Positions 1-64,000 of a DNA stretch of 64,000 nt are shown here, in pieces (positions within the stretch are counted from its first letter, which is position 1; every line of letters begins with the position of its first letter). The notes below the pieces were generated by a model that saw only the letters and a list, made by a program, of their open reading frames with translations, did not search any database and was not told the origin of the DNA. The stretch is taken from the NCBI GenBank assembly GCA_902790325.1, contig CADARP010000001.1:248001-312000 (forward strand), written 5' to 3'. The position numbers and the translations under genes are program-made. Source of the stretch: Oscillospiraceae bacterium. GTDB lineage: Bacteria; Bacillota; Clostridia; Oscillospirales; Acutalibacteraceae.

Positions 1-2
1 GG

Positions 3-752
3 CGGGCCGATATTGATAACGAAACGGTTTTCGGAGAAGCGGAAACAGTGATCCCGCAGAAGAACGGAATCTATTACGTAGTGAACAACTGCCGTGTTTG
101 CGTAACGAAAGAAGGCACTCTGCTCATTCCCGCGGCAATGCATAGAGTGATCCGGGCAGAGAGCGGAAAACGCGACGCGGAATACTATGCGGCATCTGTC
201 GTATTTCGTTCCGAAAACGGACGCACTTGGCGCCGCCTTCCGCACGTTTTCCGTTTGCCGCAGCGCGGGTATTCCGAAACCGGACTCCAGGAGCCGGGCG
301 TCGTCGAACTGCCGGACGGCAGATTATACGCGTACTTTCGCACTGACCGTGCATTTCAGTATGAGAGCGTCTCCACCGACGGCGGTCAGACGTGGACCGT
401 TCCGGTGCAGTCGAGATTCACTTCCCCGGAGTCTCCGATGCTGATTCGCCGCAACCCGTACTCCGGTTACTACTTTGCTTTTTGGAACCCGATCCCATTG
501 TTCAATGGACGAATCCGCCCGGATGCACCATGGATAGACGCAGGGCGCACGCCTTTTGTTATGGCTGTCTGTGAAAACGGAACGGATTATTCTTCTTTTG
601 TCACGCTTGAGGACGACGCGACACACGGTTACTGTTATCCCGCGGCTTGCTTTCTGGACGCCAAAACACTTCTGCTGTCCTACTGCTGCGGCGGCCCGGA
701 AGACGGCAATTGCCTGACCCGTACACGAATTGTACGCATTTCTCTGAATTAA
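3..752 (+). CDS. Sialidase-like (BNR/Asp-box) glycosidase, C-terminal part
   Basis: The reading frame is open from the left edge, so the true start lies outside the window; a GTG at 48 is in frame but has no reason to be the start. Two Asp-box motifs are visible, SENGRTW and STDGGQTW, typical of beta-propeller exo-sialidases (GH33-like) and related BNR-repeat hydrolases. The EPGVVELPDGRLY segment also fits this fold. Sialidases remove terminal sialic acid from host glycans, but the catalytic residues in the N-terminal part are not visible, so substrate is open. No signal peptide or anchor is seen in the portion present. The gene ends 87 bases before sigK. Confidence 0.7.
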   Translation, partial: RADIDNETVFGEAETVIPQKNGIYYVVNNCRVCVTKEGTLLIPAAMHRVIRAESGKRDAEYYAASVVFRSENGRTWRRLPHVFRLPQRGYSETGLQEPGVVELPDGRLYAYFRTDRAFQYESVSTDGGQTWTVPVQSRFTSPESPMLIRRNPYSGYYFAFWNPIPLFNGRIRPDAPWIDAGRTPFVMAVCENGTDYSSFVTLEDDATHGYCYPAACFLDAKTLLLSYCCGGPEDGNCLTRTRIVRISLN

Positions 753-839
753 GTATATCGAACAATTACAGAACCCGGACAGTTCCGCTTGAGACGCTCC
801 GTGCATATATTGAATCATAATGCTATGGAGGGTCCGCGT

Positions 840-1511
840 ATGTTAGAAAAGCTGTTTTCCGGGTTCTTGTTTTTTATGCTTCACCTGAATCCGTCCGGTT
901 CGTTTCCGCCTACATTGACGGCAAAGCAGGAGAGCGAAGCGATCGAACGGATGGCGCATGGCGACGCAAAAGCACGTGACGAACTGATCGAACACAACCT
1001 TCGTCTTGTGGCGCATATCATCAAAAAGTATTACGCATCTTATGAAAACCAGGACGATCTGATCTCAATCGGCACGATCGGGCTTATCAAAGCAGTTGAC
1101 TCGTTTGATCCGAAAAAGGGCGCACGTCTGGCAACTTATGCCGCGAGATGTATCGAAAACGAGATTCTAATGTTTTTCCGCGGACAGAAAAAGTGCGCAC
1201 AGGACGTTTCCATACAGGATCCGATCGACATGGACGGGGAGGGAAATCCGTTGACGTTGATGGATATTCTCGCAACCGAGGACACTGTGGCAGACGATCT
1301 TGATCTGCGCGTCAAAACAGAGAAACTGCACTCGTTTCTGCAGGCAATGCCGAACGGCAGAGAGAAAACGATCCTGATACTGCGATACGGATTGTACGGT
1401 ACGGAACCGCATACGCAGCGCATGGCTGCCAAAAAACTCGGGATATCCCGTTCGTATGTCTCCCGCATTGAGAAAAAAGCGCTCTCCTCATTGCGAAAAC
1501 AATTCCGATAA
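840..1511 (+). CDS. sigK: Sporulation sigma factor SigK (pro-sigma-K)
   Basis: RNA polymerase sigma-70 family factor for late mother-cell gene expression. The 223-residue product starts with a hydrophobic stretch (residues about 4-14) like the pro-sequence removed by SpoIVFB in other spore formers. Region 2 reads HNLRLVAHIIKKY, then DLISIGTIGLIKAVDSFD and LATYAARCIENEI, all diagnostic for SigK/SigE. Region 4 ends with GISRSYVSRIEKKAL. ATG 840 is chosen because GGAGGGT lies 8-14 bases upstream; in-frame upstream starts are weaker. The gene is contiguous, so no skin-type element splits it here. Confidence 0.93.
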   Translation: MLEKLFSGFLFFMLHLNPSGSFPPTLTAKQESEAIERMAHGDAKARDELIEHNLRLVAHIIKKYYASYENQDDLISIGTIGLIKAVDSFDPKKGARLATYAARCIENEILMFFRGQKKCAQDVSIQDPIDMDGEGNPLTLMDILATEDTVADDLDLRVKTEKLHSFLQAMPNGREKTILILRYGLYGTEPHTQRMAAKKLGISRSYVSRIEKKALSSLRKQFR

Positions 1512-1534
1512 TGCACTTTTCTTTGTGTCCTATC

Positions 1535-1563
1535 TTGATTTTTATGCTATTATAATGTATAAT
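1535..1563 (+). promoter_or_regulatory. SigA-type promoter before the thymidylate-kinase-like gene
   Basis: TTGATT at 1535-1540, a 17-base spacer and TATAAT at 1558-1563. A second TATAAT at 1551 has a spacer of only 10 and is less likely. The promoter would place the start of transcription about 35 bases before the ATG at 1606 and separates this gene from sigK. Confidence 0.65.
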
Positions 1564-1605
1564 ACTTTTTAATGTGTGGTAGAATGTTCAATTGGAGTGA
1601 CAACA

Positions 1606-2271
1606 ATGTGCGGAAAGCTGATTGTGCTGGAGGGTTTGGACGGCAGCGGCAAGAGCACACAGCTCGCCGAGATCGGTTCATACCTTGAACAACACGATTT
1701 CAATGTACGAAAAATCAAACTCCCGGACTACGACGATCCGTCCAGTTCGCTCGTGCGGATGTACCTCGGCGGCGCGTTCGGTTCCGATCCGCAAAACGTA
1801 AACGCCTATACCGCATCCACGTTTTATGCGGTGGATCGCGCGGCGAATTACTTGCGCAAATGGAAAGAGGATTATCTGTCCGGAAAGATCATTCTGGCAG
1901 ATCGATACACGACCTCCAACGCCTATCACCAACTGCAAAAGCTGCCGAAAGAGGAATGGGACGCATACCTTGCTTGGCTTGAGGATTTTGAATACATCAA
2001 ACTCGCCTTGCCGAAGCCGGATTGTGTCATATATCTGGATATGCCGATCGACGTATCACAGCGGTTGATGTCGCGCCGGTATGACGGCGACGAAAAGAAA
2101 AAAGACATTCACGAAGCGAATATCGCATATCTGCAGAATTGCCGTACAGCCGCTCTGTACGCGGCGCAGAAGCTCGGGTGGCACCTGATCGAATGTGCCG
2201 AAAACGGCGAAGCAAAACCGATCCAAAACATTGCCCGGGAAGTTCGCCGCATCGTATCAAAGGAGTTATAA
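1606..2271 (+). CDS. tmk: Thymidylate kinase-like deoxynucleoside (mono)phosphate kinase
   Basis: Predicted 221-residue cytoplasmic P-loop kinase that would phosphorylate dTMP with ATP. The Walker A loop GLDGSGKST is at residues 10-18 and the DRYTTSN segment matches the thymidylate kinase DRY motif. VIYLDMPIDVSQRLMSRR matches the Walker-B-like strand and LID region. ATG 1606 is preceded by GGAGTGA at proper distance; the GTG/ATG starts upstream lack this. The family is clear, but some gut clostridia carry more than one such kinase, so whether this is the essential Tmk or a deoxynucleoside kinase relative is not settled. Six bases separate it from the next gene. Confidence 0.8.
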   Translation: MCGKLIVLEGLDGSGKSTQLAEIGSYLEQHDFNVRKIKLPDYDDPSSSLVRMYLGGAFGSDPQNVNAYTASTFYAVDRAANYLRKWKEDYLSGKIILADRYTTSNAYHQLQKLPKEEWDAYLAWLEDFEYIKLALPKPDCVIYLDMPIDVSQRLMSRRYDGDEKKKDIHEANIAYLQNCRTAALYAAQKLGWHLIECAENGEAKPIQNIAREVRRIVSKEL

Positions 2272-2277
2272 AACTAT

Positions 2278-3165
2278 ATGCTGGATTTCAAAGCGCCGCA
2301 TATCACGGACAGGCAGTGGGTTTCGCAGTTGATGAATTCAACACGACGCGAAAGCTGCGAATACTGCTTCGGCAATATTTTCATCTGGAGCCCGATCTAC
2401 AGCACCCATATCGCACGTTTTGAAGATTTCTTTCTCACCGCAGGCGTGGACAGCGACGGCATATACTGTTTCCCGATGGGACACGGGGATCTGAAAAAAG
2501 CAATCGAAGCCTTGCGCGCCGATGCGCGCGAACGCGGACGTCAGCTTCGCTTTTTTGGCGTTACGGAGGCGGACAAGCAGTCGCTGGAAGCAGTTTGCCC
2601 CGGAGAATTCATATATGAACCGGATCGTGATTTCTTTGATTATATCTACGCTCGCAACGATTTAGTAACGCTTGCCGGCAAGAAGTACCACGCAAAACGT
2701 AATCATATTGCCGCTTTCGAGCGAAACGAGAACTATACATACGAGGTGATTTCTCCGTCTAATATTGCGGACTGCATAGCAATGGATGCGATATGGAAAA
2801 CGGAGAATCTTGACAAAAATCCGTCAGAGCTTGAGAACGAGCAGCAAGCTTTGATGCGTGCGTTTGAGTATTACGAACCGCTCGGGATGCGCGGCGCTCT
2901 GCTGCGGGTCGACGGCGAAGTTGTTGCATTCACGTTGGGCGAAGCAATGGGCAGCCATATGTTCTGCACACATTTTGAAAAGGCGTTTGCCCGTGTGCGC
3001 GGCGCGTATCCGATGATCAACCGCGAGTTTGCCGCGCGTTCTCTTTCGGAGTTTCCGCTCATTGACCGTGAAGAAGACACGGGCGATGAAGGACTTCGCA
3101 AGGCAAAGCTGTCTTACCATCCAGTGAAACTATTGGTGAAATACAATGCCGTCAGTAAAGTTTGA
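2278..3165 (+). CDS. DUF2156 / LPG-synthase-C-like acyltransferase-fold protein
   Basis: 295 residues resembling the C-terminal GNAT-like domain of phosphatidylglycerol lysyltransferases (DUF2156) seen as stand-alone soluble proteins in many clostridia. The segment KYHAKRNHIAAFERN followed by a second GNAT half with GALLRVDGEVVAFTLGE fits this family. No membrane segments are present, so it is not a full MprF flippase-synthase. It is co-directional with, and overlaps by 20 bases, another GNAT gene, and both probably sit in one operon with the kinase upstream. Substrate is unknown; aminoacyl or acyl transfer is inferred only from the family. Confidence 0.7.
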   Translation: MLDFKAPHITDRQWVSQLMNSTRRESCEYCFGNIFIWSPIYSTHIARFEDFFLTAGVDSDGIYCFPMGHGDLKKAIEALRADARERGRQLRFFGVTEADKQSLEAVCPGEFIYEPDRDFFDYIYARNDLVTLAGKKYHAKRNHIAAFERNENYTYEVISPSNIADCIAMDAIWKTENLDKNPSELENEQQALMRAFEYYEPLGMRGALLRVDGEVVAFTLGEAMGSHMFCTHFEKAFARVRGAYPMINREFAARSLSEFPLIDREEDTGDEGLRKAKLSYHPVKLLVKYNAVSKV

Positions 3166-3970
3166 GATTCGCACGGCAACGCCGGAGGACATTCCCGCAC
3201 TTCGGCAGAATTGGTCCGCTTCCTTCGGCGATACGGATGAATACCTCGATTTTTTCTTTCATCGCAGATTTGACTGTGAGAACACGCTCGTCGCCTGCGT
3301 CGGAAAATCTCCGGCCGCGCAGCTTTTTCTGCTGCCGGCAAAGCTGCGTTCGGGAGACAGCGAGCTGTGTGTCGATTATTTATTTGCCGCAGCAACAAAT
3401 CCGAAATACCGAAAGCAGGGGATCATGTCGGCGCTTCTTTCATATGCACGGATGCTGTGCGCCGAGCGCGGAAAAGACGCGATCGTGCTGCTTCCGGGTT
3501 CGCCGTCTCTCTATAATTACTATGCGCAACGCGGCTATGAAAAAGCGTTTTCAAGGCGCAGATGGGTCGTCTCGCGCGGTGAGCTTGCCTTTTTGCGCTC
3601 ACCGGTCAAAGAGACTGCCGACGTACTTTCCGTGTTACAGAGCGTTTTAAACGGCAGGGACGGTCTGTGCTGGGATGCGGATGCGCTCACGTATGCGCTC
3701 GAAGAGCATAAATTGTTCCGCGGCGCGTATGCCGCGAGCGAACACGCGTTTGTCTCTTTCGGCGAGGACGAAGCCGTTTGTCTGTGTACGCCGGAGGACT
3801 TTGGCGAATGTGCCGCGTTGCTGCTGGGTCTGTCCGACCTGCCGCAGTTTACATTGACATTTCCTTCGGATATTCCGAACGGCATTTTGGAGGACGGCGG
3901 GATGCTCTGCCGCCTGTGCAATAATGAAATTCACCTGCGCGATGCGTACATCAGTTTCGCAATGGAATAA
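3146..3970 (+). CDS. GNAT family N-acetyltransferase
   Basis: 274 residues. The N-terminal half carries the GNAT acetyl-CoA binding signature: FAAATNPKYRKQGIMSALL gives the R/Q-x-x-G loop (KYRKQGI). LPGSPSLYNYYAQRGYEKAF is the usual C-terminal GNAT motif with Tyr. The C-terminal part is a second less conserved domain, as in Eis-like or two-domain acetyltransferases. Its start overlaps the end of the DUF2156 gene by 20 bases, suggesting translational coupling. The acceptor substrate cannot be told. Confidence 0.8.
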   Translation: MPSVKFEIRTATPEDIPALRQNWSASFGDTDEYLDFFFHRRFDCENTLVACVGKSPAAQLFLLPAKLRSGDSELCVDYLFAAATNPKYRKQGIMSALLSYARMLCAERGKDAIVLLPGSPSLYNYYAQRGYEKAFSRRRWVVSRGELAFLRSPVKETADVLSVLQSVLNGRDGLCWDADALTYALEEHKLFRGAYAASEHAFVSFGEDEAVCLCTPEDFGECAALLLGLSDLPQFTLTFPSDIPNGILEDGGMLCRLCNNEIHLRDAYISFAME

Positions 3971-3979
3971 GGAGTTATT

Positions 3980-4522
3980 ATGATTTATCTGTTTTTGGCC
4001 GATGGATTTGAAGAGATCGAAGCGCTGGCGCCGCTGGACATACTGCGACGCGCGGGAAAGAAAGTCATGACCGTCGGGGTCACCGGAAAAACGGTCACGG
4101 GATCACACGGCATTCCTGTACTTTGTGACGTAACGGTCGAAGAAGTCGATCCCGATGAAATGCCTGAAGCGGTCATTCTGCCGGGCGGTATGCCGGGGAC
4201 AAAGCATTTAGACGAAAACCTGTTCGTCTGCGCTTTTACGAAAGCCGTATTTAAAAACGGCGGACTTGTATGTGCCATCTGCGCAGCGCCGTCTGTTCTG
4301 GGTCATATCGGCATCCTGGCCGGAAAGAACGCAGTTTGCTTCCCGGGTTTTGAGTCCGAGCTTGTCGGTGCGAACGTATCTGCGGAATCTGTTGTCCGTG
4401 ACGGAAACATAATCACGGCAAAAGGCGCCGGCGTTGCACTGGATTTTGGCTTTGCCATAACCGCAGCGCTTTGCGGAGAAGACGATGCAAAGAAGCTCGC
4501 GTCTGCAATGCAATGTCCGTAA
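3980..4522 (+). CDS. DJ-1/PfpI family protein
   Basis: 180 residues, full length for the DJ-1/ThiJ/YajL group of the class I glutamine amidotransferase-like superfamily. The nucleophile elbow is AICAAPSVL with the reactive Cys, and the acidic partner lies in the early FEEIEALAP segment. Proteins of this group act as protein/nucleotide deglycases or glyoxalase-III-like enzymes, or as redox chaperones; which applies here cannot be read. RBS AAGGAG sits upstream of ATG 3980. The stop overlaps the start of the cyclo-ligase gene. Confidence 0.85.
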   Translation: MIYLFLADGFEEIEALAPLDILRRAGKKVMTVGVTGKTVTGSHGIPVLCDVTVEEVDPDEMPEAVILPGGMPGTKHLDENLFVCAFTKAVFKNGGLVCAICAAPSVLGHIGILAGKNAVCFPGFESELVGANVSAESVVRDGNIITAKGAGVALDFGFAITAALCGEDDAKKLASAMQCP

Positions 4523-5070
4523 GCAAGGAAAAAGCCGCGCTGCGCAGGGTATATACGCAGTATAGGCGATCGCTTTCGGGCGATGAGAAAGCGGCAATGG
4601 ATACGGCCGTCGCAAATCAGGTATTGCAAACGGACGCATACCTTTCGGCCGAGACTGTCTTTTGTTACGCATCTCTGCCGTCGGAAATCGATACGTATGC
4701 GATACTCTCGGATGCGTGGCAGCGTAAAAAACGAGTCGCTCTGCCGCGGTGCAAAAAAGACGGGGTCATGGAGTTTTATTCCGTTTCCTCGATTAACGAT
4801 CTTTCATTCGGAATGCTCGGTATTCCCGAACCGGATCCGACGTGTTCTCTGTGTATTCCGTCGAGCAAAGACGTGTGCATCGTTCCGTGTCTCGCCGTTG
4901 ACACAAATGGATTCCGTCTCGGATACGGCGGCGGATACTATGACCGTTATTTGTCTTTGAACCCTGTTAAGACAATCGGTCTGTGTTACAGTGCATGCCG
5001 GACAGAACGGCTGCCGACCGATTCTTTTGACATTCCGATCCAATTGGTAATCACCGAAAAGGAGGTATAG
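4513..5070 (+). CDS. 5-formyltetrahydrofolate cyclo-ligase
   Basis: 185 residues catalysing ATP-dependent conversion of 5-formyl-THF to 5,10-methenyl-THF. The family signature is strong: FRLGYGGGYYDRYL near residues 135-148 and LPSEIDT near the N-terminus, with a basic N-terminal helix (ALRRVYTQYRRSLS). ATG 4513 is chosen because it overlaps the preceding stop (coupled translation); the open frame extends further upstream but only inside the DJ-1 gene. The gene is three bases from mltG, so it lies in the same operon. Confidence 0.9.
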   Translation: MSVSKEKAALRRVYTQYRRSLSGDEKAAMDTAVANQVLQTDAYLSAETVFCYASLPSEIDTYAILSDAWQRKKRVALPRCKKDGVMEFYSVSSINDLSFGMLGIPEPDPTCSLCIPSSKDVCIVPCLAVDTNGFRLGYGGGYYDRYLSLNPVKTIGLCYSACRTERLPTDSFDIPIQLVITEKEV

Positions 5071-5073
5071 AAT

Positions 5074-6480
5074 ATGGCTGAATGGACGCCCGAAAACGGA
5101 GGCGGACAGAACCCCCGCGATCCTGTCGGTTATCCCGACCGCAGCGAAAAAGTACGCAATTTCCATGTGCATATTGACGATGATGCGGGCATAAACGACC
5201 TTGCGCATACCAACGACCAGCCTGTCTATAAAGGTGAGGTTTATTTTTCCAACCATGCGCGTCGTGCGGGAACCGGCACTCCGGTACAAAGTACGCGTAC
5301 AGCGCAGCAGACTACCCGCCCTGTTCAGGCGGCACGTCCCGCGCAGCAATCCGCTACGCAGCGCCCCGCGCCCAAAAAGAAAAAGAAGAAGAAAAAAAAG
5401 AAGCACGGCTATCTGACCGCAACCGCCAAGGTACTCATTTCCGTGACGCTTTGCACGGCGATTCTGTCGACGATCGGTATCTCTACGATGAACGATATTC
5501 TCGCCATCAACCGCAGCGCAGAAGCCGTCGCGGTCGAGATGCCGGCTAACGCGGACACCGATGCCGTGATCGACGTACTGCATGATGCGGGACTGATCAG
5601 CCGACCCATGATGTGCAAACTGTTTTATCAGCTCGAATCCAAAATCCGAAAATCCAAGGAGCCGGAATACATTGAGGGCATGGTCAATCTCAAGGCGAAC
5701 ATGGGTCTTGAGGGTATGCTCAATAAAGTCAAAATGAACCAGCAGATGACCGAGACGGTCAAGCTGTATTTCCCGGAAGGCTGGACGGCAAAACAGATCT
5801 TTGACAAACTCGCAAAGTACAAAGTCTGCGAATCCGACTTTTTGTTTAAAGCGATCCAGGATATCAATTTCAACTATGCATTTCTGACCTCGGCGAAATC
5901 GTCCAACTCCGACAAGCGCTATCTTCTGCTCGAAGGATACTTGTTCCCCGATACGTATGAATTCTTCGTTGATTACAACGCAAACAGCGTTATCGAACGT
6001 TTTCTGCAGCGTTTCGACGAGATCTGGACGGACGAGTACCAGGCACGGGCGGATGAACTGAACATGACGGTGGATGAAGTGGTTCGCATGGCGTCGATCA
6101 TTCAGCGCGAAGCAGCCAATACCGCGCAGATGTCCCAGATTTCGGGCGTGCTGCACAACCGTCTGAATCACAGCATGAGCTTTCCGACGCTTGACTGTGA
6201 CTCAACCTATAACTATATCGACAATTATGTTCGTCCGGTTATCGGTGACGTGCGCGCCGACGCGTACAGACAATCGTACAACACCTATGTTTGCGAAAAA
6301 CTCCCGGCGGGCGCGATCTGCAATCCCGGAGCCGACGCAATCAAAGCCGCGCTGTATCCGGACGAGAGCGACTATTATTACTTCCAGCATGACAACAGAG
6401 GCAATATCTACCTTGCCCGCACGAATGCCGAGCATAACCGCTACCGTTCCGAGATTGCGTGGAAAAACGCGGCAGGATGA
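5074..6480 (+). CDS. mltG: Endolytic murein transglycosylase MltG (YceG-like)
   Basis: 468-residue single-pass membrane enzyme that cleaves nascent peptidoglycan strands. A long polar cytoplasmic N-terminus (1-100, rich in Q, P, T, R) is followed by a run of ten lysines (101-110) and one membrane segment (about 117-137). A LysM-like region precedes the YceG domain with YLFPDTYEF and the catalytic Glu346 in IIQREA. The C-terminal LPAGAICNPGADAIKAAL motif is typical. The neighbour order mltG then U32 protein matches the B. subtilis yrrL-yrrN/O region, which supports the call. The lysine tract is encoded by an A-rich stretch with eight consecutive A. Confidence 0.93.
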   Translation: MAEWTPENGGGQNPRDPVGYPDRSEKVRNFHVHIDDDAGINDLAHTNDQPVYKGEVYFSNHARRAGTGTPVQSTRTAQQTTRPVQAARPAQQSATQRPAPKKKKKKKKKKHGYLTATAKVLISVTLCTAILSTIGISTMNDILAINRSAEAVAVEMPANADTDAVIDVLHDAGLISRPMMCKLFYQLESKIRKSKEPEYIEGMVNLKANMGLEGMLNKVKMNQQMTETVKLYFPEGWTAKQIFDKLAKYKVCESDFLFKAIQDINFNYAFLTSAKSSNSDKRYLLLEGYLFPDTYEFFVDYNANSVIERFLQRFDEIWTDEYQARADELNMTVDEVVRMASIIQREAANTAQMSQISGVLHNRLNHSMSFPTLDCDSTYNYIDNYVRPVIGDVRADAYRQSYNTYVCEKLPAGAICNPGADAIKAALYPDESDYYYFQHDNRGNIYLARTNAEHNRYRSEIAWKNAAG

Positions 6481-6494
6481 TTGGACGTGAAACA

Positions 6495-7745
6495 ATGACA
6501 ATTCCCAAAAAAATTCCGGAGCTTCTCGCGCCGGCAGGAGATATGGAAGCGCTGCGCTGCGCGATACACTTCGGGGCCGATGCGGTGTATCTCGCAGGAA
6601 CGCGGTTCGGCATGCGTTCCGCTCCGAAGAATTTTTCACTGGACGAGCTGCGAGAGGCGGTCGAATTTGCACACAGCCGCGGTGTGCGCGTGTATCTGAC
6701 TACCAACACGCTGCCGAGAAACAACGAACTGCGTGATCTCGAAGAATATCTGCCAAAAGCTGCGGACTGCGGCATCGACGCTTTTATTGCAACCGATCTC
6801 GGCGTTTTGCGAATGCTCCGCGAGCTGACGCCGCAGACGGAAGTCCACATCTCCACCCAGGCAGGCGTCACAAATTATGCAAGCGCCAATGTCCTGTACG
6901 AGATGGGCGCGAAGCGCATTATTCCCGCTCGAGAGATCTCGCTCTCCGAGATCGAAGAGATCCGGCGAAAGATTCCGTCCGATATGGATATCGAGTGTTT
7001 CATCCACGGCGCGATCTGCGTTTCGTTTTCCGGACGGTGCCTGCTGTCGAATTATATGACGAACCGCGACTCCAACCGCGGTGATTGCGCACAGCCCTGC
7101 CGCTGGACGTACAATCTTGTCGAAGAGCGCAGACCTGGCGAGTTCTATCCCATCGGCGAGGACGAGGACGGCAGCTACATCCTCAACGCACGCGACATGT
7201 GCATGATCCGCCACATTCCGGAGCTTGTCAAGGCAGGCGTCAGCAGTTTCAAAATTGAAGGCAGAGCCAAGTCGAACTACTATGTTTCCGTGGTCGTCAA
7301 CGCGTACCGCTGTGCGATTGACGCATATCTGCGCAATCCTTCACCCGACTATGTTCCGGAACAGTGGATTCTGGACGAGGTTTATAAGATCAGCCACCGC
7401 GAATACTGTACCGGTTTCTTTTTCGGTCACCCGAAGGACAACGCCGAGATATTTTACGATCAGATCTACCGCCGCTACTACGAAACCTGCGCCGAAGTGC
7501 TGTCGTATGACGGAACATATCTGCATATGCGGCAGCGAAACAAGTTTTGCGTCGGCGACGAAATAGAATTTCTGGAACGCGGCAAAAAGCCGGTGACATT
7601 CAAAGTACCCGAGCTGATCACCGAGGAAGGCGAATCGGTCGAATCCGTTCCACACCCGATGATGTTGTTTAAAATACCGACGGAAACGGCGATTGAGCCC
7701 GGCTCGATCGTTCGCCGCGCAACAGATACGTTTCGTTTGGAATAA
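6495..7745 (+). CDS. U32 family protein, probable tRNA 5-hydroxyuridine pathway (TrhP-like)
   Basis: 416 residues. Begins IPELLAPAGDMEALRCAI, the hallmark of the U32 'collagenase-like' family, with HISTQAGVTN, CFIHGAICVSFSGRC and the Cys-rich RGDCAQPCRW motif. In bacteria U32 proteins YrrN/YrrO (TrhP) are needed for 5-hydroxyuridine at tRNA position 34; the mltG neighbourhood fits that assignment, so peptidase activity is less likely. An earlier in-frame ATG at 6477 overlaps the mltG stop (ATGA) and is an alternative start; 6495 is preferred because homologues start close to the IPELLAP motif. Confidence 0.85.
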   Translation: MTIPKKIPELLAPAGDMEALRCAIHFGADAVYLAGTRFGMRSAPKNFSLDELREAVEFAHSRGVRVYLTTNTLPRNNELRDLEEYLPKAADCGIDAFIATDLGVLRMLRELTPQTEVHISTQAGVTNYASANVLYEMGAKRIIPAREISLSEIEEIRRKIPSDMDIECFIHGAICVSFSGRCLLSNYMTNRDSNRGDCAQPCRWTYNLVEERRPGEFYPIGEDEDGSYILNARDMCMIRHIPELVKAGVSSFKIEGRAKSNYYVSVVVNAYRCAIDAYLRNPSPDYVPEQWILDEVYKISHREYCTGFFFGHPKDNAEIFYDQIYRRYYETCAEVLSYDGTYLHMRQRNKFCVGDEIEFLERGKKPVTFKVPELITEEGESVESVPHPMMLFKIPTETAIEPGSIVRRATDTFRLE

Positions 7746-7755
7746 AAGGAGTCAT

Positions 7756-8766
7756 ATGGAACTGAAAGACACATTGTTTGCACTGCTTGCCGCTCCCGGC
7801 ATTACCGGAGCGGAGGATGACGCCGCAGCAGTTGCATCGCAGCTTTTATCCGCTTATATGCCGGTTCGCCGCGATACGCTCGGCAGTGTGATCGGCGAAA
7901 CGGACGGCGAGGGGAGAGGGATCACGCTGGACGCGCATCTCGACCAGATCGGCCTGTTTGTTACCGCGGTGACAGATGAAGGATTTGTAAAAGTCAGCAA
8001 ATGCGGCGGAGCGGACGTGCGCACGATGGCCTGTCATGAAGTGCGCATCCTGGGCAAAGAACCTCTGTACGGCGTTGTTGTATCAACACCTCCGCATCTG
8101 AAAACGGACAAGGATGACGCACCGAAATGGGAAGACGTCTCCATTGACGTCGGGCTGTCCGCAGAGCGTGCGCGCGCACTGATTGCTCCCGGTGACCGCG
8201 TCCAGCTTTTAGGCAAACCGAGAGAAATGCTGAACGGACGCATTTCTTCCGCGGCGCTCGATGACCGTGCCGGTATTGCGGCAATTCTGCGCGCATTGGA
8301 GATTCTGAAAGAAAAAGGCATTCAAAGAAAATTGACAGTTGTTTTCTCCGTGCAGGAGGAAACGTCCGGCGGCGGAGCGAAAACCGCTGCGTTCCAAAGC
8401 AGCGACGAAACCGCGATCGCGATCGACGTCAGCTTTGCGTCAGCGCCGGGATTATCCGATACCGAAACCAAACCGATGGGCAAGGGGACGATGATCGGCC
8501 TGTCGCCGTCGCTGTCACGTTCGGTCGGAGATAAACTGATCCGGCTGGCAAAAGAGAACGACATACCGTATCAGCTCGAACCAATCGGCGGTAAAACGGG
8601 GACGAACGCCGAGGACTACGGCTTCTCCCGATGCGGCATGAAAACGGGACTGCTGTCCGTTCCCATCCGCAATATGCACACGAGCACCGAGGTCTGTGAT
8701 CTGCGCGACATTGAGTCGACAGCCCGGCTTCTTGCCTGTTATATCGAAAAGGAGGGAGAGAGATGA
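7756..8766 (+). CDS. M42 family metallopeptidase (first of a tandem pair)
   Basis: 336-residue dimetal aminopeptidase of the FrvX/YsdC/TET type. Metal and catalytic residues are visible: DAHLDQIG (His, Asp), ALDDRAG (Asp), QEETSGGGA (Glu-Glu), AIDVSFA (Asp) and NMHTSTE (His). ATG 7756 follows AAAAGGAGTCAT at ideal distance; the longer frame from 7693 lies inside the U32 gene. The product probably trims peptides in the cytoplasm. It overlaps the next M42 gene by four bases (ATGA) and shares the fold but is clearly divergent from it, so the two probably have different peptide preferences. Confidence 0.88.
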   Translation: MELKDTLFALLAAPGITGAEDDAAAVASQLLSAYMPVRRDTLGSVIGETDGEGRGITLDAHLDQIGLFVTAVTDEGFVKVSKCGGADVRTMACHEVRILGKEPLYGVVVSTPPHLKTDKDDAPKWEDVSIDVGLSAERARALIAPGDRVQLLGKPREMLNGRISSAALDDRAGIAAILRALEILKEKGIQRKLTVVFSVQEETSGGGAKTAAFQSSDETAIAIDVSFASAPGLSDTETKPMGKGTMIGLSPSLSRSVGDKLIRLAKENDIPYQLEPIGGKTGTNAEDYGFSRCGMKTGLLSVPIRNMHTSTEVCDLRDIESTARLLACYIEKEGER

Positions 8767-9779
8767 TCGAACGGATTCAAAAGCTCTGCTCCCTTTACGG
8801 CGGTTCCGGACGCGAAGACGCCGTCCGAGCGTATATCCTCTCCGAGCTGCCCGCGGATGCGGAACCGCTCGTGGATGCGCTCGGCAATCTGATCGTGTTC
8901 AAGAAGGGCAGGAAACGCCCCGAACACCGCGTGATGCTCTGCGCGCACATGGATGAAGTCGGTCTGATGGTTACGCACATCACGGAAAACGGTTTTCTTA
9001 AATTCGATACGGTCGGCGGGATAGCCCTGCCTGCGCTTTGCGGCAAGGCGGTTCGCGTCGGAGAACAGCTTGTTCCCGGTGTGATCGGCGTTAAGCCCGT
9101 GCATCTGCTGCACGGCGACGAAGAAAAGACTTACCCGAAAAAGGATTCTCTGTATATCGACATCGGCGCGGATACGAAAGCCGAGGCAGAGGCTGTTGTC
9201 TGTGTCGGCGACTACGCGTATTTCGATTCCGAAGTCGTCTCGTTCGGCGACGGATATCTCAAGGGACGTGCGCTCGACGACCGCTGCGGCTGTGCGATCA
9301 TGCTTGAAATGCTGCATACGGAGCCGGAATATGATCTTTGGTTTGCATTTACCGTGCAGGAAGAAACCGGTCTCGGCGGCGCCGGCCCCGCAGCATATCG
9401 AATCGATCCGGAATACGCGCTTGTGCTCGAGACGACGACCGCATCGGACATCGACGGTGTCGAAGGCGAGCGCAAGGTCTGCCGGCTCGGACAGGGCGTC
9501 GTCATTTCTCAAATGGACAGACGCACGGTTTACCTGCCGAAAATGTACGAAAGAGCCTTTTCGCTGGCGCGTGAACACGGCATTCCCGCGCAGCCGAAAA
9601 CAGTCGTTGCCGGCGGCAATGACGCGGGTGTGATCTTTAAAACACGCGCCGGCGTCGCGGTACAGGCATTGTCTCTTCCGTGCCGTTATCTGCATTCGCC
9701 GTCCTGTGTGATTATGGAAAAAGATTATTACGCAACACACGATCTTGCGGCTTGTCTCGCGGCGGAACTTGCGAAATGA
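8763..9779 (+). CDS. M42 family metallopeptidase (second of a tandem pair)
   Basis: 338 residues. Ligand motifs are CAHMDEVG, ALDDRCG, QEETGLGGA, LVLETTTA (Glu replaces the Asp seen in the first copy) and RYLHSPSC. The start codon overlaps the preceding stop as ATGA, and its own stop overlaps the start of the following gene in the same way, so three genes are translationally coupled. Role as in the first copy: cytoplasmic aminopeptidase; the pair could form mixed or separate tetrahedral assemblies, which is inference from the family. Confidence 0.9.
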   Translation: MIERIQKLCSLYGGSGREDAVRAYILSELPADAEPLVDALGNLIVFKKGRKRPEHRVMLCAHMDEVGLMVTHITENGFLKFDTVGGIALPALCGKAVRVGEQLVPGVIGVKPVHLLHGDEEKTYPKKDSLYIDIGADTKAEAEAVVCVGDYAYFDSEVVSFGDGYLKGRALDDRCGCAIMLEMLHTEPEYDLWFAFTVQEETGLGGAGPAAYRIDPEYALVLETTTASDIDGVEGERKVCRLGQGVVISQMDRRTVYLPKMYERAFSLAREHGIPAQPKTVVAGGNDAGVIFKTRAGVAVQALSLPCRYLHSPSCVIMEKDYYATHDLAACLAAELAK

Positions 9780-10522
9780 TCCGCAGGATTGAATCTTGGT
9801 CGCCCGAGGCAGACGCAATCTGCGTCCGGGATGTCTACGGAACACGCACCGCGGGTTATTATCGCACATACGGTACGGAACACCCGGATGTTTCATTTTA
9901 CGCACAGTATACGCGCAAGGGCTGTAGTGGTGTGCTTTCGGCTGCGTTCGGTAACGGTACGCTGTCTGTCGACGAACAAGCGGATCTTTCCGAATGGGCG
10001 GAGTTCATCCGTTTTCTCGGTTTAGAAACGCTGCTTTGCCCGGCGGCGGCAGCGGATCGGATGGGAATGTCTGCAAGCGGCAGCGGTTACGTTATGCGTT
10101 TTATTGCATCAGACCGTACGCCGAAAATACAGGTATGTACACCGTTCGACCCGGCGTTTTCTTACCGCGAGGTATATGACCTTCTGTGTGATTGCGGCTT
10201 TGCTTTGGGCGCATACGAGTCATGGCTCGGGGATCTCGCGCTTCGCGTTCGCAGAGGATCGGCAAATGTACTTGCTTTGCGGGAACCGCAAACCGTGTGC
10301 ACGGCGTCGGTTCTGTTTGACAGCGGGAATGCCGTCTATCTCGGCGCGGTAGCGACACAACCGCAGATGCGCGGCAGGGGATTGGCGGGCGATCTCGTTC
10401 TGCGCCTTGCAAAATGCGGCAAACGCGCGGATATCCTGTGCAAAGAGCATCGCGTTTCATTCTATACTTCGCTCGGATTTTCCCAGATCGGAGAGTTTTC
10501 AATATGTCATTTTTCAAAATAG
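9776..10522 (+). CDS. GNAT-fold acetyltransferase-like protein
   Basis: 248 residues. The C-terminal third shows a GNAT motif A, VATQPQMRGRGLAGDLVLRL (Q-x-x-G-x-G/A), followed by EHRVSFYTSLGFSQIG. The N-terminal two thirds is poorly conserved. ATG 9776 overlaps the stop of the M42 gene; the frame continues upstream inside that gene without a better start. Substrate unknown. Its stop lies 19 bases inside the next gene, so it belongs to the same operon. Confidence 0.72.
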   Translation: MIRRIESWSPEADAICVRDVYGTRTAGYYRTYGTEHPDVSFYAQYTRKGCSGVLSAAFGNGTLSVDEQADLSEWAEFIRFLGLETLLCPAAAADRMGMSASGSGYVMRFIASDRTPKIQVCTPFDPAFSYREVYDLLCDCGFALGAYESWLGDLALRVRRGSANVLALREPQTVCTASVLFDSGNAVYLGAVATQPQMRGRGLAGDLVLRLAKCGKRADILCKEHRVSFYTSLGFSQIGEFSICHFSK

Positions 10523-11772
10523 ATCCGCAGATCGAAGCATTTGCGGACAATGCGTCAAAAAAAGCTGCCGCAGCATTTGCCGCAATCGAACAGACGACGG
10601 AATACAACCAGCAGAAGGTTCTGCGCGCTTTCATTGACAAAGGTGTGCGTGAATCACATTTTGCGGAAAGCACGGGGTACGGCTACGGCGACGCAGGACG
10701 CGACACGCTTGACGAAGTGTTTGCACAGGCCGTGGGGGCGGAAAGCGCGCTTGTACGACACAGCTTTGCGTGCGGCACACACACGCTGACAGTCGCGCTG
10801 TTCGGCATTCTCCGCCCCGGAGATGTGATGTTGTCCGTGACCGGGGAACCGTACGATACCATCCAGCCGACGATCGGCCTTCACAGTGACGCGGGACGCG
10901 GTTCCCTTCGGGATTTCGGCGTCGAGTATCGTCAGGTCGCGCTGCGTGACGGCAAGCCGGATCTTGAGGCGATCCGCGCTGCTTTAATGAAAACAAAAAC
11001 CAAACTTGTTTATATCCAGCGCTCGCGCGGCTATACGCTGCGCCCGAGTCTTTCCGTTGAACAGATCGGCGAGATCGTCCGCGTAACGCGCGAATGCAGC
11101 GACGCATACGTCATGGTCGATAACTGCTACGGCGAGTTTGTCCAACGCACGGAACCGCTGTCTGTCGGCGCGGATCTGATCGCCGGTTCGCTGATCAAAA
11201 ATCCCGGCGGCGGTCTCGCAAAAAACGGCGGTTATATTGCAGGCCGCCGCGAGCTGGTCGAACTGTGCGCGTACCGTATGACGTCTCCCGGTCTCGGCGC
11301 TGAAGTCGGTGCGTCGCTCGGTATGAACCGCAATCTGTTTATGGGTCTGTTTCACGCGCCGCACGTCACGGGCGAAGCGCTCAAGACTGCCGTATTTGCC
11401 GCGTCGCTCCTGTCGGAGATGGGATATGAAGTCACACCTTCGTTTGACGAACCGCGCTATGATATTATCCAGGCGATCCTGTTGCGACGGCCTGAAACGC
11501 TGATCGCGTTTTGCCGCGGTCTGCAGAGCGGTTCTCCCGTAGACTCCGGCGCAGTCCCCGAACCGTGGGACATGCCCGGATATGACAGCAAAGTCATTAT
11601 GGCGGCCGGCGCGTTCATTCTCGGCAGTTCCATCGAGCTTTCCGCCGACGCACCGCTGCGCGAACCGTTTGCCGTATGGATGCAGGGCGGGCTCAATTTC
11701 CACTCTGGCAAAATCGGCGTACTGCTTGCGGCACAGGAAGCCTACCGCGCGGATAACACTTGCATCGACTGA
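10504..11772 (+). CDS. PLP-dependent YnbB / aluminium-resistance family protein
   Basis: 422 residues of the methionine-gamma-lyase-like family annotated as 'aluminium resistance protein' (YnbB), fold type I. The predicted Schiff-base lysine is K232 in GSLIKNPGGG, and VMVDNCYGEF gives the Asp that pairs with the pyridine nitrogen. Residues about 80-110 (VRHSFACGTHT) form the phosphate-binding region. In many Firmicutes this gene sits with hfq/miaB/glnR; here it follows M42 peptidases and precedes a transporter. True substrate is not established for the family. Confidence 0.85.
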   Translation: MSFFKIDPQIEAFADNASKKAAAAFAAIEQTTEYNQQKVLRAFIDKGVRESHFAESTGYGYGDAGRDTLDEVFAQAVGAESALVRHSFACGTHTLTVALFGILRPGDVMLSVTGEPYDTIQPTIGLHSDAGRGSLRDFGVEYRQVALRDGKPDLEAIRAALMKTKTKLVYIQRSRGYTLRPSLSVEQIGEIVRVTRECSDAYVMVDNCYGEFVQRTEPLSVGADLIAGSLIKNPGGGLAKNGGYIAGRRELVELCAYRMTSPGLGAEVGASLGMNRNLFMGLFHAPHVTGEALKTAVFAASLLSEMGYEVTPSFDEPRYDIIQAILLRRPETLIAFCRGLQSGSPVDSGAVPEPWDMPGYDSKVIMAAGAFILGSSIELSADAPLREPFAVWMQGGLNFHSGKIGVLLAAQEAYRADNTCID

Positions 11773-11807
11773 TACTCTGAAACTACTTAAGACAGCGAGG
11801 AGAAAAC

Positions 11808-13421
11808 ATGGGTCGTGGTCAAAAGATCGGCAATGCATTAAAAAAAGCGATCGGCGTGGAAGGCTCGTTCAAAGAAGCGATTCTGCCGATGCTCGGCTAC
11901 AGCTTTATCAACATCTTTTCCGGCGGCAGCGGCTATGTCATCAGTCTGTATTTTTCTGCGTTTCTGACTGACGTCGAGAATCTGTCCCTTTCGCAGGCCG
12001 GATTGATCGTTATGCTTGCCACACTTTGGGACGCCATAACCGATCCTGCCATGGGCATCATCACCGACCGCACGCGTTCCCGGCTCGGCAGGCACCGCAG
12101 GTATATCCTCTGGGGTATTCCGCTGCTTGCCGTGTCGTATGTCATGATGTGGCACTCATTCGGTCTTTCGGCAAGCGGAAACACATCCGCAACGATGCTG
12201 TATTACGTCCTGGCATACATGCTGTACAAGACGGCTTATACGATCATGATCGTCCCGCATACGGCGATGCTGCCGGAGCTCGCGCCGGAATATGCGCTGC
12301 GCACGCAGTACAACTCCGTGGGCTATCTGATGAACTCTTCCGGAATGGTTCCGTCGTTTTTGTTTGTTGCCTGTGTGTTCGGATTTGCCAACATGGAGTC
12401 GTTCGATTCCGGTTCCCGCGGAAAGTTCCTGATCGTCGGCATTGTACTTGCCGTGTTCTACAGCATTTCTGCTCTGATCACATTTCTTTCGGTCAAGGAA
12501 CCGAGCTCGCTCAATATGCAGAATCCGCCGTTTGACGGACGGTATGTTTTCGCGGAATACTATCAGGTCTTCCGTAACCGTTCGTTTCGACAATACTTTG
12601 CGATCAGCCTGTTCTATATGATGGCGACCGGATTCTATAACCACACCAAGTATTATTTTATCAAGTATCTCGCGCATAAAAACAGTTTGTATAACCTGTT
12701 CACATCCGTTGCCGGCGTTGCAGAGGCTTCCGCCTTCCCGTTCAACTATGCAATCACGATGAAGTTCGGCAAGAAGAAATGCGGTACGATCACGACGCCG
12801 CTGATGATTGCCGGGCTTGCGATCGGCCTGTTTGTGCGCAGCAGCGAAAACCCGGTCGTCAGCGCGATCTGGACGGCTCTGCTGTTTTTGAGCATGATCC
12901 TGTATCCAATCGGTTTCTCCGGAATCGGTTTTGTGACAAACAACATCTTTCCGGACATTACGGACGTCGATGAGATGATCACGGGACGTCGAAGAGAAGG
13001 CGTCATTGCCACATTCAGCACGCTTATCAAAAAAAGCATCAGCGGCGTGATGGCTGCATTTGTCGGCATGATCCTCCAACTGTTCGGTCTTGTCACGGGC
13101 GATACGGTCAAACAGTACGAGACGCTGCACGGAACGATCTATCCGCAGACGACCATGGCACATGCAGGCGTACGTATCTGCGCCGCTGTGATCCCGATAC
13201 TCTGTGTGATCGTTTCCATGCTCGCGCTGCGCGGGTTTTCCATGACCAAGGAGGATCACAAGATGATCCGTGACGCGATTGCCGAACGCAAGGAAACCGG
13301 AACGGTGACGCTCAGCGACGAGCAAAAGAAAACCTGCGAACGTATTGCAGGTCAAAAGTGGGAAAACATGTGGATCGGCAAACCGGCAGTCAACGCCGCG
13401 ATCGTTTCGGATAAAGAATAA
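11808..13421 (+). CDS. GPH/MelB-like sugar:cation symporter (MFS)
   Basis: 537 residues with about 12 hydrophobic segments. The loop after helix 2 reads GLIVMLATLWDAITDPAMGIITDRTRSRLGRHRRY, the D-x-x-x-D-P signature of the glycoside-pentoside-hexuronide family that imports glycosides such as melibiose or glucuronides. A hydrophilic tail (about 490-537) is present. It is preceded by AGCGAGGAG and followed after only 12 bases by a membrane-anchored protein, with galE downstream, which suggests uptake of a galactoside or other glycoside. Substrate is inferred. Confidence 0.85.
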   Translation: MGRGQKIGNALKKAIGVEGSFKEAILPMLGYSFINIFSGGSGYVISLYFSAFLTDVENLSLSQAGLIVMLATLWDAITDPAMGIITDRTRSRLGRHRRYILWGIPLLAVSYVMMWHSFGLSASGNTSATMLYYVLAYMLYKTAYTIMIVPHTAMLPELAPEYALRTQYNSVGYLMNSSGMVPSFLFVACVFGFANMESFDSGSRGKFLIVGIVLAVFYSISALITFLSVKEPSSLNMQNPPFDGRYVFAEYYQVFRNRSFRQYFAISLFYMMATGFYNHTKYYFIKYLAHKNSLYNLFTSVAGVAEASAFPFNYAITMKFGKKKCGTITTPLMIAGLAIGLFVRSSENPVVSAIWTALLFLSMILYPIGFSGIGFVTNNIFPDITDVDEMITGRRREGVIATFSTLIKKSISGVMAAFVGMILQLFGLVTGDTVKQYETLHGTIYPQTTMAHAGVRICAAVIPILCVIVSMLALRGFSMTKEDHKMIRDAIAERKETGTVTLSDEQKKTCERIAGQKWENMWIGKPAVNAAIVSDKE

Positions 13422-13433
13422 GGAGGTCAAGAA

Positions 13434-14405
13434 TTGGACTTTTTGAAAAACATTGATTTCGGAGAGCTGTTCGGAAAGCTCAAGGATCTGCTCGGCAAGA
13501 TCGACTGGGGCGATCTGTGGAACAAAGTCAAACCGGCGATGAACAAGGTTTTGGACTTTTTGAAGAAGTCGCCGAGTATGTTCGTGGCGTTCACGGTGTT
13601 TCTGACGCTGCTTGCGGACCCGATCGCCGGCAACACCGGATCTGCTCGTCTGGCAAACGAGGAGGTGCGTACGCTGATCGACGCATCTTTTATGAACAAG
13701 GGTCTGACGAACGACGGAAAGTATTACTACACGTCCGGAGCCATCAGTTTTGCGAAGTATACAGCGCTTGCCAAGTATGAGATAGATACGCTCAAACGCG
13801 TCAAATACAAAGTATTCCCGGTCAACTGGGATCTGATCAAGCAAGGTTATGACAACATCGGCGGCCTTAGTTACTACGACGGCAAGATCTACGCTGCCAT
13901 GGAATCCAAAAGTGGCAAAGCTGCACCGTGCATCGCTGTATTCGACGCTGAGTCTTTGTCGTACGAAACGAGTTACGACCTGCCTGCAAGCTGGTTCCCG
14001 CAGGGGATCACTTGGGTTGCGGTAAATCAGGCGTCCGGGATCCTGTACACGTGCTCCTGGCCTGCGGCAGATACCATCCATGCGTTTAAAATCGACGCAA
14101 CGATGGCGCATATTGAGGAGATCGACATATACGGAAGCGAAACGCTTGACCGTATTTGCGGCGGTGAGTTTTATCACGGTGTGCTTTATCTTTCGCAGGA
14201 TGTAATCGGCGACAATGAGAAGAATGTGCTTATTGTTGACCTGGACGAAAAGACGGCAGACTTGTGGTTTACGCGAGACTGCGGACGTGCAGAATGCGTC
14301 GCGGGCGACATTACGGCATTCCACAAAGCCGACGGCTCTTTGTTCCATGTTTCGGACTATAATGGGATCATCGGCGTGTATCTGCGCAGTTATTCTGTGA
14401 TATAA
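13434..14405 (+). CDS. Membrane-anchored putative beta-propeller protein
   Basis: 323 residues, TTG start at 13434 set by AGGAGG at 13421-13426. The N-terminus holds two copies of a 16-residue amphipathic unit, I-D-F-G-E-L-F-G-K (7-15) and I-D-W-G-D-L-W-N-K (23-31), then a hydrophobic segment (about 46-62). The rest has repeated beta-strand patterns (GLSYYDGKIYAAME, GEFYHGVLYLSQD, HVSDYNGIIGVYL) resembling a YncE/PQQ-like propeller, presumably outside the membrane. I do not recognise a named family. Its close link to the transporter suggests a role in substrate capture or transport control, which is inference. Confidence 0.6.
   Translation: MDFLKNIDFGELFGKLKDLLGKIDWGDLWNKVKPAMNKVLDFLKKSPSMFVAFTVFLTLLADPIAGNTGSARLANEEVRTLIDASFMNKGLTNDGKYYYTSGAISFAKYTALAKYEIDTLKRVKYKVFPVNWDLIKQGYDNIGGLSYYDGKIYAAMESKSGKAAPCIAVFDAESLSYETSYDLPASWFPQGITWVAVNQASGILYTCSWPAADTIHAFKIDATMAHIEEIDIYGSETLDRICGGEFYHGVLYLSQDVIGDNEKNVLIVDLDEKTADLWFTRDCGRAECVAGDITAFHKADGSLFHVSDYNGIIGVYLRSYSVI
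13452..13532 (+). repeat. In-gene duplication encoding two 16-residue amphipathic units
   Basis: The DNA encodes residues 7-17 and 23-33 of the protein starting at 13434. The two units share the pattern I-D-[FW]-G-[ED]-L-[FW]-x-K-[LV]-K at a period of 16 residues (48 bases), indicating a tandem duplication just before the membrane segment. Confidence 0.7.
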
Positions 14406-14417
14406 TCGGGAGGTAGT

Positions 14418-15428
14418 ATGGCTATTTTAGTAACCGGCGGCGCCGGATTTATCGGGTCGCACACCTGTGTGGAGCTTTTAAACGCAGGGTTTGACGTCGT
14501 TATCATGGATAATCTATCCAACAGCAGCGCGGAATCCGTGCGCAGAATCGAAGAGCTTTCGGGCAAGAAGGTTCGTTTTTACGAAAAGGATATTCGTGAC
14601 GAAGAGGCTTATGCGGAGATTTTTGCGGATAATGCGATTGAATCCGTGATTCACTTTGCCGGATTAAAGGCGGTAGGCGAGAGCGTCAGGAAGCCGGTCG
14701 AATACTACGACAATAATATCGGCGGCACGGTAAAGCTTCTTGCCGCAATGCAGAAATACGGCTGCACGCGAATTGTATTCAGTTCGTCCGCAACGGTTTA
14801 CGGCAGTCAGAATCCCGTGCCGTTCCGCGAGGATATGCCGACAGGCGGCACGACAAACCCGTACGGCACGACAAAGTTGTTTATTGAACGTATCCTGACC
14901 GACACGCAGGCGGCGCATCCGGATTGGAGCGTTGTACTGCTGCGGTATTTCAATCCGATCGGCGCACATGAAAGCGGTCGGATCGGCGAAAATCCGCGCG
15001 GAATCCCCAATAATCTCATGCCCTATATTGCTCAGGTTGCAGTCGGTAAGCTGCCGTATCTGCATGTGTTCGGAGCTGACTACGACACGCCGGACGGAAC
15101 GGGTGTGCGTGACTATATCCACGTTGTCGATCTTGCTGTCGGTCACGTCAAAGCGGTAGAAAAAGCGATGCGAGATACGGGCGTTTCGATCTATAACCTC
15201 GGCACGGGACACGGCGTTAGCGTGCTCGAACTCGTACACGCATTCGAGAAGGCGTCCGGCGTATCGATCCCCTATCAGATCGAACCGCGCCGCCCGGGAG
15301 ATATTGCCGTCTGCTATGCGGATGCATCCAAAGCGGAAAGAGAACTTGGCTGGACCGCGCAGCTCGGCGTTGACCGGATGTGTGCCGATACATGGCGCTG
15401 GCAGTCGCAGAATCCCGAAGGGTTTTAA
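14418..15428 (+). CDS. galE: UDP-glucose 4-epimerase
   Basis: 336-residue SDR enzyme interconverting UDP-galactose and UDP-glucose (Leloir pathway). The N-terminal Rossmann motif is [11 protein letters not shown] (residues 5-15), the catalytic Ser lies in FSSSATVYG (about 122-126) and the YxxxK pair is Y149/K153 in [21 protein letters not shown] and the C-terminal [12 protein letters not shown] are typical GalE. GGGAGGT lies before ATG 14418. Lies behind a glycoside transporter and three kilobases before an alpha-galactosidase, consistent with galactose metabolism or glycan precursor supply. Confidence 0.95.
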
Positions 15429-15430
15429 AC

Positions 15431-16678
15431 ATGGAATATCTTATCAACGATCAAAAACCGGAACGCGCAGTACTTGTCGGCGTAGATACGGGCGAATATG
15501 ATATGGACAGCGCCTTTCGCGAGCTTTCACAGCTTGCCGAAACATCCGGCGCCGAAGTGATTGCTACGCTTTGCCAAAAGCGTCAAAGTCCGGACGGTGC
15601 GACATATATCGGTGCGGGACGGCTCGAAGAGCTGCGCGTATACTGCGCGGATTACGAGGTCGATCTGTTGATTTTTGAAGGGGAACTGACACCGTCGCAG
15701 CAGCGCAATATCGAGAAATCGACGGATGTGCGCGTGATCGACCGCACCATGCTGATCCTGGACATTTTTGCGCTGCACGCACGCAGCGGCGAAGGCAAGC
15801 TGCAGGTCGAGATCGCGCAGCTCAAATACAGTCTGCCGCGCTTAGGCGGCAAGGGCACCGAGCTTTCGCGCTTGGGCGGAGGCATCGGTACACGCGGACC
15901 GGGCGAAACTAAGCTGGAAACAGACAAACGCCATATCCGTAGACGCATCAAGAGCCTGGAGAATGATCTTGAAACGCTCAAAAAACGACGTAAGCTGATC
16001 CGTGAGCGACGCAAAAAAGACGAAGTGACCACAGTTGCGATCGTCGGATATACGAACGCAGGAAAGAGTACGCTGATGAACGCGCTGACGAATGCGGGTG
16101 TGATTGCAGAAAACAAACTGTTTGTCACGCTTGATCCAACCGCGCGACAACTGCGGCTTCCGGGCGGCCGAAACGTAATGCTGGTGGATACGGTCGGTCT
16201 GATCCGCCGATTGCCGCATCACCTTGTTGAAGCGTTTTTATCTACGCTCGAAGAAGCGGCGGCAGCCGATCTCATTCTGAATGTCTGCGACGCATCGGAT
16301 CCGGAGTGTACAGAGCATCTCGATGTGACGCGGCGGTTACTGGACGAGCTCGAATGCGGCGATACGGCGGTTATCTCCGTTCTGAACAAATGCGACATCG
16401 CCCAAGACACAGACGCTCTTCCTGTTTTAGGCAAGTCGATTCGGATTTCCGCCAAAACAGGAGAGGGACTCGATGCGCTTCTGCAGCTGATTGACCGCAC
16501 ACTGCCGCCGACGCGAATGCGCGTTCGCATCCGGCTGCCTTATTCCATGGGAGGCGACGCGGCGCGGCTGCGCGAGGACGGCGAAGTCCATGCCGAATCG
16601 TATGAGGCGGACGGGGTTCTGCTCGATATTACGGCGTCTATTCGACTTCTCGATCAGTATAAACCGTATATGGTATAA
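15431..16678 (+). CDS. hflX: Ribosome-associated GTPase HflX
   Basis: About 415 residues. N-terminal HflX domain with the glycine-rich GGKGTELSRLGGGIGTRGPGE segment, then a coiled linker rich in Arg/Lys, then the G domain: GYTNAGKST (P-loop), DTVGLIRRLPHHLVEAF (switch II) and NKCD (G4). HflX splits stalled ribosomes and helps antibiotic tolerance in Firmicutes. ATG 15431 begins two bases after the galE stop; an in-frame start at 15380 lies inside galE. A consensus promoter for tRNA genes follows at 16740. Confidence 0.93.
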   Translation: MEYLINDQKPERAVLVGVDTGEYDMDSAFRELSQLAETSGAEVIATLCQKRQSPDGATYIGAGRLEELRVYCADYEVDLLIFEGELTPSQQRNIEKSTDVRVIDRTMLILDIFALHARSGEGKLQVEIAQLKYSLPRLGGKGTELSRLGGGIGTRGPGETKLETDKRHIRRRIKSLENDLETLKKRRKLIRERRKKDEVTTVAIVGYTNAGKSTLMNALTNAGVIAENKLFVTLDPTARQLRLPGGRNVMLVDTVGLIRRLPHHLVEAFLSTLEEAAAADLILNVCDASDPECTEHLDVTRRLLDELECGDTAVISVLNKCDIAQDTDALPVLGKSIRISAKTGEGLDALLQLIDRTLPPTRMRVRIRLPYSMGGDAARLREDGEVHAESYEADGVLLDITASIRLLDQYKPYMV

Positions 16679-16739
16679 CTTGATCGGTTCGTCGTCTCTT
16701 TTTTTGCAAAACTGTTGCTGAAAATTTTTGAAAAAACTA

Positions 16740-16768
16740 TTGACAAAAACCTGTTTACACGCTATAAT
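16740..16768 (+). promoter_or_regulatory. Consensus SigA promoter of the tRNA-Met/tRNA-Glu unit
   Basis: TTGACA at 16740-16745, 17-base spacer, TATAAT at 16763-16768: a perfect match to the vegetative consensus. Transcription would start near 16775, about 22 bases before tRNA-Met. Confidence 0.88.
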
Positions 16769-16796
16769 ATACAAGCTTTGAACGCAAAGCAGATAT

Positions 16797-16873
16797 GGCG
16801 GCATAGCTCAGTTGGCTAGAGCATTCGGTTCATACCCGGAGTGTCGTTGGTTCAAATCCAACTGCCGCTACCA
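16797..16873 (+). tRNA. tRNA-Met (CAT), elongator type
   Basis: 77 bases including encoded CCA. Acceptor stem G-G-C-G-G-C-A pairs with T-G-C-C-G-C-T (one G-U). The anticodon arm TTCGG/CCGGA encloses the loop TTCATAC, anticodon CAT. T-arm has GTTCAAATC. The anticodon stem lacks the three G-C pairs of initiator tRNA and position 1 pairs with 72, so elongator Met is favoured; an Ile-CAT tRNA (lysidine-modified) is less likely because the body matches elongator tRNA-Met of Bacillus closely. Confidence 0.9.
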
Positions 16874-16877
16874 AAAC

Positions 16878-16952
16878 GGCCCGGTGGTCAAGCGGTTAAG
16901 ACACCGCCCTTTCACGGCGGTAACACGAGTTCGATTCTCGTCCGGGTCACCA
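16878..16952 (+). tRNA. tRNA-Glu (TTC)
   Basis: 75 bases with encoded CCA. Acceptor G-G-C-C-C-G-G pairs with C-C-G-G-G-T-C, anticodon stem CCGCC/GGCGG encloses CTTTCAC (anticodon TTC), T-loop GTTCGATTC. It follows tRNA-Met by four A residues and is co-transcribed with it. Confidence 0.95.
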
Positions 16953-16955
16953 GCG

Positions 16956-16986
16956 AAGGGAACAGGGGAACCTGTTCCCTTTTTTT
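16956..16986 (+). terminator. Intrinsic terminator of the tRNA unit
   Basis: An 11-base-pair stem (AAGGGAACAGG / CCTGTTCCCTT) with a GGAA loop is followed by a run of T. It begins three bases after the tRNA-Glu CCA end. Only 29 bases remain between the T run and the ATG of the next gene. Confidence 0.92.
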
Positions 16987-17015
16987 ACTCCGATGCGGAA
17001 AGGCGGTGGGATGCG

Positions 17016-18137
17016 ATGAAAAAACTGCTGATTCTTTTGCTGCTTCCGGCGTGTGCGTTTCTCGCATCCTGCGGCAGGCAGCAAGGTGCGGCCGAACCGA
17101 CGGAACCCACAACAATATATAAAATCGACGCAGAAGCGCTTCTGGACGCCGAGGAGGTCGCGCACCATGACTGCAGCGTGCACGGTCACGTATTCAGCGA
17201 GCCAACGTGCCAGAAGGTCTCGACGTGTTTTTACTGCGGAGAGATGCAGGGCGGACTTGGCGAGCATGACTGGATGCACGCAACATGCATGCAGCGTGCG
17301 ACATGTACGGTCTGCGGTCTGCAGAACGGCGACTATGCCGCACACCGTTTCACGACAGCAACGTGCGCTGGTCCTGCGAGCTGCGTGTTTTGCGGCACAA
17401 CGAGCGGTTCCGCGCTCGCGCATCAATTCCTGCCGGCAACGTGCGTATCGCCATCCATGTGCGCAAACTGCATGAAGAAGCAGGGGAATCCGCTCGGCCA
17501 CATGTGGACCGGCGGTTCGTGTACGCAGGGGCAGGTATGCAAACGCTGCAATCGCACGCTTCCTGCGCCGGGACACAAAATGAGCGCCGGCAGTTGTACC
17601 GAAGATTCCGTTTGCTCCGTGTGTGGTTATACCGTAAAAGCGAAAGGTCATCAGTTTGTCGACACAGTCTGCTCGGTCTGCGGAAAAACCATGTTCGAGG
17701 CACAGCAGGCAGAAGCGGCAAGGTCAACGACACTGCCGTCTACCGAGCCGGAGTCAACATTGCCCGCGATCGATAAAACCAAGCTTAAACAATACGGAAC
17801 CTCGATACGCGAATACCTGCAAACCGCACACGACGAAGTCGACGACGCGATCACCAAGCCGGGTGAGGAAGGGCGAGAACTGGCGCTGCACGCGACGGAA
17901 GAATTGCGAAAAGCACAAACCCTGATCGAAGAAGCAAAAGAATTCTGCAAGTCCGATGCGCGCTTGAAGCAGTTGTCCGACACGCTGTCCTCAGTGGAAA
18001 AAGCGATCCGGACATCCGCCTCCCTGACAGCGGACGACGATTTGTCATCGTTGAACAGGCTGACTAAGATGCGTGCCGACTGTACCGCCGGACTCGAAGC
18101 TGTGCAATCCTACGAAAAAGCGATCGATAAACTTTGA
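17016..18137 (+). CDS. Lipoprotein with 26-residue Cys/His repeats
   Basis: 373 residues. Signal peptide with lipobox LASC, so lipidation at Cys19 and location on the outer face of the membrane are predicted. Residues 58-224 hold six complete and one partial repeat of the form H-x-[F/W/M]-x4-C-x5-C-x2-C; the leading His are at 58, 84, 110, 136, 162, 187 and 212. The C-terminal part (about 240-373) is a charged helical, coiled-coil-like region. Three Cys and one His per unit suggest metal binding or redox chemistry, but no function is known to me. The first gene of a run with GH5 and GH36. ATG 17016 follows GGCGGTGGG. Confidence 0.8.
   Translation: MKKLLILLLLPACAFLASCGRQQGAAEPTEPTTIYKIDAEALLDAEEVAHHDCSVHGHVFSEPTCQKVSTCFYCGEMQGGLGEHDWMHATCMQRATCTVCGLQNGDYAAHRFTTATCAGPASCVFCGTTSGSALAHQFLPATCVSPSMCANCMKKQGNPLGHMWTGGSCTQGQVCKRCNRTLPAPGHKMSAGSCTEDSVCSVCGYTVKAKGHQFVDTVCSVCGKTMFEAQQAEAARSTTLPSTEPESTLPAIDKTKLKQYGTSIREYLQTAHDEVDDAITKPGEEGRELALHATEELRKAQTLIEEAKEFCKSDARLKQLSDTLSSVEKAIRTSASLTADDDLSSLNRLTKMRADCTAGLEAVQSYEKAIDKL
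17187..17687 (+). repeat. Tandem 78-base coding repeats (Cys/His units)
   Basis: Seven units, spaced 26, 26, 26, 26, 25 and 25 residues between the leading His codons. The protein pattern is strongly conserved while the DNA has diverged, indicating old duplications kept by selection on the Cys and His positions. Confidence 0.85.
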
Positions 18138-18157
18138 GTTTATTTGGAGGTGTAACT

Positions 18158-19546
18158 GTGAAAAAGGTCAGTTTCAGACTCTTATCTGTCTTTCTTGCGG
18201 TTCTGGTGTTCATCGGCATCAGCGCAACAACTGCGCTTGCCGCAGTGGAATCGCCCGACTTTCTGCGCACAGAAGGCGAAAGGATCGTGAATGAATCCGG
18301 CGAAACTATCGTATTGCGCGGCACGAATTTCGGCGGATGGGGCATACTCGAAGATTGGTTTTGCCCGTTTTCTGATCCATCCGGAGAAGAAAATGTCTAT
18401 CAGACACTTGTTGATCGTTTCGGGCAGGATGCGACGCACGCGCTGTTTCAATCATACCGAAAGAACTGGATCATCGAAGAGGATTACAAGAATGTTGCCG
18501 ATATGGGCATGAATGTTGTCCGCTTGCCGATCTGGTACCGCAATCTGCAGCGGGACGACAACGGCACATGGTACCGCGACAAGCAGGGGAATATCGACTT
18601 TTCCGAACTGGACGGCGTGGTGTCGATGTGCCGCAAATACGGGCTTTATCTCATACTGGATATGCACGGTCTGCCGGGTTACCAGAATGATTACGACCAT
18701 TGCGGCAAATCGAAATCAATGTCTCTTTTCGACGACACGGATCAAGGCGCGCGTTACCGTGACGTTACGCTCGAGCTGTGGACCGAGATCGCAAGGCACT
18801 ACGCGGACGAGCCGACGATCGCCATGTATGATCTGATGAATGAACCGCTCGGAACAAACATCACGCGCGACAAAAGTCTGAAGCAAAGCTTCTGGGATTT
18901 TTCGGACGCCTTATACAGAGCCGTACGCAGTGTAGACAGCCGTCATATCATCACGATGGAAGCTATCTGGGATCCTTCCGCCATTGCGGGGCCGGATGTG
19001 TACGGATGGAAAAACATCGTCTACCAAGAGCATCTGTACGACGTGACGAATCCGTCCTATCTGCACAAAGTCAACGAAATTCGACGCGCCAAGTATAATG
19101 CTCCATTCTATATCGGAGAATTCTATCCGCGCGGAATATCCTCGTTCGATTATCTGTTCTCTCTGTATAATCAGCGAGATCTAAGCTGGACGACATGGAC
19201 GTACAAGGGCGCGGGACCCGGCGCGGAAAACTCACCGTGGTTCCTGTACGGGTCGTCCGATATCGAAAAGATCGACTGCGTAAACGACAGCTATGAAACG
19301 CTGTGCGAAAAATGGGGCAATGTACTGCGCACGGACAGCGGCGCTTTCACGCGAACAGCATTTGCGGATTACGCAAAACTATTCACGAACGGCAGCGTAG
19401 ATCGTGCCGCTCTGTATACGTTCGGTCTGATCGACAGTCTCGGTTCGCGCACGCAGCGGCAGGCGCTGACGAAAGATAAAATAAACGCGATACAAACAAC
19501 GATCCGGGACTGGATCCGCAAGTTAAAAACCGGTGATTTGCTTTAA
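18158..19546 (+). CDS. Secreted GH5-type beta-glycanase
   Basis: 462 residues with a clear signal peptide (hydrophobic 8-28, ATTALAA cleavage region). The TIM-barrel shows LRGTNFGGW, NVVRLPIWY, the acid/base Glu229 in MNEP and the nucleophile Glu321 in IGEFYP, the GH5 layout; close to endo-glucanase/exo-beta-1,3-glucanase subfamilies. Extracellular attack on a beta-glucan or beta-mannan is likely, subfamily not resolved. GTG 18158 is chosen because TTGGAGGTG lies 6-14 bases upstream. It sits between the repeat lipoprotein and the GH36 gene, likely one transcript. Confidence 0.87.
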   Translation: MKKVSFRLLSVFLAVLVFIGISATTALAAVESPDFLRTEGERIVNESGETIVLRGTNFGGWGILEDWFCPFSDPSGEENVYQTLVDRFGQDATHALFQSYRKNWIIEEDYKNVADMGMNVVRLPIWYRNLQRDDNGTWYRDKQGNIDFSELDGVVSMCRKYGLYLILDMHGLPGYQNDYDHCGKSKSMSLFDDTDQGARYRDVTLELWTEIARHYADEPTIAMYDLMNEPLGTNITRDKSLKQSFWDFSDALYRAVRSVDSRHIITMEAIWDPSAIAGPDVYGWKNIVYQEHLYDVTNPSYLHKVNEIRRAKYNAPFYIGEFYPRGISSFDYLFSLYNQRDLSWTTWTYKGAGPGAENSPWFLYGSSDIEKIDCVNDSYETLCEKWGNVLRTDSGAFTRTAFADYAKLFTNGSVDRAALYTFGLIDSLGSRTQRQALTKDKINAIQTTIRDWIRKLKTGDLL

Positions 19547-19569
19547 ACCGCTCATAAGGAGGATTTGCT

Positions 19570-21639
19570 ATGCGCACGGTATTATCGCTGATTCAAGCTT
19601 TTCTGTATCTCATTTCATCTTTTTCGGTAGTAGATTCCAACTTTAAAGAACGCGTCGACTGGGCAGCGATCGGCGTCACATCGACAACGAACATTTCGTT
19701 TCCCGCCATTGACGCAGACGCCATGCGCGTGTCGGACAGCGAACGCAAACAGTGCCGCGAATGGTTCGACCGCAATATTCGCTTTGCCGACGGGACGCAC
19801 ACGGTTCCGGCTTATGATTTTACCGTTGGTAAGAGGTCCTTACGCAAACACACCAACGAATGGTCGTTTGACGTCAGCCCCGAAAGCGACGTCGGCGCCG
19901 TTCGCCGCGGCGGAAAAACAACATATATCACACTTACGCACAAAAACAGCGGGATTGTCGCCACAGTTGAGGCGACAATATATGAGATGTACGCAACGTG
20001 TGAATGGACAGTGTTCTTACAGAATAACGGCGCCGAGACTTCACCGGTGGTTTCTTCATTCTATGCTGTCGACTGTACGCTGCCGACCGGTCACTCCGAG
20101 TTGTATACGAGCAAAGGCAGCGGCGCAGACGCCAACGACTTTGAGCTGCACCGTTCGTTCGTCAATTGGATCCCCATGCGATTCAATGCGAACGGCGGCC
20201 GCTCCGAGTCGACACTGCCTTACTTCAACGTACTCGGCAAGAAGTGCGGCGTCGTAATGGCTGTCGGCTGGACAGGACAGTGGTATACATCCATGTCGCA
20301 GATCCTCGGCGGTGTCGCGGTTCGCGCCAAACAGGAGACATTCCGCGCCTCGCTCGAACCTCGGGAGTCGGTTCGTTCTCCGCTTGTCTCGCTGACATTT
20401 TACAGCGGCTGCAACGCGCTCAAGGGATTCAACACTTTCCGCTCGTGGGAATCGAACTGCGTCTATACCGAAAGTGCGACCGAGATCACGACGGTCGGCC
20501 TTTGCAATGAATTCTCGAAAGAAACAGCCGATGAACTGATCCGTTCAATCCGCGCTATTCCGGAAGAATTGTGCAAAAACGCGAACTATCTTTGGATGGA
20601 CGCAGGCTGGTATAAATATACGGAAGGCTGGTACGACGGCGTAGGCAATTGGACGCCCAATCCGGAACGCTTCCCGGACGGACTTGCGCCGATCTCCGAC
20701 GCCGCGGCGGAAAGGGGTCTTAAATTCCTCTTATGGTATGAACCGGAACGCTGCTGCGCAGGTACGGAAGTATACAACGAAGCAATCAAGCATGACGGCT
20801 GGCTGATGCAAAACGAAAAGGATCAGAATGTAAACATGGTAAACCTTGCGAATGATGACGCATGCGCTTTCCTTGGGGATCTGATTGCCAATTCCATTCG
20901 CGCCAACAAGGTCGGTCTGTACCGGCAGGATTTCAACTTTACGCCGCTTCCGCTTTGGGAAAAGTCGGATAAAGAGCATTACGGCGGACGAAAAGGAATC
21001 ACGGAAAACCATTATGTGACGAATCTGTACCGTTATCTTGACCGACTTCTTGAGATCAATCCCGGTCTTGTCATTGACAACTGCGCATCCGGCGGCAAAC
21101 GCCTTGATCTCGAAATGTCACGCAGAAGCATCCCTCTGTGGCGCAATGACTACAACTGCGGCAATGAAAAGGGGGAGGTCAAGCCCGATATTCTCGAAGC
21201 AACACAGGTGAACACGTACGGCCTTTCCTTCTGGCTGCCGCTGCACGGCACCTGCGCATACGTCGACGGTGAATATGCCGACAGAACGAATATCATTCCG
21301 TGCACACAGAGACCCGGCTATATCGATGTCAGGGAATACCTGGACGATCAATACTTCCCGCTGACATACGGCGGACTCAAAGAAAACCGTTTCCTTGCTA
21401 TGCAGTTCGGCAGCGCGGACGAAGGCGCCGCGTTGATCTATAAGCGGGAAAAAGTGAAGACGGATGTCTATACGATTCGGTTTTCCGGCCTTCATCCGGA
21501 TACGTTGTATACGGTGTGGGATTATGATAACGCGGAAGCCAAGACGACATATTCCGGCGCAAAACTGATGGGCGAAGGATTGACTGTTGTCATATCGGAC
21601 ACTCCGAAATGCGCGATCATACAGTATAAATCAAAATAA
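19570..21639 (+). CDS. Alpha-galactosidase, GH36-like
   Basis: 689 residues. N-terminal beta-sandwich (to about 300), then a TIM barrel with YLWMDAGWY, LKFLLWYEPER, the nucleophile Asp454 in YRQDFN, CASGGKRLD and the acid/base Asp527 in LWRNDYN, and a C-terminal beta domain. This order and these motifs are those of clan GH-D family 36. Substrates are alpha-1,6-galactosides such as melibiose or raffinose, or galactomannan side chains. The first 25 residues are hydrophobic and could act as a weak signal sequence; this is uncertain. RBS AAGGAGG precedes ATG 19570. Confidence 0.9.
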   Translation: MRTVLSLIQAFLYLISSFSVVDSNFKERVDWAAIGVTSTTNISFPAIDADAMRVSDSERKQCREWFDRNIRFADGTHTVPAYDFTVGKRSLRKHTNEWSFDVSPESDVGAVRRGGKTTYITLTHKNSGIVATVEATIYEMYATCEWTVFLQNNGAETSPVVSSFYAVDCTLPTGHSELYTSKGSGADANDFELHRSFVNWIPMRFNANGGRSESTLPYFNVLGKKCGVVMAVGWTGQWYTSMSQILGGVAVRAKQETFRASLEPRESVRSPLVSLTFYSGCNALKGFNTFRSWESNCVYTESATEITTVGLCNEFSKETADELIRSIRAIPEELCKNANYLWMDAGWYKYTEGWYDGVGNWTPNPERFPDGLAPISDAAAERGLKFLLWYEPERCCAGTEVYNEAIKHDGWLMQNEKDQNVNMVNLANDDACAFLGDLIANSIRANKVGLYRQDFNFTPLPLWEKSDKEHYGGRKGITENHYVTNLYRYLDRLLEINPGLVIDNCASGGKRLDLEMSRRSIPLWRNDYNCGNEKGEVKPDILEATQVNTYGLSFWLPLHGTCAYVDGEYADRTNIIPCTQRPGYIDVREYLDDQYFPLTYGGLKENRFLAMQFGSADEGAALIYKREKVKTDVYTIRFSGLHPDTLYTVWDYDNAEAKTTYSGAKLMGEGLTVVISDTPKCAIIQYKSK

Positions 21640-21650
21640 CCAAAGGAAAA

Positions 21651-21678
21651 GCCGCAGACCGAATTGTCGATCTGCGGC
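21651..21678. terminator. Bidirectional terminator between the GH36 gene and the phosphoesterase
   Basis: An 8-base-pair stem GCCGCAGA/TCTGCGGC separated by a 12-base loop, flanked by AAAA on the left and TT-rich sequence on the right. It lies between convergent genes ending at 21639 (+) and 21695 (-). Confidence 0.6.
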
Positions 21679-21694
21679 AATTACTTGATGCTGT

Positions 21695-22993
21695 TTAACC
21701 GATTTGTGCAATCAGCGGTGCGGACTGCATACCGTAAGCATTCTCTGCGACCACCGATACCGTATCGCCGGAGGAAGCCGACGCAGTGAAGCGGATCGTT
21801 TCGTAGCTGTTGGCAATCCAATAGTCGTTGACGAGCTTCTGTTCGTCAACCACGTTACCGGAAGCATCTTTAACCGTCAACCGGTAAATGAAAATGATGT
21901 TGCCGTCCGTGCTTTCCGCGGCAGGAACAGATACTTTGACCTTACCGCCGAGCGACTTTTTGATGCCGATAGAGGCATCCGACGCGAACGCAGGCGCACT
22001 CGATGCTGCCATCTGCTGTTCGGGCGTATACGAACGCGCGTTTGTATCGGTTAAATCATGCAGTTTATACTTGCAAAGGAGAGACCCCGACAGCGCATCA
22101 TATCCCTTCAGCAGCACTTCATTCTGTGCGTTGACTTCCACGATCCATGTCTGCGCAATCTTTTTGTTGTTTGTCGGATGTACTTTGTTTTCGCCGTCCA
22201 CCGTCAGTTCGGCATAATAGACTGCGCCGGTGCCGACTGCCGTGAATGCGCCTTGCCAGATGCTGCGCGGATCATTGATCGGGTAATGAGAGTGACCGGA
22301 GAAGTGGATGATCTGCGGATATTCCTCAAAGATGTCCTTGAAATAATCGATTCCCCAGCCGTCCTCCTCCGTGCTGCCGTATACCGTATCAAGAACATGC
22401 TCATGATGCATGACAAAAATCGGTTTATTGGGATCTGCCTTCACAGCCTCTTCCAACTGCTCGCGCAGCCAAACACGCTGGTACTCGCTGTAGTGATCGC
22501 CTTCTGTTTTTGATGCGGACAGGCCGATGAAATGAAATCCGTTGATCTGCTCATGAAAATCTGAGTTCATCCCGCTCAGCGCTTCGTACACCGACAGCGA
22601 CTTTTTATTCAGTCTGTTGCCGTCGTGGCTCTTGGCAACCACAGCCAGGAACTTCGTCTCGTCCTTCTTGCGCACGCTGTCCACAGCGGCACGGAAACCG
22701 ATAAACTCATCATAGCGACCGTCGTCGGTCAGATCGCCGGCAAAAAGCGCGGCATCCAGTTTTGGATAGGATTTGCTCTGCTTTGCATCGTCGTATGCAA
22801 GCGACAGGATCTTTTGGATACGATGACTGCGCACATCGCCGATTGCCTGGATGTGCGTATCGCTCGCGATCACAAAACGAAGAACGGGCACAAAGTCATC
22901 CTCGTCTTTCGGAGCGGTCACTGTGTTGCACGGCGCAACAAGCGACAGAAAAAATGTCGCCAGAGAAACGAATACGGAAAGAATCTTTTTCAT
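21695..22993 (-). CDS. Secreted calcineurin-like metallophosphoesterase
   Basis: 432 residues with an N-terminal signal peptide (residues 1-22) and a phosphoesterase core: SDTH (44-47), GDLTDDG (86-92), HHEH and GHSH. The usual third motif GNHD is replaced by KSHDG (121-125), so a metal-bridging Asn is Ser here. A C-terminal beta-sandwich, probably Ig/fibronectin-like (about 330-432), follows. Substrate unknown; phosphodiester hydrolysis outside the cell is inferred. ATG 22993 has AGGAGTG upstream on the minus strand. Confidence 0.83.
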   Translation of the reverse strand: MKKILSVFVSLATFFLSLVAPCNTVTAPKDEDDFVPVLRFVIASDTHIQAIGDVRSHRIQKILSLAYDDAKQSKSYPKLDAALFAGDLTDDGRYDEFIGFRAAVDSVRKKDETKFLAVVAKSHDGNRLNKKSLSVYEALSGMNSDFHEQINGFHFIGLSASKTEGDHYSEYQRVWLREQLEEAVKADPNKPIFVMHHEHVLDTVYGSTEEDGWGIDYFKDIFEEYPQIIHFSGHSHYPINDPRSIWQGAFTAVGTGAVYYAELTVDGENKVHPTNNKKIAQTWIVEVNAQNEVLLKGYDALSGSLLCKYKLHDLTDTNARSYTPEQQMAASSAPAFASDASIGIKKSLGGKVKVSVPAAESTDGNIIFIYRLTVKDASGNVVDEQKLVNDYWIANSYETIRFTASASSGDTVSVVAENAYGMQSAPLIAQIG

Positions 22994-23026
22994 TTGCTAA
23001 TCACTCCTATGTTTTGCATTTACTGT

Positions 23027-23054
23027 ATTATAACAAATCTATCGAGAAATGCAA
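23027..23054 (-). promoter_or_regulatory. SigA-type promoter of the phosphoesterase gene
   Basis: On the minus strand TTGCAT (23054-23049), 16-base spacer, TATAAT (23032-23027). It is divergent from and similar in sequence to the promoter of the radical SAM gene. Confidence 0.6.
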
Positions 23055-23103
23055 GTCAATGTATCGGCAATCATTGTTTTTCAGCAGTCACGAGAACTGT
23101 CTA

Positions 23104-23132
23104 TTGCATTTCTTCGGCATTTGTTTTATAAT
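23104..23132 (+). promoter_or_regulatory. SigA-type promoter of the radical SAM gene
   Basis: TTGCAT (23104-23109), 17-base spacer, TATAAT (23127-23132). The element starts TTGCATTTCT, the same ten bases as the divergent minus-strand promoter at 23027-23054. Confidence 0.62.
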
Positions 23133-23183
23133 AATGAAAAATCGTTGTGTATTATACGCTATATCGCATTGAGGGAAATGAGG

Positions 23184-24332
23184 ATGGCAGAATCCGGTTT
23201 TGTTGTGTTTTATCATAAACAAACGCCAAAGTCACTTTTACGGCCATACGACAACGCGGAGAAGATCAGCGCAGACAAGCTCAAACGGGAAATGCTGCTC
23301 GGACGTCAGGAGCAGTCGATCCTGTTTATTCTCCCGAACGCAAAGCTGGCGTCTGCCGCCGCACTTTGTAAAGAGACAGGATGCAAAAATGTGTCCGTTC
23401 TGATTCCGGACAACGGTTTCCGAACAGAGGAACCGATCCGGATCGATGTATCGAAACCGCGGCTCAACTACATGGAAACAGAGATTTCCCGCAGATGCAA
23501 TCTGAATTGCCGCGGATGCTGCGATTTCATCCAGCTTGCCGGGGATGAACCGCCGTTTTATGATCCGGATGCGTTTATTCAGGACCTTTCGCAGCTCAAG
23601 ACAAAATTCTGGGGCGTGGAAAAAATACGTCTGATGGGCGGGGAACCGCTGCTGATAAAAGAAATAGATGCATATGCAGAACAAACGCGCAGGATATTTC
23701 CCGACGCCGATATCCGCATCGTGACGAACGGTCTGCTGATTCCGACTCTTTCTTCCGAAACGCTTGCAAAACTGAAAAAACTCGGCGTTTCCTTTGATAT
23801 TTCCAATTATCCGCCGACGAGACACAAAAGAAAAGAAATCGCCGGCACACTTCGTCATGCAGGCGTTTCCTATGATTTTGGTCCGCCGATACGCTGTTTT
23901 TTAAAGAACATTTCCGAGCAGCCCGCCGAGGACCCGAAACCGTCCTTCGACAACTGTTTGTTTACGCATTGCCATATGATGAATCAGGGCGGTATTCTGA
24001 CGCCGTGTTCATTCGCTTATTGCATCCGCCGCTTCAATCGCCGCTTCGGCGCCGACTACACGGAGGCCGACTGCATAGATCTGTACCAAACAGATAAAGA
24101 CGGCTGGCAGATCATGGAATGGCTCTCCAATCCACATCTATTCTGCTGCAGTTGTACTGCCGGAATGGTGCCGATCCGCTGGCGTGACGGCGTACATCGG
24201 GATGACGCCGTTAAAGAAGATTGGATCATTCCAAAAAACATCTGCACGGATCACGTCATTCCGTTCGTGCAGCACATGCTGATCCCTGCAGCAAAATCGC
24301 TGCGTGCATTTATACAGCGCAATAAAAACTGA
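23184..24332 (+). CDS. Radical SAM protein in a glycan-like cluster
   Basis: 382 residues. The [4Fe-4S] cluster motif C-x3-C-x2-C is C105, C109, C112 in RRCNLNCRGC, followed by RLMGGEPLLIKE (the GGE SAM-binding motif) and IRIVTNGLLI. Further Cys near the C-terminus (HCHMM, TPCSF, FCCSC) could bind auxiliary clusters as in SPASM-like enzymes. The N-terminal 95 residues are a separate small domain with a Rossmann-like pattern. ATG 23184 is preferred over 23178 because GAGGGA lies seven bases before it. The substrate is unknown; the neighbours suggest a nucleotide sugar or glycan precursor. Confidence 0.82.
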   Translation: MAESGFVVFYHKQTPKSLLRPYDNAEKISADKLKREMLLGRQEQSILFILPNAKLASAAALCKETGCKNVSVLIPDNGFRTEEPIRIDVSKPRLNYMETEISRRCNLNCRGCCDFIQLAGDEPPFYDPDAFIQDLSQLKTKFWGVEKIRLMGGEPLLIKEIDAYAEQTRRIFPDADIRIVTNGLLIPTLSSETLAKLKKLGVSFDISNYPPTRHKRKEIAGTLRHAGVSYDFGPPIRCFLKNISEQPAEDPKPSFDNCLFTHCHMMNQGGILTPCSFAYCIRRFNRRFGADYTEADCIDLYQTDKDGWQIMEWLSNPHLFCCSCTAGMVPIRWRDGVHRDDAVKEDWIIPKNICTDHVIPFVQHMLIPAAKSLRAFIQRNKN

Positions 24333-25274
24333 TTATTCTTTTACTTCGGATATGACTGCGTCTTTTGCGTCCGGCCTGTTCTTTGCGGATAGGTGACGGC
24401 ACTGCGCCGCTTTTGACGCAATAAACAGCAGGACAAACAAAACGGTTCCGGCAAAACACGCTGCGGCAACGGCATACCATGCCCGGGTGTGCTCTCCCGC
24501 AAATCCGAACCACGCGGCAAAACCGCCGATCAGGAGGTCCGCGATCGCAAAAACAAGTAGAAACCGGGGCAGATACGTGCCGTAGGAAAGAATGGCGTTC
24601 GACGCCATGCGGGACAAAGAACGCACATTATAATGAGATTCGCCCGCCGCACGCGGCTTGCGGTCATAATAAACAATTCTTTCCCGAAGATGCAGCAGCG
24701 GAACAAGCGCCGGAAGAAAGATATTCAACTCCATGTGCTCCAGAATCGCCTGCGCGGCGGTTCGACTCATCAGCCTGTATTGCGAATGCTCCCGCACAAG
24801 CTTTGTACCGCACAAACGCATTGTGTGATAGAAGAGTGAAGACGTCGCTTTTTGAAACAATCTGTCTGTATCCCTCGATTGACGCACGCCGTATACAACG
24901 TCGCATCCTTGGAAATACGCGTCCAACATGGCGTCCGTCGCATCAATGTCGTCCTGCAGATCGGCATCCATCGTGATCATGCAGTCCGCGCGTGTCGAAG
25001 CATATCGGATACCGCTCAGATAAGCGTGCTGCTCTCCGTAATTGCGGTTATGCCGCAGAACGGCGATCTTGTCGTTCGTGTTATACAACTGCAGCAGCAG
25101 TTCCCATGTGCGGTCTGTCGAGCCGTCGTCAACGAGAAGGATTCGGCTTTGCGGAGAAACACGTCCGGACGCAATGAAGGCGTCCAGCTTCTGCGTAACG
25201 ATTTCGGCTGTCGTCAAAATGACCTTTTCTTCGTTATAGCACGGTATGATCAGATAAAGAACGGGTTCTTGCAT
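24333..25274 (-). CDS. GT2 glycosyltransferase, GtrB/DPM1-like
   Basis: 313 residues. GT-A catalytic domain with PCYNEE (11-16), VDDGSTDRT, and the metal-binding DADLQDD motif; two hydrophobic C-terminal segments (about 240-262 and 270-292) anchor it to the membrane. This layout is that of enzymes charging undecaprenyl phosphate with a sugar (GtrB, DPM1, ArnC). Its stop codon directly abuts that of the radical SAM gene on the other strand. Likely role: supplying a lipid-linked sugar for surface glycan or teichoic acid modification. Confidence 0.87.
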   Translation of the reverse strand: MQEPVLYLIIPCYNEEKVILTTAEIVTQKLDAFIASGRVSPQSRILLVDDGSTDRTWELLLQLYNTNDKIAVLRHNRNYGEQHAYLSGIRYASTRADCMITMDADLQDDIDATDAMLDAYFQGCDVVYGVRQSRDTDRLFQKATSSLFYHTMRLCGTKLVREHSQYRLMSRTAAQAILEHMELNIFLPALVPLLHLRERIVYYDRKPRAAGESHYNVRSLSRMASNAILSYGTYLPRFLLVFAIADLLIGGFAAWFGFAGEHTRAWYAVAAACFAGTVLFVLLFIASKAAQCRHLSAKNRPDAKDAVISEVKE

Positions 25275-25329
25275 TTCCGTGTTTCTCCTTTATTCTTCCA
25301 GTATATCAGCAAAAAAGGGGGGAGTTCGT

Positions 25330-26109
25330 TTGCAGCGATCCAATCTCGGCATCGTGATTCTGACACAAAACAGCAAAATGACAGAAAGCGCTGTTCAAAC
25401 GGCAGCGCCCCGTTTGTTTTCTCGTCCGGAATCATCGCCGGTCGTTTATCTCCTGCACCACAAAAAAACCGACCGGGTGCAAAAACTGAACGAATGGCTT
25501 GATCGCAATCTTGACAGTGCAAATCGTATACTCGCTGTGGACGCCGACCAATTACAGCTTGAATCCTTGTCAAAGCTTACGGAGTATATCGAAACGCACA
25601 CTTTTAACATTTCTCTCTGCTGCGATCCTTCTCCGCGGATTCATGCATTCAACGCACACCGAAACAGGTATGTGCGGTATCTGTGCGAGCAAAGCGTTTT
25701 TTTCTTCTTTTCCGAAAAAGCGATCAGACGGATGCGGAACGCAGATACAACCGAGCTTATACAGGAAGCACTGGCGGACGATTCGCTTTCCGTGTGTCTC
25801 ATCCCGAACGGGCTCTTTTCGATCGGCGGAAGACAAGCTCTGCTCCGGCGCGTCCGTATGATCGGCTGTGTTCTCAATTTGCGCACGTTGTTGCTCATCT
25901 GCGCCGCTGCAGCATTACTCGCTTGCGTGATCTTTCTGATTTGTTATATTCGTACCCAAGCCGTCATGAACCTGATCGGATGTATCGTTTGCCTGCACCT
26001 TTTCTTGTCCGTTCCTGCCATTTTACTGATACGATGGTACAAAAGATCCGCAAAAACGGAACAAAAGAAACGTGAACATCTTTACGTGGAGGAATCACTG
26101 TCGAAATGA
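25330..26109 (+). CDS. Membrane protein resembling a degenerate GT2 enzyme
   Basis: 259 residues with TTG start at 25330 set by a GGGGGGAG ribosome site. Not recognised by name. The segment ILAVDADQLQLESLSKLTEYIE parallels the DADLQ region of GT2 enzymes, and two C-terminal hydrophobic helices (about 190-213 and 220-240) match the anchor of GtrB-like proteins, but the N-terminal nucleotide-binding PCYNE motif is missing. It may be a non-catalytic partner or a divergent transferase. The end overlaps the DegT gene by four bases (ATGA), so the two are coupled. Confidence 0.6.
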   Translation: MQRSNLGIVILTQNSKMTESAVQTAAPRLFSRPESSPVVYLLHHKKTDRVQKLNEWLDRNLDSANRILAVDADQLQLESLSKLTEYIETHTFNISLCCDPSPRIHAFNAHRNRYVRYLCEQSVFFFFSEKAIRRMRNADTTELIQEALADDSLSVCLIPNGLFSIGGRQALLRRVRMIGCVLNLRTLLLICAAAALLACVIFLICYIRTQAVMNLIGCIVCLHLFLSVPAILLIRWYKRSAKTEQKKREHLYVEESLSK

Positions 26110-27233
26110 CGAATGACTTGAACAGCCGGAAACCGCTCCGGTTCTGCGATCTGCAAAAAGAATACAGCCTTTGCGCGCAGGAGATTCTCGACGTACTGAG
26201 CGATCCGATCAGGAAAGCAGACTTCTGCAACGGGGAACAGGTTCGGCTTTTTGAGCAGGAGTTTGCCGCGTATCATGCGCTTGCGTATAGTTCCGGCGTC
26301 GGAAGCGGAACGGACGCGCTGTTTCTGGCGATGAAATCGCTCGGCGTTGGCGAGGGCGACGAGGTGATCGTGCCGTCCAATTCGTTTGTATCGACTGCCC
26401 TTGCGGTGTATTATAACCGCGCAACGCCCGTGTTTTGTGACTGCACCGCCGACACATGGGAGCTGGACCCGAAATCCGCCGAACGCTGCATTACGCCGCG
26501 CACCAAGGCGATCGTCCCGGTACATCTGTACGGTCAATCCTGCGACATGGATCGCATACGCGCTCTCGCCGAATGCCATGATCTGACCGTGATCGAAGAC
26601 TGTGCACAGGCGCACGGTGCGTTGTACAAAGGCAAAAAAGTCGGTACGATGTCCGACGCCGCATGCTTCAGCTTTTATCCGACCAAGAACCTCGGCGCCA
26701 TCGGCGACGCCGGAGCGGTCATAACGCCGCACAGTTACATAAAGGAACGTGTGGATCGCCTGCGTAATCTTTCACTGGACAAGCGAACGGGCGATCATAC
26801 CGAAATCGGCTATAACATGCGTATGGACAGTCTGCAAGCGGCCGTTCTGCGCCACAAACTGCCGAATATCGACGGTGTTATCGCAAGACGCACGCAAATT
26901 GCGATGACGTATCTGCGTGAGATCCGGAATCCGCACGTCGTGCCTCAAACAGTCGGCGAGGGATGCGGCCCGGTTTGGAACCTTTTCTGCGTATATGTTT
27001 CGGATCGAAACCGGTTTCTGCGGCATATGGAGGATCGACAGATCTTCTGCGGCATTCATTACGCCGTCCCGTGTCATCTGCAGGGCGCGTTCCGGTATTT
27101 GGGCTATTCTCGCGGCGATCTGCCGAACTGCGAATCTCTGGCAGAACACTGTGTAACTCTGCCGCTGTTTCCGGACATGGACGATACAGATTTGCAGCGT
27201 GTCATTGAAGCGTGCAATCAGTTTACACAATGA
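26106..27233 (+). CDS. DegT/DnrJ/EryC1 family sugar aminotransferase
   Basis: 375 residues, PLP-dependent fold type I enzyme of the nucleotide-sugar aminotransferase family. SGVGSGTDALFLAM binds the cofactor phosphate, VIEDCAQAHGA supplies the Asp, and K194 in YPTKNLGAIGDAGA forms the Schiff base. Relatives such as FdtB aminate dTDP-4- or 3-keto sugars. Coupling with the GT2-like protein and closeness to the GT2 and radical SAM genes point to synthesis of an amino-sugar-bearing surface glycan; no dTDP-sugar synthesis genes are in the window. Confidence 0.9.
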   Translation: MTNDLNSRKPLRFCDLQKEYSLCAQEILDVLSDPIRKADFCNGEQVRLFEQEFAAYHALAYSSGVGSGTDALFLAMKSLGVGEGDEVIVPSNSFVSTALAVYYNRATPVFCDCTADTWELDPKSAERCITPRTKAIVPVHLYGQSCDMDRIRALAECHDLTVIEDCAQAHGALYKGKKVGTMSDAACFSFYPTKNLGAIGDAGAVITPHSYIKERVDRLRNLSLDKRTGDHTEIGYNMRMDSLQAAVLRHKLPNIDGVIARRTQIAMTYLREIRNPHVVPQTVGEGCGPVWNLFCVYVSDRNRFLRHMEDRQIFCGIHYAVPCHLQGAFRYLGYSRGDLPNCESLAEHCVTLPLFPDMDDTDLQRVIEACNQFTQ

Positions 27234-27322
27234 CAACCATATATTAAGAATACCCTTTTATAGTCTTATTGTCAATGTTATATTCTTATCATAAAGAAAA
27301 TGAATCAAAAGGAGATCATCAC

Positions 27323-28165
27323 ATGATTACACGAATCAATCGCTTTCTTGCCGCAGTATTGGTGCCGCTGCTGATCGGTACGCAATCATCACCGTTATTC
27401 TGGATCAAGCAGCAGCAGTACAAACCGAAAGAGCTGATCAGCCTGTCGCAAAGCGAGAAAATCACAGAGGACGTGCATATAACGGCACACCGCGGCGTAA
27501 ACGCCGAAGCACCCGAGAATACGATTCCCGCGTATCAGAAAGCTGTGGAGTACGGCTACTATTCCGCCGAATGCGACATCCGTCTGACGCGTGACGGCGT
27601 GTGGGTACTCTCACATACGGCGCCGCTTTTGGGTAAATTCTCCATGCTCGGAACGGTCGAACGATCGGATTATGACGAATTGTGTTCGTATAAGTATACG
27701 CACGGAACGAACTTCTGGGAATATCCCGATCTGAAAATTGCAACGCTGGATGAATTCCTGGACGTTTTCGAAGGCGCGCAAACGCGTCCGCAGATTGAAA
27801 TCAAAACGAAAGATTATGACTCACTCTCATCCGTGGTTGATGCGGTTCGTGCGCACGGTATGGAAAAAACTTCCATTATCATCTCGTTTGATTTGAAACA
27901 GCTTCAGGTTATCCGCGAATACGACAGCGAGATCGAGCTTTGGTATCTCGTTTATCGGATCAAACAAAAAGACATTGACGCGGCAAAGGCGCTCGGCAAC
28001 TGCTGGCTGTCGGCAGACCGCAGTCTGAACGGGTCAAAAACGATCGGCATGACGCTCTCGCAGGACGTCCCGCTGTCCCTTTGGACTGTGGACTCGATCA
28101 AGGATGCGGAGAAGCTGTACGATATGGGCGTTCGCTATATGGAGACAGACCGTCTGAAAAACTGA
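27323..28165 (+). CDS. Glycerophosphodiester phosphodiesterase with N-terminal membrane segment
   Basis: 280 residues. A short hydrophobic N-terminus (about 5-22) suggests export or membrane anchoring. The GDPD core begins TAHRGVNAEAPENT (His-Arg-Gly...Glu-Asn-Thr), then ECDIRLTRDGVWVLSH, IEIK and WTVDS, matching UgpQ/GlpQ enzymes. It would release glycerol-3-phosphate from deacylated phospholipid or teichoic acid. AAAAGGAG precedes ATG 27323. A strong terminator follows. Confidence 0.88.
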   Translation: MITRINRFLAAVLVPLLIGTQSSPLFWIKQQQYKPKELISLSQSEKITEDVHITAHRGVNAEAPENTIPAYQKAVEYGYYSAECDIRLTRDGVWVLSHTAPLLGKFSMLGTVERSDYDELCSYKYTHGTNFWEYPDLKIATLDEFLDVFEGAQTRPQIEIKTKDYDSLSSVVDAVRAHGMEKTSIIISFDLKQLQVIREYDSEIELWYLVYRIKQKDIDAAKALGNCWLSADRSLNGSKTIGMTLSQDVPLSLWTVDSIKDAEKLYDMGVRYMETDRLKN

Positions 28166-28180
28166 CAAAATAAATAATTG

Positions 28181-28214
28181 CCTGCCATTCCAAAAGGGAT
28201 GGCAGGTGTTTTTT
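28181..28214. terminator. Strong terminator between convergent genes
   Basis: Stem of 11 pairs (CCTGCCATTCC with GGGATGGCAGG, one G-U), loop AAAA, followed by TGTTTTTT on the plus strand. It closes the phosphodiesterase gene. The stop of the minus-strand operon at 28213 overlaps the T run, so that operon would use the same hairpin in reverse. Confidence 0.85.
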
Positions 28215-29613
28215 ATAGGTTGATCGTGTAATTCGCGTCGGGAAGCGAATCGTTATGCAGCAGCGGTAAAAGCGCGGAAGATAAACTGTCCACACCTGCG
28301 TTCTGCAGTTTTTTTGAGAACGGTTTGGAAACCCGGTCGAGTTTTTTAAAGAAAGCGGACGCGATCCGGTATTCCACACTGTCTTTCGGAAGCGAGGCGT
28401 CGCCGCGATAGAGATTGGCAACCATAGACACGGCAAAAGGAACTACCTTGTTATTCTTTTGCGGCTGAATCTCTGATTCCGTAACGCCGTTTTGCCTTTT
28501 TGTCCAGCGCCAGATTTTTCCGAATGTCAGCCGATTGACGTATTTCGCGGCCGGCTGTATGATCCACTTTAACTTCGCAGACTTGTCCGGACGCAGACTG
28601 AATCCGTTTGCCAACTCCTGGAACGCAGGATAGTCGTGTTCGGCAGTATCGAGAATATCGCTGACTGTGCCGAGAAACTGCTTCTCGGTAAATGCGGACA
28701 GCGAAAGCCCGCCCGTATCGAGCGAAGGAACGCTGTCGACCGTCGTTGTGGAGATTTCGATCCTGTGATTGTCGGGGTCGAACCGTACCGTGCGGTAATT
28801 CGGCGGAAAACCGACTACGGCCGACGTCGAAATATCATAGAATGTATTCCCGCTGTCAGAGGTGATACAGGAGATATTATGGATATGGCTGTGACCCGTG
28901 AACATACAGGGGACGCCCATGTCGGCAAACTGCTTGGCACGCGTTTCACCGTTTTCCAAAAGATCGCCCGACGCAATCAGGCGGTAAAGCGGGGAAGGGG
29001 ACAGCACCGGATGATGTGTCATGGCAAGAACAAATTGCCCGTTCCGCTTTGCTTCTTCCGCTTGTGTGCGAATCCACGCAAAGCATTCATCCGTAAACCC
29101 TGCGTGATCGTAACCCTTATCGTCGTTCAGCGCAAGCAGACGGTACTCCGGCGACAGATCAACGGCATAACACATGGTCGGTTCGTGTACGCTGACCGCC
29201 TCGTCCATACCGAATTCACGATAGAATGCACGCAGATCCTCGCGTTTGAAGGCCGGCACATCGACCTTATGGTTATCCTTGTCGAAACCGTACGAAACAC
29301 CCTCGCCGCGATAATCGTGCGTTGCAGTCGTCACATAGACGCGTTTGCCTCGCTGCTTCAACGCACGCAGCAGCTCGCGCATTTCCGTGTGCGATGTGAC
29401 TTCTCCGTTGTTCGTCAGGTCGCCGCTTATGAGCACAATTTGCGGCATTCCGTCCGCACAGATTTCGTCAAAGACGTATCGCAGGATCTCTTCGCTGCCG
29501 CGCCGAAAAAGCTGCTCGCGCGCAGGCGGATAGGCGAACGGATCGCCGTCAACCCAGTTTCTCTTGGAATAATAATGCGTATCGGTCAAAATGACCACGT
29601 CCAAAGGTTTCAT
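28213..29613 (-). CDS. Metallophosphoesterase, last gene of arabinosidase operon
   Basis: 466 residues, no signal peptide. Motifs: TDTH (10-13), GDLTNNG (64-70), ATHD (97-100) in place of GNHD, HHP, GHSH. The Asn normally ligating both metals is Thr98. A C-terminal helical domain (about 310-466) has no recognised family. Start overlaps the stop of the leucine-rich-repeat gene (ATGA). Presumably acts on a cytoplasmic phosphodiester or phosphomonoester; target unknown. The same motif change occurs in the secreted phosphoesterase at 21695. Confidence 0.8.
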   Translation of the reverse strand: MKPLDVVILTDTHYYSKRNWVDGDPFAYPPAREQLFRRGSEEILRYVFDEICADGMPQIVLISGDLTNNGEVTSHTEMRELLRALKQRGKRVYVTTATHDYRGEGVSYGFDKDNHKVDVPAFKREDLRAFYREFGMDEAVSVHEPTMCYAVDLSPEYRLLALNDDKGYDHAGFTDECFAWIRTQAEEAKRNGQFVLAMTHHPVLSPSPLYRLIASGDLLENGETRAKQFADMGVPCMFTGHSHIHNISCITSDSGNTFYDISTSAVVGFPPNYRTVRFDPDNHRIEISTTTVDSVPSLDTGGLSLSAFTEKQFLGTVSDILDTAEHDYPAFQELANGFSLRPDKSAKLKWIIQPAAKYVNRLTFGKIWRWTKRQNGVTESEIQPQKNNKVVPFAVSMVANLYRGDASLPKDSVEYRIASAFFKKLDRVSKPFSKKLQNAGVDSLSSALLPLLHNDSLPDANYTINL

Positions 29614-30713
29614 TCGGCTGTCCTTTCCGCATTATACTGCACATCGACGGACTTTTTAAACAGCATATAGTCATACTGCGGCTTCCACTGGTCGCCGGTA
29701 TGGACCTGCTTTTTGAACGTTTCCTCATCGAGCGCGGCATGGATCACGCTAACGCCGACAAGTTCGCCGTTCTCTTTGTATACCGTATCCCAAAACGCAT
29801 GGTGGCCGATAAACGTGACAGAATCGGGGATAAACAGATAGTGCAGTCCCTGGTCATAGCTGAACGCGTCGGACCCAATGTACGTAAGCCCATCCGGCAA
29901 AGAACGATACTGTTTGTCCCCGTCAACCGTGTAGACGTTCTGCAGCGTTTCGCTTTTGAAAAACGCCATCGTTTCGATCGTCTCCAGGCCTTGCGGCAAA
30001 TAGAGATTCACGATTTCGGCGTAGTTGAATGCGAGCATACCGACCGTTTTGGTCTGCTCGGGCAGACGGTACGTCAGGACGGATTCGACATATGCGTCGT
30101 AGCCGTCATCCTCCGGGTTCATCGGTTCTTTATAGCCGTTTTTAGAGCGCAGGTACTGATCGTGATCCATGGGATGACAGATAACCCTTGTCAAATCTTT
30201 GGTATACAATACACCGTCAATGTCGCAGAAGTTCTCGTTGTTTTCATCCACAAGGATCGCCTGCAGCTTGTCGCAGCTGTAGAACGATTTGCCGTCAATC
30301 GTCTTGACGTTCGCGCCGATACGGATCGACTCCAGTTTGTCGTCACAGTTGAACGCGTACTCGTGCAAAACGGTGATCGGTTTTGCGGCGTCGCCGTCCA
30401 CGCAGTCGACGGTGAGTGTTTTCAGATCGCCGGGATTGCTGAACTTGACCAGTTCAAATGTCCCGTCGTCCAATTCGTTGAAATCGTATGTCTGTGTATG
30501 CACGGCACGGATGGAAAAATAAATGGACAAACTGATGGCGATCACCAGCGTGACGATAGTCAGAATCTTTTTGCCCGTCGAATGCGAATGATCTTTGCCG
30601 ATCTGCGGCTCCTGCAATCCGTCGATGCGATACGTCCAGATCTCATCCTCCGGGATCTCGCGCATCAATTCCTCCGTCGTTTTGATCTCGGGAGCATTCT
30701 TCTTCGTTTTCAT
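29610..30713 (-). CDS. Membrane protein with BspA-type leucine-rich repeats
   Basis: 367 residues. A cytoplasmic N-terminus (1-48), one transmembrane helix (about 49-70), then an extracytoplasmic domain with LRR_5/BspA-type units: LHEYAFNCDDKLESIRIGANVKTI, TVGMLAFNYAEIVNLYLPQGLETI, GSDAFSYDQGLHYLFIPDSVTFI. Such repeats usually bind proteins or surfaces. It overlaps both neighbours by four bases, so it is made together with the MFS carrier and the phosphoesterase, suggesting a functional complex or regulated unit, which is inference. Confidence 0.8.
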   Translation of the reverse strand: MKTKKNAPEIKTTEELMREIPEDEIWTYRIDGLQEPQIGKDHSHSTGKKILTIVTLVIAISLSIYFSIRAVHTQTYDFNELDDGTFELVKFSNPGDLKTLTVDCVDGDAAKPITVLHEYAFNCDDKLESIRIGANVKTIDGKSFYSCDKLQAILVDENNENFCDIDGVLYTKDLTRVICHPMDHDQYLRSKNGYKEPMNPEDDGYDAYVESVLTYRLPEQTKTVGMLAFNYAEIVNLYLPQGLETIETMAFFKSETLQNVYTVDGDKQYRSLPDGLTYIGSDAFSYDQGLHYLFIPDSVTFIGHHAFWDTVYKENGELVGVSVIHAALDEETFKKQVHTGDQWKPQYDYMLFKKSVDVQYNAERTAE

Positions 30714-32479
30714 TCCGCCGTCACCTCCGCAAGCTCTGTTTCAGCATCCGGCTGCGAATCCTGTGCCGCTCGGCCGGTCACTTGTTCGCGCTTTTGCAGC
30801 ACGGCGATCACTTTGCTCTGCTTCTCGTCGTTGTAGTCCCAGAACAGATAAGGGATCGTCATCAGGAAATAGCCGATGATGTCGATGATGATCGGGATGA
30901 CGATGATCTTGATGCGGGAATCGTCCACGAACAAAACATCCCAGTTGCTGTTGAATCCGAATTTCAACATAAGAATCGGGATAATCAGTCCGACAAAAGA
31001 CACGATAGGCCCGGTAAACCAGCCGAAAACACCGGAGAAACTCTCCAGACGTTCGCCGGACAAATACATTTGATAGTCGTTGATACGCACTTCCATATCG
31101 TAGGAAACGGTTGCCGGAACGGTTTTGCACACTTCCAGCAGAAACAGCGTCACAACGCAGATCGTGCCGCACAGAATCAGTTTGTCACCGAGGAACAGCA
31201 GAGCCAGCACAATGATCGAGTTGCCGATCGCACGGGAGAGCTGATAGAAAATCTGGATCTGTTTGTAGGTGAAGCGCTTGATAAAGTACGGCGCAAACAG
31301 ATCCGGCGGCGTCCCGGCAAACGATACGAGCGCAACGATAAGACTGTATAAAAGTCCGCTCAAACGGAACGTGTACAGATAAAGAATCGTCACAAACGGC
31401 AGCATACCGTTGCCGAGCGAATCAAGCAATCCGACGATGGTGTTCATCCATTTATACTTATTGCGCATCACGCCGAACATACCGTCCCAGAATTTGATCT
31501 GAACCTTTTTGTCGATCGGCGGCTGCGGGATGCGCTCCTGGATGCGTCCGGCAAAAACCATTGTCAACGCCGCAGACAGGACGAATGTGATCGGAATGAC
31601 ATAGCGGAACACATTGATATCCGCCCACTCATAACGCAAAGCGCCGATGATGACAGGCAGAATGATCGCAAGGATCGAATGGAATATGTGCGAAATCTTG
31701 ATCGGGTACGAGCGAACCAGAATGCGCTCGCGCACATTCGGGCTGATATTGCGCGTACAGATTTCCAGGTTGTTCGCAAAGCCGAACATATTGAAAACCG
31801 CAAACAGCAGGTTGGCGACCCACACACGCGTCACAACGTCCGGGATTTTATAGAACGGCAGCCACCCGATCAGAACGACCGTGATGCATTTCGGAATAAA
31901 ATCACTGTACAGTGAATACTTATATCTGCCGTACTTGGGGATCAGTTTCTTTTTCCAGAAGATGCTGCGCGCGCCTTGCCACCCGTTATACAGGATATGC
32001 GTGCCGAGGATCTTGAACGCCGACGCGCAGCTGATTCCCTCAAGAGAGTTCATGTACCGCACAAACCGGCTCGCAGGATTGAACAGCGCAGACACGTCGC
32101 CGATAATGAGTGCAAGACCGATCGCAATGAGCGCCATATACAGCAGATAAAATCTTCGTTCTGTCTTTTTCGGAAGGAAACCGAGGTTATCCGCAATCAG
32201 CCAGGCGAGCAGCGTCCATATGTAACCGAGCGGCATATTAATGATGTTGATGACCGAAAAAGTCAGATACGGCAACTTGTAGTGGTACATCATCAGGTAA
32301 CAGGATGCGCCGAAGAAGATGTACTCGAGTGTCTTCGCTGCGGTGTAGTTACTACCGACTGCGATCAGGATATCTTTATACTCCCGATAGGGGACGTATT
32401 TTCCCTCGGCCGGGGTGCGCCAATGGGTTTTGATCTCCGTGAAAAGCGCCTTGACTTTTCCCGTAAGTCCTTTTGCCAT
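30710..32479 (-). CDS. MFS/GPH-like transporter of arabinosidase operon
   Basis: 589 residues with about 12 hydrophobic segments and hydrophilic ends (1-40 and about 560-589). It lacks the clear D-x3-D-P loop of the carrier at 11808 but has the same length class and topology as MFS/GPH-like sugar carriers. Position directly behind the arabinofuranosidase and a small Cys protein suggests import of arabinose or an arabino-oligosaccharide. GGAGGTCCCCC precedes ATG 32479. Substrate inferred from context only. Confidence 0.75.
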   Translation of the reverse strand: MAKGLTGKVKALFTEIKTHWRTPAEGKYVPYREYKDILIAVGSNYTAAKTLEYIFFGASCYLMMYHYKLPYLTFSVINIINMPLGYIWTLLAWLIADNLGFLPKKTERRFYLLYMALIAIGLALIIGDVSALFNPASRFVRYMNSLEGISCASAFKILGTHILYNGWQGARSIFWKKKLIPKYGRYKYSLYSDFIPKCITVVLIGWLPFYKIPDVVTRVWVANLLFAVFNMFGFANNLEICTRNISPNVRERILVRSYPIKISHIFHSILAIILPVIIGALRYEWADINVFRYVIPITFVLSAALTMVFAGRIQERIPQPPIDKKVQIKFWDGMFGVMRNKYKWMNTIVGLLDSLGNGMLPFVTILYLYTFRLSGLLYSLIVALVSFAGTPPDLFAPYFIKRFTYKQIQIFYQLSRAIGNSIIVLALLFLGDKLILCGTICVVTLFLLEVCKTVPATVSYDMEVRINDYQMYLSGERLESFSGVFGWFTGPIVSFVGLIIPILMLKFGFNSNWDVLFVDDSRIKIIVIPIIIDIIGYFLMTIPYLFWDYNDEKQSKVIAVLQKREQVTGRAAQDSQPDAETELAEVTAE

Positions 32480-32497
32480 GGGGGACCTCCTTATCCG

Positions 32498-32749
32498 TTA
32501 CCATTTTTTTGCGGGACAGGTTTGTTTGCGGAACGAAGCGCGGAATTCCGGATAGCATCCGCAGCGAAGACATGTGCCGTCGGCAAGCTGGTCGCATGCC
32601 GTGCATACCGCAAGTCGTGCCCGGTACATATCCTGCGCGCAGCGATCGCTTTCCGGAATCTTTTCAATGTGCAGACGGATATCGGCAAGAACGTCATTTC
32701 GTCCGCTCTCAAACAGCAGACACCGCCTGCAAATGCGCGGATCGCTCAT
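32498..32749 (-). CDS. Small Cys-rich protein (DUF6171-like)
   Basis: 83 residues. Cysteines are grouped as ICRRC near the N-terminus and [17 protein letters not shown] later, suggesting one or two bound zinc ions or an iron-sulfur site. It resembles a small family of unknown function (DUF6171) found in clostridia; I place it there from the Cys pattern with moderate certainty. The ATG overlaps the stop of the arabinofuranosidase gene (ATGA), and the carrier gene starts 18 bases after its end, so it is a true operon member. Confidence 0.75.
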
Positions 32750-34254
32750 CGGATCTCGAACCGCACGACGCTGCAAGGCGGCAGCACAGCTTTAAAGCCG
32801 TCGTTCGTCACGGAGAAATCCGCAAAGTCAGCGGTTTGTACCGTCTGCGGGGCATCAAATGTATTGTACTGCGCGATATCTCCTGTGAGGATCTGCGCCT
32901 TCACCGTCTGCACGGCAGTATCGGCAACCTGGCACTGAACCTCAGCAGCCTTGTCATATGACGTGTTGACAACCGTTGCCCAGATCGTTCCGTTCTCGTC
33001 CACAGACGCGGATTCGATCAACTGCGGCAAGGGGGCTGTCGGGCGGTCGGACGGACTCTTTCCGCAAGGAACATCCTGCACGGGCGTGGTGATATACGAT
33101 CCGAGCAGCGTGTTGTTCTGGTGCTCCTTGTACATGCGGAACACGTGATAAGTCGGTGTAAGGAGCATTTTTTCGCCGTCAGTCAAAACGACAGCCTGCA
33201 GCACGTTGACGGTCTGTGCAATATTCGCCATACGGATACGGTCGCTGTGCTTGTTGAATATATTGAGCGTGAGCGCGGCGACCATTGCATCGCGCATCGT
33301 GTTCTGCTGGTACAGGAAACCGGGGTTCGTCCCAGGTTCGACTTCGTACCATGTGCCCCATTCGTCAACGATCAGATCGACGCGCTTGTCACGGTCATGC
33401 CGGTTCATCACCTCAATGTGACGCGTGACGATGTCGTCGATACGGTACGCCTGCGCAAGCGTCTGCTCATACTGCAAAGGCGTGAATTCCGTCGCGCTTT
33501 TCTTGGAACGCGTTTCGCTGTCCCAAATATCGGTATAGTAATGCAGCGAAAGGCCGTTCGCCTTGTGCTTGACTTTATCCATCACTCTGTCGGTCCAGTG
33601 ATAATCCTCGGCGTTCGGACCGCAGGCGATACGGTAAATACGATTGTCCCAATCATAGTTGCGGATATACGTTTCATACCGCTTGAAAAGACAGCCGTAG
33701 TATTCGGGGTCCATATTGCCGCCGCAGCCCCAGTTCTCGTTACCGACGCCGAAATAACGGACGATCCACGGCTTATCCTGACCGTTCTGTCTACGCATCT
33801 CTGCCATCGGCGACGTGCCGTCAAACGTCATATACTCGACCCATTCGTTCATTTCCTGCACGGTTCCGGAGCCGACATTTCCGTTGATGTAAGTATCGCA
33901 GCCCAACTGACGGCAAAGCTCAAAGTATTCATGCGTTCCGAAACTGTTGTCTTCGACAACACGGCCCCAATGCGTGTTGAGGATCTTCTTCCGCTGTTCC
34001 TTCGGGCCGACGCCGTCTTTCCAGTGGTATTCATCGGCAAAACAGCCGCCGGGCCAGCGCAGGACGGGGATGCCCATCTCGCGCAGCGCTTCGACAACGT
34101 CCGTGCGCATACCGTTTACATTCGGAATGTCGGAATCTTCGCCTACGAACAGACCTTCATAGATGCATCTGCCCAGATGCTCGCTGAAATGTCCGTAGAT
34201 ATCCTTGTTGATGCGGCTGATCTTTTGGTTCGGGTTTATCAGATATTTTTCCAT
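32746..34254 (-). CDS. Alpha-L-arabinofuranosidase, GH51
   Basis: 502 residues, no signal peptide, so cytoplasmic. GH51 signatures: [19 protein letters not shown] (66-84), acid/base Glu173 in GVGNENWG, nucleophile Glu298 in VDEWG. It removes terminal arabinofuranose from arabinan or arabinoxylan oligosaccharides after uptake. AAAGGAGATATT lies before ATG 34254. It is the first gene of a five-gene minus-strand operon that continues to 28213. Confidence 0.93.
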
Positions 34255-34362
34255 AATATCTCCTTTTTACGTTTAGTAAATAAAACATATCATAACCGAT
34301 AGTTTATTTCAACAATTATATTGATTATTTGTAGACATTTCCGTGCTCTGACAGAAAAAACA

Positions 34363-34388
34363 GCCGCACCCGATATACCGGATGCGGC
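34363..34388 (-). terminator. Terminator of the glycerol-3-phosphate operon
   Basis: Read on the minus strand, GCCGCATCCGG and the matching CGGGTGCGGC arm enclose TATAT, followed by TGTTTTTTC. It lies 15 bases past the stop of the DUF1667 gene. Confidence 0.78.
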
Positions 34389-34402
34389 AAATGAACAGAT
34401 AA

Positions 34403-34747
34403 TTACAGATCTCTGGATGCGATAACGTCGACGCCCGTTCCGAGCAGATTTTCGAGCACGACGTCGCCGCAATGCACGGGGGACGTGAGATGCACTTTTT
34501 TCAGCTCCTCGATGGCCTCGAACAGCTTTCCCTTCGGGATCGCGTCCGCAGTACGCACAGGCATACGTCCATGTGAAGCGCCGTCGATGGCAACGGTCGT
34601 AGTCAGCACGCGCGTAGGATTCATCAGCTCGTTCCGTCCGTAAACGGCGCCGCGCTTACAAGTATTGCCGGTCACGGCGTAGTCGTTGTCCTCATCAACA
34701 GTCAGTCTGCATCCCATCGGACAGCAGATACAGGTCAGCTCTGTCAT
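34403..34747 (-). CDS. DUF1667 protein of the glycerol-3-phosphate oxidation operon
   Basis: 114 residues. Cys motifs ICCPMGC and CKRGAVYG at the N-terminus and SPVHCGDV near the C-terminus are the DUF1667 pattern, which normally occurs as the third gene behind two flavoproteins that oxidise glycerol-3-phosphate. The Cys probably hold an iron-sulfur cluster and pass electrons. It starts five bases after the flavoprotein gene. Function is inferred from this conserved gene order. Confidence 0.85.
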   Translation of the reverse strand: MTELTCICCPMGCRLTVDEDNDYAVTGNTCKRGAVYGRNELMNPTRVLTTTVAIDGASHGRMPVRTADAIPKGKLFEAIEELKKVHLTSPVHCGDVVLENLLGTGVDVIASRDL

Positions 34748-34752
34748 ATCGT

Positions 34753-35994
34753 TTACGCCTCCTTTGCAGATACCGTCACGGTATCGAAACCTTTGAGTTT
34801 ATCGGCAGAGATCACGATGTGCTCCATTTCGCCCGGCGCCATATACGGACGTTTGAACACCTGGATCTCGGTGTCACCCGAAGAAATGACAATCTGGCTC
34901 TTGCCGAAAACGCTGCGCACGCGGAAGAACACGTCGATCTTGTCCGCAACGGTGTCGCGGTGGATCTTCTGCGGCACTGTATAGCCGACTGCGTCGCCGT
35001 TCACAAGGCGGATATAGTCGCCCTTGACCGGGCCGTTCAGAACATAATCGGCCGCTGCTTCGCCGGCGCGCGCACTCTCGGCGGAAACGAAGTCCACCAA
35101 ATCGTGCACATGCACCACATTTCCGCAGGCAAACACGCCCTCGATCGAAGTCTCCATGTTCTCGAACACATATGCGCCGTTTGTGCGCGGATCCATTTCG
35201 ATGCCGGCGCCGCGGGTCAGCTCGTTTTCGGGGATCAGACCGACGCTCAACAGCAGCGTATCGCAGTCAAACTCCATCTCGGTGCCGGGGATCGGACGGC
35301 GATTTTCATCGACTTCCATGACCGTCAGACCTTCAAGACGCTTGTCGCCGCGGATCTCGGTCACGGTGTGCGACAGATACAGCGGAATATCAAAGTCATT
35401 GAGACACTGGACGATATTACGCGTCAGACCGCCGGAATACGGCATAACTTCGACGCAGGCAAGCACTTTTGCGCCTTCGAGCGTCATACGGCGCGCCATA
35501 ATCAGGCCGATGTCGCCGGAACCGAGAATGACAACGCGCTTGCCGGCCATCAGGCCTTCCATGTTGAGATACCGCTGCGCAGCGCCGGCAGTGAATACGC
35601 CGGAAGGACGCGTGCCGGGGATAGAGATCGCGCCGCGCGTACGCTCGCGGCAGCCCATGGAAAGCACGATGGACTTTGCCTCGATGCATTCGTAACCGGA
35701 AGGGCTGTCGAGAAAGATCTTTTTATCCGGGGTGATCTCGATGACCATGGTGTCGAGTTTGACCTCTACAGATGTATCCTGCACCATTTCAATATAACGG
35801 TGTGCGTATTCCGGGCCCGAGAGTTCTTCCTTGAAGCGGTGCAAGCCAAAGCCGTTGTGGATGCACTGGTTGAGAATGCCGCCCAGTTCCTTGTCGCGCT
35901 CTAAAATGATGATGTTGCGCAAACCTTTTTCATATGCGCTGTATGCCGCGGCAAGACCTGCGGGGCCGCCGCCGATAACTGCAAGATCATACAT
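34753..35994 (-). CDS. FAD/NAD-dependent oxidoreductase (GlpB-like partner)
   Basis: 413 residues. Two Rossmann motifs: DLAVIGGGPAGLAAAY (3-18) for FAD and VVILGSGDIGLIMARR (near 155) for NAD(P)H. FACGNVVHVHDLVDFVSAESARAGEAAADY is the C-terminal FAD-binding segment. It lies three bases behind the GlpA-like gene and before DUF1667, the usual three-gene order for glycerol-3-phosphate oxidation in Firmicutes. It probably relays electrons from the GlpA-like subunit to NAD(P) or another acceptor. Confidence 0.9.
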   Translation of the reverse strand: MYDLAVIGGGPAGLAAAYSAYEKGLRNIIILERDKELGGILNQCIHNGFGLHRFKEELSGPEYAHRYIEMVQDTSVEVKLDTMVIEITPDKKIFLDSPSGYECIEAKSIVLSMGCRERTRGAISIPGTRPSGVFTAGAAQRYLNMEGLMAGKRVVILGSGDIGLIMARRMTLEGAKVLACVEVMPYSGGLTRNIVQCLNDFDIPLYLSHTVTEIRGDKRLEGLTVMEVDENRRPIPGTEMEFDCDTLLLSVGLIPENELTRGAGIEMDPRTNGAYVFENMETSIEGVFACGNVVHVHDLVDFVSAESARAGEAAADYVLNGPVKGDYIRLVNGDAVGYTVPQKIHRDTVADKIDVFFRVRSVFGKSQIVISSGDTEIQVFKRPYMAPGEMEHIVISADKLKGFDTVTVSAKEA

Positions 35995-35997
35995 GGC

Positions 35998-37413
35998 TTA
36001 ATCCTCCCTCTCTCTGACGATATAGCTGCCGGTCTTGTCCTTGTCAATGTCCTGACGGGAGACGCCCAGCTCACGCGCAAGGATCTCAACCACACGCGGA
36101 CCGCAGAAACCGCCCTGGCATCTGCCCATACCGGCGCAGCAGCGGCGCTTGATCGCGTCGACGGTGCGCGGAACGATCGGACGGCGGATCGAGTCGATGA
36201 TCTCGCCCTCGGTGATCGTCTCGCAGCGGCAGATCACACGGCCGAACTTCGGATCTTTTTTGACGATCTCGGCACGCGCTTCGTGCGACATCTCTTTGAA
36301 TCGCGGCTGCGTGCGCGTATCTGTGTACGATGCTTTTTCGGTAAGCACAACGCCGTTATCTGTCAGCATCTGCTCGACATATTCCGCGATACCGGCGGCG
36401 GAAGCAAGTCCGGGGGACTTGATACCCGCAACGTCGCAGAAACCGTCCTGCATATGGATGATGAAATCATCATTTGTACTGTTGGGACGAACGCCCGCAA
36501 AGTTGCGGATATTCTGGCGGAAATCAATGGACGGCACACTCTTTACGGCCATTTTGCGAACGAACGCAAGATCATCCGCGCCCGCAGACGTGTCTCCGAC
36601 AGCGCAATCGGCTGCGTTCGGGCCGACGATCAGATTGCCGTGAACAGTCGGCGAAACCAGCACGCCCTTGCCGACCTTGGTCGGGCACTGGAAAACGACG
36701 TGCTTTGTACGCGTGCCTTCGCTCTTATCCAGCAAGTAATATGCGCCCTTGCTCGGCAGGATCTCAAAGGCATGCGGCAGAACCATATCATGGATAACAT
36801 CCGCCTCGGCGCCCGCGCAATTGATCACATATTTCGCTTCGATCGTGTCTTCTCCTGCGGTGATCGCAAATCCGGCGTCCGTTTTGGCGATGGATTTGAC
36901 TTCCGCTTCCAGACGCAGCTCGACGCCGTTCGTCACAGCGGTTTCCGCAAGCGCAAGCGCGTATTCCCACGGATTGATGACGGCAGCCGTCGGCGCATAA
37001 AGCGCACATGTGACGTTGTCCGCAATGTTGGGCTCCATCGCTTTCGCTTCATCGTAGGAAAGGATCCGAAGTCCGGGAACGCCGTTTGTCACGCCGCGGT
37101 CATACAACCTGCGCACATGCTCGGATTCCTCGTCGCTGAACGCCAGAACAAGAGAACCGATCTGCGCATAGGGGACGTCGAGCTTTTCGCAGAGTTCTTT
37201 GGTCAGATCCACGCTGCGCACGTTCAGCTTTGCCATCAACGTACCCTCGGCAGGATCATACCCGGCGTGAATGATCGCACTGTTGGCTCTTGTGCAGCCC
37301 ATAGCGACGTCGTTCTCTTTCTCCAGCACGACCGTCTTCAGATTGAACTTGGAAAGACGGTAGGCGATGGATGAGCCGATCACGCCGCAGCCGATAATTG
37401 CTACATCATACAT
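35998..37413 (-). CDS. GlpA-like glycerol-3-phosphate dehydrogenase with BFD domain
   Basis: 471 residues. FAD motif VAIIGCGVIGSSIAYRL (4-20), DAO-type oxidoreductase core, then a C-terminal BFD-like [2Fe-2S] domain with CRCETITEGEI and KRRCCAGMGRCQGGFC. This is the domain order of anaerobic GlpA. The start ATG 37413 follows AGAGGTG; an upstream in-frame start at 37449 lacks a ribosome site. It heads the three-gene operon. Substrate glycerol-3-phosphate is inferred; related 2-hydroxyacid oxidases share the fold. Confidence 0.88.
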   Translation of the reverse strand: MYDVAIIGCGVIGSSIAYRLSKFNLKTVVLEKENDVAMGCTRANSAIIHAGYDPAEGTLMAKLNVRSVDLTKELCEKLDVPYAQIGSLVLAFSDEESEHVRRLYDRGVTNGVPGLRILSYDEAKAMEPNIADNVTCALYAPTAAVINPWEYALALAETAVTNGVELRLEAEVKSIAKTDAGFAITAGEDTIEAKYVINCAGAEADVIHDMVLPHAFEILPSKGAYYLLDKSEGTRTKHVVFQCPTKVGKGVLVSPTVHGNLIVGPNAADCAVGDTSAGADDLAFVRKMAVKSVPSIDFRQNIRNFAGVRPNSTNDDFIIHMQDGFCDVAGIKSPGLASAAGIAEYVEQMLTDNGVVLTEKASYTDTRTQPRFKEMSHEARAEIVKKDPKFGRVICRCETITEGEIIDSIRRPIVPRTVDAIKRRCCAGMGRCQGGFCGPRVVEILARELGVSRQDIDKDKTGSYIVRERED

Positions 37414-37462
37414 CGTTCGCACACCTCTGTTATGATAGTTTTGGTACAAAACAAACCAATTT

Positions 37463-37491
37463 ATTTTAACATACTTTATCGGTCATTGCAA
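37463..37491 (-). promoter_or_regulatory. Candidate promoter of the glycerol-3-phosphate operon
   Basis: Minus strand TTGCAA (37491-37486), 17-base spacer, TAAAAT (37468-37463). The -35 box lies inside the 3-prime end of the alaX gene, so the operon can be transcribed apart from alaX. Confidence 0.5.
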
Positions 37492-38654
37492 TATACATTT
37501 TTATTCAATTGCCATTTTTTGAAAAAAGCCCTGATATCTTCCGCATTCGCCGCACAGCTTCCCTGGATCATGCTTGTTTGTCCGCCGCCGCGGCCGTTCA
37601 GGGCTGTATTGATCGTCTTTGCCTGCGCACGCAGATCAGCCGTTGCGGAGCCGATGCAGTATCGGAATCCGCCGTCCGCGGGCAGGAACCCCGCGCAAAG
37701 TACGGCGCGCTGCATGCCGAGATTGACGGCATGACGCAGCGAATCCATATCGCACGCTTCGTCAGCAAAGAAGCATATACAGTTATCCGTACCGGCATTA
37801 TCCATTGCGCACACAGCCAGCCGGCGTCGTAATCCTGCAAGAACATAATCCTTTTCTTTGACAGAATCCAGAAGCCGTTCGACCGCATCGGCCGTTTCCG
37901 CCTGCGGAACACAGAGCAGCGCAGAAATCCGCTGCACATTATCGTATTTTATCCGGTAGTCTCCGATCGCCCAAGCACCGCAAAGCATGTGGATGCGAAC
38001 GCCGCCTTTATAATGCTCAAAATCCAGCAGCTTGATCGCGCCGATCTCGCCGGTACGGGAGACGTGCGGTGCGCAGCATGCGCAGCAGTCAATGTCGCCG
38101 ATCGTCACGATACGCACGTTTTCAGTCAAATCCAGCTTGCTGCGGTAAGAAAGTGTTTCCAGCGTCCGAGCATCCGGGTATTCCGCGGTGATCGGGATAT
38201 TGCGTGCAACGGCTTCGTTCGCCATCGATTCCACGCGGTCGAGATCGCTGCGCGTCAAATTGCCGTTATAATCCACAGTCATATCGCCGTCGCCGAGATG
38301 AAAACCGACGTTGTCGAGTCCGTACAGACGGTGAATGATGCCGGATACGATGTGTTCGCCGGAATGGTTCTGCATGCGGACAAATCGTTTCTCCGAATCC
38401 AGCGTACCGGTCACAACAGCGCCGACGGGCAAAGCGCGGTCCGTGAAGTGGAGGATTGCGTTGTCCGTTTCCTGAACATCCAGAACAGACGCTTCGCCAA
38501 TCTTTCCCGTATCGGCATACTGTCCGCCGCCTTCGGGAAAGAACGCAGTTCTGTCGAGTTCGACAGCAAAACGCGAACCGTAAGGGTCGCACCGCAGGAC
38601 TGTCGCCTGAAATGTATAAAGATGGCTGTCGCTGTCGTAAAGTTTCACCGTCAT
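37476..38654 (-). CDS. Alanyl-tRNA editing protein AlaX-L
   Basis: 392 residues. Trans-editing factor that removes Ser or Gly from tRNA-Ala. The N-terminal OB-like part carries FFPEGGGQYADTG, then the zinc-binding HSGEH (H97, H101) and the C-x3-H pair in CCACCAPH, as in the editing domain of AlaRS. The C-terminal part resembles DHHA1 with the late Gly-rich segment NGRGGGQTSMIQGS. It follows mnmA by five bases, so both tRNA-quality genes are on one transcript. Confidence 0.88.
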   Translation of the reverse strand: MTVKLYDSDSHLYTFQATVLRCDPYGSRFAVELDRTAFFPEGGGQYADTGKIGEASVLDVQETDNAILHFTDRALPVGAVVTGTLDSEKRFVRMQNHSGEHIVSGIIHRLYGLDNVGFHLGDGDMTVDYNGNLTRSDLDRVESMANEAVARNIPITAEYPDARTLETLSYRSKLDLTENVRIVTIGDIDCCACCAPHVSRTGEIGAIKLLDFEHYKGGVRIHMLCGAWAIGDYRIKYDNVQRISALLCVPQAETADAVERLLDSVKEKDYVLAGLRRRLAVCAMDNAGTDNCICFFADEACDMDSLRHAVNLGMQRAVLCAGFLPADGGFRYCIGSATADLRAQAKTINTALNGRGGGQTSMIQGSCAANAEDIRAFFKKWQLNKNVYCNDR

Positions 38655-38659
38655 AAGAA

Positions 38660-39700
38660 TTACACCTCCAAAGCGCTTCGGATCGTTCCGCCGCCGAGCA
38701 CAACGTCGCCGTCATAAAACGCGACCGTCTGTCCGGGTGTGACGGAGCGCTGCGGTTCATCGAAGAGAACATGCGCCGCATCGCCGATGATCTGCACCGT
38801 CGCGGGCGCGGGCGCGGCACGAAAACGTATACGCGCTTCACAGCGGAAAGATTCGGGCGGTATATCAAACGCGATCCAGTTGAGCGAATCCGCCGTAAGC
38901 CCGGCAGCGTACTGCTTGCCATCCTCGCCGAGCACAACACGGTTATGCAGTGGGTCGATGGAAGTCACGAACATCGGCTTTCCGAACGCGCCGAGTCCTT
39001 TTCTCTGCCCGACCGTATAGCGCACGATTCCCCGATGCCGGCCGAGAACATTACCCTGCGTATCCACGAAATCGCCTTCCTGCGGCGTTACACCGTATGC
39101 GCGGCAAAGAAACGAAACATAGTCGTTGTCGGGAATGAAGCACACATCCTGACTGTCTTTTTTATGTGCGACGGGAAGTCCGGCTTTTTCCGCCAATGCG
39201 CGAAGCGCATCTTTTTCGTAGCCAGCGACAGGGAAGACGGCAGAGGCGAGCTGTTCCTGCCGAAGCCGGCAAAGGAAATAGCTTTGATCCTTGCGGCTCT
39301 GCGCGCGCAGAAGGAACGTCCTGCCGTCCCGAGATTCGGTGCGTGCATAGTGTCCGGTCGCAATTCTTGAAGCGCCAAGCGTACGCGCATAATCCAGCAT
39401 CGCGCCGAATTTGATCGTTTGGTTGCAGATCACACAGGGATTCGGCGTTTCTCCGTTCAGATAGGAATTGCAGAATGGTTCGATCACCTGCGTGCGGAAT
39501 GTGTCGCGCAGATCAACCACATGATGCTCGATGCCGAGATGTTCGGCCACACGCCGCGCGTCATCCGCATCCGCGTCTGTGCAGTCAGGCGTAAGCGACA
39601 GCGTGATTCCAACAACATTGCAACCTGCATCGCACAGCAGCATTGCCGCCACAGAGCTGTCGACGCCGCCGCTCATACCGACAGCGATTATTTCACGCAT
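38660..39700 (-). CDS. mnmA: tRNA-specific 2-thiouridylase MnmA
   Basis: 346 residues. PP-loop ATPase GMSGGVDSS (8-16), catalytic Cys pair in NPCVICNQTIKFG and DSQDVCFI, and VRYTVGQRKGLG. It adds sulfur to U34 of tRNA-Lys, Glu and Gln. ATG 39700 is chosen as the closest to the conserved start; a longer frame to 39742 reaches into the terminator of tRNA-Pro. Gene order tRNA-Pro, mnmA, alaX is on one strand. Confidence 0.95.
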   Translation of the reverse strand: MREIIAVGMSGGVDSSVAAMLLCDAGCNVVGITLSLTPDCTDADADDARRVAEHLGIEHHVVDLRDTFRTQVIEPFCNSYLNGETPNPCVICNQTIKFGAMLDYARTLGASRIATGHYARTESRDGRTFLLRAQSRKDQSYFLCRLRQEQLASAVFPVAGYEKDALRALAEKAGLPVAHKKDSQDVCFIPDNDYVSFLCRAYGVTPQEGDFVDTQGNVLGRHRGIVRYTVGQRKGLGAFGKPMFVTSIDPLHNRVVLGEDGKQYAAGLTADSLNWIAFDIPPESFRCEARIRFRAAPAPATVQIIGDAAHVLFDEPQRSVTPGQTVAFYDGDVVLGGGTIRSALEV

Positions 39701-39740
39701 ACGAAACCACTTCTTCCCGGTATTCTTCGTCATAGTATTC

Positions 39741-39774
39741 AAAAAACCCTTTTGTCATACGACAAAAGGGTTTT
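39741..39774 (-). terminator. Intrinsic terminator of tRNA-Pro
   Basis: 12-base-pair stem (minus strand AACCCTTTTGTC / GACAAAAGGGTT) with loop GTAT and a run of T toward mnmA. Starts a few bases after the tRNA CCA end. MnmA begins only about 40 bases beyond. Confidence 0.9.
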
Positions 39775-39776
39775 CC

Positions 39777-39852
39777 TGGTCCGAGTGGCGAGACTTGAAC
39801 TCACGGCCTCTTGACCCCCAGTCAAGCGCGCTCCCAACTGCGCCACACCCGG
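39777..39852 (-). tRNA. tRNA-Pro (GGG)
   Basis: 76 bases with encoded CCA. On the minus strand the acceptor C-C-G-G-G-T-G pairs with C-A-C-T-C-G-G, the anticodon stem CTTGA/TCAAG encloses CTGGGGG with anticodon GGG, and the T-loop is GTTCAAGTC. Confidence 0.95.
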
Positions 39853-39869
39853 ATGAACTAACGGATGTT

Positions 39870-39897
39870 ATTATACCACAGGATTCCAGAATGTCAA
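39870..39897 (-). promoter_or_regulatory. Consensus promoter of tRNA-Pro
   Basis: Minus strand TTGACA (39897-39892), 16-base spacer, TATAAT (39875-39870), ending 17 bases before the tRNA. Confidence 0.82.
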
Positions 39898-39929
39898 GCG
39901 TTTTCGGAAAAAATCTTGTGTTTGCGCTG

Positions 39930-40880
39930 CTAAATATCCTGTTTTTTTGTCAGCAGCTTCCGGATATCCGCCGCGGCAAGGACTCCGCAAACAAGCACGA
40001 CTGCGGTACAGGTTACCGTCAGAGGAGTCAATACGGATGCATCGCGGTACAGGATCGCGCCGAACACGAGCGCCCATGCCGCATATGTTACATTCAGCGC
40101 CATGGACTTTGATGCGCCGATGCGCGCGATCGACTTGTAGTAAAACAAGTACGACGTCGTAGCAAACAGTGCGGCAAGCGCAACGGCAGGCAGCAGCCAT
40201 CCCGTGTTTTCGGTAAACAGTTTCACCGTGAATCCCCATCCCTTGAGGATCGGCAGCAGCACCGCGCCGTAGATAAACGCAGACGTCGTCTGGCGGATCT
40301 GCAGCGCAAAGGTATTCTTGACGCTTGTGTCGCGCATGCACTTCGCCAGTATGACCGCTTCCGTTCCCCAGCCGAACGCGCACATGACAACGCCGACAGC
40401 GCCGAGCAGGAAATTGCCGCCCGCGAGCGCAGGGGAGTAGCTCAACCCATATACACCGAGAAGCGTCATCAGCAGAAAGATCCACCGATACCACGGCATT
40501 TTTTCCTTGAGAAACAGACATGCAAGCGCTGCGCCGACGGCAGGATATGCCGCGCTGGCAACCGCGCCGACAGACGATCCCATCGCGTGGATGGCAAGCA
40601 CATAGCCGGTCATTCCGACCGGTCCGCCAATCACTGCCGCAAGCATAATCAGACGGCCGTTTTTTGATTTCCAGACAGCCGCAGCCTTACCGAGATCGCC
40701 GCGCACGCCGTTGAATAAAAGCATCCATAATGCGGAAAACAAATCGTGCAGGAACGTGCCGACGAACGGCGCGAGAAAGACCGCCTGTTCGGTCGAAACG
40801 AACGGCGACATCTGCAGCGCAGCACCGAGCGTGACAGTCTCGAGTGCCCATAGGATTCCTGCAAGAATACCAAACGACAT
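39930..40880 (-). CDS. EamA/DMT family transporter
   Basis: 316 residues with ten hydrophobic segments in two halves, the drug/metabolite transporter layout. The first repeat ends with ALACLFLKEKMPWYRWIFLLMTLLGVY and the second with AILYRDASVLTPLTVTCTAVVLVCGV, both typical EamA repeats with the charged 'KE' after helix 4. Substrate unknown; members export amino acids or metabolites. It stands alone between a terminator and tRNA-Pro. Confidence 0.85.
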   Translation of the reverse strand: MSFGILAGILWALETVTLGAALQMSPFVSTEQAVFLAPFVGTFLHDLFSALWMLLFNGVRGDLGKAAAVWKSKNGRLIMLAAVIGGPVGMTGYVLAIHAMGSSVGAVASAAYPAVGAALACLFLKEKMPWYRWIFLLMTLLGVYGLSYSPALAGGNFLLGAVGVVMCAFGWGTEAVILAKCMRDTSVKNTFALQIRQTTSAFIYGAVLLPILKGWGFTVKLFTENTGWLLPAVALAALFATTSYLFYYKSIARIGASKSMALNVTYAAWALVFGAILYRDASVLTPLTVTCTAVVLVCGVLAAADIRKLLTKKQDI

Positions 40881-40907
40881 GTGTTTTCTCTCCGATAATG
40901 TGACAGA

Positions 40908-40948
40908 AAAGATACATCCGAACGGAAGACCCGCGCAGATGTATCTTT
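40908..40948 (-). terminator. Candidate terminator of the second glycerophosphodiesterase
   Basis: 11-base-pair stem AAAGATACATC / GATGTATCTTT with a 19-base loop, followed on the minus strand by TTTTCTGT. It separates the phosphodiesterase from the EamA gene. Confidence 0.55.
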
Positions 40949-40962
40949 ATATAGTTTATTGC

Positions 40963-41715
40963 TTATTTGCTGAACTTCTCCGCGATCTCGCGCGCATAAT
41001 CGGGCATATCGGTAATCAGGCCGTCGCAGCCCCACTCGACAAGACGCTCGATCTGGAAGTCCTGGTTGACCGTCCACGGATTGACGATCAGACCCGCTTC
41101 ATGCGCTTCCTGGATGTAGTCCTCACTGACAAAGCCGATAAACGGATGCACCGCATCTACGTTGAGCTTCTTGCAGTACGCGACAAAATCGTCGCAAACT
41201 TCCTCGCACTTTTCCTCGCCCGGCTCATACAGCAGACCGGTCTTGGTGGCGGGATCGATCTTCTTGCAGTCAACAAGCACTTTGGGATCGAAACTGGAAA
41301 CAATCAGATTCTTGAACAGACCGCGTTCCTTGACCATGGCGATCGTCTGCGCGGCGATGGTGCTGTTCGGATCCTTCGGGGGTTTGATCTCGATATTGAT
41401 GACCTTGTGTTCCGGCGTGCAAAGGTCGAGGAATTCCTCAAGAAGCGGGATCTTCGTACCGGCGAATTCGGGGCTGAAATAGGAGCCGAAATCGTATTGC
41501 AGAAGCTCATCATACGTATAGTCGCTGATGAGACCCTTTCCGGTAGACGTCTCGTCGATCGTGTAGTTGTGACAGATCACGATGCGTCCGTCCTTGGTCA
41601 GATGCACGTCGTTTTCAAAGCCGTCGCATTGCAGTTCGATCGCCTTGCGAAAAGCGGGAATGGTATTCTGCGGTGCGCGCTTGTTTGCGCCGCGATGCGC
41701 GATAATATTAATCAT
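40963..41715 (-). CDS. Cytoplasmic glycerophosphodiester phosphodiesterase
   Basis: 250 residues without signal peptide. GDPD motifs: IIAHRGANKRAPQNT at the N-terminus, FENDVHLTKDGRIVICHN, NIEIKPPKD and NPWTVNQ with the final GLITDMPD. UgpQ-like. Together with the exported enzyme at 27323 it could supply glycerol-3-phosphate to the operon at 34403-37413. AAAGGAGGAG precedes ATG 41715. Confidence 0.92.
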   Translation of the reverse strand: MINIIAHRGANKRAPQNTIPAFRKAIELQCDGFENDVHLTKDGRIVICHNYTIDETSTGKGLISDYTYDELLQYDFGSYFSPEFAGTKIPLLEEFLDLCTPEHKVINIEIKPPKDPNSTIAAQTIAMVKERGLFKNLIVSSFDPKVLVDCKKIDPATKTGLLYEPGEEKCEEVCDDFVAYCKKLNVDAVHPFIGFVSEDYIQEAHEAGLIVNPWTVNQDFQIERLVEWGCDGLITDMPDYAREIAEKFSK

Positions 41716-41743
41716 GGTGCTCCTCCTTTAGTTTTGTGCCCTT

Positions 41744-41772
41744 ATTGTACCACACCTCTGCACAAAAGTAAA
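41744..41772 (-). promoter_or_regulatory. Promoter of the cytoplasmic glycerophosphodiesterase
   Basis: Minus strand TTTACT (41772-41767), 17-base spacer, TACAAT (41749-41744), in the 61-base gap after spoIIR. Confidence 0.6.
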
Positions 41773-41776
41773 CATT

Positions 41777-42391
41777 TTATTTGTGCAACTTTGTTTTTGC
41801 GCTTTGATACAGCTCAACGACTTTGAACCGCACATCGTACCGCGGACTGCTCCCGAGTACAGCTCGTCCATCGGTGCTGAACACAGCGTCCGTCGGTTCG
41901 GAAACCGCAGGCAGACACAGCGGCGGAAACATAACGCACCACCAGTTGTGCCCTTTTGCCGCACCGATGCGCACACAAACAGCTTCATATGTGCCGGCGG
42001 GAACAGTCATGCTGCCGTAGGAACGAGTGTCAAAGTATGTCTTTTCCAGGGAGACGCGTACAGAGTCGCTGCTGCCGTTTTCCCGCAGAACGCGTTCCGC
42101 AGCCTGTTCCAGTTCCCGAAAGTGCGGCGTGAGCTTTTCCTTCGCGCTCTGCACATCCGCGCTGCCGTCAAATACCGATGCGCCTTCGCGCAGGAGCGTA
42201 TCTCGAACAAGGAGTTTCAATCGCTGATCCTCGTCTGAATCGGACGCGGCAATGACGTGCAGCCGGAGCATATTATCATAAAGATTCTCACAGCCGCGGC
42301 AAAAGGGGAGCATCTGTGCGGCAAACGTCAGAATGAGCGCCAGTGCAGCAGCGAGTTCAAGCGAAAGAATTTGCGCGTGTTTTTTGTGCAT
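41777..42391 (-). CDS. spoIIR: Stage II sporulation protein R
   Basis: 204 residues. Forespore-made secreted signal that activates the SpoIIGA protease and so sigma-E. N-terminal membrane/signal segment (about 10-30), then the conserved LRLHVIAASDSDEDQRLKLLVRD and GHNWWCVMFPPLCLP. TTTTTGGAGGAATTATA lies before ATG 42391. A terminator hairpin sits just upstream, so its own promoter must be within or before that hairpin. Confidence 0.95.
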   Translation of the reverse strand: MHKKHAQILSLELAAALALILTFAAQMLPFCRGCENLYDNMLRLHVIAASDSDEDQRLKLLVRDTLLREGASVFDGSADVQSAKEKLTPHFRELEQAAERVLRENGSSDSVRVSLEKTYFDTRSYGSMTVPAGTYEAVCVRIGAAKGHNWWCVMFPPLCLPAVSEPTDAVFSTDGRAVLGSSPRYDVRFKVVELYQSAKTKLHK

Positions 42392-42411
42392 TATAATTCC
42401 TCCAAAAAAAC

Positions 42412-42448
42412 AGTGTCCGTATCCGGATATGCCGGAAGTATGGACACT
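42412..42448. terminator. Hairpin terminator between the mreB homologue and spoIIR
   Basis: AGTGTCC (42412-42418) pairs with GGACACT (42442-42448), with an inner CCGG/CCGG pairing; minus-strand T run follows. It terminates the mreB homologue on the minus strand. Confidence 0.8.
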
Positions 42449-42488
42449 TTTTGAAGGGATTATTCAGCTATACTATTACAAAGAGAGA

Positions 42489-43520
42489 TTATGCAGGTTC
42501 GGCAGCTTCCTGCTGGATTTTGAACAAGTAGCCGCTTCCGGAGAGAACATCCATATGACGCAGCGTCTCACCGATTCCGAGAACAGTACAGTTTGCCGGA
42601 TCCTTCGCCGCAACGGTACGGATCTGCGTCTTGCGCTCGATACAGCCCGCAAGTCCCGGCAGCAGCGCGGAGCCGCCCGTCAACAGGATACCGCGCTCGG
42701 CAATATCGGATAAAAGATCCGGAGACGTGCGGGACAGCGTTGAACGCACAGCTTCGGCGATCTGTTCGAGATGTTCGCGCAGCGCGAGAAACACCTCGGT
42801 CGTATTGACTTCAAACAGAACGGGCATTCCGGTCAGATAGCTCTTTCCTTTGACAGCAATCGCAATCTCTGCGTCGCGCAGGTATGCGCAGCCGATCTTC
42901 TGCTTGATTTCCTCAGCCGTCAGACGGCCGATCAGAATGTCGCGCTCGCGCCGAACGTAGCGACGGATGTCCTCGTCGAATGTATTTCCGGCGATTTGAA
43001 GGCTCTCATGCTGCGCAAGACAGCCCATCGTGACCACGGCGATCTCCGTCGTGCCGCCGCCGATATCCACGACCATCGCACCGCGCGGCTTGCGGTAATC
43101 GACGCCTGCGCCGATCGCACAGGCAAGAGCTTTTTCCATCAGGCATGTTTTTGCAGCGCCGGAAGACGCAGCGATATTCAGCAGTGTGCGCTGTTCAAGA
43201 CCGGTCAGCGTCGACGGCATAGAGATCACAAGATTCGGTTTGAATATCCGATTGCCGCAGATGATCTGCAAATAGTAACGCAGGATGTCCTGGCAGGCGG
43301 TAAAATCGGATACGACGCCATGGCGCAGCGGATAGTGTATTTGCACACGCTCAGACGTGCGTCCGATCATCCGGTACGCTTTGGAACCGATCGCAATAGG
43401 CCTTCCCGAACGGATATCGGATGCGGTAACCGAATTCTCCGTCAATGCCAGGCCCTTGCCTTCCACAAAGAATCGCACATTAGATGTGCCGAGATCAACG
43501 CCTATATTGATGCCGGGCAC
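42489..43520 (-). CDS. MreB/Mbl-type actin homologue
   Basis: 343 residues. Actin-fold motifs: phosphate 1 GVDLGTSNVRFF (7-18), VVDIGGGTTEIAVV (phosphate 2), and LLTGGSALLPGLAGCI (adenosine). It guides peptidoglycan synthesis under the membrane. The GTG start at 43520 follows AAAGGAGGG. It lies apart from mreC/mreD, so it may be the Mbl- or MreBH-like copy. It is the last gene of a run with lacZ and the UPF0340 gene. Confidence 0.9.
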   Translation of the reverse strand: MPGINIGVDLGTSNVRFFVEGKGLALTENSVTASDIRSGRPIAIGSKAYRMIGRTSERVQIHYPLRHGVVSDFTACQDILRYYLQIICGNRIFKPNLVISMPSTLTGLEQRTLLNIAASSGAAKTCLMEKALACAIGAGVDYRKPRGAMVVDIGGGTTEIAVVTMGCLAQHESLQIAGNTFDEDIRRYVRRERDILIGRLTAEEIKQKIGCAYLRDAEIAIAVKGKSYLTGMPVLFEVNTTEVFLALREHLEQIAEAVRSTLSRTSPDLLSDIAERGILLTGGSALLPGLAGCIERKTQIRTVAAKDPANCTVLGIGETLRHMDVLSGSGYLFKIQQEAAEPA

Positions 43521-43555
43521 GGAAAGACCCTCCTTTCATAAGGATAGATGCAGGT

Positions 43556-44101
43556 TTACAGAAGCGCTTCGTCGTATACGGCACGGCTGCCGCCGACAAA
43601 TTTCGGACGCGTGCGCGCACCGATCAGGATCGCGTCGCCGATCTTACGCACATGCAGCTTGAGCGGAACGGCAACCGGCTTTAAATGCATACCGATCAGC
43701 GTACCGCCGATATCCAGTCCGGCGTCTGCCTGAATGGACTCGAGCGCAACAGGCGCCTTGAAATGACGGTATGCCGCCGTAGCAAATGAACCGCCAGCCT
43801 TCGGCTGCGGAAGAACGTTGACGATCGGTGCGTTCGGCAGCGCCTCGCGTTCGATGATCACAGCGCGGTTCAAATGCTCACAGCACTGTGCGGCAATATA
43901 GATGCCTTTCGGGGAAAAGACAGAATCCAGCGCTTCAAAAATCGCTTCGGCAGCTTCCGGGTTGGATGCGGTACCGATACGGCCGCCGGTCACTTCGCTC
44001 GAAGAACAGCCGATGATCACAATACTGCCTTTCTTAAGATTGGTAAGCGACAGAAGCTCTTCGGCCGCCTGCCGCGTTTGTTGTGCTATGGTTTCAAACA
44101 T
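43556..44101 (-). CDS. UPF0340 (TIGR01440/YwlG-like) protein
   Basis: 181 residues matching the YwlG/TIGR01440 family: IVIIGCSSSEVTGGRIGTASNPEAAEA, AAQCCEHLNRAVIIEREAL and AGLDIGGTLIGMHLKPVAVP. Function is not known in the family. ATG 44101 has AAGGAGC upstream. It is 15 bases from the end of lacZ. Confidence 0.92.
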   Translation of the reverse strand: MFETIAQQTRQAAEELLSLTNLKKGSIVIIGCSSSEVTGGRIGTASNPEAAEAIFEALDSVFSPKGIYIAAQCCEHLNRAVIIEREALPNAPIVNVLPQPKAGGSFATAAYRHFKAPVALESIQADAGLDIGGTLIGMHLKPVAVPLKLHVRKIGDAILIGARTRPKFVGGSRAVYDEALL

Positions 44102-44116
44102 GGGATAAGGGCTCCT

Positions 44117-47221
<3,105 letters not shown>

Positions 47222-47225
47222 CTAT

Positions 47226-47254
47226 ATTATATCTTCTTTTCCAGAGAATAGCAA
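47226..47254 (-). promoter_or_regulatory. Promoter of the lacZ-type gene
   Basis: Minus strand TTGCTA (47254-47249), 17-base spacer, TATAAT (47231-47226), 23 bases before the start codon. No clear operator dyad was found. Confidence 0.7.
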
Positions 47255-47287
47255 GGGGTAAATCGAATAATATTAAAATATATATTA

Positions 47288-47316
47288 TTGATATTTTCAA
47301 ATAAATATGCTATAAT
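47288..47316 (+). promoter_or_regulatory. Promoter of copA
   Basis: TTGATA (47288-47293), 17-base spacer, TATAAT (47311-47316). The region is AT-rich with no convincing CsoR or CopY operator. Confidence 0.75.
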
Positions 47317-47349
47317 CACCAAAGATCAAAAATCGACGCGGGAGGGTAT

Positions 47350-49782
47350 ATGAAACAGTTTACCGTGACGGGCATGAGCTGCGCGGCATGCAGCGCGCGC
47401 GTCGAGAAGGCAGTCTCCGCATTGACGGATGTGACAGAGTGTAACGTAAATCTGCTGACCGGCAGCATGCAGGTTCAGGGCGACGCCTCGGCCGAATCGA
47501 TCATCGCAGCAGTAGAAAAAGCCGGCTACGGCGCGTCGGAGCAGGGATCACACAAACCTGCTTCCGCTCAGGAAACCGCCAATGACAGCGATCCGTCCCT
47601 TCCGTGGAAGCGGCGATTGATCCCGTCTGTCTGCGTTCTGGCGATTCTCATGTACGTGTCCATGGGTCACATGCTCTGGAATCTCCCGCTGCCGCCGTTT
47701 TTCGACGGCAACCATACGGCAATGGGACTATTGCAGCTTCTGCTCAGCTCCGCAGTCCTGCTCATCAACCGTCATTTCTTTGTCAGCGGTTTTAAAGCAA
47801 TAATCCATCGCGCGCCGAATATGGATACGTTGGTCGCGCTCGGCGCCGCGACCTCTTATGTTTATTCCGTTGTCCTGCTCTTCATCCAAACGGTTACGCC
47901 GCGGATGCTCGACTATTATTTCGAGACTGCCGCCATGATCGTTACGCTGATTACGGTCGGCAAACTCCTTGAGGCGAAGTCCAAAGGACGCACAACAGAC
48001 GCGCTGCGCAGTCTCATGCAGCTCAAGCCGCAGACAGCAACCGTTCTGCGCGACGGAGAAGAGATTACCGTACCCATAGAAGACGTACGCAAAGGGGATC
48101 TGTTTGCTGTTCGTCCGGGTGAGCGCATCCCGGTCGACGGGGTCGTTCGCGCGGGTGAAAGCGCGCTGGATGAATCCGCGCTGACGGGCGAAAGCATTCC
48201 GGTCGACAAGGCGGAAGGCGACAGCGTATTTGCCGCGACCGTCAACACATCGGGCTATCTTCAGTGCGAAGCTACACGCGTCGGCGAAGACACAACGCTC
48301 TCGCAAATCATCCGCATGGTACATGACGCTTCAGCCGGCAAAGCGCCGATTGCGCGCATCGCAGATAAGGTTGCCGGCGTTTTTGTGCCGATCGTACTGG
48401 GTATCGCAGTCGTCACGGTTGCGGTCTGGCTGCTGTGCGGCAAAGAGATCGGCTATGCGCTCGCGCGCGGCATCTCAGTGCTGGTCATTAGCTGTCCCTG
48501 CGCGCTGGGCCTTGCGACGCCCGTGGCGATCATGGTCGGCAGCGGCGTCGGCGCAAAACAGGGCACGCTGTTCAAAACAGCGGCTGCGCTCGAGCAAACC
48601 GGCAAGATACGCTGTGTCGCGCTCGATAAGACAGGTACGCTTACCGAAGGCAAACCGCGCGTAACGGACGTTCTGCCGGAGCCGGGCGTCACAGAAAAAG
48701 AATTGCTGACTTACGCTGCAGCGCTCGAGCAAAAGAGCGAACACCCATTGTCCAAAGCGATCCTGGAAGCTGCGGCACTGGCCGACATCACACCGCCGCA
48801 GACAGAGGATTTCTCCGTTCTTGCGGGCAGCGGTTTGCGCGCTGTTCTGAACGGCAAACCGCTTGTGGGCGGCAGTGCGAAATATTTGGAACACACACTG
48901 ACTCCGACACAGCAGAAGCTGACAGAGGAAGGCAAAACGCCGTTGTTCTTCCAATATGACGACAAACTGCTCGGCTGTATTGCCGTTGCGGACACGCTGC
49001 GCAGCGACAGCATCAAGGCGGTCGGATCGCTGCATGAATTGGGCGTGCGCGTCGTCATGCTCACGGGCGACAACGAACGTACAGCAGCCGCCATCGCCGC
49101 AAAGATCGGCGTCGATGAAGTGAAGGCACAGCTATTGCCGAGCGATAAGCAGTCGGCGATCCGCGAGCTGCAAAAGGAAAGCGCAGTCGCAATGGTCGGC
49201 GACGGCATCAACGATGCGCCCGCGCTCACGGCGGCTGACGTCGGCATCGCAGTCGGCGCCGGTACGGACGTCGCGGTCGATGCGGCGGATGTGGTGCTGA
49301 TTGAGGACGGGATGCGGCATGTACCCGACGCAATACGTCTCAGCCGCGCCGTCCTGCGCAATATTCACGAAAACCTCTTCTGGGCGTTTTTCTATAATGC
49401 GCTGTGTATACCGTTAGCGGCCGGCGTTTTTGTGCCGCTGTTCGGATGGGAGCTGAACCCGATGATCGGCGCGGCAGCTATGAGCCTGTCGAGCTTCTGC
49501 GTCGTGACAAACGCGTTGCGGCTGAACCGATTCAAGTCAAATAACAAAACTGCGATAAAGCCAAAGGAGACAAAGCAAATGAAACAGACACTGAAGATCG
49601 AGGGCATGATGTGCCCGCACTGCGAGATGCATGTGACCAAGGCGCTCGAAGCGCTGCCCCAGGTTACCGAAGCGCATGCGAGCCACGAGGCCGGAGAGGC
49701 CGTTGTGACACTGAATGCGGAGATTTCGCAAGAAGCACTTGCCGCAGCCGTCGAAGCGGCGGGCTATAAAGTGATCCGATAA
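47350..49782 (+). CDS. copA: Copper-translocating P-type ATPase with a fused C-terminal CopZ-like domain
   Basis: 810 residues. N-terminal HMA domain with [14 protein letters not shown], eight membrane helices, TGES, the metal-binding [24 protein letters not shown] and [10 protein letters not shown]. After the last helix a short polar linker leads to a second HMA domain (residues about 744-810) with [11 protein letters not shown]. Such a C-terminal HMA is unusual; it looks like CopA fused to the chaperone CopZ. An in-frame ATG at 49579 with its own ribosome site precedes this domain. Exports Cu(I). Confidence 0.95.
49579..49782 (+). CDS. Possible free CopZ-like chaperone from an internal start of copA
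   Basis: ATG at 49579 is in frame with copA and preceded by AAAGGAGA at 49563-49570, a spacing of nine from GGAG. It would give a 67-residue single HMA protein (GMMCPHC at residues about 10-16) identical to the C-terminal end of CopA. Inference from sequence; the same DNA is also read as part of copA. It may instead be a relic of a former separate copZ gene whose stop codon upstream was lost. Confidence 0.45.
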
Positions 49783-49800
49783 AGAAAGAAGGCAATAAGA

Positions 49801-50916
49801 ATGACAAAAATCGATATTTTTTCCGGGTTTCTGGGCGCAGGCAAAACGACGCTCATCAAGCGCCTGATCGCCGACAGCTATAAAGGCGAGAAGCTCGTTC
49901 TCATCGAAAACGAGTTCGGCGAGATCGGCATCGACGGCGGTTTCATGCAGGACGCCGGCATCGAAGTTACCGAGATGAATTCCGGATGCATCTGCTGCAG
50001 TCTCGTCGGCGATTTCGGCGAAGCGCTGCGCAAGGTACTGGCCACGTATGCGCCCGACCGGATTCTGATCGAACCCTCGGGTGTCGGCAAGTTGTCCGAC
50101 GTCATCAAAGCGGTACAGGGGATCGGCAGCGAAGAAATTGCACTCAACGCGTTTACGACAGTCGTCGACGCAGGCAAATGCAAAATGTACATGAAAAACT
50201 TCGGCGAGTTCTTCAACGATCAAGTCGAGCACGCCGGCACGATCATCATGAGTCACGCCGACGTCGTCAAGCCGGATAAGCTTGAGACAGCCGTTGCGCT
50301 CGTGCGCGAAAAGAATCCGACCGCCGTCATCGTGACCACGCCGATCACAGAGCTTTCGGGCGAAGCGCTGCTGGACGCCATCGAGCGCAAAGATACCCTC
50401 AACGCTGCAATCGAGCATCTGATGGAGGAGCAGGAACACGAGCATCACCATCATCACGACCATGACCATGAACATGACCATGAGCACCATCATGAACACG
50501 AACATGACCATGAACACGAACATGACCACCATCATGACCATGACCATGAGCATGAGCATGACCACGAACACCATCACCACGAGCACGGCGAAGACTGCAC
50601 CTGCGGGTGCCATGATCACGACCACCACCATCATCACGCTGACGAAGTGTTCACGAGCTGGGGCAGGGAATCGACCAAATCGTTCACAAAGGACGAATTG
50701 GAAACCGTTCTTTCGCAGCTGGAAGACGAAAAGCTGTACGGCAGAATCCTGCGTGCAAAAGGCATCGTGCCCGCTGCGGACGGCAGTTGGATCCACTTCG
50801 ACTACATTCCCGGCGAGGCCGACGTGCGTACCGGCTCCGCAGGCGTGATCGGCAGACTCTGCGTTATCGGAGCAGAACTGCATGAGGAAGCACTCGGCAC
50901 GCTATTCGGCGTATGA
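49801..50916 (+). CDS. G3E (CobW/ZNG1-like) GTPase with a long His-rich tract
   Basis: 371 residues. P-loop GFLGAGKTT (9-17), the metal-site CxCC motif GCICC (63-67), IEPSGVGK switch and the usual C-terminal CobW_C domain (about 285-371). Between them residues about 210-280 hold some 38 His alternating with Asp and Glu, plus a CTCGC cluster; this is a metal reservoir of the type seen in HypB and some COG0523 zinc chaperones. Likely metal delivery under zinc limitation or nickel/cobalt handling. It follows copA by 18 bases. Confidence 0.9.
   Translation: MTKIDIFSGFLGAGKTTLIKRLIADSYKGEKLVLIENEFGEIGIDGGFMQDAGIEVTEMNSGCICCSLVGDFGEALRKVLATYAPDRILIEPSGVGKLSDVIKAVQGIGSEEIALNAFTTVVDAGKCKMYMKNFGEFFNDQVEHAGTIIMSHADVVKPDKLETAVALVREKNPTAVIVTTPITELSGEALLDAIERKDTLNAAIEHLMEEQEHEHHHHHDHDHEHDHEHHHEHEHDHEHEHDHHHDHDHEHEHDHEHHHHEHGEDCTCGCHDHDHHHHHADEVFTSWGRESTKSFTKDELETVLSQLEDEKLYGRILRAKGIVPAADGSWIHFDYIPGEADVRTGSAGVIGRLCVIGAELHEEALGTLFGV
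50434..50640 (+). repeat. CAT/CAC-GAC/GAA hexamer-like coding repeat
   Basis: Codons for His alternate with codons for Asp and Glu, giving short imperfect repeats such as CATGACCATGAA. It codes the His-rich tract of the GTPase and is prone to length change. Confidence 0.85.
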
Positions 50917-50927
50917 GGAAATCAGCC

Positions 50928-51872
50928 ATGAAAGAAATACCTGTCTATTTGTTCACCGGCTTTCTCGAAAGCGGAAAAACAACATTCATCCAGGACACAT
51001 TGCAGGACAAACGGTTCAACTCCGGCGAAAAGACACTTTTGCTCGTGTGCGAGGAAGGCGAGCAGGAGTACGAACCGGAGGAATTTTCCGGCCGCAACGT
51101 AACGATCCAAACATTGGACGGTGCGGAAGATCTGACCGAGGAAAACCTCGACCGCTGGGCGAACGAAAGTCATTGCGAGCGTGTCATCATCGAATACAAC
51201 GGCATGTGGCTGATCCAGACTCTGTATGACGCGATGCCGCGCGGATGGCTGCCGTATCAGAACATGCTGTTTTTCGACGGCAGATCGTTTCTCAACTACA
51301 ACGCGAACATGCGTTCTCTTGTCGTGGATAAGCTGCAGGATTGCGAGCTGTGTGTGTTCAACCGTCTGCCGGACGACGCCGATACCATGGAACTGCATAA
51401 GATCGTGCGCGGCGTCAGTCGTCGGACGGATATCATTTACGAATATCATGACGGCAAGGTCGTACCGGACGAGATGGAAGATCCGCTGCCGTTCGATATC
51501 GACGCGCCCGTGATCGAAGTTGCGGACGAAGACTATGCGCTGTTTTACCGGGATCTGACCGAAGAGCCGCGCAAATACGTCGGAAAAACCGTGCGAACCA
51601 AGGTTCAGGCCGTGACGGACAAACGGTTTCCGGACGGTCACTGCGCGATGGGACGGCACATCATGACGTGTTGTGTCGAGGACATCACGTACTGTCCGCT
51701 GGTGTCAAAGATCGCGGACGGTATGCAGATCGACAATACCGGATGGTATATCATTACGGCGAAGATCGACCTGCGGTTCTCACGAATGTACGGCAAAAAA
51801 GGTCCGGTCTTTTTACTGCAAAGCGCAGAAAAAGCCGAACCGCCGACACAAAAGGTCGCTACATTTTATTGA
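50928..51872 (+). CDS. Second G3E-type GTPase with a C-terminal OB-like domain
   Basis: 314 residues. P-loop GFLESGKTT near residues 10-18 and a shortened CobW-like GTPase domain lacking the CxCC motif, followed by a C-terminal beta-rich domain (about 180-314, with MGRHIMTCCVEDITYCPLV) similar to DUF1980/TIGR03943 permease partners. ATG 50928 follows GAGGAAA; an ATG at 50913 overlaps the preceding stop and is an alternative. Probable metal chaperone that works with the upstream GTPase. Confidence 0.82.
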   Translation: MKEIPVYLFTGFLESGKTTFIQDTLQDKRFNSGEKTLLLVCEEGEQEYEPEEFSGRNVTIQTLDGAEDLTEENLDRWANESHCERVIIEYNGMWLIQTLYDAMPRGWLPYQNMLFFDGRSFLNYNANMRSLVVDKLQDCELCVFNRLPDDADTMELHKIVRGVSRRTDIIYEYHDGKVVPDEMEDPLPFDIDAPVIEVADEDYALFYRDLTEEPRKYVGKTVRTKVQAVTDKRFPDGHCAMGRHIMTCCVEDITYCPLVSKIADGMQIDNTGWYIITAKIDLRFSRMYGKKGPVFLLQSAEKAEPPTQKVATFY

Positions 51873-51879
51873 TACAAAA

Positions 51880-51909
51880 GGGGCTGCCGTTTCACACGGA
51901 TCAGCCCCT
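51880..51909. terminator. Bidirectional terminator between the GTPase and mrp genes
   Basis: Stem AGGGGCTG / CAGCCCCT with a 14-base loop between convergent genes that end at 51872 and 51915. T-rich sequence follows on the plus strand and A-rich (T on minus) precedes. Confidence 0.7.
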
Positions 51910-51914
51910 GTCTA

Positions 51915-52727
51915 TTATTCTTTTGTCAGGAAATCGACAGCCTGTGCAATCTCCGGCATCTGTACGGATTCAACGTCCCCATGGTCGATCATGCCGGCAG
52001 CGGACGGCCGGATCGGCAGCTTTCCGAGCAGCGGCACGCCGAGATCGAGCGCGACTTTTTCGATACTGCTCTCGCCGAATACGGAGATTTTCTTACCGCA
52101 GTCGGGACACTCGATGTAGCTCATGTTCTCGATGACACCGAGCACGGGGATATTCATGAGATTCGCCATGTTGTACGCCTTGCGCACGATCATGTTGACC
52201 AGATCCTGCGGCGTCGTGACAATCACAATGCCGTCGACAGGCAAACTCTGGAACACCGTCAGCGGTACGTCTCCGGTTCCGGGCGGCATATCGACAAACA
52301 TGAAATCCACGTCGTCCCACGCGACCTCCTGCCAAAACTGCTGGATGACGCCGGAGATCACGGGTCCGCGCCATACGACAGGCTGATCCTCTTTCTCGAG
52401 CAGCAAATTAACGGACATGATTTTGATCCCGGTCTGCGAGACAGCGGGCAGCAGACCGCGTTCGTCGCCTACGGCATGCTCAAACAATCCGAACGAACGC
52501 GGGATCGACGGACCTGTCACATCCGCGTCGAGGATCGCCGTTTCAAAACCTCTTGCGCGCGTTTCCGACGCGAGCAGGGAAGTGACCAGCGATTTGCCGA
52601 CGCCGCCTTTGCCGCTGACGACGCCGATCACTTTTTTGACATTGCTGAACGGACCTTGCGCCAGGCGCAGATCCTGTTTTTCGCATTTGGATGAACATTC
52701 GGAACAGTTTCCGTTACATGAAGACAT
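51915..52727 (-). CDS. Mrp/NBP35-type iron-sulfur carrier ATPase
   Basis: 270 residues. Cys-rich N-terminus (CNGNCSECSSKC), deviant Walker A GKGGVGKS at about 40-47, DADVTGPS, DMPPGTGD and ENMSYIECPDCGKK with the CxxC pair that binds the bridging [4Fe-4S] cluster. Helps assemble or deliver iron-sulfur clusters. It lies six bases after the membrane acyltransferase gene on the same strand. Confidence 0.92.
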   Translation of the reverse strand: MSSCNGNCSECSSKCEKQDLRLAQGPFSNVKKVIGVVSGKGGVGKSLVTSLLASETRARGFETAILDADVTGPSIPRSFGLFEHAVGDERGLLPAVSQTGIKIMSVNLLLEKEDQPVVWRGPVISGVIQQFWQEVAWDDVDFMFVDMPPGTGDVPLTVFQSLPVDGIVIVTTPQDLVNMIVRKAYNMANLMNIPVLGVIENMSYIECPDCGKKISVFGESSIEKVALDLGVPLLGKLPIRPSAAGMIDHGDVESVQMPEIAQAVDFLTKE

Positions 52728-52733
52728 TTTTTA

Positions 52734-53459
52734 TCAAATCCTTTCAATCAGTTGAATGATCAGCAATAGAGCCGGAACGTGCAGCAGGTAGATCCACAGC
52801 GAGTACCGTCCGCACCACGAAAACAGATGCGTGTGCACGCGGTAAAACCGCTCCGGAACGTCGCGCGATCGGATCACGCGTCCGCAAAACGTACCGAGCA
52901 GAAAGACGAACAAATGCGGGAACAGCGGAAAAAAGTCCGCCGAGAAAAACGCGTCGTTACAAAAGCCCAAAGGAAACAGATACGGCGTTGTCACATACAC
53001 GCGCGGAACGAAAACAGCCGAAACCGCATAGAGTATTATACAAGCTCCGGCACCGAAAAGCACGGGCACGCGATCGAGCGCTTTTCGCAAAAAAGCATAC
53101 AGCAGCATACTCACGGAAAGCAGATGGAGAATCCCGAACCGGTCCTGAAACGCGGCATAGCCGTTTCGCGGCAGGAGCAGAATCGTGACGGCAGACAGCA
53201 CAAGGGCGACTGCCAGAAGCAGCGCTCCGCGGCGCGCCACAGACCGGGAAAACTGCGTACAGATCCCGCTGATGAGAATGAACGCGGACGCAAATACAAT
53301 CTCGGCCGGCTCAAAAAGCCGGAACAATCGCGTGCAGAAATCGAGCTGCAGCTGCGTACCCAGCAGATAAAACGCATGGTAAAACACCATGCAGTAAATA
53401 CAAACGCCGCGTATCTCATCAAGCAGGGCGATGCGTCTCGACGCGCTTACACCTGCCAC
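52734..53459 (-). CDS. Membrane acyltransferase-like protein (DUF1624/HGSNAT-like)
   Basis: About 241 residues with six or seven hydrophobic segments. The N-terminal RRIALLDEIRGVCIYCMVFYH is the conserved opening of DUF1624/HGSNAT-type membrane acetyltransferases. The start is uncertain: no ATG precedes the motif closely; GTG 53459 overlaps the trpS end by 13 bases and is the best candidate, while ATG 53537 would lie deep inside trpS. Cotranscribed with trpS. Substrate unknown. Confidence 0.7.
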   Translation of the reverse strand: MAGVSASRRIALLDEIRGVCIYCMVFYHAFYLLGTQLQLDFCTRLFRLFEPAEIVFASAFILISGICTQFSRSVARRGALLLAVALVLSAVTILLLPRNGYAAFQDRFGILHLLSVSMLLYAFLRKALDRVPVLFGAGACIILYAVSAVFVPRVYVTTPYLFPLGFCNDAFFSADFFPLFPHLFVFLLGTFCGRVIRSRDVPERFYRVHTHLFSWCGRYSLWIYLLHVPALLLIIQLIERI

Positions 53460-54454
53460 AGGCCGACTTTCTTCTGTACCTTGCGCAGCGTTTTCTGTGA
53501 AACGTACAGCGCTTTTTCCGCACCCTGCTTGGCACATTCGCCGATATACGCCTTATCCGAAATAATACGGTTGTATTCCGCCTGAAGCGGACGCAGCTCC
53601 TCGACCACTGCCTCGGCAACGGCCGCCTTGAAATCTCCGTAGCCTTTGCCGGCGAAATCGGATTCGATCTGTTCGTAAGAAAGGCCGGTACAGCAGGAAT
53701 AGATCGTCATCAGGTTGTTGATGCCGTCCTTGCCCTCAGCATAGCGCACAGACGCTTCGGAATCCGTGACGGCGCTCTTGAACTTCTTGACGATAACATC
53801 CGGCGTATCAAGTACGGAGACAGACGCCTTCGGATTCGTATCGGACTTGGACATTTTGGCGGTCGGATCCTGCAGCGACATGATCTTTGCGCCCTTCGTG
53901 CCGATGAACGGTTCGGGGATCGTGAAGGTATCGCCGTAGATGCCGTTGAATCGCTCCGCGATATTGCGGGCAAGCTCGAGATGCTGCTTCTGATCCGCGC
54001 CGACCGGAACAAAATCAGACTGATAGATCAGAATATCCGCAGCCATCAATACCGGATAATCGAACAAACCGACATTCACATTGTCCGCGTGTTTGCGGGA
54101 TTTATCCTTGAACTGCGTCATGCGGGACGCTTCGCCGAACTGCGTATAGCAGTTGAGCAGCCAGCTCAGCTCCGCATGCGTGTGCGCATGGCTCTGAACA
54201 AAGACGATGTTATTCATCGGATCGAGATCAAGCGCAAGCAGCATTGCAAGCATCTGCCGCGTCTGGCTGCGCAAAAGCGACGGCTCGATACGCACAGTCA
54301 GCGCATGCAGATCGGCCACGCCGAAGATGCAGTCATAATCACGCGACATCGTTTTCCAGTTTTTCAGCGCGCCCAGATAATTGCCCAGCGTCGGAATAGA
54401 TGTGGGCTGGATCAGACTGAGCACACGCTGTTTCTTTTCCTGCGTGTTTTCCAT
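53447..54454 (-). CDS. trpS: Tryptophanyl-tRNA synthetase
   Basis: 335 residues. Class I signatures: the HIGH-like QPTSIPTLGNYLGA (Thr in place of His, as in Bacillus TrpS) and AKMSKSD. Also VGADQKQHLELAR and GTKGAKIMSLQDP. AAGGATG precedes ATG 54454. No T-box leader was found in the 90-base upstream region. Promoter at 54496-54524. Confidence 0.96.
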   Translation of the reverse strand: MENTQEKKQRVLSLIQPTSIPTLGNYLGALKNWKTMSRDYDCIFGVADLHALTVRIEPSLLRSQTRQMLAMLLALDLDPMNNIVFVQSHAHTHAELSWLLNCYTQFGEASRMTQFKDKSRKHADNVNVGLFDYPVLMAADILIYQSDFVPVGADQKQHLELARNIAERFNGIYGDTFTIPEPFIGTKGAKIMSLQDPTAKMSKSDTNPKASVSVLDTPDVIVKKFKSAVTDSEASVRYAEGKDGINNLMTIYSCCTGLSYEQIESDFAGKGYGDFKAAVAEAVVEELRPLQAEYNRIISDKAYIGECAKQGAEKALYVSQKTLRKVQKKVGLWQV

Positions 54455-54495
54455 CGGAATACATCCTTTCAAATAACGAATTGTGAAACGTACAT

Positions 54496-54524
54496 AGTAT
54501 ACCACAGGAAAACAGAATTGTAAA
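54496..54524 (-). promoter_or_regulatory. trpS promoter (divergent pair with HAD phosphatase)
   Basis: Minus strand TTTACA (54524-54519), 17-base spacer, TATACT (54501-54496). Its -35 hexamer overlaps that of the plus-strand promoter at 54518-54546. Confidence 0.72.
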
Positions 54525-54546
54525 TTATAATTTTTTATGCTATGAT
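54518..54546 (+). promoter_or_regulatory. Promoter of the HAD phosphatase gene
   Basis: TTGTAA (54518-54523), 17-base spacer, TATGAT (54541-54546). The -35 box occupies the same bases as the trpS -35 box. Confidence 0.6.
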
Positions 54547-54568
54547 AATTTTCAGGGAGGCGATCACA

Positions 54569-55225
54569 ATGCGGTATCAAACCGTAGTTTTTGATTTTGA
54601 CGGCACAGTCGCCGATACGGCGCAGGGGATCTTTGAGAGCGTGCAGTATGCACTGAAAAAGCTGGAATTGCCGCCTGCGTCCGAGCAGACGCTGCGATGC
54701 TTTATCGGTCCGCCGCTGCCGTACAGTTTCCGCCAATTCATCGGTCTGTCGGATGAAACGGCAGAACAGGCCGTCCGCTTCTATCGCGAAAACTACAGCG
54801 AGCAGGGGAAGTATAAACTGCGCTTTTATGACGGAATACCGGAATTGATGCTGTCACTGCGCAGAGCGGGCGTGCACACTTGTCTTGCCAGCGCAAAACC
54901 TGATCGGTTTATCCAAGAGATTCTCAAACACTTCGGTGCGCAAAGCTGGTTCGACTGCGCGCTGGGTATGCCCATGCAGGAGCAGAGCGCGGACAAGAGC
55001 GGCATCATCCTCGACGTCATGAACCGCGCCGGCGCAGTCGAAAAGGATCGTGTACTGATGGTCGGCGACACAAAATACGACATGATCGGTGCAAAAGAAC
55101 TCGGCGTCGACGCACTCGGCGTGCTTTATGGCTACGGTTCCGCGGAAGAATTGACTTCTTCCGGCGCGGACTACATCGTCCGAACGCCGCAGGAAATCGC
55201 GACGATCGTCGGAATCGACAAGTGA
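54569..55225 (+). CDS. HAD family phosphatase (phosphoglycolate phosphatase-like)
   Basis: 218 residues. HAD motifs: FDFDGTVADT (8-17) with the nucleophile Asp10 and Asp12, SAKPDRF (motif II/III region) and MVGDTKYDMIGAKE (motif IV). A helical cap between motifs I and II places it in subfamily I with Gph/PpaX. AGGGAGG precedes ATG 54569; substrate not determined. Confidence 0.88.
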   Translation: MRYQTVVFDFDGTVADTAQGIFESVQYALKKLELPPASEQTLRCFIGPPLPYSFRQFIGLSDETAEQAVRFYRENYSEQGKYKLRFYDGIPELMLSLRRAGVHTCLASAKPDRFIQEILKHFGAQSWFDCALGMPMQEQSADKSGIILDVMNRAGAVEKDRVLMVGDTKYDMIGAKELGVDALGVLYGYGSAEELTSSGADYIVRTPQEIATIVGIDK

Positions 55226-55250
55226 TCTCGCTTTACAAGTCTCGTTGCAT

Positions 55251-55314
55251 GTAAAGCGTTTTGCTTAACACTGTAAAGCGATTTTCTTTACGCTATAAAG
55301 TTTTTCTACTTTAC
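55251..55314 (+). repeat. Three tandem 22-base near-palindromes upstream of the TetM-like gene
   Basis: Units begin at 55251, 55273 and 55295. Each has GTAAAG (ATAAAG in the third), a 7-8 base middle, and CTTTAC (CTTAAC in the first). The 22-base period equals about two helical turns, so bound dimers would line up on one DNA face. A single CTTTAC half is also at 55231. Likely operator sites controlling the GTPase gene that starts at 55329; a weak -10 (TATAAA at 55294) lies inside the third unit. Confidence 0.75.
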
Positions 55315-55328
55315 ACGCGAGGTTGAAA

Positions 55329-57275
55329 ATGTTTAAAACAATCGGCATTCTGGCACATGTGGACGCCGGAAAAACAACACTTTCCGAGCAGATCCTGTAC
55401 CGTTGCGGCGCAGTGCGCACACCGGGAAAGGTGGATCGCGGCGATACGGTTCTCGACCACGATCCGACCGAGCGTCGGCGCGGCATCACGATCTTTGCGG
55501 ATCAGGCAGTCTTTTCCTACCGGGACAGCGAGATCACGCTGGTTGACACGCCCGGACACGCAGACTTCTCGCCGGAAATGGAACGGGTACTCGGCGTGCT
55601 CGATTGCGCTGTGGTCGTGGTCAGCTGCGTCGAAGGCGTCCAGGCACACACAGAAGTGATCTGGAAACTGCTCGATGCATATCGGCTGCCGACGATCTTT
55701 TTTCTGAACAAGACCGATCGCGTCGGCGCGGATATTGCGCGTACGCTGCGGCAGATCCAATCACGCTGCAGCAGCGACGCCGTTCTGCTCGACGACGGCT
55801 TTCGGAGCAATGCCGAAGCGCTCGCGGAGCGCGACGAATCATTGCTGGATCTGTACGTCGAACAGAAATACGATGAAAATAGCTGGCAGGACGCCGCCGC
55901 ACGGATGACAATGCAGCGGCAGATTTTTCCCGTGTTTTCCGGCAGCGCACTGTCCGGTGACGGCGTGGATCGGCTGCTGCAAAACATTGACCTGCTCGTC
56001 CGAACCACATATGACGCAAGCGGCGCGCTGTCTGCCCGTGTGTATAAGGTGCGGCACGACGCGCAAGGCAGTGCTGTCACGTTCCTGAAAGTTTCTTCCG
56101 GCACACTGCATGTACGCGAAAGCGTCCGTGACGAAAAAGTCGCCGAGATCCGTCAGTACAAAGGCGGACGTTTCCAATCCGTACCGCAGGCGTTCGCCGG
56201 CCAGCTTTGCGCCGTTACCGGCCTGCATCTGCCGGTCGGCACGGTCATCGGCGCAGGCGATTCCGTTCTGCCGCTGCAGATGACGCCGCTGCTGTCTGCG
56301 TCTGTTTTGTTCGACAATTCCGTGCCGATACAAAATGTCCTCTCGATGCTGCGCACGTTGGAAGCAGAAGAGCCGCAGATGGCCGTCTCCGTACAGGAAT
56401 CTTCGCGGCAAATCCAAATACGCGTCATGGGACCGATTCAGCTGGAGGTGCTGGCGGAACAGTGCATGCAGCGCTTCGGGATCGAAATCTCCTTCGGAAA
56501 ATGTGAAGTTGTCTATCTGGAAACGATCGACGCCCCGGTCATCGGATGCGGACATTACGAACCGCTGCGGCATTACGCCGAGGTTCATCTGCTGCTTCGC
56601 CCGCTTCCGCGCGGCAGCGGAATCCGCTTTTCGTCGGCCTGTCCGACGGACGAGCTGAAACTGAACTGGCAGCGTCTGATCGAAACGCACGTTTACGAAA
56701 AAACACATCTCGGTGCGCTGTGCGGATTTCCGCTGACGGACATCGAGGTCGTTCTGCTGACCGGGCGCGCGCACGAAAAACATACGGAAGGCGGTGATTT
56801 CCGCCAGGCGACTTACCGCGCGATCCGACAGGCGCTTTTCCGGACAAACAGCGTTCTTCTCGAACCGTATTACCGCTTCCGGATCAGCGTGCCGCCGGAC
56901 TGCATCGGGCGCGTGCTGTCCGATCTCGAAAAGAAAGCAGCGGTTTATGATGCACCCGAGTCCGAACAGGAATATATCACTGTCGGCGGTCGTTGTCCCG
57001 CGGCGGAGCTGATGGAATACAGCGCGTCGCTTTCCGCCTTCACGAAGGGACGCGGCATAATGCGTGTAGAGTTCGACGGATATGACTTGTGCCATGACGC
57101 GGACTCTGTCATCGAAACACATCCGTACAACCGCGACGCTGATTTCGAGAACACGGCGGATTCTGTCTTTTGCGCACACGGTGCGGGATACAACGTCCGA
57201 TGGGATCTCGCCTCTGAAAAAATGCATTGTACGGTTGACAGAAAGCGAATTAGTGTTTATACTGGTGACAAATAA
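55329..57275 (+). CDS. TetM-like ribosomal-protection family GTPase
   Basis: 648 residues, EF-G-like. G1 AHVDAGKTT (9-17), G2 RGIT, G3 DTPGHADF, G4 NKTD; domains II to V follow with length like TetM (about 639). Sequence is clearly divergent from acquired TetM/TetO, resembling chromosomal translation-factor GTPases of gut clostridia. True tetracycline protection, or protection from another ribosome-targeting compound, cannot be decided by reading. ATG 55329 follows GCGAGG; TTG 55323 is an alternative. Three dyads lie upstream. Confidence 0.85.
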   Translation: MFKTIGILAHVDAGKTTLSEQILYRCGAVRTPGKVDRGDTVLDHDPTERRRGITIFADQAVFSYRDSEITLVDTPGHADFSPEMERVLGVLDCAVVVVSCVEGVQAHTEVIWKLLDAYRLPTIFFLNKTDRVGADIARTLRQIQSRCSSDAVLLDDGFRSNAEALAERDESLLDLYVEQKYDENSWQDAAARMTMQRQIFPVFSGSALSGDGVDRLLQNIDLLVRTTYDASGALSARVYKVRHDAQGSAVTFLKVSSGTLHVRESVRDEKVAEIRQYKGGRFQSVPQAFAGQLCAVTGLHLPVGTVIGAGDSVLPLQMTPLLSASVLFDNSVPIQNVLSMLRTLEAEEPQMAVSVQESSRQIQIRVMGPIQLEVLAEQCMQRFGIEISFGKCEVVYLETIDAPVIGCGHYEPLRHYAEVHLLLRPLPRGSGIRFSSACPTDELKLNWQRLIETHVYEKTHLGALCGFPLTDIEVVLLTGRAHEKHTEGGDFRQATYRAIRQALFRTNSVLLEPYYRFRISVPPDCIGRVLSDLEKKAAVYDAPESEQEYITVGGRCPAAELMEYSASLSAFTKGRGIMRVEFDGYDLCHDADSVIETHPYNRDADFENTADSVFCAHGAGYNVRWDLASEKMHCTVDRKRISVYTGDK

Positions 57276-57291
57276 AAAAGGAGGGTCTGTT

Positions 57292-58113
57292 ATGCAGTTT
57301 GGCTGTTCTCTCAATTCAAAAACGTTCATGCCCGAATTCACGGGCAATCTTGACGGATATGATCCTTACGAAGGGCTCTTGCAGGGCTATGCTCTGATGA
57401 AACGCATCGGCTACGATTATATTGAAGCTTCCGTCGGCGTCGTCTCCGATCTGACCGAGGCGCAGCTTCAGGATTTATCGCAAAGATCGAAAGACGGGTC
57501 TTTTGAACTGCGGTACTGCAATTGCTTTATACCCGGCAGGATTTCTCTCTACGATTCAACGGAAAAAGAGATTCATGATTTTGTAGACGAGGCAATGCGC
57601 CGCTTTGATCTTCTGCAGGTTCGTTCCGTCATTTTCGGCAGCGGGGCTGCGCGCAGATGTCCCGACGGCATGGAAAAAGCGCAAGCAATCGAGAAGCTCT
57701 CCGCTTTTCTCAGATACTGCAATACGGTCGGCGTGCGTTACGGCATCAAGACTTTGATCGAAAACCTGAATCAGAACGAAACGAATATGTTCAACACCGT
57801 TGCGGATTCCGCTGACATGATGCAGACGCTGAATCTGCCTTATGTCGGCATTCTGGCGGATCTGTTCCACATGTCGATGGAGCAGGAAAATCCACAGGTA
57901 CTGTTTGACGATTGCGATCTGATCTCGCATATCCATGTGTCCGAAACACCCGGACGCGTCTATCCCGGCAAGTTTGCGGGCGAGCACTTCATGCAGTGCA
58001 TCGGCAAGCTTCGCGAAGCCGGATTTGACCGCGATGTTTCCGTGGAATGTACGTTCGGCGACATGGAATCGGAGGCGGCCGCTGCTTTAAAATTCCTAAA
58101 GGAGACGTTTTAA
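57292..58113 (+). CDS. Sugar phosphate isomerase/epimerase-like TIM-barrel protein
   Basis: 273 residues of the xylose isomerase-like (AP_endonuc_2) TIM-barrel family. YGIKTLIENLNQNETNMFNT supplies the metal-binding Glu, LADLFHMSME the Asp/His pair, SHIHVSETPGRVYPG the His and VSVECTFG the last Glu, so the metal site looks complete. Substrate unknown. AAAGGAGGG precedes ATG 57292, and the stop overlaps the next start (TAATG), coupling it to the DUF6807 gene. Confidence 0.85.
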   Translation: MQFGCSLNSKTFMPEFTGNLDGYDPYEGLLQGYALMKRIGYDYIEASVGVVSDLTEAQLQDLSQRSKDGSFELRYCNCFIPGRISLYDSTEKEIHDFVDEAMRRFDLLQVRSVIFGSGAARRCPDGMEKAQAIEKLSAFLRYCNTVGVRYGIKTLIENLNQNETNMFNTVADSADMMQTLNLPYVGILADLFHMSMEQENPQVLFDDCDLISHIHVSETPGRVYPGKFAGEHFMQCIGKLREAGFDRDVSVECTFGDMESEAAAALKFLKETF

Positions 58114-58922
58114 TGAGCTTTTCAGTCGAACAAAGCGGCCAGACGTTTCGCGTTTATCTCGACGGACGTCTGTTTACATCCTGCGTCTATGAACCGGAAT
58201 ATGTGCGCCCGTTCATGGGACCGGTTTTCGCATCGGATTTCAGACAATTCACGCGTTTTGAGCCGCACCACGCGGAGCATCCGCACCAAAGGTCGGTCTT
58301 TGTCGGCGTCGGAGACGTCAACGGCGTCGACTGCTGGAACGAAAAAGGCGAGGGTAAGGGCAAAATGACGCTTGACTCTGTCCTTGATGTCCGCGGCGGA
58401 GATACGGCGGTCATATCTGTCCGACTCGTCTGGAGCGCGATCGACGACGGCAGAAAACTTGTTGACGAAGTGCGCACGATCCGCTTCGAGAAAAAGACGG
58501 ACTGTGTCGCTGTGTACATCACTTTGACCTTCTTTGCGACCTATGGCGACGTGACGTTCGGCCAAACCAAAGAGGCCGGTCCTTTGGGCATACGCGTCGC
58601 GGACGCGCTTCGCGCCGACAGAGGCGGTGTTTTCTCCAATTCCGAAGGCGGCGTCAATGAGGACGCATGCTGGGGCAAAACGGCCAAATGGTGCAACTAC
58701 TCCGGCTCGGTCAACGGCAAAACGCTCGGCATCGCCTGCTACGACAGGCCGTCCAACGCGCAGTATCCGACAGCGTGGCATATCCGGAATTACGGTCTGA
58801 TGGCGCCGAACAACCTGCTTTTCAAGAGTACGGTACAGATTCCGCAGAGACAGTCGGTACGGTATGATTATCTGCTCTGTTTCTGGGAAGACACGTTTGA
58901 CCCGAAGAAATACGAAGAATAA
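58113..58922 (+). CDS. DUF6807 (PmoA-like) family protein
   Basis: 269 residues of the DUF6807/'PmoA' family, often mislabelled methane oxygenase. RFEPHHAEHPHQRSVFVGVGDVNGVDCW, with several His, and GPLGIRVADALR are the conserved blocks. Members sit beside sugar dehydrogenases and isomerases and are probably carbohydrate-active. Here the TIM-barrel isomerase gene is coupled directly upstream, which supports a sugar role. Confidence 0.8.
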   Translation: MSFSVEQSGQTFRVYLDGRLFTSCVYEPEYVRPFMGPVFASDFRQFTRFEPHHAEHPHQRSVFVGVGDVNGVDCWNEKGEGKGKMTLDSVLDVRGGDTAVISVRLVWSAIDDGRKLVDEVRTIRFEKKTDCVAVYITLTFFATYGDVTFGQTKEAGPLGIRVADALRADRGGVFSNSEGGVNEDACWGKTAKWCNYSGSVNGKTLGIACYDRPSNAQYPTAWHIRNYGLMAPNNLLFKSTVQIPQRQSVRYDYLLCFWEDTFDPKKYEE

Positions 58923-58935
58923 TTGCATCTGCATG

Positions 58936-58988
58936 AACCTTCCGAATCCTGGGCATACTCATTGCATCAAGGTTCGGGAGGTTTTTCT
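58936..58988 (+). terminator. Terminator-like hairpin holding the sigG ribosome-binding site
   Basis: AACCTTCCGAA (58936-58946) pairs with TTCGGGAGGTT (58973-58983), 11 pairs with one G-U and a 26-base loop, followed by TTTCTTT. It can end the DUF6807 transcript. The right arm includes GGGAGG, the ribosome site of the TTG start at 58990, so a read-through mRNA would hide it. Confidence 0.65.
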
Positions 58989-58989
58989 T

Positions 58990-59757
58990 TTGCAATACAG
59001 CAAGGTGGAGATCTGCGGCGTCAACACGTCAAAGCTCCGCGTACTCCGGGAGTCCGAAAAGAGCGAGCTGCTGCGGCGCATGCACGAAGGCGACGTCACT
59101 GCGCGCGACGAACTGATCTCGGGCAATCTGCGGCTTGTTCTGTCCGTAGTGCAGCGCTTTGCGAACCGCGGTGAAAACCCGGATGATCTGTTTCAGGTAG
59201 GATGCATCGGTCTGATCAAAGCTATCGACAATTTTGATATTACGCAGCAGGTCAGGTTTTCCACTTATGCCGTACCGATGATCATCGGTGAGATACGCCG
59301 TTATCTGCGCGATAACAATTCCGTGCGTGTCAGCCGCTCCATGCGCGACACGGCGTATCACGCTATGCAGGTCAAAGAGCAGCTCATCGCCGAGCTCGGA
59401 CGCGACCCGACGGTCGAAGAGATCGCCAAACGCATGGGGCGAAAAAAAGAAGACGTCGTACTCGCACTTGAAGCGATCGTAGAACCGGTTTCCCTCTATG
59501 AACCGGTTTATTCCGACGGAGGCGACACGATCTACGTAATGGATCAGGTTGGGGACAAAGTGACGGACGAAAACTGGATCGAAGAGATCCAGCTCAAGCA
59601 GTCCATCCGCGCTCTGCCGGATCGGGAAAAGCGCATTCTGTACCTGCGGTTTCTTTTGGGTAAAACGCAGATGGAAGTCGCGCGGGAGATCGGCATCTCG
59701 CAGGCGCAGGTATCCCGACTGGAAAAAAGCGCGATTCGTAGAATCAAAAACGGATAA
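58990..59757 (+). CDS. sigG: Forespore sigma factor SigG
   Basis: 255 residues. Opens with KVEICGVNTSKL, the SigG-specific N-terminus that binds SpoIIAB/CsfB, then FQVGCIGLIKAIDNFD and FSTYAVPMIIGEIRRYLRDN (region 2) and ISQAQVSRLEKSAIRRIKN (region 4.2). TTG start at 58990 is chosen because GGGAGG lies eight bases upstream and the protein then begins like other SigG. Directs late forespore genes. sigK lies 58 kb away in the same window. Confidence 0.94.
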   Translation: MQYSKVEICGVNTSKLRVLRESEKSELLRRMHEGDVTARDELISGNLRLVLSVVQRFANRGENPDDLFQVGCIGLIKAIDNFDITQQVRFSTYAVPMIIGEIRRYLRDNNSVRVSRSMRDTAYHAMQVKEQLIAELGRDPTVEEIAKRMGRKKEDVVLALEAIVEPVSLYEPVYSDGGDTIYVMDQVGDKVTDENWIEEIQLKQSIRALPDREKRILYLRFLLGKTQMEVAREIGISQAQVSRLEKSAIRRIKNG

Positions 59758-59802
59758 AATCCACCATAATCCAAGCGAACAATCGGAAAATTTGTCGTAA
59801 AT

Positions 59803-59836
59803 TACAGTTTACATTTACTGTACTTTTTGTTATAAT
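59803..59836 (+). promoter_or_regulatory. nagB promoter with an overlapping operator-like dyad
   Basis: TTTACA (59808-59813), 17-base spacer, TATAAT (59831-59836). A perfect dyad TACAGT-N8-ACTGTA covers 59803-59822, overlapping the -35 box, as expected for a repressor site. Confidence 0.7.
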
Positions 59837-59915
59837 AATCTGCGGTAAATTATGATTTGAAACCGAGATCATGCATACGATGCGCGATTTCGGAAAAAGA
59901 ATGGAGTGTTTCGCA

Positions 59916-60638
59916 ATGCGTGTGATTACATTGGATTGTGCCGCCGACATCGGCCGTGCGGCTGGAGAAGCGTTTGTTCAGACCGTTCTTCGGAAACCGA
60001 ACGCCGTTTTGGGACTTGCAACCGGCGCCACGCCGCTGCCGACTTATGCCTACATGGCCGACGCCTGCAAGACGGGCAAGGTCAGTTTCAAAGACGTTTC
60101 GACGTTCAATCTCGACGAATACTGCGATCTGCCGAAAACGCACAAGAACAGTTACTACAGCTTCATGTTTGAAAACCTCTTTTCCAAGATCGACGTCGAT
60201 CCGGACAATGTGCATTTTCTAAACGGCAACGCGCCCGACGACCGGGCGGAGAGCGCGCGCTATGCCGCCGAAATCGAAGCCGCGGGCGGAATCGACATCC
60301 AGTTTCTCGGTATCGGCCGCAACGGTCATATCGCGTTCAACGAACCGTCCGACCGCTTCACGAACGACGCATTCAAAGTGCAGCTTACCGACAGCACGAT
60401 TGAAGCAAACTCCATCTATTTCGACGACGTTCCCATGCCGCATTACGCCATGACTATGGGCATCGGCTCCATCATGCGCGCGCGCAAAATCATCCTTGTC
60501 GCAACCGGGAAATCGAAGGCTGAAGCCGTTCGCGCCATGGTTTGCGGCGAAATTGACCCGCATTGCCCCGCATCCATCCTCAAAGCGCATCCGGACTGCA
60601 CGGTATATCTGGATCCGGATGCGGCAAGTTTGTTGTGA
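59916..60638 (+). CDS. nagB: Glucosamine-6-phosphate deaminase
   Basis: 240 residues. Converts glucosamine-6-phosphate to fructose-6-phosphate and ammonia. GLATGATPLPTY binds phosphate, FNLDEY carries the catalytic Asp, and LGIGRNGHIAFNEP the His and Asp/Glu. ATG 59916 follows GGAGTG; an upstream in-frame ATG at 59871 is poorer. Amino sugars could come from host glycans or cell-wall recycling. nagA is not in the window. Confidence 0.95.
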   Translation: MRVITLDCAADIGRAAGEAFVQTVLRKPNAVLGLATGATPLPTYAYMADACKTGKVSFKDVSTFNLDEYCDLPKTHKNSYYSFMFENLFSKIDVDPDNVHFLNGNAPDDRAESARYAAEIEAAGGIDIQFLGIGRNGHIAFNEPSDRFTNDAFKVQLTDSTIEANSIYFDDVPMPHYAMTMGIGSIMRARKIILVATGKSKAEAVRAMVCGEIDPHCPASILKAHPDCTVYLDPDAASLL

Positions 60639-60642
60639 TCGT

Positions 60643-61650
60643 ATGCTGATCCGTGTAAATCCGACGATGCTGTGGGGCGCTGTGTTCAGCGTTCCGGCAG
60701 TTGTCGTCGATAAATACATGAAGCTCGCCAGCGCCGAGCAGATACGCACACTTCTGTGGGTTTTGCGGCATGCGGCCGAGCAGCCGACGACCGAACAGGC
60801 CGCCGAATCACTGCGCTACAGCGAAGAAAACGTGCGCGAATACGTCGCGTTCTGGCAGCAGAACGGCATTTTGCAGACAGACGCGCCGACAGTTCCCGCA
60901 CCGCAAATACAGACTGTCCGGCACGTCGAGACACGCAAACCGGAAAAGCCCGCGCTGCCCGATCTGCCGGAAAACAAGCCGACTGCCGCGGAGATCCTCG
61001 CGCGGACAAAGGAAACGCCCGAGCTCGGTTTTCTGTTTCAGGAAGCGCAGAAAAAATTCAGCCGCACGATCGGTTATGACGGTCAGTGTACGCTGCTGCT
61101 GATGCACGACCGTTACGGACTGCCGGTCGAAGTGATCCTGATGATCATCGAGTACTGCGCAGAGGTGCGCAAGACTTCCAACGCATACATCGCCGCCATG
61201 GGCAAGAGTTGGGCACAGGAAGAGATCGACACGATCGAAAAGGCGGAAGAAAAGATCGGCGAACTGCACCGGTGCGGAAAGCTCTGGAAGGAGCTCGCAT
61301 CGTCCGCCGGATTGACAGCACCGACTCCGACGTCCGTTCAATCCGAATATCTGCGTGCATGGAGCACGGAGCTGGGTTACGGGAGCGACATGATATTCCT
61401 CGCCTACGAGGAAATGGCAAATCACTGTACAAAACTCAGCTTTGCCTACATGAACAAGGTGCTGCGCAACTGGCACGGCAAAGGGCTGAAAACACCGCAG
61501 GATGTCGCCGAAGACAACCGACGCTTCCGCGAAAAAAAATCGCAGGACGACGACAAGCCTCCGGCGTCCTATGACATCGACGAAATGGAGCAGCGGCTCC
61601 TTTACGGTCCCATCGTCTACAAGAAAAAGAATCGAAGGGAAGCTACATAA
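60643..61650 (+). CDS. DnaD-domain replication/primosome protein
   Basis: 335 residues. N-terminal winged-helix-like region (1-90), a low-complexity linker rich in P, E and K, and a C-terminal DnaD/DnaB_2 domain with YAEVRKTSNAYIAAMGKSWAQEEI type sequence and LSFAYMNKVLRNWHGKGLKT, the YxxxIxxxW-like motif. The basic tail (KKKNRREAT) follows. Coupled to the dnaC-like gene through TAATG, as expected for the helicase-loading pair DnaB/DnaD and DnaI in Firmicutes. Confidence 0.85.
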   Translation: MLIRVNPTMLWGAVFSVPAVVVDKYMKLASAEQIRTLLWVLRHAAEQPTTEQAAESLRYSEENVREYVAFWQQNGILQTDAPTVPAPQIQTVRHVETRKPEKPALPDLPENKPTAAEILARTKETPELGFLFQEAQKKFSRTIGYDGQCTLLLMHDRYGLPVEVILMIIEYCAEVRKTSNAYIAAMGKSWAQEEIDTIEKAEEKIGELHRCGKLWKELASSAGLTAPTPTSVQSEYLRAWSTELGYGSDMIFLAYEEMANHCTKLSFAYMNKVLRNWHGKGLKTPQDVAEDNRRFREKKSQDDDKPPASYDIDEMEQRLLYGPIVYKKKNRREAT

Positions 61651-62621
61651 TGGGTTACAGCGCAGAGATCTACACGAAAGCCTTGAGCATCGTAGACCGC
61701 CGCCGCGCCGATGCGAAGGCGGTCGCGGCGGAGCACCGGCGCGAAGTCTACGGAAAGATTCCGCAGATGCAGGCTCTGGACGCCGAGATCAGCCGTGCGG
61801 CAGCAGACGCCGCCAAGGCGATCGGTATGCAGGGCGACGCGCAGAAATACGTGCAGTCTCTTTCCGAGCGAAATCTGGCGGCGCAGGAAAAGCGCCGTGT
61901 TTTGTTGCGGGATAACGGCTACCCGGAGGATTATCTGAAAGAAAAACACACGTGTTCGCTGTGCAGTGATACGGGCTTCTGCGGCGGCATCCGTTGCAAG
62001 TGCGTCGACGATCTGATGCGTCGGATTGCATATTCGTCGCTGTGCAGTGATTTCCCTGTGGAACGATCCACCTTTGAGTCGTTCAATCTCGGTTTCTACT
62101 CCAAGCGTGCAGATCCGAAAACCGGCGTCGTGCCGTATACGCGCATGGAGGAAGTGCTGAACTACTGCAAACAGTACGCCGCGGATTTCGATATGCACTC
62201 TCCGTCGCTGTTTATGTACGGCGAGACGGGACTCGGTAAAACACATCTTTCGCTTGCGATTGCCGGCGCCGTCACGAAAAAAGGCTTCGGCGTGATTTAC
62301 GGCTCTGCGCAGAATCTTCTGGATCGCATTGAGCGCGAGCACTTCAAAGGAGAGGACGAGGGTGCGAACGACGCCATTCTCGGATGCGACCTTTTGATCC
62401 TGGATGACCTCGGCGCGGAATTCTCCACACAGTTTTCCGTTTCCACTGTCTATAATATCCTCAATACCCGCCTGATGAGCGGCAAACCCGTTATCATCAG
62501 CACGAATCTCACGGTAAAAGAACTGGAAAAGCGCTACACGCGCCGCATCACATCACGCATTTTCGGAACATATACGACGCTTGCTTTCGTCGGTTCCGAC
62601 GTGCGGCAGCTCCTGCGCTGA
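61650..62621 (+). CDS. DnaC/DnaI-type helicase loader ATPase
   Basis: 323 residues. N-terminal helicase-binding part with a zinc-like cluster CSLCSDTGFCGGIRCKC (about 107-123), then AAA+ core: Walker A MYGETGLGKTH, Walker B LLILDDLGAE, and sensor segment IISTNLTVKELEKRYTRRITSRI. Loads DnaB helicase at replication start. It starts on the stop codon of the DnaD-like gene. Confidence 0.9.
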   Translation: MGYSAEIYTKALSIVDRRRADAKAVAAEHRREVYGKIPQMQALDAEISRAAADAAKAIGMQGDAQKYVQSLSERNLAAQEKRRVLLRDNGYPEDYLKEKHTCSLCSDTGFCGGIRCKCVDDLMRRIAYSSLCSDFPVERSTFESFNLGFYSKRADPKTGVVPYTRMEEVLNYCKQYAADFDMHSPSLFMYGETGLGKTHLSLAIAGAVTKKGFGVIYGSAQNLLDRIEREHFKGEDEGANDAILGCDLLILDDLGAEFSTQFSVSTVYNILNTRLMSGKPVIISTNLTVKELEKRYTRRITSRIFGTYTTLAFVGSDVRQLLR

Positions 62622-62633
62622 GGAGGAAACCGA

Positions 62634-64000
62634 ATGCTCAGAACTCGATGGTTTGACTCGGTCGACCGATCCTGCCCGCTGGCGGAATATCCGCGGCCGC
62701 AGATGGTACGCGATACCTGGCTGTGTCTCAACGGTCCGTGGGACTATGCGATCACGGCTGACATAAAAGATTTTCCGGAAGAGTATGACGGAACGATCAC
62801 GGTGCCGTTTGCACCGGAATGCGAGCTCAGCGGCGTATGCCGCAAACTGCATCCTGACCGCCGGCTGTGGTATCGGCGCAGTATAACAGTGCCGGAGTCG
62901 TTCCGCGGCAAGCGCTGCATTCTGCACTTCGGCGCGGTCGACTGGCAGTGTGCGGTTTTTGTCAACGGATCGAAGGCCATGGAGCATACCGGCGGCTACT
63001 GTCCGTTCAGTGCAGACATCACCGATCTCTTGCGCGACGGCGAGAATACGATTGTTGTGCGCGTCTACGACCCGACGGACGCCGGCTGGCAGAACCGCGG
63101 CAAGCAGTCGCTCGAATCGCACGGTTTCTGGTACACGGGCACATCCGGCATCTGGCAAACCGTTTGGATGGAACCGGTAAGCGACTCGCATATCCGTTCG
63201 GTGCGGATGGTGCCGGACATCGACGCGGGCAATGTGTGTCTGCGCACCGATCTTTCCGGCGAGGGCGAAGTTTTTGCGTGCGTCAAAGCGGCCAGCGACG
63301 TCGTCTTTGAAGGCGTTGTTCCGACGGACGACGCGCATATCCCTGTTCCGAATGCCCGGCTGTGGTCTCCGGAGGATCCGTTCCTTTACGACCTCGAGCT
63401 GGAACTGCGCGCAGACGGAATCGTTGTCGACCGCGTGCGCAGCTATTTCGGAATGCGCAAGTTTTCCACAGGCACCGTGAACGGCATCACACGCCTGTTC
63501 CTGAACAATAAGCCGTATTTCCAGCGCGGACTGCTCGATCAGGGCTATTTCCCGGACGGCGGGCTGACGCCCCCGACGGACGAAGCGATGATTTACGACA
63601 TCCGCAAGATGAAAGAGCTCGGCTTCAACATGCTGCGCAAGCACATCAAAGTCGATCTCGCGCGCTGGTACTATCACTGCGACCGGATCGGCATGCTCGT
63701 GTGGCAGGACATGGTCAGCGGCGGGAAATGGATCGGCAATTTTTACGCCGGCGTCGTACCGAACATTCTGGGAGCCTGTCCGCGACTGACGCCGTTTACC
63801 GTGCATGACAACAGTCATTACAAGCGCTTCAGCCGGGAGAAACCGGAATGGCGCGCGGCATATGAAACGGAACTGCGCGAAATGCTCGACACGCTCATGA
63901 ACTGCGTGAGTATCTACTGCTGGGTGCCGTTCAACGAGGCTTGGGGACAGTTCGACGCCGTTCGCATCGCCGAGACTGTCAAGGCATATGACCCGAGCCG
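62634..64000 (+). CDS. GH2 family glycosidase, N-terminal part
   Basis: Open to the right edge (about 455 residues visible). GH2 sugar-binding jelly roll (residues about 30-190, with LWYRRSITVPESFRGKRCILHFGAVDW), immunoglobulin-like middle domain, then the TIM barrel with FNMLRKHIKVD and the acid/base Glu in VPFNEAWGQFD near the edge. The nucleophile lies outside. No signal peptide; probably a cytoplasmic beta-galactosidase/beta-glucuronidase-like enzyme. GAGGAGGAAAC precedes ATG 62634, 12 bases after the dnaC stop. Confidence 0.9.
   Translation, partial: MLRTRWFDSVDRSCPLAEYPRPQMVRDTWLCLNGPWDYAITADIKDFPEEYDGTITVPFAPECELSGVCRKLHPDRRLWYRRSITVPESFRGKRCILHFGAVDWQCAVFVNGSKAMEHTGGYCPFSADITDLLRDGENTIVVRVYDPTDAGWQNRGKQSLESHGFWYTGTSGIWQTVWMEPVSDSHIRSVRMVPDIDAGNVCLRTDLSGEGEVFACVKAASDVVFEGVVPTDDAHIPVPNARLWSPEDPFLYDLELELRADGIVVDRVRSYFGMRKFSTGTVNGITRLFLNNKPYFQRGLLDQGYFPDGGLTPPTDEAMIYDIRKMKELGFNMLRKHIKVDLARWYYHCDRIGMLVWQDMVSGGKWIGNFYAGVVPNILGACPRLTPFTVHDNSHYKRFSREKPEWRAAYETELREMLDTLMNCVSIYCWVPFNEAWGQFDAVRIAETVKAYDPS

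Follow-up and report, generated by a model that had tools for sequence, protein, structure and literature searches.

YlxM is reported to be an accessory of the signal recognition particle (SRP), with Ffh and SRP RNA as its binding partners (PMC8546722, citing Williams 2014, and PMC4993169); elsewhere it is counted among putative helix-turn-helix proteins (PMC5344976), and a promoter has been placed upstream of ylxM in B. subtilis (PMC10100781). In the literature that we searched, we found no DNA target, operator or autoregulation for this protein, and any claim of novelty made here for a ylxM operator reaches as far as that literature. The protein has solved relatives (1S7O and 1XSV), and its gene is present in nearly every Bacillota genome that we searched. 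What, then, might its helix-turn-helix be for? With a conserved operator at the ylxM promoter, the domain would have a function open to testing; such an operator, if real, would also connect the secretion machinery to the control of genes and, in its motif, supply a search pattern for further targets.

Here, we try to answer a narrower question: what reads three inverted repeats (dyads) that stand before a translational GTPase gene in a stretch of 64,000 nucleotides from an Oscillospiraceae bacterium, which we call the window? We think it likely, judging from the sequences that we have compared, that these dyads are operators for YlxM, that YlxM would use the same kind of site to repress its own ylxM–ffh operon, and that the array would act as a cooperative block before the GTPase gene.

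Results

Three tandem dyads of the GTAAAG-N7/8-CTTTAC type begin at 55251, 55273 and 55295, each start lying 22 nt from the next, and the 3' end of the array directly precedes the ribosome site and the ATG of the GTPase gene (Table 1). An earlier note on this DNA had described them in this way, and the sequence bears it out, two of the three carrying one mismatch; a degenerate fourth dyad, absent from that note, has one good half-site (CTTTACA, 55231–55237). One exact match to the dyad pattern is present in the window, and 100 shuffles gave none. Dyads 1–3 all fit the form of the box found at ylxM (inverted half-sites TGTHAAG and CTTDACA with a spacer of 7–8), dyad 3 departing from the ylxM consensus at the second half-site position (TATAAAG). 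The centers of their spacers are A/T-rich (wholly so in dyads 1 and 2, three of four positions in dyad 3); for comparison, 62 of the 85 ylxM boxes in the class have an all-A/T center.

Table 1. Coordinates of the features around the dyad array, in window positions
Feature	Position	Strand	Remarks
Candidate sigma-A promoter before HAD gene, TTGTAA-N17-TATGAT	54518..54546	+	consensus match only, 9/12
HAD-family phosphatase gene, upstream of GTPase gene	54542..55225	+	real start perhaps 54569
Degenerate fourth dyad, GACAAG-N8-CTTTAC(A)	55217..55237	.	two mismatches; overlaps HAD stop codon
Dyad 1, TGTAAAG-N7-CTTAACA	55250..55270	.	core GTAAAG-N7-CTTAAC 55251-55269, one mismatch
Dyad 2, TGTAAAG-N7-CTTTACG	55272..55292	.	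exact core GTAAAG-N7-CTTTAC 55273-55291
Dyad 3, TATAAAG-N8-CTTTACA	55294..55315	.	core ATAAAG-N8-CTTTAC 55295-55314, one mismatch
Shine-Dalgarno-like GAGG of GTPase gene	55319..55322	+	sequence
EF-G/TetM-like translational GTPase, 648 aa	55329..57275	+	below ribosomal-protection-protein cut-off

These dyads are real, and they are conserved. The earlier note had proposed looking for them upstream of orthologous GTPase genes, and in both genus orthologues with upstream DNA available (L157 and L158, 66% identity) the array is kept, as three dyads (one degenerate) in the first and as two exact dyads with a degenerate third in the second, the spacer letters having changed in both. Farther away, none of 74 upstream regions of more distant GTPase homologues holds a dyad with one mismatch or fewer. 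The HAD gene adjoins the array in the G002 orthologue (L310) as well, and it is probably co-transcribed with the GTPase gene. Between these two genes, a search for a sigma-A promoter gave no match in the window, L157 or L158.

The GTPase itself has the domain order of an EF-G-like protein (PF00009, PF22042, PF14492, PF03764, PF00679), scoring 427.5 bits against NF012153 (cut-off 775) and 291.8 against NF033148 (cut-off 1100), and for all the ribosomal-protection families listed it stays under the cut-off. The label “TetM-like” given to it in the earlier note holds only loosely: 427 bits compares with the 775 set as the cut-off for ribosomal protection proteins. Two further GTPase ORFs of CobW/G3E-like appearance, one of which (the first) contains an extended run rich in His, can be read from the sequence at window positions 49801–51872.

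The dyad is by no means confined to this locus. Across the whole genome, GTAAAGN{4,8}CTTTAC occurs in 17 places, compared with 1 for the reversed control, and its spacing there is always 8 (13 sites) or 7 (4 sites). When one mismatch was tolerated, matches numbered 26 (control, 7) at spacing 8 and only 10 (control, 9) at spacing 7. It is only the paired form that is enriched: the single word TGTAAAG occurs 187 times and the reversed word 292 times, and on these counts we rejected the idea of an over-represented word or uptake sequence. Five other genomes of the genus carry 8–22 exact copies each (controls, 0–2). One of them, G002, has near its contig ends (e.g., L264 and L269) about 10 copies of GTAAAGTCAGGGGGCTTTAC with a perfect dyad inside, probably a repeat element that accounts for about 10 of the exact copies in that genome. 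Wider still, among 297 genomes of the order, TGTAAAG-N8-CTTTACA is found in 0–13 copies per genome with very few control matches, and in one family (f13) nearly every sampled genome has one to five exact copies, mostly exactly one.

Genome sites were gathered from pattern searches and sequence stretches, and we catalogued 83 exact ones in the genus: 41 were called in genes, and the remaining 42 fall outside them or at the edge of one, a division that is approximate because genes were called with a simple codon-score caller. Seven of the 42 adjoin ylxM. Several intergenic sites precede genes for exported proteins, and a regulon of SRP substrates may be a lead worth having. Steps between neighboring sites cluster near 22–25, 32–35 and 42–46 nt, and 11 is the best-fitting period among the several that we tried (R 0.565, 50 pairs, with related loci and mismatched sites among the pairs).

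A few of these sites deserve mention in their own right. A dyad lies within hisA in three species (L021:10420, L294:2021, L263:1501); the codons under both half-sites are identical in all three, whereas the neighboring codons differ. In four species, dyads recur after the same upstream gene (L027:4497, L298:2044, L289:2002, L272:1928), and in L027 and L298, the gene next to the recurrent dyad encodes a signal-peptide protein, possibly an SRP-linked target. Before acpP in three species (L016:4019-4123, L283:1960-2063, L257 ~1320-1520) there are intergenic 9-mers resembling DnaA boxes; in L016 and L283 these 9-mers lie between a pair of dyads separated by about 85 nt. The idea that the dyads belong to an origin was ruled out: dnaA is on another contig, and the dnaA loci that we fetched are without the box.

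Where does the dyad sit when a genome has so few? In all nine f13 loci that we examined, the exact dyad is at ylxM, directly after the promoter −10, and the gene downstream is ylxM (PF04297), followed by ffh. The dyad likewise follows the −10 of the ylxM promoter at C2:77263 in the genome of the window, and further members of the family to which this genome belongs show the same arrangement. We assembled 89 ylxM loci, mostly from Clostridia: 70 came from a class-wide search and 19 from the order of the window, the latter having been found by way of the motif itself and so not being independent of it. A box TGTHAAG-N7/8-CTTDACA with a score of at least 11 lies upstream of ylxM in 85 of the 89; the four ylxM loci with no recognizable box (L236, L238 and L248, from one family, and L244) all belong to the class-wide set. 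Counted by regular expression, the box is at 80 of the 89, and shuffled upstream sequences average 0. The best-scoring 30 ylxM loci of a phylum-wide search (not a random sample) all have the box upstream, with spacing 8 as the best match.

In 75 of the 85, the box starts no more than 14 nt beyond a −10 (in one case it shares a base with the −10), and in 8 it takes in the −35, whereas 1.7% of random positions follow a −10 in this way and 1.8% contain a −35. A repressor would be expected to have its site there. At four loci (L187, L189, L192 and L195), the box takes the form TGTTAAG-N8-CTTGACA, and at L187 this CTTGACA can be taken for the −35 of the promoter of ylxM.

The half-site itself looks like a −35 element (it is CTTTACA here, and in other lineages frequently CTTGACA), and the YlxM of this genome matches Pfam Sigma70_r4 (30.1 bits; cut-off 24.1). 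In our own alignment, YlxM R46, Q47 and R50 would stand beside sigma-70 R584, E585 and R588. Among ylxM boxes, the half-site TGTxAAG has either A or C/T as its fourth base, and in 57 YlxM representatives below 70% identity, this base is associated at p<0.04 with 14 protein columns, 8 of which fall within the recognition-helix region 44–57. Where YlxM has Arg50, both halves of the box are A-type in 18 of 19 cases; where it has another residue, they are so in 15 of 38. Shared descent contributes to this covariation, because the sequences are related and columns 3 and 25, outside the recognition helix, score as well.

Discussion

Because the motif lies on the ylxM promoter in most of the Bacillota genomes that we examined, YlxM may well be a repressor that binds DNA at a target which can be defined and tested. 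The proposal in the earlier note that the dyads are sites for a DNA-binding protein is supported: that is what they look like, and the array is kept in both orthologues with upstream DNA available. How might such sites work? We imagine a YlxM dimer that would read two inverted −35-like half-sites (CTTTACA, consensus CTTDACA) placed 7–8 bp apart. At ylxM, one such site, placed over either the −35 box or the region where transcription would start, would give negative autoregulation of the ylxM operon; between the HAD and GTPase genes, three sites at steps of ~22 bp (about two helical turns) could together impose a cooperative block on transcription. We favor a roadblock within the HAD–GTPase operon as the means of GTPase repression because the spacer has no sigma-A promoter match. 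The state of the SRP would be a natural candidate for the signal that relieves the block, since YlxM is reported to bind both Ffh and SRP RNA. In this genus, YlxM sites would have spread to the ~8–22 exact copies per genome, many of them in genes, and there simple promoter repression fails to explain about half of the exact sites.

It is, of course, possible to imagine another reader. A different DNA-binding protein might recognize the dyads, with ylxM–ffh one target among several, and the many genus sites that are in genes and far from ylxM speak for such a protein, as does the fact that binding by YlxM is itself a prediction. We nevertheless consider it unlikely: most f13 genomes have a single exact site, which is at ylxM in the nine examined, the half-site varies with residues of the YlxM recognition helix, and a helix-turn-helix of the sigma-region-4 kind suits a −35-like half-site.

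Nor do we give much of a chance, indeed rather less, to the thought that these are chromosome-organizing sites of a nucleoid-type protein (YlxM or some other), with the position before the GTPase gene incidental. Sites that are widespread, clustered and often in coding sequence, that are conserved there (hisA) and that flank a DnaA-box-like cluster before acpP would sit comfortably with such a role. At ylxM, however, the motif goes together with promoter elements, the array has stayed in place between the HAD gene and the GTPase gene, the exact copies are few (8–22 per genus genome) and the fetched dnaA loci have none.

Could the repeats work instead as RNA, as leader hairpins that act by attenuation or offer a protein its RNA site? 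The array lies in a spacer that is probably transcribed and that folds modestly better than its shuffles (z −2.3), and SRP RNA binding has been reported for YlxM (cited in PMC8546722). A search of Rfam gave no match above the gathering score. The dyads seem to act as DNA rather than RNA: 29 of the 85 ylxM boxes have unequal halves that would pair badly in an RNA hairpin, and the 8 that cover the −35 would be left out of any transcript begun at that promoter. Roughly half of all sites, moreover, lie in genes, and we hold a hairpin role to be very improbable.

Least credible of all is the regulator that the earlier note had supposed, one dedicated to the GTPase gene and inducible by ribosome-targeting antibiotics: although the array is conserved before orthologues, the same motif is a conserved element of ylxM promoters across the phylum and sits at many other loci in this genome, so that its reader is probably not dedicated to the GTPase, no regulator gene was recognized among the four genes profiled at the GTPase, and the GTPase is below the resistance-family cut-off. 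Antibiotic-inducible ribosome protection is not supported.

That leaves YlxM as the reader that we prefer, and it invites a broader proposition: YlxM, the SRP helper, may double across Bacillota as a repressor that recognizes specific sequences, descends from sigma region 4 and couples the state of the SRP to transcription, its sites having multiplied in this lineage into a genome-wide set that takes in a translational GTPase. We could as readily believe this larger claim as doubt it.

Comparison with known systems

The tet(M) genes with their leader-peptide attenuation, to which the earlier note had looked, offer a likeness in that a control element stands before a TetM-like gene; here, however, the element consists of DNA dyads, no leader-peptide attenuator was recognized and the GTPase of the window does not qualify for the resistance family. 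With YlxM/UPF0122 (PF04297) as it has been described, our candidate shares the protein family itself, the company of ffh and a helix-turn-helix like that of sigma region 4, but the reported role is the binding of Ffh and SRP RNA, whereas we predict a DNA operator. The third comparison is with sigma-70 region 4 and the −35 element: CTTTACA or CTTGACA resembles (c)TTGACA, and YlxM matches Sigma70_r4. In our case, though, two half-sites are inverted at a distance of 7–8 bp and are apparently read by a stand-alone protein, and the outcome would appear to be the blocking of a promoter rather than the recruitment of polymerase to it.
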